From: a virus
DNA length: 28,370 nt
IMG/VR virus record: IMGVR_UViG_3300010883_000303
Span: 1 to 28,370 of that record
Reading direction: 5' to 3' (one strand)
The notes under the pieces are model-generated. The model ran no database searches. It saw only the letters and a program-made list of their open reading frames with translations, and was not told the origin of the DNA. Shown piece after piece: positions 1 to 28,370 of this stretch. The position numbers and the translations under genes were made by a program. The first letter of the stretch is position 1. Every line of letters starts with the position of its first letter.

Positions 1-1
1 A

Positions 2-553
2 AATAAGTGTTTGATTGCGTATGATTACGTCAAACTCACTGGGGAAAAAGTAGGTCAAAACTGGGCCGAGCACCAAGCTATAGGAGAAAAAATTCAGCGA
101 CTCAAAGAAATTGCCGTAGAAGTTAACGCCCCCTTGTTAACCGCAATGCAGCTCAACAGAACGGGAGAAAACAGAAACAGGCAGGGGTCGGCCCTAGTAG
201 ATGACAGCTCCGCTATCTCCCTGTCCGACAGGCTGCAATGGTACGCTGCGTTTACCGCTATATTCAGGCGCAAAACCTTAGACGAAATCGCTCTCGACGG
301 AGAAGACTTCGGCACACACAAGCTAATCCCGCTCAAGACCCGCTTCCAAGGTAAGGACGCCATGGGCCACCAAGACTTCCTTAGCAGAAGATTTCCAGAC
401 GGCTCTGAAAGATACGTGATGAATCATCTTAATTTTTCTATTGGTAATTTCAACATAGAAGAGCGGGGCTCGCTAAGAGATATCTGCGAGAGAGCCAGAG
501 AATCTTACGAGCTGAACGATAGGGGGAGAAACGACGGGAACTCACTCTTATGA
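2..553 (+). CDS. dnaB: Replicative DNA helicase, DnaB family (5' partial)
   Basis: This is the C-terminal part of an SF4 (RecA-fold) hexameric helicase, which would unwind DNA at the phage fork. The frame is open to the left edge, so the TTG at 11 is not the true start and the N-terminal domain and Walker A lie outside the window. A Walker B strand (LIAYDY) appears at once. About 40 residues later comes the family motif after the conserved 'A..vNAPLLTAMQLNR' stretch, with QLNR as the sensor-like H3 motif. Next are DDSSAISLSDRLQW, matching the DnaB segment before the last core strands, and a basic KTRFQGKD loop comparable to the KnRnG element. It overlaps the primase by ATGA, so the two are translated together, as expected of a helicase-primase pair. 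The family call is firm from motifs; T7-type fusion is excluded because the primase is a separate gene downstream. Confidence 0.88.
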   Translation, partial: NKCLIAYDYVKLTGEKVGQNWAEHQAIGEKIQRLKEIAVEVNAPLLTAMQLNRTGENRNRQGSALVDDSSAISLSDRLQWYAAFTAIFRRKTLDEIALDGEDFGTHKLIPLKTRFQGKDAMGHQDFLSRRFPDGSERYVMNHLNFSIGNFNIEERGSLRDICERARESYELNDRGRNDGNSLL

Positions 554-1485
554 GCAGAAACTATAAAGATATGCTTTATGAGCTTGGCTATTCCAACATA
601 ATGGAAAATGCCAAAGAATACAGGACTAGACCTATCTACAGGGAGTCCGACAACAACACCGTCTTGCGGATAAGCAAACAGAACGGCTACTTTGTGGACT
701 TTGCCAAAAACATAAGCGGGTCATTCGAGGACTTGGTTAAGCTCTCCCTAGACCTGAAATCAATAGAAGACGTTAAGGGTTGGGTGAGCAAGCATGGTGG
801 GGTAAGCTCCACCTCGGAAGAAGCGAAGCCTACAATTAGGGCACAAAAAACATTCCCCAAAGCGGTCTTGGCCAAGCTCTTTCCCGATCACAGTTATTGG
901 GTCGCGAGGGGTGTCTCAGAGTATACAGTCTCTCGGTTTCGCGGGGGAATAGTAAGAGAGGGCAAGATGGCGAACAGATATGTTTTCCCAATTTTCGATG
1001 CCAAAGAAAATTTAGTTGGAGTTGCTGGCAGAGATTTAATTTCTAGTGATCGTAGACCAAAATGGAAGCTCATTGGAGATAAGTCTCAGTGGAAATACCC
1101 CGCGTTTTTAAATCATAGAGAGCTAAAGGAATCAAAATCAGTAATAATAGTAGAAAGCATAGGAGACATGCTTGCTCTCTGGGATTGCGAAATCAAAAAC
1201 GTATGCGTGACGTTCGGCTTAGACATTGGCCCAGCTCTATTAAATCTTTTCTTGCGGTACGACATGGAAAGGGTTATTGTTTCATTTAACGACGACTCCG
1301 AAAACAATGAAGCTGGAAACTTGGCCGCAAATAAGGCTGAAAAGAAGCTCCTTCGGTATTTCGACCGAAGCCAAATTAGCGTAGCCCTTCCTACTCGAAA
1401 CGATTTCGGGGAGATGTCTAAAGACGAAATAATTAAATGGGTAAAACAACACAATATCTATCAGCCTCAAGAATCAAGACGCTAG
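550..1485 (+). CDS. DNA primase, DnaG/Toprim type, cysteine-free N-terminal domain
   Basis: This primase would make RNA primers for lagging-strand synthesis. Residues about 115-162 match the DnaG RNA-polymerase basic region: YWVARGVSEYTVSRF, then RYVFPIFDAKENLVGVAGRD. The Toprim domain follows, with catalytic Glu202 in IIVESIGDMLAL and an acidic metal site at Asp248-Asp249 in VIVSFNDD, then EAGNLAANKA. The N-terminal 70 residues have the layout of a CHC2 zinc-binding domain (PIYRES...NTVLRISKQNGYFVDF...GSFEDLV), but none of the expected Cys/His ligands is present. The 311-residue length is short because the DnaB-binding C-terminal domain of DnaG is absent. The ATG lies inside the helicase stop (ATGA). 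The gene's end is overlapped for 49 bases by the nuclease gene in another frame. Toprim assignment is strong; a zinc-free primer-site recognition mode is inference. Confidence 0.88.
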   Translation: MSRNYKDMLYELGYSNIMENAKEYRTRPIYRESDNNTVLRISKQNGYFVDFAKNISGSFEDLVKLSLDLKSIEDVKGWVSKHGGVSSTSEEAKPTIRAQKTFPKAVLAKLFPDHSYWVARGVSEYTVSRFRGGIVREGKMANRYVFPIFDAKENLVGVAGRDLISSDRRPKWKLIGDKSQWKYPAFLNHRELKESKSVIIVESIGDMLALWDCEIKNVCVTFGLDIGPALLNLFLRYDMERVIVSFNDDSENNEAGNLAANKAEKKLLRYFDRSQISVALPTRNDFGEMSKDEIIKWVKQHNIYQPQESRR

Positions 1486-2411
1486 AGAATTGCTCTTGGT
1501 TGTATTGGGGAAAATATCACCTCAAATTGCCCGACACGACAAATGACGGCGCGATTCGGGGATCGATTTGCCACCTCATCTTTGAGTGCCTCCTGAACAA
1601 GCGACACAAAAAGCATTTTACCGCTATCACCAAGGCTTCCGACACAAACGCAAGCCCAGCTGTTATTAGACTCATAGTGAAGCAGCTCCACCAGTATGAG
1701 GCTTTCAACGAAGAGAATTATGACATGATTTTAGAGATGATTCTCGTGGGGTTGAATAACGACTTCTACTGCAAGGGCAAGGCTCTAGGCGAAGCCGAGA
1801 AGAGGTTCGATCTTACAAACGAAGACCCGCCCTATCGAATAATGGGCTTTATGGATAAGTACGCAATCGACAAGAAAAATAGTACCGTTAGTATTGTTGA
1901 TTACAAATCAAGCAAGAAAAAATTCAGAGGGGAGGAACTAGAATCCAATGCTCAAGCAATGATGTACTCCCTAGCTGCAAGAAAACTTTGGCCCAAGGTA
2001 AAACGAAGGATCGTAGACTTTCTTTTCCTGCGGTTCCCTCGCCAGCCAGTTCAAAAGCTTGAATTTTCAGACGAACAGCTCCGTGGGTTTGAGTTCTATC
2101 TCAGTCACATACACGAACAGATAAACAACTTCACAGAAGAGCTTGCTAAAACTAATTACGCCGCCGACAATCCGAAAGTCCGCTGGCTATGCGGTCCCGC
2201 TAAGAGCGGGTGGATTTGCCCACTTCATAAGCCCTTCGACTATTATGTTTTGCTTGACAAATCCTCAAGAATAGTAAAAACTAGTCATAAGAAGTCGGAA
2301 CTGACTTTAAAGAAAGAACACACAATTGAAGAAAGACACTACACAGGATGCCCAAGATTCAATGGCAGCGGGGGGTCGTGTTCTTCAATGGAAGACCCGT
2401 TTGATTTTTAA
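1437..2411 (+). CDS. PD-(D/E)XK nuclease, RecB/Cas4-like
   Basis: This looks like a single-domain DNA exonuclease of the RecB/AddB/Cas4 superfamily, likely acting in phage recombination or end processing. The N-terminus has the family signature LSASRIKTLENCSWLYW with Cys19, then GxxxH (His46) and Glu50. The core shows IMGFMD (Asp140), IVDYKSSK (Asp155-x-Lys157) and a Gln-Tyr helix (AQAMMY, Gln173), the expected motif II-III-IV order. Cys252, Cys261, Cys305 and Cys315 near the C-terminus, with Cys19, could bind an iron-sulfur cluster, but the spacing is not the classical Cas4 one. No in-frame ATG/GTG/TTG lies between 1437 and the conserved LSASRI motif, so the 49-base overlap with the primase is needed. 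The downstream gene starts directly at its stop (TAAATG). There is no CRISPR array or cas1/cas2 nearby, so a spacer-acquisition role is unlikely. Confidence 0.82.
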   Translation: MGKTTQYLSASRIKTLENCSWLYWGKYHLKLPDTTNDGAIRGSICHLIFECLLNKRHKKHFTAITKASDTNASPAVIRLIVKQLHQYEAFNEENYDMILEMILVGLNNDFYCKGKALGEAEKRFDLTNEDPPYRIMGFMDKYAIDKKNSTVSIVDYKSSKKKFRGEELESNAQAMMYSLAARKLWPKVKRRIVDFLFLRFPRQPVQKLEFSDEQLRGFEFYLSHIHEQINNFTEELAKTNYAADNPKVRWLCGPAKSGWICPLHKPFDYYVLLDKSSRIVKTSHKKSELTLKKEHTIEERHYTGCPRFNGSGGSCSSMEDPFDF

Positions 2412-3155
2412 ATGATACCTTTTTTTAAATCTCATTACTCGATTGGAAAATCCATCCTTACCTTACAGGAAAAAGGTACGGCCATCGAAGGCGGGCCGCA
2501 GTCCATCATAGACCTATGCCTTAAAAACGAAATCAAGTCCCTTCACCTTGTCGAAGATTCTATGAGCGGCTTTCTGGAGGGGTATATCAACGCTAAGTCT
2601 GCGAAGCTTGACTTTAGATTTGGGTTGAGACTAAACGTGTGCAACGATATGTTTGAAAAGAACGAGGCCTCTCTTGGTAAGACCTCAAAAGTGGTGATAT
2701 TTGCGAACAATAAGGCTGGATACAAAAGATTAATAAAAATTTTCACCTCAGCCGCGCAAAAGGGATTCTACTACACTCCAAGAACAGACTATAAAACCCT
2801 AGCGTCATTTTGGGACAAAAGAGACCTGACCCTAATGGTTCCATTTTATGATTCGTTTTTATATAAAAATGCCCTGTGCGGTTCCGTTTGTGTGCCTGAT
2901 TTTAAATTTGCTGATCCTGTTTTCGCCGAAGAAGAAAACGATATACCGTTTAACTACCTTATTCAAAAACACCTAGACAGATTTGTTGGCGACAAGTATG
3001 AAAAGGTTAAGGCCAAGAGCGTGTTCTATTCGCGCAAAGAAGACTTCAAGGCGTACCTGACGTTCCGTTGCATAAACAATCGTTCAACCTTGGAAAGGCC
3101 GAACTTAGACCATATGACAAGCAATGAGTTTTGCTTAGAGAGCTGGCAGGGATAG
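2412..3155 (+). CDS. Detached PHP domain of DNA polymerase III alpha (degenerate)
   Basis: This 247-residue protein corresponds to the N-terminal PHP domain of DnaE/PolC, here encoded apart from the polymerase core. It starts SHYSIGKSILTLQE, comparable to the 'HxHSxYSlLDG' opening of DnaE. IIDLCLKNEIKSLHLVEDSMSGF matches the 'A...G..alalTDHgnmfG' segment, and KLDFRFGLRLNV matches the 'ikpIiGvE' strand. The metal-site residues are largely lost: only one His (His8) remains of the HxH pair, Asp49 is followed by Ser instead of His, and the 'G.E' Glu is replaced. It is therefore probably a structural partner, not a nuclease. The C-terminus resembles the region before the LPxF motif, and that motif appears at the start of the polymerase gene. 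The ATG abuts the nuclease stop and no clear Shine-Dalgarno is seen, suggesting coupled translation. Confidence 0.68.
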   Translation: MIPFFKSHYSIGKSILTLQEKGTAIEGGPQSIIDLCLKNEIKSLHLVEDSMSGFLEGYINAKSAKLDFRFGLRLNVCNDMFEKNEASLGKTSKVVIFANNKAGYKRLIKIFTSAAQKGFYYTPRTDYKTLASFWDKRDLTLMVPFYDSFLYKNALCGSVCVPDFKFADPVFAEEENDIPFNYLIQKHLDRFVGDKYEKVKAKSVFYSRKEDFKAYLTFRCINNRSTLERPNLDHMTSNEFCLESWQG

Positions 3156-3161
3156 AGAGAT

Positions 3162-3800
3162 ATGGACGAGCATCTACTAAGATTCGACAAAGGGAAAACG
3201 TATGTCTTTATTGACTGTGAAACTTTAAATTTATGCCTTAACTCATGTCACAACCTGCCTTGGCAGATAGCAATGGTGAAGATTAAGGGCGACCAGATAA
3301 TCGCCGATAAAGATATTTACATAAAATGGGACACGGAACTAAAAATTAGCGCCGATGCTGCTCGTATCACGCGGTACAGTCAAAAAACGGTAGACAGACT
3401 TGGTATATCCCCAGAGGAGGCTTTCCCCACGATAGAAGATTGGCTGGACGACGCCGACCTCATTGCTGGCCACAACATTCTTGGCTTCGATATTTACTTA
3501 ATTAAGGATTATTACAAATTCATGGGTAAATCTGCGGAGCATCTTTACCCCAAGATCATCGACACCAACTCCATAGCGAGGGGAATTAAAATGGGATTGC
3601 CATACAAGCAAGGGGACTCCCTTGCGGAATATCAATACATCGCCTCGAACAAAAAGCAACGAGGAATCAAGACGAGCATGGGGGCTCTCGGAAAAGAGTT
3701 TGATATTGATCATGACTATAGCCGACTCCACGACGCTCTAGTAGACCTAGGATTGAACATCAAAGTCTGGAACAAGCTCAAGTGGCAAATTGACTTATGA
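3162..3800 (+). CDS. DnaQ-like DEDDh 3'-5' exonuclease (proofreading subunit)
   Basis: This is a stand-alone RNase H-fold 3'-5' exonuclease, most likely the proofreading subunit for the adjacent polymerase. All active-site motifs are visible: ExoI VFIDCET (Asp18, Glu20), ExoII GHNILGFDIYLI (Asp110) and ExoIII HDALVD (His190, Asp195), which places it in the DEDDh class of DnaQ and the PolC insert. At 212 residues it is about the size of the DnaQ catalytic domain without a long C-terminal tail. The gene lies 6 bases after the PHP gene and overlaps the polymerase start by ATGA. The start at 3162 follows a purine-rich GGGATAGAGAG stretch. Position between PHP and polymerase is the same as that of the exonuclease inside the PolC polypeptide. 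Enzyme class is very secure; partner identity is inferred from context. Confidence 0.9.
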   Translation: MDEHLLRFDKGKTYVFIDCETLNLCLNSCHNLPWQIAMVKIKGDQIIADKDIYIKWDTELKISADAARITRYSQKTVDRLGISPEEAFPTIEDWLDDADLIAGHNILGFDIYLIKDYYKFMGKSAEHLYPKIIDTNSIARGIKMGLPYKQGDSLAEYQYIASNKKQRGIKTSMGALGKEFDIDHDYSRLHDALVDLGLNIKVWNKLKWQIDL

Positions 3801-6349
3801 AATTCGAGAAAAAATTTAAAAATTACGATCTCGAAATCCACGGAGTAAGGCTTCCTCGGTTTGAGATAGACAAGTCCCACAAGCACAAGCTTAAAGTAAG
3901 CGAGGATTGTGACAATTATGATTTCTTACGCAAGCTGAGCCTAAACGGCTTTGACGAGCTTAACTTAGAAAAGGATTCGGAACTCTATAAGAAATACGTA
4001 GATCGCGCCAAATACGAACTAGCGACCCTAAAGGACCTCGGGTTTATCGATTATGTACTTTTGGTATGGGACGTTATAAACTTCTGCAAAGAGAGCGATA
4101 TTCCCACGGGCATGGGGAGAGGTTCTGCCGCTGGCAGTTTGGTTCTGTTTCTGATAGGCGTTACGGGTGTTGACCCAATAGAGCACGATCTCTATTTCGA
4201 AAGGTTTGTCTCTAAAACCAGAGCCAAGAAAAAGATAGTAGATGGAGTTACGTATCTTGACGGAGCCTTAATGTGCGACGTCGATTTAGACCTCTGTTAC
4301 TACAGGAGGCAAGAGGTTATCCAGTATCTGGAAAGTAAGTTCTCAGGAAAAACAGCCAAGATAGTTACCATGAACACCCTCAGCGGTAAACTGCTGATGA
4401 AGGAGTGCGGTAAAATTGTGGCTGGGAAAAATGAAACCGAAATGAACATGGTTTCAGCGATGATACCCAAGCTTTTCGGTCAAGTCAAAGACATCAAAGA
4501 GACATACGAAGAAGAAGATAAGTTTAGAGAATGGTGCGACGAAAATAAAGAAGCGTACGAGATAGCCACAAAACTCAGAGGGTTGACAAAGAACAAGGGG
4601 GTTCATCCCTCCGCCATATCCCTGTCTTACGAGCCGATGGAGGACTCTTGCCCAGCCGAGCTTTCATCTGGAAAGGATTCTTCCGTGTGCTCGTACGATA
4701 TGAATTGGATTTCTATTTTCAACGTTAAGCTCGACCTGCTCGGCTTAAGGAGCGTCTCCGTCGTGGATGATGTATGCAAACGGGTGGGGATCAAGATGAC
4801 CGACATAGACCTTAACGACGATCTCATTTATCAACAGCTGCAAGACCTCAGGACTCCGCACGGATGCTTTCAGATCGAAGCGGAAACCAACTATAGAATT
4901 TGCCAGAAAGTAAAGCCCAAAAACCTTGACGAACTAAGCGCTGTTCTTGCACTCGCTAGGCCGGGGGCCATGCAGTTCGCTGATCAATACGCTAACTACA
5001 CAAACAATGATGTCAACGAATCCATTCACCCATTCTTTGATGATATTTTGGCATCGACAGGAGGCGTTTGTCTTTATCAAGAGCAGATGATGAAGATGGC
5101 GCACAAGGTGGGCTTTACGCTTGATGAGGCAGAAACCCTCCGTCGTATCGTCGGCAAAAAGAAAAGAACCGAAGTGAGGAAGTGGAAGAAAAAGATTATT
5201 GATAAGATTAAAGAAAATAATCTTGACCCCGACATCAGCGAAATCCTTTGGCAAATCCTCGAGGATTCAGCCAACTACTCATTCAACAAGAGCCATAGCG
5301 TGAGTTACGCTGCCCTCGCCGCTGCAACAGTTTATCTCAAGTTCACGCATCCCCAGCAGTTTTTCCTTTCCCTCTTGAAGATGACTCGCCACGAACCAGA
5401 CCCAATAAATGAAATCTCTAGAATCCACACAGAAATGAGTGAGTTCGATATCAAACTGCTCCCCCCACACCTTACCAGATCGGAGATGGACTTCAGCATC
5501 GAGGGTAAAGATATTAGGTTTGGATTGCTTTCTATAAAGGGAATCTCCGAAAAGTCCATTGAAAAAATAAACAACTTCAAGAGTGTCTACTCTAACAAAT
5601 TCGAAATCTTCTCCGCAGCCAGAGAGGCTAAGCTAAATATCGGCGTGCTGTCTGCCCTGATTCAAGCTGGAGCCTTGGAGGGGTTTAAGCAATCTCGAAG
5701 TAAGGTCGTGCTCGAGGCACAACTATGGAATCTCCTAACAGACAGGGAAAGAAGATATGCGATGTCTCTCGCGGATCAGATGGAGTTCGACTTGGTAGAA
5801 ACGATCAAATTCCTAATGGACTTTAAGGATGAGAAAGGCAAGGCGATTGTTAAGGGCTCTAGGTATGAGACGATCAAGAAAAAATATCAACCATATTTAG
5901 ACATTTTTTTACTAAACAGCAAGTCTGAGAGCTTCGCGAACTGGTACTACGAAAAGATGCTCCTCGGATACACTTACAATAAAACCCTCCAAGATATCTT
6001 CTCCGACAAAAGACCAGGCCTTGCTCCCATACGTAGCGTTAATGGCCTCCCAGCGCGTGCTAGAGCCATCTTTATTGGCAGGGTGGAGGATACCCACAAG
6101 GGAAAGTCTAAGAACGGAAATAAGTACTTCAAAGCTGTCATTTCTGACGAAACAGGACTTATTCCTGCCCTCATTTTTAGGGACCAAATGGACAAATGCG
6201 AGTCGGCAAACAGCGGTTTCCCCAAGAAAAATAATATTGTCATCGTAAAAGGCACGAAAGCCGACGGAGCTGTCTTTGCGGACGTAATTAGCGTTCAAGA
6301 CACCCAAGTATATACTAAACTTTCCGAGCTCAAGGCAATAAAGAGTTGA
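3797..6349 (+). CDS. dnaE: DNA polymerase III alpha subunit core, PHP-less (C family)
   Basis: This is the replicative C-family polymerase of the phage. It lacks a PHP domain and begins near the 'LPxF' motif (RLPRFEID, residues 19-26) that follows PHP in DnaE. The palm has GMGRGSAAGSLV (105-116), the catalytic pair in CDVDLDLCYYRR (Asp161, Asp163) and the third Asp313 in KLDLLGLRSVS. Further motifs are NKGVHPSA, GCFQIEAE, LALARPGAM, CLYQEQMMKMA, LRRIVGKKK and YSFNKSHSVSYA, all in DnaE order. A C-terminal OB-fold (about 750-830; AIFIGRVEDTHKGKSKNGNKYF...ISDETG) should contact ssDNA. The 850 residues are close to DnaE minus its PHP domain. The upstream genes supply the PHP domain and exonuclease. 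The final codons and stop overlap the -35 box of the next promoter. Catalytic residues are intact, so activity is expected. Confidence 0.95.
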   Translation: MKFEKKFKNYDLEIHGVRLPRFEIDKSHKHKLKVSEDCDNYDFLRKLSLNGFDELNLEKDSELYKKYVDRAKYELATLKDLGFIDYVLLVWDVINFCKESDIPTGMGRGSAAGSLVLFLIGVTGVDPIEHDLYFERFVSKTRAKKKIVDGVTYLDGALMCDVDLDLCYYRRQEVIQYLESKFSGKTAKIVTMNTLSGKLLMKECGKIVAGKNETEMNMVSAMIPKLFGQVKDIKETYEEEDKFREWCDENKEAYEIATKLRGLTKNKGVHPSAISLSYEPMEDSCPAELSSGKDSSVCSYDMNWISIFNVKLDLLGLRSVSVVDDVCKRVGIKMTDIDLNDDLIYQQLQDLRTPHGCFQIEAETNYRICQKVKPKNLDELSAVLALARPGAMQFADQYANYTNNDVNESIHPFFDDILASTGGVCLYQEQMMKMAHKVGFTLDEAETLRRIVGKKKRTEVRKWKKKIIDKIKENNLDPDISEILWQILEDSANYSFNKSHSVSYAALAAATVYLKFTHPQQFFLSLLKMTRHEPDPINEISRIHTEMSEFDIKLLPPHLTRSEMDFSIEGKDIRFGLLSIKGISEKSIEKINNFKSVYSNKFEIFSAAREAKLNIGVLSALIQAGALEGFKQSRSKVVLEAQLWNLLTDRERRYAMSLADQMEFDLVETIKFLMDFKDEKGKAIVKGSRYETIKKKYQPYLDIFLLNSKSESFANWYYEKMLLGYTYNKTLQDIFSDKRPGLAPIRSVNGLPARARAIFIGRVEDTHKGKSKNGNKYFKAVISDETGLIPALIFRDQMDKCESANSGFPKKNNIVIVKGTKADGAVFADVISVQDTQVYTKLSELKAIKS

Positions 6350-6374
6350 CACAGTCCCAAGAATAGAGTAAGAT
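6346..6374 (+). promoter_or_regulatory. Sigma70-type promoter giving a leaderless mRNA (P1)
   Basis: TTGACA (6346-6351) is a perfect -35 box, followed by a 17-base spacer and TAAGAT (6369-6374) as -10. The ATG of the next gene starts 7 bases after the -10, where transcription would begin, so the mRNA should have little or no 5' leader. The -35 box overlaps the polymerase stop codon. The spacer carries CCAAG at 6357-6361, at the same offset as in the second copy at 10015-10043. Promoter function is inferred from sequence only. Confidence 0.75.
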
Positions 6375-6381
6375 AACAAAC

Positions 6382-6924
6382 ATGATACACTTCTACAAAC
6401 CAAATGCCCGAAACGCTGGCGCGGCTTGCAGCTTCTACCTAAACAAGTCTGACGAATCATTTTTTGCGACCATCCTAAAACAGGCCACTTGGGACGACAA
6501 GAAAAGAAGGGCGACTTTCGACAAAAAAAGCCAAATCGTAGTCAAGCTTAGTAAGCAGGAGGTTGCGGACTTCATCCACGCCATCGAGAGCAAAGCTTCC
6601 CTTAGCGCCTACCATCAAAGCAGAGACAATATCACAAAGTTCAACTTTACATTTTCAGAGAAGAATGATAAAAGTGGATTTTATTTTTCAGTCACACAAG
6701 AACCCAAAGACGACTCCACACAAAAAGCGTCAATCTCTGTACCGCTGTATACAAACGAAGCTTGCTTGCTGCGTAAGCACTTAGAGTTTCTCCTTGACCA
6801 GTTCTTCGAGCTTGATGACGCCAAGTATGAAGTTAAGCAGCAGGAATACAAAGCCCAACAAGCCGATCAAAGTCACGCCCCGCCCCAAGCAGTTGAGGGA
6901 CAAGCGGAAGAAGACCCGTGGTAA
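6382..6924 (+). CDS. Probable single-stranded DNA-binding protein with acidic tail
   Basis: No family match is certain. The 180-residue protein opens with alternating strands (MIHFYKPNARNAGAACSFYL; FFATILKQATWD), has basic patches (DDKKRRATFDKKS) and then a long tail rich in Gln, Pro and acidic residues that ends EEDPW. A compact domain plus a flexible acidic tail with a terminal aromatic residue is the hallmark of bacterial SSB (ending in IPF) and T7 gp2.5 (ending in Phe), where the tail recruits replication partners. The N-terminal domain does not read as a standard OB-fold SSB; a Whirly/PC4-like fold is possible but unproven. Its place directly after the polymerase, with its own strong promoter, suits an abundant ssDNA-binding protein. 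The start is fixed by the promoter 7 bases upstream and no Shine-Dalgarno is present. The next gene follows at TAAATG. Confidence 0.5.
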   Translation: MIHFYKPNARNAGAACSFYLNKSDESFFATILKQATWDDKKRRATFDKKSQIVVKLSKQEVADFIHAIESKASLSAYHQSRDNITKFNFTFSEKNDKSGFYFSVTQEPKDDSTQKASISVPLYTNEACLLRKHLEFLLDQFFELDDAKYEVKQQEYKAQQADQSHAPPQAVEGQAEEDPW

Positions 6925-8832
6925 ATGAAAAAAAAGAAAATTGTTTTCCAGAGCGACTTTTCGCTAGGCAAGACGGGCTTTGGCAGAAACGCCAGAGCTC
7001 TGCTTAAGTATTTATACGCCCTTGATAAGTATGAAATAGTTCACTATTGCTGCGGCACCCCATACTCCGAACCCTTTCTGGGGAAAACTCCTTGGAAGTC
7101 TATCGGCTGCTTGCCTGACAGCCCTCAAGAGAGAGAGACGCTAAACAAGGACCCCTACCACGCCAAGCGAGCGTCTTACGGTGAATACTATTTAGATAAA
7201 GTTATAAAAGAAGAAAAGCCCGATGTCTACATGGCTGTTCAAGATATATGGGGGGTGGATTTCGCGATTCAAAAGCCTTGGTTTGATAAGATTAATTCTA
7301 TTATCTGGACCACCTTAGACTCCCTCCCCATCCTCCCAAGCGCCATGACAGCGGCGAAGAAGGTCGAACACTTCTGGATTTGGAGCGACTTTGCAACAAA
7401 AGCTATGCACAAGGCTGGCTTCGATCACATCAAAACCGTTCACGGGGTCGTCGAGCCAGAGTTCTTCCGAAAGCTTCCCCCTCAGAAAAGAAAAAAACTC
7501 AAAGAGCAGCATAACTTAAACGAAACCGATTTTATCGTCGGGTTTGTTTTTAGGAATCAGCTAAGAAAAAGCGTGCCCAACCTACTGGAGGGGTTCAAAA
7601 AGTTTAAAGACAAAAATCCCAAGATCGACGCAAAACTCCTCCTGCACACGCACTTCGGCGAGGGGTGGAACATCCTTAAACTTGCAAAGGAATACGGCGT
7701 GGAAGAAGATATTCTCACCACCTACGTGTGCAGAGAGTGCCACCGCTATTCGGTAGCCAGCTTTACAGGGCAAGAGGTAGATTGCGACATGTGCGACGCA
7801 AAAAAAGCACTGACAACCACCTCTGTTTCGTATGGAGTAACAGAAGAACAGCTTAACGAGGTTTATAATTTGATGGACGTTTACTGTCATCCGTTTACCT
7901 CTGGGGGGCAAGAAATCCCGATTCAGGAAGCTAAGTTAGCGGAGCTCATCACGCTCGTTACGAGTTATTCCTGCGGCGAAGAAATGTGTTGCGACGAAGC
8001 CTACTCCTTGCCTTTGGATTGGACTGAATACCGCGAACACGGAACTGAGTTCATCAAAGCTTCAACCTCTCCAATCTCAATTGCCAAGCAACTAGATAAG
8101 GTTTACAAAATGAAACCAGCAAAAAAAGAGCAATGGGGAAAGAAGGCTCGGGAATGGGTGGTGAAGAACTTCTCCCCGGACGTTGTCGGCAAGTTTATCG
8201 AAGAGTATATTGACAATCTCCCCACCAAGGAATACGATTTCGAATTCGAAAAACCAAAACAGAACCCCGATTATCAGGTTCCGACAATAAAAGATGATGC
8301 AGAGTGGGTTCTCCACTTGTATAAGCATATCCTTGACAGGTCAACGGTTGACGAAGACGATGAAGGCTTCAAGTATTGGATGGGGCAAATCAAAAAGGGG
8401 GTCGATAGAGTTGATGTCGAAAAATACTTCAAAAAAGTGGCGGAGAATGATGCTCAAAATAACGATAAGATGCCGTTCAAGTCCTGCCTAGATGACGATG
8501 ACGAAGGCAAAAGGCTTGCGTTTATTATGCCCGAAAGTCTAGGCGACATCTTTATGTCAACGAGCTTGTTTAGGTCGATAAAGGAAATTTATCCAGAATA
8601 CAATCTCTATGTTGCTGTTAAGCCAGAGTACTTTGCGGCGGTGCAGGGAAATCCATACGTCCACAAAGTAATTCCATACTTACCCCAGATGGACCATTTC
8701 ACCTTCACCGAAGGCGCGGGCGAAAACACGGGCTATTTCGAGGTGGCGTTTACCCCATACTTCAACACCCAAAGGCAAATGTGCTATACCCACAATGCAA
8801 AAGATAAGATCGCTTACGACTTAGCTTACTAA
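6925..8832 (+). CDS. GT4 glycosyltransferase, DUF4214-like linker and N-terminal half of GT9
   Basis: This is a multidomain sugar transferase. Residues 1-430 form a GT-B enzyme of the GT4 type: an N-terminal acceptor lobe (SLGKTGFGRNARALLKYL), a donor lobe with VGFVFRNQLRKS, and EIPIQEAKLAEL carrying the donor-binding glutamates. A zinc-ribbon-like insert lies in the donor lobe (Cys269-x2-Cys272 and Cys287-x2-Cys290). About residues 455-505 (WVLHLYKHILDRS...GFKYWMGQIKKG) resemble the DUF4214 module. From about 530, LAFIMPESLGDIFMSTSLFRSI is the start of a GT9 heptosyltransferase-like domain, but the frame ends after its N-terminal lobe. The C-terminal lobe is the next gene, 2 bases away in another frame. 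The gene starts at TAAATG after the ssDNA-binding gene, so it shares promoter P1. Substrate is unknown; virion protein or host-surface glycan modification are both possible. Confidence 0.8.
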   Translation: MKKKKIVFQSDFSLGKTGFGRNARALLKYLYALDKYEIVHYCCGTPYSEPFLGKTPWKSIGCLPDSPQERETLNKDPYHAKRASYGEYYLDKVIKEEKPDVYMAVQDIWGVDFAIQKPWFDKINSIIWTTLDSLPILPSAMTAAKKVEHFWIWSDFATKAMHKAGFDHIKTVHGVVEPEFFRKLPPQKRKKLKEQHNLNETDFIVGFVFRNQLRKSVPNLLEGFKKFKDKNPKIDAKLLLHTHFGEGWNILKLAKEYGVEEDILTTYVCRECHRYSVASFTGQEVDCDMCDAKKALTTTSVSYGVTEEQLNEVYNLMDVYCHPFTSGGQEIPIQEAKLAELITLVTSYSCGEEMCCDEAYSLPLDWTEYREHGTEFIKASTSPISIAKQLDKVYKMKPAKKEQWGKKAREWVVKNFSPDVVGKFIEEYIDNLPTKEYDFEFEKPKQNPDYQVPTIKDDAEWVLHLYKHILDRSTVDEDDEGFKYWMGQIKKGVDRVDVEKYFKKVAENDAQNNDKMPFKSCLDDDDEGKRLAFIMPESLGDIFMSTSLFRSIKEIYPEYNLYVAVKPEYFAAVQGNPYVHKVIPYLPQMDHFTFTEGAGENTGYFEVAFTPYFNTQRQMCYTHNAKDKIAYDLAY

Positions 8833-8834
8833 TC

Positions 8835-10022
8835 ATGTCACACATACTAGAAACATACGCTCTTCATTGTGGGGTCAAGATAGATAAGCCTTGGATTTAT
8901 ACGCAGTTTTACCCCCTCGATGAAGAAAAATATATAACAATCCAGCCGCAGAGTAAATTTCGCGGAAAACAATACGATTACTGGGACGAGGTCATCGAGT
9001 TTATTCAAGAGCCCCTGAGCCTTGCGGGTATAAAAATTGTTCAGCTTGGTGTGCGGGGCGATGTTGGGCTGCGAAGCTGTATATGGTCCCAAGGGTCCAC
9101 AACCGTTGGTCAATTAGCGTATCTTATAAAAGGCGGCGCGCTCCACGCGGGGGTGGACAGTATAGGGGTTCACCTCGCCTCTCTTTACGAAAAAAAAATA
9201 GTAGCCCTGTATTCAACAAACTGGGCAGAGTGCTGCAAGCCGTATTGGTCTGAAGAGCGGGACGTGCGCTTGCTAGAGCCCGATAGGGCCACCAAGAAGC
9301 CCTCTTTTCAATGGGAAGACACAGGCTCGCAAACGATTAACGAAATTAAGCCCGAAAAAATAGCTGAAAGCATCCTAGACCTACTCGGGATAGAGCACAA
9401 AATCCCTTACGAAACCGTGCACATAGGCCCAAGCTTTCCCACCGTAAGCCTACACTCGATTCCTACCTCCGTAACGAACCTTAATAACAAATCAGTACCG
9501 CTGGTCATAGTGAGAATGGATATAGAATTTAACGAAACAATTTTAGCTCAGCAGCTAGCCTTCGGAGAAACCGTTATCGTTACCAACCGTCCCCTATCTG
9601 AAGCTCTCTTAAAGGCCTCCAAGGAGAGCATCAAGGGCGTAACTTATATGATTGACGAAAACCATGATGTCAATTTCGTAAGATTCTTACATGAAAACGG
9701 GCTTCCGTACAACCTGATGACGGATTTTTCTGGTTCAAAATTAAAAGAAATTAAGCTTATTTACTTAGACTACCATTTTGTTGTCGCTCGCTCGGTTAAT
9801 GAGGACGATGCTGCTAAAATCAAAGAAATCCCAATAGACAAACTCGTTTATAAAACTAGAAAAAAATTTCTTAAAGACGGCGCTTGCTACAACAGCGTAG
9901 CCAGCCTAAAGGAGGGCGTTCCCCTAAAAGATGTAAACGACTTTTCTTTCTGCCCAGTCGTGGATACCCAAGACTTCTGGACGTATTTGGATGATTGTTA
10001 CGTGGCGAAAGTCCTTGACTGA
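8835..10022 (+). CDS. C-terminal (donor) half of GT9 glycosyltransferase plus unknown domain
   Basis: The first 170 residues complete the GT9 domain begun in the preceding gene: HILETYALHCGV, then YITIQPQSKF and the nucleotide-sugar site GALHAGVDSIGVHLASLYEKKIVALYS (Asp108, Ser109, His113), the equivalent of the heptosyltransferase DTGxxHLA motif. Residues about 185-395 are a further domain I do not recognise. The start ATG is 2 bases after the upstream TAA (TAATCATG), so re-initiation is possible. One extra base at this point would fuse the two halves into a continuous, well-aligned GT9 domain, so this may be a genuine gene fission, a recent frameshift mutation or a sequence error. No slippery heptamer for programmed -1 shifting is seen. 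Its final codons overlap the -35 box of promoter P2. Confidence 0.75.
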   Translation: MSHILETYALHCGVKIDKPWIYTQFYPLDEEKYITIQPQSKFRGKQYDYWDEVIEFIQEPLSLAGIKIVQLGVRGDVGLRSCIWSQGSTTVGQLAYLIKGGALHAGVDSIGVHLASLYEKKIVALYSTNWAECCKPYWSEERDVRLLEPDRATKKPSFQWEDTGSQTINEIKPEKIAESILDLLGIEHKIPYETVHIGPSFPTVSLHSIPTSVTNLNNKSVPLVIVRMDIEFNETILAQQLAFGETVIVTNRPLSEALLKASKESIKGVTYMIDENHDVNFVRFLHENGLPYNLMTDFSGSKLKEIKLIYLDYHFVVARSVNEDDAAKIKEIPIDKLVYKTRKKFLKDGACYNSVASLKEGVPLKDVNDFSFCPVVDTQDFWTYLDDCYVAKVLD

Positions 10023-10043
10023 CCGCCAAGGTCCTGTTAAGAT
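10015..10043 (+). promoter_or_regulatory. Sigma70-type promoter giving a leaderless mRNA (P2)
   Basis: TTGACT (10015-10020), a 17-base spacer and TAAGAT (10038-10043) repeat the layout of the promoter at 6346-6374, including an identical -10, identical spacing and CCAAG at the same offset in the spacer (10026-10030). The next ATG begins 6 bases after the -10, so the start codon is about where transcription starts. The -35 box again overlaps the end of the preceding gene. Function is inferred from sequence. Confidence 0.72.
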
Positions 10044-10049
10044 AAGCTT

Positions 10050-10769
10050 ATGACTAAAGAACTAAAGCCCATTACTATCCATAGAGATAAGAGCGGTCTC
10101 ATCACGACGCCCAAAATAGATTACGTCTTTAACGAAGACGGTTTTATAGATTGGCGGAAAATGATTAAACCAGAGCACTTAGTTTCCAATAGACAGCGGA
10201 CCCAAGAAGCTGACGTGTCCTCCCTAGAGGACAAAGACCTCCTAATTTTACTCGGAGGGATTAAGGAGCTTGCTCAAGTCAGGGGTTATTCTTCAGTCGA
10301 ATACAGCGTCAAGTCTCCCGCCAGAGACTACGTTGTGGCAACTTGTATGATTACTTGGATACCCAACTTCGAAACGGAAGGGCGTCAAGTCACCTTTTCT
10401 GCGATAGGAGACGCCTCCCCAGGGAACACGTCAAGCTTTGCTCAGGATTATCTTGGCCCAATCGCTGAAAATAGATCGTTTGTCCGTTGCGTAAGAAACT
10501 TTCTCCGCATCAACGTCGTGGGCCAAGACGAAGTGGGTAACGCAAAGACCAACTCAGCCAGTCAAGCAGCGGTCTCAGCGGCTGGGGATTTCAGCCCGAA
10601 ATCCCACCTAGCCTCTCTAATGAAATCTAAGGGCATTACCTTCGACAAGCTAAAGCTTAAACTCGCCAAGGAGGGGTATGAAAAAGCTAGTGAAATTGAG
10701 AGGTTGGCAGACATCCCTAATATGAAGGTGTTCGAGCTTATCGAAAGGATCAACCAAGTCAAGAAGTAG
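10050..10769 (+). CDS. Possible Rad52/ERF-like single-strand annealing protein
   Basis: Not firmly recognised. The 239-residue protein has a central alpha/beta region: LLGGIKELAQVRGY, then VVATCMITWIPNFETEGRQVTFSAIGDASPGN (residues 96-126), then a helix with AENRSFVRCVRNFLRI (139-154). A strand, a 'GDAs..N' loop and an 'A-E/T-x-R-x-x-x-R-x-(V/L)-R' helix is the arrangement seen in Rad52-superfamily annealases (Rad52, ERF, Redbeta-type), where the arginine-rich helix contacts ssDNA. A Ser/Ala linker (about 165-180) leads to a C-terminal helical region (185-239) that could bind a partner. It sits in the replication block with its own promoter, the same as that of the ssDNA-binding candidate, and with a RecB-like nuclease upstream. 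No Shine-Dalgarno precedes the ATG. The 3' end overlaps the convergent gene by 11 bases. It could instead be another replication accessory protein. Confidence 0.4.
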   Translation: MTKELKPITIHRDKSGLITTPKIDYVFNEDGFIDWRKMIKPEHLVSNRQRTQEADVSSLEDKDLLILLGGIKELAQVRGYSSVEYSVKSPARDYVVATCMITWIPNFETEGRQVTFSAIGDASPGNTSSFAQDYLGPIAENRSFVRCVRNFLRINVVGQDEVGNAKTNSASQAAVSAAGDFSPKSHLASLMKSKGITFDKLKLKLAKEGYEKASEIERLADIPNMKVFELIERINQVKK

Positions 10770-11088
10770 ATTTCGGATGCTTTGCTTTTATGGATTCTAT
10801 ATGGGAGATTAACTCGTCAAGCTTTTCTGGCCTATCCATATGAAACTCCGTAATAGCTTCGAACTGCTTCTCTATAGGCCAAGTTGCGAGTATTTCGCTT
10901 TGACGCATATTCTGAACGCCCAAATTATCAACTTCGGCTCTCTGATTTTCCCACTTGCTCTCCAGCTCTGCGAGGGGCGGTTTAGTGATATCATTACTTT
11001 CCGCCCAGTGTAGGCTGTCGTAGTCGTTATTTACGTCAACCCATTCATAATCAGGGTAAAAAGCTTCGAGTGTTTTTAAAATATCCAT
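10759..11088 (-). CDS. Small tail-fibre-assembly-like (XkdW/DUF4376-like) protein
   Basis: This is the last gene of the leftward structural operon, 109 residues. The pattern 'L..L.P.y.W...nD.Y..l.W......KPpLaELe' at the N-terminus followed by a helical 'R..E.lat.P.ekQfeAi.E' segment is typical of small proteins beside phage tail fibre genes (XkdW, P2 gpG-like and related families), which act as assembly chaperones or as a fibre-associated part. It is rich in charged residues and has no signal peptide or membrane segment. It lies 12 AT-rich bases after the IPT/TIG gene and converges on the annealase-like gene with an 11-base overlap. The family assignment is by pattern only; the role is inferred from context. 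Confidence 0.5.
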   Translation of the reverse strand: MDILKTLEAFYPDYEWVDVNNDYDSLHWAESNDITKPPLAELESKWENQRAEVDNLGVQNMRQSEILATWPIEKQFEAITEFHMDRPEKLDELISHIESIKAKHPKSTS

Positions 11089-11100
11089 AATTATTTATAA

Positions 11101-11901
11101 TTATACATCGTGTTGGGCTGTATTTTTTTCTATTTCAGAGATGGACATATAGGACGAAGTCTTACCGTAGTAGGGGTGCGACGCGTTTACGCTTCTGTTC
11201 ATGTAGATTGACGCGTAAGAAGAGCTGGCTCTTCCCAACCTTATTCGGTATCTATGTTCTTGCATGTCTCCTGGGGAATCAAGATATGTAAATCTTGCGA
11301 CTTGCCCCATGTCTTGACCAAGCAAGCCGTAGTTCCACACCTTGAGGGGGACGGTCTCGTTGTCTCTGAACAGGGCTAGGACAGCGGCTCCCCAAAAAGC
11401 AGATTGAAGGCTGAGTTCGCATTTTATTTCTAAAAGATTGTTCGGGTTCTCCAGCTCCTCTGTGACGGATATGACTTCGTATCCTTGGGTGTTATTTGGC
11501 GCATCGTCTATGGCGGCGTTTATCCCGTATTTGTCTTCGATTTGTTTGTATGTGTATTTTACAAAGTTTCTTTGAGAATTGAATATGATAGGCGTCGTAG
11601 CGGAAGCTGTAATGTACGGATAAAAACAGCAGATATCATCTTTCCCGACCTCGTTAGTAAGGTTTACCTTGTACGGGCCAAGTGTTCCGTCCAGCAAGGG
11701 AACTCGTCCTGTGATTTCTGTATTGCTAACTACCCCAAACACGGCTGGGTACTGATCCTCAAACATGTTCATGAAATGAACACCTGTTACGTCTCCCAAG
11801 CTTGTCCCGCCAAGGGTAAACGTGGTCCCATTATACCCAACGCTGGGGGATACGGAATCTCCAGTGGGCGGGCGAATGAATGTTATTCCGTGACTTGACA
11901 T
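11101..11901 (-). CDS. IPT/TIG-domain virion protein
   Basis: A 266-residue protein with one immunoglobulin-like IPT/TIG domain near the N-terminus (about 10-100): RPPTGDSVSPSVGYNGTTFTLGGTSLGDVTGVHF, then 'ntEITGRVPLLDGTLGPYKVNLTNEVG'-type strands in the usual order. The C-terminal half (about 105-266) is an unknown beta-rich domain with IIFNSQRNFVKYTYK and an aromatic, Ser-rich end (ASIYMNRS...YYGKTSSYMSISEI). IPT/TIG domains in phages usually decorate tails or capsids and contact cell-surface sugars. It starts 4 bases after the stop of the longer TIG gene upstream, so the two are probably co-translated and assembled together. Structural role is inferred from the domain and the flanking tail genes. 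Confidence 0.62.
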   Translation of the reverse strand: MSSHGITFIRPPTGDSVSPSVGYNGTTFTLGGTSLGDVTGVHFMNMFEDQYPAVFGVVSNTEITGRVPLLDGTLGPYKVNLTNEVGKDDICCFYPYITASATTPIIFNSQRNFVKYTYKQIEDKYGINAAIDDAPNNTQGYEVISVTEELENPNNLLEIKCELSLQSAFWGAAVLALFRDNETVPLKVWNYGLLGQDMGQVARFTYLDSPGDMQEHRYRIRLGRASSSYASIYMNRSVNASHPYYGKTSSYMSISEIEKNTAQHDV

Positions 11902-11905
11902 TGCT

Positions 11906-13675
11906 TTATGTTAAAAAGTAAAACTCTCCCGATGTTCCAGAGAATGGAATTTTCGATAAGTTTATAGCTATTGTATGTGTTGCGTCGTATATATTCGAGT
12001 TTTCTTCCGCCACTTGGACCCTTGGGTCGAATTGTCCGTCACCAAAAAACTCCCAATCCTCTTTGGCTAGAACGTGGTTCTCACCCTCTCCCTGAAGCCC
12101 TAGGCCTGTTGCCGTCAGGAGATACCGCCCTTGGATTTGTACAATATCCGTCTTAGTTGTTCTCGGGCTGTCTAAAGACGAGAAGACTGGCTGCTTACCC
12201 ACAACGCTTACTTGCTGACCAGTGAGATCGTTAAGCCTACTAAATGTAATCGACCCCTGTAGCAAGGACTGATAAGTCCCGATCCCCATAGACCTTACCT
12301 CTTGAGAAGCAATTAAAAATGGATTACCATAACCTATCATATCTGCATTTATTTCTGCGCTGATTTTAGTTACCCCTGTTTCCGCTGAGTCCATCAAGCT
12401 GGAGTAATCTAAAACCATTTCCCCAAAAAGCTCTGCGTTATGAGAGGTCGCCCCTGCGGAGTTGCTAACGAAAAATAACCCGTGCTCTTCTTTTTGCGTG
12501 TCGGTTCCTGATATAGAAATGGTTTTTGCAATTTGAGTTGCGTTTATTGCTTCGATCTGGATGATTCCCCCTATCTCCCATTCGGTTACGCTTATGTTTG
12601 ATATGCTTGGGAGAGGATAAAGTGTATCCACCGAGGAGTGCGTGCCTTGAATATTTCCCGTGCCGATGGCTGTAATTTTTTCTTCGATTATGTTTTTGGG
12701 TATTGAAATATTAATGAAAGTCCCAGACGCAGAGACAACTGGAGCTTCGATTTGGCTCCCTCCATACCCGCTAAAGAACATCTCGCAAGACCCAAGGTTT
12801 ACCCCGTCAACCCTTATTTGGTCTTCGTATTTTCCCGCCGTTGCGCCAACAGAATAAATAAACGGAGAATTAATTTTTAAATTTTGTTCTATCTCGTACT
12901 CCTCTAAGACGTTCGGTTGGAACACCCCTCCTACGAATACCCCTGATTGTCGTTGAAGCCTGAGCGTATGGCCGTCCATCGTTCCCTCTGGTACGTCGAA
13001 AGAAATTCCTGTGCTCCCAAGACTCGTAAAGGAATCAATGTTTATTGGTCCGCCAAGGCCAGAAGCAACAATTCTATTTACCTTATGCAGAGAGCTCCCC
13101 TTCTCTAGCTTTACAGAGTCTCCGTACAGAGCCCCATTCGGGTACCCTTCATAAGTGAGCTCGGCATAGATGTTTGGCTCTAGCACCCACAGCGAGCTCT
13201 TCGCTTCTCCCACGTTAGTCTGAACAGAGACGCTGCTCGTTCCCTCTGGGATATCGATTGGTACTTGAGCCAATATTCTTTCTCCATTTTCTATGACGAA
13301 CGCTGCTAAACCATCTTCGCCCACCAAAACGCTGGTTGCCCCCTGAAGGCTGTTTCCCTTTATGATAAACTGTTCTCCCCAGTACCGCTCGCTTGGAGTA
13401 ACCTCGCTGATCTGTGGGTGTCCTATAAACTCGTATTGTTGTGCGCCTTGATATGTGCCAACTTCATTTTTTATCACTATAGTGTTGAGCTTGTTTGGCA
13501 GGGATTGCGGGACCCTAATTCGCACCTCGGAACCAAGCTCGTTAAAAGAGTCAGGAACAAGCTCTGCTTCGTTTTCTGTAGCGACAGAGTTAAAATAAAT
13601 CACAGTGTCTATCCCTGGGTATATATTTTCTCCCGTGATTCTTAGCTCTTGCCCTGCTGTGATTCGTTTATACAT
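11906..13675 (-). CDS. Multi-IPT/TIG-domain tail or adhesin protein
   Basis: This 589-residue protein is built of tandem Ig-like IPT/TIG units. Unit 1 (about 3-85) has AGQELRITGENIYPG; unit 2 (86-165) has ISEVTPSERYWGEQFIIKGNSLQG followed by ILAQVPIDIPEGTSSVSV; two or three more divergent units follow (about 166-260, 262-350 with IYSVGATAGKYEDQIRVDGVNLG, and 352-430 with SNISVTEWEIGGIIQIEA). The last 150 residues form an unrecognised beta-rich domain that ends SGTSGEFYFLT. There is no signal peptide or membrane segment, as expected for a virion part. Unit 1 begins directly at the initiator Met and lacks the usual opening 'P.I..v.P' strand. The start overlaps the upstream gene by 8 bases. Presumed to form a chain of Ig domains on the tail; target unknown. 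Confidence 0.68.
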   Translation of the reverse strand: MYKRITAGQELRITGENIYPGIDTVIYFNSVATENEAELVPDSFNELGSEVRIRVPQSLPNKLNTIVIKNEVGTYQGAQQYEFIGHPQISEVTPSERYWGEQFIIKGNSLQGATSVLVGEDGLAAFVIENGERILAQVPIDIPEGTSSVSVQTNVGEAKSSLWVLEPNIYAELTYEGYPNGALYGDSVKLEKGSSLHKVNRIVASGLGGPINIDSFTSLGSTGISFDVPEGTMDGHTLRLQRQSGVFVGGVFQPNVLEEYEIEQNLKINSPFIYSVGATAGKYEDQIRVDGVNLGSCEMFFSGYGGSQIEAPVVSASGTFINISIPKNIIEEKITAIGTGNIQGTHSSVDTLYPLPSISNISVTEWEIGGIIQIEAINATQIAKTISISGTDTQKEEHGLFFVSNSAGATSHNAELFGEMVLDYSSLMDSAETGVTKISAEINADMIGYGNPFLIASQEVRSMGIGTYQSLLQGSITFSRLNDLTGQQVSVVGKQPVFSSLDSPRTTKTDIVQIQGRYLLTATGLGLQGEGENHVLAKEDWEFFGDGQFDPRVQVAEENSNIYDATHTIAINLSKIPFSGTSGEFYFLT

Positions 13676-14924
13676 AAGCTTTTGCCGTTAAAGTTCCGCT
13701 CCCCAATGAGTGTTTGTCTGTAGCTAAGAAAGACGATGCTGCGTCGTGCTCTAGTCTGTAAATTCCCGTTTTGAAATATGCGTCCCAACACAATTCATTG
13801 CCTTGCGTAAACGTCTTTTCCCCAAAAAGCTCATACCCTCCTGCGAATTTTGGACAACTCGCGGTTAGTGAGGTTCTGTATCCAGCGCAATCTGCTGGAA
13901 GCGTAACACGGACATCGTGAACCGCTCCAGAAAGTATGGCGATTAGAGTCTCTAAGGTATGAATAGTTCTGCTTCTACCAATGGTAACCTGAAGCGCGGT
14001 GCTTGGGCAGTCCGTGTCGATGCTGGTGACGGTTTTGTTTCCGCTTACGATTGGATCATAGACAACGTAGTGCCTCCTATCTGAATATCCAGTTATGTAG
14101 GTTTCGTAATAGTTTGAGCTGTATTGTGACGTATGCGGAGCGGAAAATGTGATGTTTACTCCGCTAACGTTTAGTTGGGTGAAATCTTCCGCCCCTTCGT
14201 CCGTGCAAACACCATCTCGGAAGAATGTCCCAGTTAGGTTGTTCGCTCTCGATATTGACTCCGCTGATGTTAACCCTGTTCCGTTTATCTCGCAGATATT
14301 ATACTGTCCCATCTGCACCCCAGTCGTAACAGAGCTAGACAGAATTTCGTGCGTTCCATAAATCCCAGAAAGTTGGACGTTCGCATCTCCAGATAAAGTA
14401 GCCGCTGCGCCACTCATGCCGCTCGATAAATTACAATCGATAGGGCATTCAGTAAGTATAGCTTCACATTCGAAAACGTTTCCTGTGTTGCCCATTCCTG
14501 CGTGGTGCCAGCAGAACGGATAAACCCATGAAAAGGCTATGCTGGACGGGTCCATTTGAAAAGCCGTGAACTGCTCGAGATCAAGCCTAGCGTGGGCTCC
14601 TGAAGTACCCATTACCCCCGATTCAGTAAACCCTTCGTTCCCACCCAGCGTATAACCCCCGAACGCATCGTGATGGCCGTCTAGCGTATCTGACAAATGG
14701 AAATCGTGTCCATAATTGCTGGGGTCCTCCTGCCAAAAGTATATGGTTTCACTGCACCCGATTCCCGAGTAGCCAGTGAAGGGGTGTATCAATCCACTTT
14801 GCGTGGTGGTCACGAAATCCCCAGTCCACTGCGTAAGCTCTTCCCCGCTTAACTCGTACACGTTCTGTTGCTGCCCAGAGTCATACGATACTTTTACGTA
14901 ATAGTTTCTTATGTTGGAGCTCAT
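13668..14924 (-). CDS. Ser/Gly/Thr- and Cys-rich putative virion protein (418 aa)
   Basis: Not recognised. The protein is acidic, rich in Ser, Gly and Thr with frequent SG and TG pairs, and has about 11 cysteines spread along its length (for example FECEA, TECPIDCN, TDCPS, ADCAGY, ELCWDAYF), which is unusual for a cytoplasmically assembled virion protein. The N-terminus (IRNYYVKVSYDSGQQQNVYELSGEEL) reads as beta strands. Residues about 60-145 are aromatic- and His-rich (HDFHLSD, PFCWHHAGMG). There is no signal peptide or membrane segment. It overlaps the 750-residue gene upstream by ATGA and the multi-TIG gene downstream by 8 bases, so it is made with them and is very likely structural. Specific function is unknown. 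Confidence 0.55.
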   Translation of the reverse strand: MSSNIRNYYVKVSYDSGQQQNVYELSGEELTQWTGDFVTTTQSGLIHPFTGYSGIGCSETIYFWQEDPSNYGHDFHLSDTLDGHHDAFGGYTLGGNEGFTESGVMGTSGAHARLDLEQFTAFQMDPSSIAFSWVYPFCWHHAGMGNTGNVFECEAILTECPIDCNLSSGMSGAAATLSGDANVQLSGIYGTHEILSSSVTTGVQMGQYNICEINGTGLTSAESISRANNLTGTFFRDGVCTDEGAEDFTQLNVSGVNITFSAPHTSQYSSNYYETYITGYSDRRHYVVYDPIVSGNKTVTSIDTDCPSTALQVTIGRSRTIHTLETLIAILSGAVHDVRVTLPADCAGYRTSLTASCPKFAGGYELFGEKTFTQGNELCWDAYFKTGIYRLEHDAASSFLATDKHSLGSGTLTAKAYV

Positions 14925-17173
14925 GTGCTATATTCCCCTCCCCCAGAGCAGTATCCAAAGAAATAGCCCGTGTAAGACGGGGTGATTGTTTCGCCTGTCG
15001 TAAATGATAACATGTTTCCTGTTGTGCAGTTCCAGTAGAAATTGCTTGCTAAATTATGCAGGGCGGCAAAGGCTTCGTTCAAATCCTTCCCCGAGGTTGC
15101 TATCGCTCCCTGAGCCGCTGGGGCATCGCTAGTGACACTAAATCCACTGGTTAAGCTGTACTCTCCAACGTTCCCGTTGGGGAAGAGCTCGCCCATTCCA
15201 GAGGTCCAAATGTTTACCCAAGGTTCCGAGCCGAAGTTGAGAGCGAGATCATGTGAAAATGGAAAACTTATGCCACTTGAATAATCGAAAGAGTTACTTT
15301 CTCCACTCGTGCCAGACGTTCTCCCTGTAATCGTATACTCTAGATAGTCGGAACTGATAATGCTGTCTGCTTCTGATATGGCTGCTGTTATAGTAAGCCC
15401 TGTCGTGTTTATCCCCGTGCCACTCGAAGCGCTAGCAGCCTCTAAAAAGCCAGACGAAATAACAAATTCTCCCGTCGAGCAAGTGAGCTCCGTCTGGTAA
15501 TTGTCGAATAAATTCCAAGCCCCAGTTTTCAACCCCGTAATAAATGGGTCTGCATGCATGTCCCCTGTAAACTCTCCAGTAAATAGCCCACTTACCGTAA
15601 ATTCTTTGAGCTCGCTATGCGCCCCAGTTCCAGAAGAAGTAACGGAGCACAGGCTTTGGTTTACCGAAGGAGCAGCGCCCCCTAGACCATCAGTAGCAAA
15701 TTGACCATTATTAAAATTAGTCCAAGCATTTGTGTCCGCCGCTTGTGAAGTGGCACCGTAGCCTACGGCTGTATAAAACGGGGAGGGCGCGAAGGTTGTG
15801 TCCGTATATTTCTTAAGGGTATAATTGACGCTACCAGTGGTTATATTCGCGTATGCAAAATCCAAACAAAACTGGTCCGCCTCCCCGCTTAAGATAAAGT
15901 CAACGGTGTTCAATGGGGAGCTGCTAAACTCTGACTGTGTTTCGTAAAGCCCAGTGTTTCCTATGCCGCTGGACCATAACGCGCTGCTTGAGTAACTAAA
16001 CGAAGGAGCGTCCCTTATGAAAATTACGTCACTCGCCCCTGCGGACTCCGTAGCAGTCTGTACGGAGAGGCTATGAAGCCCTTCGTTGAGTCCCGTTACG
16101 GGGACCGTTATGTGGCGGTCGCTGTAACTAAATAAACTTGAACTAAAAATATCATAAACGTCGCCCTCGCTATGTGTTAAGGACGCAGCTGTTAGCCCTG
16201 ACGCGCCTTGAGCGGCTACGTTTACTGTATCGACCGAGTCTTTTGTTATCTTTTTGCTTTGGCCCGCCACTATTCTAAACACGACTAGCGCTTCCAAAAA
16301 AGCCTCCGCAGCCAGTGGGGTGCTGAACTTACTGGCGGAAGACGCAAAGACCCCAGACTGTCCCGTTACAGATATCACATGGTCGAAGTTCCCAGCGGGA
16401 ACAGGAAAAGAAAACGAACGGTTGTCTAAGTTTTGTATGGTAATCCCTTGGTCGCCCAAGCCCCCACCTACTAAGCCTGAAAATGCGTTACCGTAAACCG
16501 ATATAGAGTCTCCAAGTTCTCCAGTAATTGGGTCAATGCTTGTGATCATTGGGAACGGCACGAACGAATAAGAGGTTTGGGTGTCTTGATCACCTAGGGT
16601 GCAAGTCAAGAGGGATTCTGCTCGCTTAACATAGAAATTCCCCGTATCCTCAATTACGCTAAAAGCGACCCAGCTCCCACCCACGTCTGGGGTTGCTGTC
16701 GCCTCCCCAACCCTTGTGGTCGATATCTGGTAAGAACCGTTGGTGAACCCCTCTTCCTCAGAGCCACACAGTCCGCTGCCGTGCACGTCACTCAGCTTGC
16801 TAATAGCTTCGGCTTCCGTTGCTCCAACGGTCAGGATATCGCAAATCAAAGCTGCCTGATGTACGTTGGAATACTCAGCCTCTCCACTAGCGCAATAGGC
16901 GCTGTACGCTCCGCCCGCAAACACGCTTGCTAAATCATTGAAAGCCCCCGTTTCCCAAGCGCCCGTTCCTGAAATTTCAAACGTCTCAACGATGTCAGGC
17001 CTTTGGAATGTTATGGGTCCCCAAGAAGCGGTTTCGGGTATTCTTACGTCGATGTGCGCGTCGCCAATGATTTGGAATAACGCTTGGCCAGTGCCCACGA
17101 GCACACCGTTAATAGACTCGGCGTTCTGCTCGCTGAACAGAACCATCTCGCCTATATATCCGCTGTATGGCAT
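14921..17173 (-). CDS. Large Ser/Gly-rich putative virion protein with an IPT/TIG-like unit (750 aa)
   Basis: This is a 750-residue protein with a strong bias to Ser, Gly, Thr, Ala and aromatic residues and about 9 cysteines. The one piece I can place is an IPT/TIG-like unit at about 207-285 (MITSIDPITGELGDSISVYG, then SFSFPVPAGNFDHVISVTG). A further Ig-like stretch may follow at about 340-390 (HITVPVTGLNEGLHSLSVQT). The C-terminal half is low in charge and full of SG/TG turns (LFTGEFTGDM, SSGTGINTTGLT), consistent with a long beta-structure or fibre. It starts at TAATG within the stop of the tail-tube-like gene and ends at ATGA with the 418-residue gene. The N-terminus (YSGYIGEMVLFSEQN) has no export signal. 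Probably a tail-attached fibre or decoration protein; function unproven. Confidence 0.55.
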   Translation of the reverse strand: MPYSGYIGEMVLFSEQNAESINGVLVGTGQALFQIIGDAHIDVRIPETASWGPITFQRPDIVETFEISGTGAWETGAFNDLASVFAGGAYSAYCASGEAEYSNVHQAALICDILTVGATEAEAISKLSDVHGSGLCGSEEEGFTNGSYQISTTRVGEATATPDVGGSWVAFSVIEDTGNFYVKRAESLLTCTLGDQDTQTSYSFVPFPMITSIDPITGELGDSISVYGNAFSGLVGGGLGDQGITIQNLDNRSFSFPVPAGNFDHVISVTGQSGVFASSASKFSTPLAAEAFLEALVVFRIVAGQSKKITKDSVDTVNVAAQGASGLTAASLTHSEGDVYDIFSSSLFSYSDRHITVPVTGLNEGLHSLSVQTATESAGASDVIFIRDAPSFSYSSSALWSSGIGNTGLYETQSEFSSSPLNTVDFILSGEADQFCLDFAYANITTGSVNYTLKKYTDTTFAPSPFYTAVGYGATSQAADTNAWTNFNNGQFATDGLGGAAPSVNQSLCSVTSSGTGAHSELKEFTVSGLFTGEFTGDMHADPFITGLKTGAWNLFDNYQTELTCSTGEFVISSGFLEAASASSGTGINTTGLTITAAISEADSIISSDYLEYTITGRTSGTSGESNSFDYSSGISFPFSHDLALNFGSEPWVNIWTSGMGELFPNGNVGEYSLTSGFSVTSDAPAAQGAIATSGKDLNEAFAALHNLASNFYWNCTTGNMLSFTTGETITPSYTGYFFGYCSGGGEYST

Positions 17174-18177
17174 TAGGATTTGAATATTGGGTTGCTAATT
17201 ATGATCGTGGAGCTAGCTTCGCCAGCTGGCGTGATGACTCTGTAAGGCCCAGAAGTAGCGAACTTGGGAACCTTTACAAGAATTTCCGTATCTGACGTAA
17301 CCTTTATTTCATTACTTCTAATCCCCTTGTTGAAATAAACAGCCGTGACGTTACTTAGGCTGGTCCCCGTTATCGTAAGCCACGTCGAAGTTGCTGTATT
17401 GAAAGCGGAAGGGGCGGAGTTCGTGACCGTTGGCTCCTCTCCGTATGAGTTTTGCTCAATGCTAAGATCAGAGGTAAGCTTGGAGCCTACGCCAAAATTT
17501 ATTGATTTAGCTTTTAGTATGCCTTTGATTCTGTATGTCATATCTCCCAAGGAGGCGTTAACCTGAACTTCCTTGCCCTGATAAGGCAAAGCTTCGAATA
17601 TATTATACGTCGAAAGCCCCAAAGATGTTGTTTTTTCTCCGAAGCGTACCTCACTGGGGGTGACGTTTCCGATCTTGTACACTGGGTCAATTCTATTTCC
17701 GATGTCATAGTCCATTGATAAGACTCTGCTGGTTATGTTGATCCCCTGAAGCGTCAATGTCATATTGGAGTATTTTAAATAATTGCGTTTTTCATCAGGC
17801 AGAATCGTCGGGGTAAAGGTACCCCCAAAGTCTTCGTAAAAGTCTAGACCAACGGTTATCTTAACTAGGGAGTGCGGAGAGGCTGAAAATTTGTAAGAAG
17901 TTAAATATCCAGTCTGAAGGGTTAGCCCAGCAGCATCTAGGGAATACGTGGTGTCGTTATTGTGGGTGGACGCCCAAAAGGGGTCCGCTGCCTGTACGTG
18001 AAAGCTTAGGGTAACCGAGGTCTTGATGCCCCCCGCAGGGGCATACCCGAATGCCCCCTTCTGATCTATCCTGTCGCTTTTGGCTACGTTAGTTCCGACG
18101 GAAAATGAAGCTGTATCAGCCAATAAATCTTGGTTATTTACCCTTATCCTAACGTTATTATAATTATAGTAATCCAC
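17173..18177 (-). CDS. Tail-tube-like protein with C-terminal IPT/TIG domain
   Basis: First gene of the leftward structural operon. I place the start at the GTG at 18177-18175 because AAAGGG lies 5 bases before it; upstream codons to 18246 give a basic, non-family-like extension running through the divergent control region. The 334-residue product has two related beta-rich halves: VRIRVNNQDLLADTASFSV...VTLSFHV and MTLTLQGINITSRVLSMDYDI...VQVNASLGDMTYRIKG. This resembles duplicated or long siphovirus tail-tube proteins. A C-terminal IPT/TIG domain follows (TNSAPSAFNTATSTWLTITG...VKVPKFATSGPYRVITPAG). Lambda gpV likewise has a tube domain plus an Ig-like C-terminal domain, but the sequence similarity here is weak. 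It could instead be a decoration protein. The next gene starts within its stop (TAATG). Confidence 0.5.
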   Translation of the reverse strand: MDYYNYNNVRIRVNNQDLLADTASFSVGTNVAKSDRIDQKGAFGYAPAGGIKTSVTLSFHVQAADPFWASTHNNDTTYSLDAAGLTLQTGYLTSYKFSASPHSLVKITVGLDFYEDFGGTFTPTILPDEKRNYLKYSNMTLTLQGINITSRVLSMDYDIGNRIDPVYKIGNVTPSEVRFGEKTTSLGLSTYNIFEALPYQGKEVQVNASLGDMTYRIKGILKAKSINFGVGSKLTSDLSIEQNSYGEEPTVTNSAPSAFNTATSTWLTITGTSLSNVTAVYFNKGIRSNEIKVTSDTEILVKVPKFATSGPYRVITPAGEASSTIIISNPIFKS

Positions 18178-18182
18178 CTTTT

Positions 18183-18188
18183 CCCTTT
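18183..18188 (-). promoter_or_regulatory. Shine-Dalgarno site deciding the GTG start of the tail-tube-like gene
   Basis: On the minus strand this reads AAAGGG, 5 bases upstream of GTG at 18177-18175. It is the only good ribosome-binding site in the open frame between 18246 and the first family-like beta strands, and is the reason for choosing the shorter protein. Confidence 0.6.
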
Positions 18189-18206
18189 GCTTGATGCACC
18201 ACTTTA

Positions 18207-18238
18207 ATTTACACCGACGCCTAAAGAAAGGTGTAAAT
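18207..18238. promoter_or_regulatory. Perfect 9-bp inverted repeat in the divergent intergenic region
   Basis: ATTTACACC (18207-18215) and GGTGTAAAT (18230-18238) are exact reverse complements separated by 14 bases. The element sits near the middle of the only sizeable gap in the structural region (18178-18258, 81 bases), between the leftward tail operon and the rightward M-L-K-I-J operon. It could be an operator for a phage regulator acting on both operons, or an RNA hairpin in a leader. No convincing sigma70 promoter flanks it on either strand; TTTAAT at 18203-18208 is the nearest -10-like hexamer but has a poor -35. Confidence 0.55.
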
Positions 18239-18244
18239 AAAAGC

Positions 18245-18250
18245 AAGGAG
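18245..18250 (+). promoter_or_regulatory. Strong Shine-Dalgarno site of the tail M-like gene
   Basis: AAGGAG lies 8 bases before the ATG at 18259. It is the best ribosome-binding site in the window and supports this start for the first gene of the rightward tail-tip operon. Confidence 0.75.
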
Positions 18251-18258
18251 CAAGGAAT

Positions 18259-18789
18259 ATGGCATCTATTTATGATTCAACAAACTGGTCTACGAGCAGC
18301 AGCGGGCCTTGGGTAATAGGGCAAATCGTGCAGCACGGAGGAAAGTTCTACTATTGCACGCAAGCCCACTCAGGCGTTCAAACCCCCATAGCTAATTCTC
18401 AATATTGGGGCGGATACAAGACTTACGCTGTTGGTACCCTCGACACGGTAGTTCCCCACTTCTTCTGGGTACCCAACTATGCGCCCAGCATCTCCAGCGA
18501 GCCAAAAGTGAGAAGCATAAGGTTCGGAGACGGCTACGAACAGAGAACCCCAGAAGGTATCAATAATACTCTCATTTCTGTTACTCTTTCCTTTGATAAA
18601 AGAACTGAAATAGAAGCAACTGAGATGGCTCATTTCCTCCATATTAGACAAGGGCAAGAAGCCTTCGCCTTCCTCCCCCCCAAACCCTATTCAAGTATGA
18701 AAAAGTTTGTTTGTAGGAAGTGGGATTTATCAGTAGAATTTGAGGGGAGCTATTCCCTTAAGACAACCTTCGAAGAAGTGGCGGAATAA
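18259..18789 (+). CDS. Minor tail protein M-like, with N-terminal CBM5/12-like module
   Basis: This is the lambda gpM homologue, a tail-tip component. Residues about 65-176 carry the phage minor tail signature: FFWVPNYAPSIS...VRSIRFGDGYEQRTPEGIN, then MAHFLHIRQGQEAFAFLPP, KKFVCRKW and the terminal TTFEEV. The first 55 residues are an addition not present in lambda M: NWSTSSSGPWVIGQIVQHGG, followed by KFYYCTQAHSGVQTPIANSQYW, which has the Trp / 'Y..G..V...G..Y' / Pro / W spacing of CBM5/12 carbohydrate-binding modules. It is the first gene of the rightward tail operon, has a strong Shine-Dalgarno and is followed by L at TAATG. Tail function is secure; sugar binding by the extra module is inferred from pattern. 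Confidence 0.88.
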   Translation: MASIYDSTNWSTSSSGPWVIGQIVQHGGKFYYCTQAHSGVQTPIANSQYWGGYKTYAVGTLDTVVPHFFWVPNYAPSISSEPKVRSIRFGDGYEQRTPEGINNTLISVTLSFDKRTEIEATEMAHFLHIRQGQEAFAFLPPKPYSSMKKFVCRKWDLSVEFEGSYSLKTTFEEVAE

Positions 18790-20018
18790 TGGATAAAAGC
18801 CAAGCGCAAGTCTCAACTAAAAGGCTATCAGAAGACAGCTCCTCCTTAGAGCCCTCTGCTCTCGTATCTCTTTTCGAAATTGATTTAACCGATCTTGTCC
18901 AGTCGAAGCAGAGGGTTGTAAACTCAGACCTAGCCTTCTCTGACCTTCAGGGGCAAACGATATTGAGATTTCACAATAACGTTAAGCTGGTCCAAAGTTC
19001 GATTTGGTTTGGGTATGATTTAAATTCTAACGGGAACATGACCCCCCCAGGACCAGCGAAAGAATATTTCGCAGCACCAATCAGAGCGGACGGATTCGAA
19101 GTTTCAGCCAAGGGCTCGCCCCCCAACCCAAAGCTTTCGATTTCTGTAAACTTTGATGGACTACCAAGTGAAACCTCAAACAGATTAAAATATCTCAAAT
19201 TAGCCCTAAGAGACTTGGACGATCTAGTTGGGGCTAAGGTGTCCCGTATCAGGACGTTTGCTAAATACCTAAACTGTTCAAATTTCTATACAGACTGTAG
19301 CGCAACCCCCCCCACTCAACTAAGGAATAACCAAGTCGTACCCCCAGAAGGTTGGCTCGAAGACGTAAATGCCCATTTCCCTGTAGATGTTTTTTATATA
19401 GACAGAAAATCGCAAGAAAACAAAAACCACGTTGAGCTTGAGCTGGCCTCTCCCTTTGACACCCAAGAGCTAAAGCTCCCAGCTAGGATTGTTACCGAAA
19501 AAACCTGCGCTTGGAGATACAGAGGCGAAGGCTGTTGCTACGAATACAACGCGGTCAAGGTTGCTGACGCAGCCGAACACACCGCTCATACCAGCATCTT
19601 CTATAGCGACGCTGGATCATGCAAAGCAGTTCCGACTAGCGCCCCATATTATGGCATGGCCCCACCAGCAGCCACATACAAAGACGAGTCGATCCAATCC
19701 GAATTAGCAGAAGACGGATATACCTACCAAGCCCCAGCAAACAACGCTGTTCCAGTAATTTGGGATAGTACCATCACGTATGCACCAGGCACGCCAGTCA
19801 GAATTAAGATAAAGGGTATCAATTACTATTATGTTTCTAGAAGGCCCCAAAACACAGGCTACCCTCCCCCTAATGACCATTGGTGGTATTCCGACCAATG
19901 CTCCAAAAGCCTAACTGGTTGCCGTTTACGGTGGAAAGGTAACCCAATTTTAGGGAACATGGGGTCTGGTCCCTTACCCTTCGGTGGGTTCCCGACTTCC
20001 AGAAAGAGCGTAAAATGA
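18789..20018 (+). CDS. Tail tip protein L-like, probable Fe-S protein with inserted module
   Basis: This is the lambda gpL homologue, a tail-tip protein that carries a [4Fe-4S] cluster in lambda. The N-terminal beta domain (about 25-235) shows the family pattern ALVSLFEIDL, then FAAPIRADGFEVSAKG and VELELASPFDTQELKLPARIV. The cluster ligands are evident: Cys-x8-Cys in CAWRYRGEGC and Cys-x6-Cys in CSKSLTGC, the same spacings as in lambda L. Between the two pairs, however, there are about 120 residues compared with about 20 in lambda. This insert contains a CBM5/12-like unit (IWDSTITYAPGTPVRIKIKG, then NYYYVS...PPPNDHWWYS). The protein ends in the family-typical LPFGGFPTSR. At 409 residues it is correspondingly longer than lambda L (232). 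ATGA overlap with K. Confidence 0.88.
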   Translation: MDKSQAQVSTKRLSEDSSSLEPSALVSLFEIDLTDLVQSKQRVVNSDLAFSDLQGQTILRFHNNVKLVQSSIWFGYDLNSNGNMTPPGPAKEYFAAPIRADGFEVSAKGSPPNPKLSISVNFDGLPSETSNRLKYLKLALRDLDDLVGAKVSRIRTFAKYLNCSNFYTDCSATPPTQLRNNQVVPPEGWLEDVNAHFPVDVFYIDRKSQENKNHVELELASPFDTQELKLPARIVTEKTCAWRYRGEGCCYEYNAVKVADAAEHTAHTSIFYSDAGSCKAVPTSAPYYGMAPPAATYKDESIQSELAEDGYTYQAPANNAVPVIWDSTITYAPGTPVRIKIKGINYYYVSRRPQNTGYPPPNDHWWYSDQCSKSLTGCRLRWKGNPILGNMGSGPLPFGGFPTSRKSVK

Positions 20019-20737
20019 AATTAACCAAACAGGTCAAAAATGAAATTAGAAAACACGCTCTTGAAGAGGCCCCAAGAGAGTGCTGCGGTTTCCTGGTCGA
20101 AGAAGAGGGGGAAGAACTTGTAGCGCACAGAGCCAGAAATAGCGCCCTTGACCCGAACCTCTTTAGGTGCTCTCCAAACGATTATCTTACGGCGGCAGAG
20201 AAAGGCAGGGTCGTTTCCGTTTACCACTCCCACACCAACTCAAACCAGTCTTTTTCTGAGTTCGATAAGTTCAACAGCCTCTGCCACGAGATAAGCTTCG
20301 TGCTACACTGCACCGACACAAACTCTTTCGTCCAGTATGACCCAGCTCAATCTGACTTTCACAAGTATATAGGTAGAACTTTTGAGATAGGGAAAACGGA
20401 CTGCTACGCTCTTGTCAGGGATTTTTACAGAGAAGAGCTGGGGATAACCCTAAGAGACTACGAAAGAAAAGAAGACTGGAAGAGCAATCTCGACAAACTG
20501 TTTGATCCCAACTTTAAAAGAGAAGGGTTCAGCGAGGTGGACGCTTTAGAAAAATATGACTGTATTTTATTTGGGTTCAGAAAAAATACCTTCTCCGCTC
20601 ATATAGCGGTTTATCTGGGGAACGGTCTCATGCTTCACCAACCAGACAAATCATGCTCAAGGATCGAAGAGCTTAGCAGCAGGTACAATAAATTCACTAA
20701 ACACATCATAAGGCACAAAGACGCATGGAAGACCTAA
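20015..20737 (+). CDS. Tail assembly protein K-like: JAMM protease plus NlpC/P60 hydrolase
   Basis: This is the lambda gpK homologue, with two catalytic domains. The N-terminal JAB/MPN (JAMM) metalloprotease has Glu22 in RECCGFLVEE and the zinc motif YHSHTNSNQSFSEFD (His71, His73, Ser81, Asp84). The C-terminal NlpC/P60 domain has nucleophile Cys130 in KTDCYALVRDFY, His196 in SAHIAVYLGNG and a third polar residue, His208. All key residues are present, so both activities are possible: processing of a tail protein by JAMM and peptidoglycan cleavage at entry by NlpC/P60. The gene lies between L (ATGA overlap) and I (13-base overlap), as in lambda. The 240-residue length is normal for the family. 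Confidence 0.93.
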   Translation: MKLTKQVKNEIRKHALEEAPRECCGFLVEEEGEELVAHRARNSALDPNLFRCSPNDYLTAAEKGRVVSVYHSHTNSNQSFSEFDKFNSLCHEISFVLHCTDTNSFVQYDPAQSDFHKYIGRTFEIGKTDCYALVRDFYREELGITLRDYERKEDWKSNLDKLFDPNFKREGFSEVDALEKYDCILFGFRKNTFSAHIAVYLGNGLMLHQPDKSCSRIEELSSRYNKFTKHIIRHKDAWKT

Positions 20738-21369
20738 CCACAATTAAACTGCACGGGGTCTTAGCCGACCAAGTTGGAGTAGACGTTTGGAACCTAAAGG
20801 TTTCTTCCGTATCAGAAGCTCTGCGGGCCATTGACACGATGTGTCAGAGGAAGCTTACTCTGGCCATAGTTCATAACGAAAAGCAACACATTAAGTATCA
20901 AGTTTTGGTTGACGAAAAGAATCTGTTTTCCGAATCCATAGAAACCGCAGAACAAGTCAAGTCCTCGGAGCTCTTTCTGCAAAAAAAGATGAAACGAATA
21001 GACATTGTCCCAGTCATCGAAGGGGCTGGCGACGACTTTAAGGACATGGCTATGATTCTTGGGGGCGCGCTAATGTTTGGTATGGGCTGGGGAATGGGTA
21101 GCCCAGGGTTAATGCAGCTGGGTCTATACACCTTGTTGCTCGGCTTGTCGAATCTCCTTTCGGAGCCCCCAGAGTTCGAAGATTTCAGAGAGATGGAGCA
21201 GATAACAAAAAAAGAATCCTACCTTTATAACGGTGTTCAAAACACATACAACCCAGGCGGTCCTGTGCCAATAGGGTATGGGCGGATGCTGGTGGGGTCC
21301 CTGCTGGTCGGCTATGCTCACCACACGACAGACAAGAAAATATTCGATAATGGAACTCATTATCCATAA
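20725..21369 (+). CDS. Tail assembly protein I-like
   Basis: This is the lambda gpI homologue, which helps form the tail tip with J. The N-terminal ubiquitin-like domain reads TTIKLHGVLADQVGVDVWNL, then SVSEALRAIDTMCQRK. The segment IDIVPVIEGAGDD is the family's 'i.ivPvi.GsG' motif. A Gly/Met-rich hydrophobic stretch follows (about 107-145, two possible membrane-spanning helices, compatible with a role in DNA passage). The C-terminus (YNGVQNTYNPGGPVPIGYGRMLVGS) matches the family's 'N...qG.pVPv.YGr..VGS' end. It overlaps K by 13 bases and is followed after 18 bases by J. The gene order makes the assignment secure. Confidence 0.87.
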   Translation: MEDLTTIKLHGVLADQVGVDVWNLKVSSVSEALRAIDTMCQRKLTLAIVHNEKQHIKYQVLVDEKNLFSESIETAEQVKSSELFLQKKMKRIDIVPVIEGAGDDFKDMAMILGGALMFGMGWGMGSPGLMQLGLYTLLLGLSNLLSEPPEFEDFREMEQITKKESYLYNGVQNTYNPGGPVPIGYGRMLVGSLLVGYAHHTTDKKIFDNGTHYP

Positions 21370-21387
21370 AACAAAAAGGCTCTACCC

Positions 21388-24300
21388 ATGGCAGTAGGCG
21401 CATCAGAAGAAAAAGAAACACAAGCAAAAAACGTGCATGGCGTCTACTACGACAAGGTAGTAGATGGAGAAGTCGTCCCGGACACACTGAAAAAATACAT
21501 GGCGACGACCAAAGCTGATGTCACCGACATGATATGCGAGGGTGGCATCGACGGCTTGGTCACAAAAGAATACACCTATGACTTGGCGAACAGTAGCGAA
21601 GGTGATTTTGGTTACGCAGGGGTAACCGCAACGGACACTTTTGCAGACCCGCTATGTTCTATCTACTGGAATGAAACCCGAGTCAGAGATAAGGATAGCG
21701 GCTTATTAAATTTTAACGGAATCAATATCACTTATCAAAAGTCTGTCATATATGCCAACGGGTTCCCTTGCCAAAGAATTCAGACCATCAACGAAAAGCT
21801 TCGCGGCCTAGAGGGCGGCGAAGGCAGTTATACAAGCTACTACAAATATTATAAAATCCTGAACCCCGAATGTAGCAAAATCATTGTTAACATCAAGGTG
21901 GCCGCGTTAGGAAAAATAGACAGGTACAAAGGAACTAGTCAAGAGCCGAATGATACATACGGAGAGATGCTGAATGAGTCAGTCAACATCAACATCCACC
22001 TTAGGCCCGTTTACGCCAACCACACAAAAACAGATTTTGAGCTAGCCACGAATAGCACCGCAAAGTATCATCCCGACACAGCAGGGACTCTGCCTAACGG
22101 AGCTATGATAATCCAAGGCAAACTCTCCACCCCGTATGTCAGAGCCTGCCACATAGAGGTTCCCCTAGAACACTACAAGTCATTCGCGAACAAAGAGAAA
22201 ACCGACTTCCTCGGCTATGAGATAAGAGTTACAAAACAAACGGTTGAGCCCATTAGCCCAGACGTAAAAAATGAAACTTATGTTGACACCATCGTTGAGA
22301 TAATTGACGACTCCATCATGGCTCCAAACACGTTTGTGGTTCGTTCTGAATATGATGCGGAGTTTTTTAGCGCTATACCCGAAAGAGCCTACGACATGCG
22401 GCTTCTTAAGGTTCGCGTTCCAAGCAACTACAACCCAATCACACACTCCTATACGAATGATGGGATATGGGATGGGCAATTTTCAGACGAAGTGGCTGGC
22501 CCCTATGGTAGCGCTGGGCTTTATTGGACCGATAATCCAGCTTGGTGTTTCTATGACCTGATTACTAATCCAAGATACGGCTTGGGGAGGTACTTAAACA
22601 CCGCAAACTTCGACAAGTGGACCCTCTATCAAATAGCTAGGTACTGTGACGAGCTTGTCTCCGATGGGTTTCACGGTTTAGAGCCTAGGTTTACTTGTAA
22701 TATCCTTATTCAATCCCGAGAAGACGCGTTTAAGGTACTCAATGACATGGCGAGTATTTTTCGCGGGTTATTGTATTATTTTGCTGGAAATCTTTTTGCG
22801 ATTCAAGACGGCCTCAAGCAACCTATCTTTCAATTTACAAACGCGAGCGTAAAGGACGGAGACTTTAAGTACTCGAGCACAAGCGCCAAAGTGCGGCATA
22901 CCGTAGCAGTGGTAAGGTACAACGACAAAGACGATTTTTATAAACCAGCGGTAGAGTATGTAGAAGATGTTGACGGAATACGCAAGTACGGGATAAAAGA
23001 AAAGAGCATATCCGCGTTTGGCTGCACCAGCAGGGGGCAAGCCATTCGTATGGGGAGGTGGGTTATTGCCTCAGAAAATCTAGAAACTGAAACCTGCTCG
23101 TTTACTACTGGGCACGAAGCGTCTATGATTAGACCTGGGGACGTCTTTGTCGTCTCTGATTCGAACAGGTTAATGATTAGAAGGAGCGGGAGAATATCCA
23201 AGCTTGACCTAGCGAACAACACGGGGAGCAGTCCTTACTTTGACATAAGGTTGGACGGCGAACTAAAATCCCTAGCGGCGAACAGAGACTACACTCTCAC
23301 GCTTTCCACGCCCTCGTTTATGTTCGAGCCCTCTCAGGTCACCCTAGTTGACTCAGACGACTCCCAATACATAAGAAACATCCACATCCAAAGGTTTACG
23401 ATTCAGCTAAGCGATGTTACGACTGTGGATGGGATAAGCACGATTAGAGTAACAGGCAACGATACGTGGAATGTCGTACCTAGCACGTCTCGCACGACGA
23501 ACGGCCCTCTAGACGTTACCAATTTTAGTACCCCCGATAAATTTATCTGGAGTGTTCTCTCGACAGAGCATGACCCAGACCACGGCACGATCCAAGAGCA
23601 AATCAAACACGAACAACAGTTCAGAGCTCTTAATATAGCGGAAAAAGAAGACGGTGAATACGAAGTCTCTAGCGTAGAGTATGTAGAAGCAAAATATAAA
23701 GAAATAGATGAGGCGGTCAAATTTATAAACCAAGTTTCATTTACTGTACCGCAGCTCGACGCCACAGCTAAACTGGAGATCGATGGTCACTACGCCATCG
23801 AAGACCCAGACGGTGTTGAATATCAAAACACTAGGGTTATTAAATACACAATAACGCCGCCAGCACCAGCTAACCGAGACGGCCTGTCTTACTTTGGCGT
23901 TTACGCAAGCAAAACCGCCTTTGGCGCGGGCGTGCCAGACAGCAAGTTCTTAGTCCACAAAGAGTTCGCAACCTCCGACTTGGTAGCGCAATTCGTGCCC
24001 GCCTCTGGAGGGACGTGGTATTTCAGGATGTATGCCTTTAATTCTCTCGATCAAAGGTCTTCCGCGTATAAAGAAGATAACATCACCTTGCCCGCTATCT
24101 ATCCAATTCGAGACATTCAGATCAGGTCCCTTAGGTTAACGGATAACGCCAGAACCAATGAGCCCGCCAAAAGCGACCCCTTCCCTGCTACGTACGACCA
24201 AAACGTCCCGTCCACATGGATAGATGAATACGACGGAGCAGACACCCAAATTTCCTGGGAAACCGTAATACCTACAATCGTGGGAGCCAATTTACAGGTC

Positions 24301-26328
24301 AGCTTTGAATATAAAATTACCATATATAAGGGCAATCAAACGTCTACGCCCCTCAAGGTTTACGATAATTATATCCCCGTAGACGCTGACCTTTCTTCTA
24401 CTACGTTTGAGTATACGCTAGCAGACAACTACGTCTCTAACGGTGACGACATCTATGCTATCGATAGGCTATACACAGTAAGGGTGGAAGCCGTTGACGG
24501 AAATGGAGACTCCTCGGGGGTCAACACTAAAGGCTATGATATTCTGGTTGTAGATAACCCTAAGCCGACTAGGCCCCCAGCGACCGATGGCTTCATTGAC
24601 GTAAACGGGCACATCATATGCGGTAATCTTAACAGGCCAATAAACGCGACGTACGCCATTCTTGTTGCTTGGGACAAGCATTTTTCATACGACGAATACG
24701 TAGCGGGCAAAATACAAGCTTCTTGGGTTAAAGATAGCGTCACTGGTGGCGGCTCGTGGGTAGCCAATAAAGCAAACCACAGTATTGGAGACCATGTTTA
24801 TACCAGCAACAATCTGTACACAGTAACCTCTACTGGCAACAGCGGCACATCCTCCCCCACTCATACGAGCGGGACAAACGGCATCTTTACTTGGTTCAGG
24901 TCAGCTTCGTTTACTCCTGATGTTAAGCAGATTGCCGCCGATGTTGACGTGCTTGAATTAGACGCTTCCTTCAAGTCGGAAGAGCTTAAAAAAGCTTACG
25001 TATGTATTGCTTATATGGACGATTTCGATGTAGAGCTAGTAACCCTTGCTTCTCCAGAGTTTGAGGATATTCCCTCTTTCGATATCCAAAAGCAGCTTGC
25101 AGATAGGTCCTCGACAGCTTCGGGTTGCGCTGCGGGGGTCAACGGTTGTGCGGTTGAAATAGTCAAGGTGACCCCAAAGCTTTTAGACCTCATTGGTGAA
25201 GGGTGGAAAGCGTGGGTTAAGATAGATAAAGACGGTAAGTGGTTTGCTTCTCAAAGAATTAAATGCGTTAAGGACATTACGTCTTTAGCTGACGATTACG
25301 CTGGGTACATTCCCTTCTACTGTACGAGAAAAATGCCCATGGTGTCAATCTCTCAGGGGGCAAACGTGGGCGGAGGTAGGGTAGGTCGTATGATAGCACT
25401 TACTGGCAGCGCTCAAACTAAGAATTATAACGTGGGTTGCTTGTATTATTTACCGCCAGGCACAAACCAATACCCAACGAACTGGTATCCAGAAACCTAT
25501 ACGGACCAAGTAGAGACCGTGGGTGGCCACAACGCTGGCGACTATAACGTATACGCTGAAAACGGGACAACCCTAATAGAGTCATGGCCTAGGGGATACA
25601 GACGTTTTAGAGTCTACTTTGACGAGGGCTTCGGCAGAAACCCAGATAAGTACTGGGTAATGGGCCAGAACGTAAACAACTCCACCTACTACAGCCCAAG
25701 TTTACTCAATAACTTAAAAAAATTCTTTAACCCCCAGAACGATACAAACGGGTGGGACGAAGCGGGGACGTATTCTAAGAATTTCGTTGGAGGTGCTATA
25801 GCCGCCCTAAGCATCGCTCAAGCTGCTAACGAAAACAAAGATGTTACGATAGGTGGTAGCTCTACTTATTTCAACTATCACCCCGCTGGATTCGTCCAAG
25901 GACATGGCGGTTTACAAAAAACCTTTTACTATTTTGATATACAAATGGGGCACATGGTGGACAACTCTTACCTTGAAGAAGCTATTTTCTTCGTGATGTC
26001 AACGGATACGAGTGAGAAGCCCGCAGCGGGGATAACTGACTCAGGATGCAAGAGAGATAACGAAACGTATTACCCCTATAACTACGCAACCACGTCCACC
26101 ACGAGCTTAGCCATTCCGAGCTCCACGCCATCAACCATAACGCTTTGGGTTTCCGTGGGTCTCTCTTACGCTATTGACCACGAAGTTATTATTATCCATA
26201 ATTCATCCCATAAAATGCAGGGCAAAGTTGCCGCTTACAACAGCGGAAACGGTGAGCTGCTGGTAACAGTAACCAGCACCACAGGCACGGGGACCTTCGC
26301 TAGCTGGGCTGTTGATTTATCCTCTTAA
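21388..26328 (+). CDS. Central tail tip / host specificity protein J-like
   Basis: This 1646-residue protein is the lambda gpJ homologue, which forms the tail hub and contacts the receptor. The conserved N-terminal half has ADVTDMICEGGIDGLV, the RLLKVRVPSNYNP strand, GIWDGQF (about 356), DLITNPRYGLG (about 390), SREDAFKVLNDMASIFRGLLYY, then the tail-hub ISAFGCTSRGQAIRMGRW and SMIRPGDVF. Two fibronectin-III-like regions follow (about 790-930 and 950-1065). At about 1110-1175 there is a CBM5/12-like unit (SWVANKANHSIGDHVYTSNN, then YTV...SPTH...FTWF). The last 75 residues (TTSLAIPSSTPSTITLWVSVG...HKMQGKVAAYNS...GTFASW) match a module common at the ends of phage tail proteins. A Shine-Dalgarno-like AAAGG precedes the ATG. 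The receptor-binding part, about 1300-1570, is unrecognised. Confidence 0.92.
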   Translation: MAVGASEEKETQAKNVHGVYYDKVVDGEVVPDTLKKYMATTKADVTDMICEGGIDGLVTKEYTYDLANSSEGDFGYAGVTATDTFADPLCSIYWNETRVRDKDSGLLNFNGINITYQKSVIYANGFPCQRIQTINEKLRGLEGGEGSYTSYYKYYKILNPECSKIIVNIKVAALGKIDRYKGTSQEPNDTYGEMLNESVNINIHLRPVYANHTKTDFELATNSTAKYHPDTAGTLPNGAMIIQGKLSTPYVRACHIEVPLEHYKSFANKEKTDFLGYEIRVTKQTVEPISPDVKNETYVDTIVEIIDDSIMAPNTFVVRSEYDAEFFSAIPERAYDMRLLKVRVPSNYNPITHSYTNDGIWDGQFSDEVAGPYGSAGLYWTDNPAWCFYDLITNPRYGLGRYLNTANFDKWTLYQIARYCDELVSDGFHGLEPRFTCNILIQSREDAFKVLNDMASIFRGLLYYFAGNLFAIQDGLKQPIFQFTNASVKDGDFKYSSTSAKVRHTVAVVRYNDKDDFYKPAVEYVEDVDGIRKYGIKEKSISAFGCTSRGQAIRMGRWVIASENLETETCSFTTGHEASMIRPGDVFVVSDSNRLMIRRSGRISKLDLANNTGSSPYFDIRLDGELKSLAANRDYTLTLSTPSFMFEPSQVTLVDSDDSQYIRNIHIQRFTIQLSDVTTVDGISTIRVTGNDTWNVVPSTSRTTNGPLDVTNFSTPDKFIWSVLSTEHDPDHGTIQEQIKHEQQFRALNIAEKEDGEYEVSSVEYVEAKYKEIDEAVKFINQVSFTVPQLDATAKLEIDGHYAIEDPDGVEYQNTRVIKYTITPPAPANRDGLSYFGVYASKTAFGAGVPDSKFLVHKEFATSDLVAQFVPASGGTWYFRMYAFNSLDQRSSAYKEDNITLPAIYPIRDIQIRSLRLTDNARTNEPAKSDPFPATYDQNVPSTWIDEYDGADTQISWETVIPTIVGANLQVSFEYKITIYKGNQTSTPLKVYDNYIPVDADLSSTTFEYTLADNYVSNGDDIYAIDRLYTVRVEAVDGNGDSSGVNTKGYDILVVDNPKPTRPPATDGFIDVNGHIICGNLNRPINATYAILVAWDKHFSYDEYVAGKIQASWVKDSVTGGGSWVANKANHSIGDHVYTSNNLYTVTSTGNSGTSSPTHTSGTNGIFTWFRSASFTPDVKQIAADVDVLELDASFKSEELKKAYVCIAYMDDFDVELVTLASPEFEDIPSFDIQKQLADRSSTASGCAAGVNGCAVEIVKVTPKLLDLIGEGWKAWVKIDKDGKWFASQRIKCVKDITSLADDYAGYIPFYCTRKMPMVSISQGANVGGGRVGRMIALTGSAQTKNYNVGCLYYLPPGTNQYPTNWYPETYTDQVETVGGHNAGDYNVYAENGTTLIESWPRGYRRFRVYFDEGFGRNPDKYWVMGQNVNNSTYYSPSLLNNLKKFFNPQNDTNGWDEAGTYSKNFVGGAIAALSIAQAANENKDVTIGGSSTYFNYHPAGFVQGHGGLQKTFYYFDIQMGHMVDNSYLEEAIFFVMSTDTSEKPAAGITDSGCKRDNETYYPYNYATTSTTSLAIPSSTPSTITLWVSVGLSYAIDHEVIIIHNSSHKMQGKVAAYNSGNGELLVTVTSTTGTGTFASWAVDLSS

Positions 26329-26334
26329 ATAAAA

Positions 26335-27099
26335 ATGAAAAACAATACTTTATTAGTCTTTCTAGAGAATGGCAAAAAAATAGCCACCTCATGCCCACTG
26401 ATAACCACCGAGGACCAAGCTCTTTTGGATTTCGGGTTTATGTATCCCAGTGACAAGGACAATATTAAAAAGTATTTTTACATACTTAACGACACGGTTT
26501 CCACGGATGTGTACCAAAGGCATTACACGCTGACGGATGACATGAAGTTGGACATGGATATTAGGAGCGCCCTCATAGAGGCTAAACTGGCCGAAGTTAA
26601 AAAGAAAAGAGATATTCTAATAGCCAATCTTGACCTGCCTTTTCTCAAGGCTGTGGAAGCAAGGGATGAAGACATGCGGGACCATATCACCGACCTAAAG
26701 AACGACCTAAGAGACCTGCCTCAAAAGCTTAGATTCGCGGAAATAGAAACAGAGGTAGAGATAGCAAACTATGACCCATTTGGAAATCTTTTTTTGCTTG
26801 CATTAGTTGACGGCGGAAGCGGCTACCAAACCGTCCCGAAAGTTACCATAGACCCTCCCCGACCAAGCGTTTCTTCTTTCGGCTTTCGGGCTGAAGCGGT
26901 TGCTCTAATTGAAAACTCCAAGGTGGTTGACCTTAGGATAATTGATGGCGGTTGTGGGTATGATTTTGTTCCGATGGTTACCGTGGACCCGCCTGAAAAT
27001 GGGGAACAAGCTGTGGCGGGGTGCGCGTACCCACAGCACACCATGTTAACTGAAAAACAAATAATTCACAACAGCGAAGCCCACTACGATTTATCTTAG
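26335..27099 (+). CDS. Tail-fibre-assembly-like protein with two GGxGY beta repeats
   Basis: This 254-residue protein lies 6 bases after J and probably completes the tail tip. Residues about 78-138 (EAKLAEVKKKRDILIANLDLP, then MRDHITDLKNDLRDLPQKL) form a helical segment like the 'R..lL...D......Y..aLRdlP' region of phage tail fibre assembly and XkdW-type proteins. It is followed by two tandem repeats, at 157-175 and 201-220, of the form 'V.DGG.GY..vP.VTiDPP', with an 'A.A.A.i.n..V.dl' linker between; these units are common in phage fibre proteins. No clear Shine-Dalgarno precedes the ATG, only an A-rich run, suggesting coupling to J. The stop overlaps the stop of the convergent tape-measure gene by 4 bases. 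Confidence 0.6.
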   Translation: MKNNTLLVFLENGKKIATSCPLITTEDQALLDFGFMYPSDKDNIKKYFYILNDTVSTDVYQRHYTLTDDMKLDMDIRSALIEAKLAEVKKKRDILIANLDLPFLKAVEARDEDMRDHITDLKNDLRDLPQKLRFAEIETEVEIANYDPFGNLFLLALVDGGSGYQTVPKVTIDPPRPSVSSFGFRAEAVALIENSKVVDLRIIDGGCGYDFVPMVTVDPPENGEQAVAGCAYPQHTMLTEKQIIHNSEAHYDLS

Positions 27100-28370
27100 T
27101 TGTAGAGCATACCGCCCGGTCGTTTCTCTTGCACTATCACATCGATTACAGCCGCCTTGACTCTTTCTCCTAGCTTCCGACCGTCTTCTGTAGTTGTAGA
27201 GGATGAAGTTCCTTCTCGGTCTCCCTGCTCTGTCGTAACGCCGCCATCGTTATCTATATTGACGACAATGCTTATGTTGTTGTTCGTTTCTCCATGACCC
27301 CCAGTCATCCCTTCGTTTCCGAACATGCCCAAGGCTTCCACGTCTGTGCCTGTGCGGCCTGTCGTGCTACCTGGGGTAACATACCCGCCCTTATTGAAGG
27401 TATTTATCTGTCCTCTGTTGAGATTTTCGAAGAACTGTAAACCGTATTTGTCTACCATGCCCTTGCGAACCACATATTCGCCACCAGTTAGAAGGGCTGG
27501 TATGTCGTCTGGGCTACGTCCGCCACTAGCAAATTTGCCCATGGCTGCTCCTGCGAAGAGCATAGAGCCAGCTCCGAACATCCACTCTGTTCTTCGGTTC
27601 TTCTTTTGTTGTTGCCATTTCTCCACCTCCTCGGCTTGGTCTCTCATGAAATCCATCTTGTCTTTTTGGTACCCAAAGAAGGCCTCAGATTTTTCAAATT
27701 TGTACTTGTTTTGCGGGTTGTTCTCGTCTGTCAGCGCTAGTGAGGAGAGTCTGGCGTCCTGCATCCATTGGCCCTTGTCTGGGCGTTTGACATCATCATA
27801 TACGAACTTGTTGTCTAGTTGAATTTTTGCGCCCTTTTCATTAACTTGGTAGACTGATCTGGAGAAGATGTCTTGGTCAATGTGCTTCGCTATTTCCGCG
27901 TTACTCTTCGCGAGCTTCTTGATCTTATCCAATCTTTCTGGAGTAAGGGGGCTAGACAAATCAAGTCTATACCCGACCTTGCTGTCCGTTTCGTAATCGC
28001 CAGTTTCCCTGCCCAACCAATCTTCTTTTTTTCTGTCTGATTTTACTTTGTAGCCATAAGCCACTAAGCCAGCTTCAGACATATTTCTTCTAAGATTTCT
28101 AGCCTTAGTTTCTTGATCTGATAGACCTTGGATAACCTTGGTATGAACAGCCTTGTTGCTTCCCCCCATAGAACCCCCTCCCGCAGCCATTACTACGTTA
28201 GAGTTATTCAGCGAGTCGAAGAACTCTTTGCCATATTGACCGACCGCTGATCTCTTGATAACGTATTCTCCCTTGGAAAGATAAGCGGGAACATCGTCTT
28301 TTACCCCAGAGCCGCCAATCACCGAACCGCCCGAGCTATATCCTTTGACCAAGCCCCCGCTATTGAGGCC
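27096..28370 (-). CDS. C-terminal part of probable tape measure protein (5' partial)
   Basis: The minus-strand frame is open to the right edge, so the TTG at 28352 is not the true start. At least 424 residues are present. Two copies of a unit common at the C-terminal end of tape measure and related tail proteins are seen: GGSGVKDDVPAYLSKGEYVI...YGKEFFDSLN near the left of the frame, and GGRSPDDIPALLTGGEYVVR...YGLQFFENLN about 265 residues later. A hydrophobic stretch (MFGAGSMLFAGAAMGKF) comes before the second copy, and a charged, partly coiled region (KDKMDFMRDQAEEVEKWQQQ) before that. The end, NNISIVVNID...LGERVKAAVIDVIVQEKRPGG, is typical of tape measure C-termini. Such proteins set tail length and enter the host with DNA. 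It converges on the J operon. The full length and family need the neighbouring sequence. Confidence 0.7.
   Translation of the reverse strand, partial: GLNSGGLVKGYSSGGSVIGGSGVKDDVPAYLSKGEYVIKRSAVGQYGKEFFDSLNNSNVVMAAGGGSMGGSNKAVHTKVIQGLSDQETKARNLRRNMSEAGLVAYGYKVKSDRKKEDWLGRETGDYETDSKVGYRLDLSSPLTPERLDKIKKLAKSNAEIAKHIDQDIFSRSVYQVNEKGAKIQLDNKFVYDDVKRPDKGQWMQDARLSSLALTDENNPQNKYKFEKSEAFFGYQKDKMDFMRDQAEEVEKWQQQKKNRRTEWMFGAGSMLFAGAAMGKFASGGRSPDDIPALLTGGEYVVRKGMVDKYGLQFFENLNRGQINTFNKGGYVTPGSTTGRTGTDVEALGMFGNEGMTGGHGETNNNISIVVNIDNDGGVTTEQGDREGTSSSTTTEDGRKLGERVKAAVIDVIVQEKRPGGMLYN

What the first reader, a model, noticed from the sequence alone, without database searches (positions are those of the whole stretch)
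2412..6349. DNA polymerase III alpha split into PHP, exonuclease and polymerase genes in PolC domain order
Three consecutive overlapping or nearly touching genes encode a PHP-like domain, a DEDDh exonuclease and a PHP-less C-family polymerase core. In PolC the exonuclease is inserted in the PHP domain ahead of the polymerase, so the gene order mirrors the PolC domain order although the core motifs read as DnaE-like. The break falls just before the LPxF motif. This could be a split PolC-like enzyme or an independent assembly of a multi-subunit phage replicase.
Basis: partly seen in the sequence, partly recalled or inferred. Interest (0 to 1): 0.75.

Follow-up and report, generated by a model that had tools for sequence, protein, structure and literature searches.

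The report
Phage replicative polymerase in three genes
A large group of uncultivated phages makes a bacterial-type replicative DNA polymerase as three separate proteins (a dead PHP domain, a proofreading exonuclease and a polymerase core) where bacteria keep the PHP domain and the polymerase in one chain, which gives a natural test of what the PHP domain is for.

Summary
Window 2412-3155 encodes a stand-alone Pol III-type PHP domain: Pfam PHP 3.6e-9, AlphaFold pLDDT 84 and pTM 0.85, and the 19 Foldseek matches below E 0.001 are all C-family polymerase PHP domains (TM up to 0.79). 3162-3800 is an intact DEDDh exonuclease. 3797-6349 is a DnaE-type core with no PHP and no tau-binding tail. Chance and assembly error are excluded: 235 loci (132 distinct exonucleases) all show PHP-exonuclease-polymerase on one strand, with no fusion, and 20 contigs (31-170 kb) carry no second C-family polymerase. 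The PolC reading is mostly wrong: the core is DnaE-like, the PHP is uninterrupted, and only gene order and perhaps the exonuclease recall PolC. All nine PHP metal-ligand positions are lost clade-wide while the exonuclease catalytic residues are invariant. Best reading: a Pol III core assembled in trans, with a dead PHP subunit docking the exonuclease on the polymerase. Assembly itself is inferred. The split has one origin in this clade; some mycobacteriophages (Papyrus, Onyinye) split PHP from polymerase separately, with active-looking PHP. No conserved clamp motif and no known clamp family was found. Several relatives split the polymerase again by a split intein. New variant of a known kind.

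The parts
11..553 (+). C-terminal part of a DnaB-type replicative helicase (gene cut by the window start)
   Evidence: phrog_19 DnaB-like 3.1e-8, Pfam DnaB_C 5e-6; conserved at this place in relatives
550..1485 (+). Toprim DNA primase
   Evidence: phrog_47 DNA primase 1.5e-24, Toprim_2 1.8e-6
1437..2411 (+). PD-(D/E)XK (RecB/Cas4-like) nuclease
   Evidence: PDDEXK_1 1.4e-16, phrog_69 exonuclease 1.8e-22
2412..3155 (+). Stand-alone, catalytically dead PHP subunit (247 aa), equivalent to residues about 1-252 of DnaE
   Evidence: Pfam PHP 3.6e-9; AlphaFold pLDDT 83.9, pTM 0.85; Foldseek hits with E<0.001 all C-family polymerases, TM 0.79 to 2hpi; no PHP metal ligand retained
3162..3800 (+). DEDDh 3'-5' exonuclease subunit (212 aa), no C-terminal tail, no clamp motif found
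   Evidence: RNase_T 4.3e-15, phrog_192 DNA polymerase exonuclease subunit 2.8e-21; D18 E20 D110 H190 D195 invariant in 33 sequences; no conserved clamp motif
3797..6349 (+). PHP-less DnaE-type polymerase core (850 aa): palm, fingers, thumb, HhH, OB; lacks tau-binding C-terminal domain
   Evidence: catalytic D161, D163, D313 map to E. coli D401, D403, D555 and are invariant; model pLDDT 78, Foldseek top hits DnaE, 2.9e-35
6382..6924 (+). Whirly-like, probable single-strand DNA-binding protein with acidic tail ending in Trp
   Evidence: Pfam Whirly 7.6e-6; acidic C-terminus common, final W in 80 of 104 distinct homologues, median 33 bases after POL; function inferred

Best explanation
The three genes encode the catalytic core of a phage DNA polymerase III that assembles in trans. 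The PHP protein has lost nuclease chemistry and acts as a structural subunit: it packs on the palm and thumb of the PHP-less DnaE core, restoring its stability, and holds the separate DEDDh exonuclease, which supplies proofreading. With the phage's own DnaB helicase, Toprim primase and a Whirly-like ssDNA-binding protein in the same operon it forms a largely self-sufficient replisome. Shown here: domain identities, residue status, conserved order, and absence of a second C-family polymerase in the contigs tested. Inferred: physical assembly, the docking role of PHP, and proofreading activity.
For: PHP and POL match complementary, non-overlapping parts of DnaE. PHP, exonuclease and polymerase co-occur in order in 235 loci, 132 distinct, and no contig tested has another C-family polymerase or PHP. 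PHP fold confirmed with the metal ligands lost, exonuclease DEDDh invariant, polymerase aspartates invariant. In E. coli the isolated alpha fragment 1-270 is well behaved and keeps full exonuclease binding (PMC3642679). Loss of PHP ligands is reported to coevolve with a separate exonuclease, and PHP mutations lower Pol III stability and activity (PMC3666897). POL is one clade with 100% SH-aLRT support. Helicase and primase homologues recur next to it.
Against: No complex could be modelled, so physical assembly is not shown. The exonuclease lacks the epsilon-type tail that wraps around PHP in E. coli, so docking must differ. No conserved clamp-binding motif was found in any of the three proteins, no PF02768 or PF02916 clamp in 14 contigs (the second search had no positive control), and the tau-binding domain is missing, so processivity is unexplained.
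Confidence: 0.75

Rival explanations
1. A PolC gene broken into its domains: PHP, exonuclease and polymerase are pieces of one ancestral PolC.
For: Gene order PHP-exonuclease-polymerase matches PolC; the only clear PDB sequence relative of the exonuclease profile is a PolC-type exonuclease, 2p1j.
Against: Core is DnaE-type; PHP is uninterrupted and matches DnaE PHP better than PolC PHP (1.4e-10 against 9e-5; Foldseek TM 0.79 against 0.63); the OB domain follows the core as in DnaE instead of preceding it as in PolC.
Confidence: 0.05
2. The PHP protein no longer belongs to the polymerase: it is a vestige or a separate factor with another job, and POL works without any PHP.
For: All metal ligands lost; often separated from the polymerase by unrelated genes.
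Against: Kept in every complete locus, with 30 invariant columns over 34 sequences; a vestige would decay. Its only close structural relatives are polymerase PHP domains.
Confidence: 0.15
3. One polyprotein made by stop-codon readthrough (PHP and exonuclease are in one frame across TAG in the window) or frameshifting, or an assembly error in one gene.
For: In the window the two frames coincide, with only TAG and two codons between them.
Against: In most relatives the genes lie hundreds of bases apart (median gap 342 bases, up to 2,300), often with whole genes in between.
Confidence: 0.02

Closest known systems
E. coli Pol III core (alpha with inactive PHP, epsilon DEDDh exonuclease, theta)
   Same: Dead PHP, separate DEDDh exonuclease, DnaE polymerase; isolated alpha 1-270 binds the exonuclease (PMC3642679)
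   Different: PHP is in the alpha chain; epsilon has a tail and a clamp motif; alpha has a clamp motif and a tau-binding C-terminal domain, all absent or not found here
Mycobacteriophages Papyrus and Onyinye DnaE (PHP gene, small gene, PHP-less polymerase gene)
   Same: PHP and polymerase in separate genes, 311 aa and 770 aa in Papyrus, similar in Onyinye, broken at the same domain boundary
   Different: PHP looks active (HxH, EH, GLE, DVHY motifs kept); no exonuclease recognised between them; unsplit relatives exist (Indlulamithi); a distant branch, joining it to this clade rejected at p-AU 0.031
Pbunavirus PB1: exonuclease gene next to DnaE
   Same: DEDDh-type exonuclease gene directly upstream of a DnaE with a degenerate PHP
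   Different: PHP fused to the polymerase, 1035 aa
PolC (Gram-positive)
   Same: Domain order PHP, exonuclease, polymerase
   Different: Single chain, exonuclease inside PHP, different polymerase subfamily
Psychrobacillus phage Perkons and Geobacillus virus E3 replication modules
   Same: Helicase, primase, nuclease, DnaE in the same order
   Different: DnaE is a single chain of about 1015 aa with its own PHP; the tree does not place it next to this clade with strong support (76)

Membership tests
C-family polymerase, DnaE type | Palm, fingers and HhH domains with three catalytic Asp | tested here: met
   PF07733, PF17657, PF14579; D161, D163, D313 invariant and aligned to D401, D403, D555
C-family polymerase, DnaE type | N-terminal PHP domain in the same chain | tested here: not met
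   POL begins just before LPxF; PHP is a separate gene in all loci of the clade. Described as strictly conserved or universal in bacterial C-family enzymes (PMC3666897, PMC12926913)
C-family polymerase, DnaE type | OB fold followed by tau-binding C-terminal domain | tested here: not met
   OB present (weak Pfam hit at 761-820; alignment to alpha about 1050); nothing follows it, so the tau-binding domain is absent. Some phage DnaE are also short
C-family polymerase, DnaE type | Internal clamp-binding motif | tested here: not met
   No conserved Qxx[LM]xF at the expected place in 26 sequences; a non-canonical motif is not excluded
PolC | PolC-type polymerase core | tested here: not met
   No PolC model listed for the core at E<=1; PolC reached only through OB
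PolC | Exonuclease inserted within PHP | tested here: not met
   PHP continuous (model); exonuclease is a separate gene
Polymerase PHP domain | PHP fold of the Pol III alpha subfamily | tested here: met
Polymerase PHP domain (active) | Ligand signature HHDHEH[C/H]DH | tested here: not met
   No ligand position retained in the split sequences aligned; pattern uniform in 34 sequences
DnaQ/epsilon proofreading exonuclease | DEDDh catalytic residues | tested here: met
   D18, E20, D110, H190, D195 invariant
DnaQ/epsilon proofreading exonuclease (E. coli type) | Clamp motif and PHP-wrapping C-terminal tail | tested here: not met
   Protein ends 17 residues after the motif III Asp; no conserved clamp motif
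Pol III core complex | Physical assembly of the subunits | not testable with these tools
   Structure prediction here takes single chains only

The most novel reading that the evidence does not exclude
A clamp- and tau-independent Pol III replicase in which a catalytically dead PHP domain is an obligate separate subunit that docks a tail-less exonuclease, giving phages a modular Pol III core that works without host replisome parts.
Probability: 0.2. Interest if true: 0.8.

Novelty: new variant of a known kind. Interest (0 to 1): 0.58.

Why it matters
The PHP domain is reported as universal in the chain of bacterial C-family polymerases even when its nuclease is dead (PMC12926913, PMC3666897), and its non-catalytic role is not fully understood. 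Here nature has cut it off, inactivated it and still kept it in more than a hundred distinct phage loci. That permits direct tests: add or omit PHP and measure stability, polymerization and exonuclease coupling. The missing clamp and tau contacts raise a second testable question about processivity.

Tried and rejected
Split PolC: rejected by profile and structure searches. Stop-codon readthrough or assembly error: rejected by the relatives. Perkons-type unsplit DnaE as the direct ancestor: synteny agrees, but the tree does not group them with strong support (76). A PHP-exonuclease fusion alignment for co-folding was misaligned by MAFFT and was not folded; the second structure job went to POL instead. 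The clamp search with PF02916 had no ringing control and counts only weakly. tblastn of the exonuclease against 50,697 phage records gave nothing at 1e-3, and the PHP's best phage hit was 3e-6 (Perkons): no isolate of this family was found in that set. Literature searches found no description of it; two likely papers on viral replicases (10.1093/nar/gkw322, 10.1093/nar/gkr564) are not held, so an earlier mention cannot be excluded.

Full report
What is there. The window is an IMG/VR virus record of 28,370 bases. Its right part carries lambda-type siphovirus tail genes (minor tail proteins, tail assembly protein, central tail fibre J). Its left part is a tight replication operon: helicase C-terminus, Toprim primase, PDDEXK nuclease, PHP, exonuclease, polymerase, Whirly-like protein.

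The PHP gene. The 247-aa product hits Pfam PHP at 3.6e-9. The model built from 34 relatives has pLDDT 83.9 and pTM 0.85. All 19 Foldseek matches below E 0.001 are C-family polymerases or an alpha-epsilon chimera, with TM 0.79 to Taq alpha; the first other PHP-type protein has TM 0.37. Aligned with active PHP domains, none of the nine ligand positions (HHDHEH[C/H]DH, signature from PMC12926913) is retained, and the pattern is uniform in 34 sequences. It is a dead PHP of DnaE type.

The exonuclease. RNase_T 4.3e-15. D18, E20, D110, H190 and D195 are invariant in 33 sequences. It ends 17 residues after motif III, so it lacks the tail and the clamp motif of E. coli epsilon. Its kinship (epsilon or PolC) is unresolved.

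The polymerase. The 850-aa product has the DnaE palm, fingers and HhH domains and a weak OB hit. D161, D163 and D313 correspond to E. coli D401, D403 and D555 and are invariant. It aligns to alpha from residue 285 to about 1050, so it has neither PHP nor tau-binding domain. The model (pLDDT 78) matches DnaE first (2.9e-35) and PolC far behind (2e-13).

Conservation. Scans of viral contigs gave 61 polymerase loci, 496 stretches related to the PHP and 272 related to the exonuclease. Among the fetched loci (several overlap, from the same contigs), 235 hold all three genes, always PHP-exonuclease-polymerase on one strand, with 132 distinct exonucleases. No fusion was seen in the clade; the fused PHP-polymerase ORFs found all belong to other phages. 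Twenty contigs of 31-170 kb have one C-family polymerase each, and 19 of them one PHP (in the twentieth, the contig of L011, no PHP was found; it begins about 4 kb upstream of the polymerase). Ten bacterial MAG contigs, several labelled Bacteroidota, also carry members; binning of phage contigs is unreliable, so hosts stay open. Between PHP and exonuclease, and between exonuclease and polymerase, diverse genes are inserted: cupin-, glycosyltransferase-, sulfotransferase- and carbamoyltransferase-like (names by eye from the sequence).

Phylogeny. In a quick tree of polymerase cores the 27 split sequences form one clade (SH-aLRT 100). Papyrus, another phage with separate PHP and polymerase genes, lies elsewhere; forcing it into the clade is rejected at p-AU 0.031, a modest value in a set with long branches. 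The sister group is unresolved. No PolC was included.

How it probably works. In E. coli the first 270 residues of alpha form a well-behaved fragment that fully binds the exonuclease (PMC3642679). PHP ligand loss is reported to accompany a separate exonuclease, and PHP mutations lower the stability and activity of Pol III (PMC3666897). The phage has this piece as its own gene. The simplest reading is that PHP rebinds the polymerase core and carries the exonuclease. Assembly and activity are inferred.

Open problems. No conserved clamp-binding motif was found in any of the three proteins, and no beta-type clamp C-terminal domain in 14 contigs (the controls rang). Processivity could come from the host clamp through an unrecognised contact, from an unknown phage factor, or from the about 80-aa protein that lies between exonuclease and polymerase in 82 of 141 distinct loci but not at that place in the window.

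Relation to known systems. It works like the E. coli core with PHP in trans. It is not PolC. Splitting of PHP from polymerase has a precedent in mycobacteriophages, where both genes are annotated as DnaE-like in Onyinye and unsplit relatives exist. What is new is the scale, the dead stand-alone PHP kept throughout, and the three-gene core with an intact exonuclease.

Noticed in passing
L044:3726-6701; L046:6001-9003; L153:7381-10339; L243:5974-8958: The polymerase of these relatives is cut again by what looks like a split intein (N part about 90-105 aa starting with Cys, C part about 37-41 aa ending in Asn, Ser+1) at FN[K/R]^SHS, 4 residues downstream of the cyanobacterial DnaE split-intein site as recalled.
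   Followed up: partly
L058:6001-8940: The same intein occurs unsplit as a mini-intein of about 127 aa in one open frame, a possible intermediate.
   Followed up: partly
L117:7358-10899: A split intein whose N-terminal ORF also carries an HNH/NUMOD-like homing endonuclease stretch (by eye).
   Followed up: partly
L008:5744-6004; L031:5751-5999; L072:7905-8147: An about 80-aa protein (MASLDFVYDLLEKL...DYLLITVQKGK) lies between exonuclease and polymerase in 82 of 141 distinct loci (142 of 142 hits in loci with both genes are in that slot); no PHROG match. Candidate accessory subunit.
   Followed up: partly
window 6382-6924: The Whirly-like protein after the polymerase ends in an acidic tail with a final Trp in most homologues, like phage SSB proteins.
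   Followed up: partly
L024:1277-2596: The PHP gene of this relative has an extra C-terminal domain of about 180 aa of unknown nature (439 aa in all; also in L052).
   Followed up: no
L289:3692-5989: Bacillus phage G DnaE is broken inside the palm by an intein/Hint domain, with a homing endonuclease gene next to it.
   Followed up: no
L290:3194-6476: Rossellomorea phage phiT1 DnaE is split into 573-aa and 469-aa genes within the polymerase core, a different break point.
   Followed up: no
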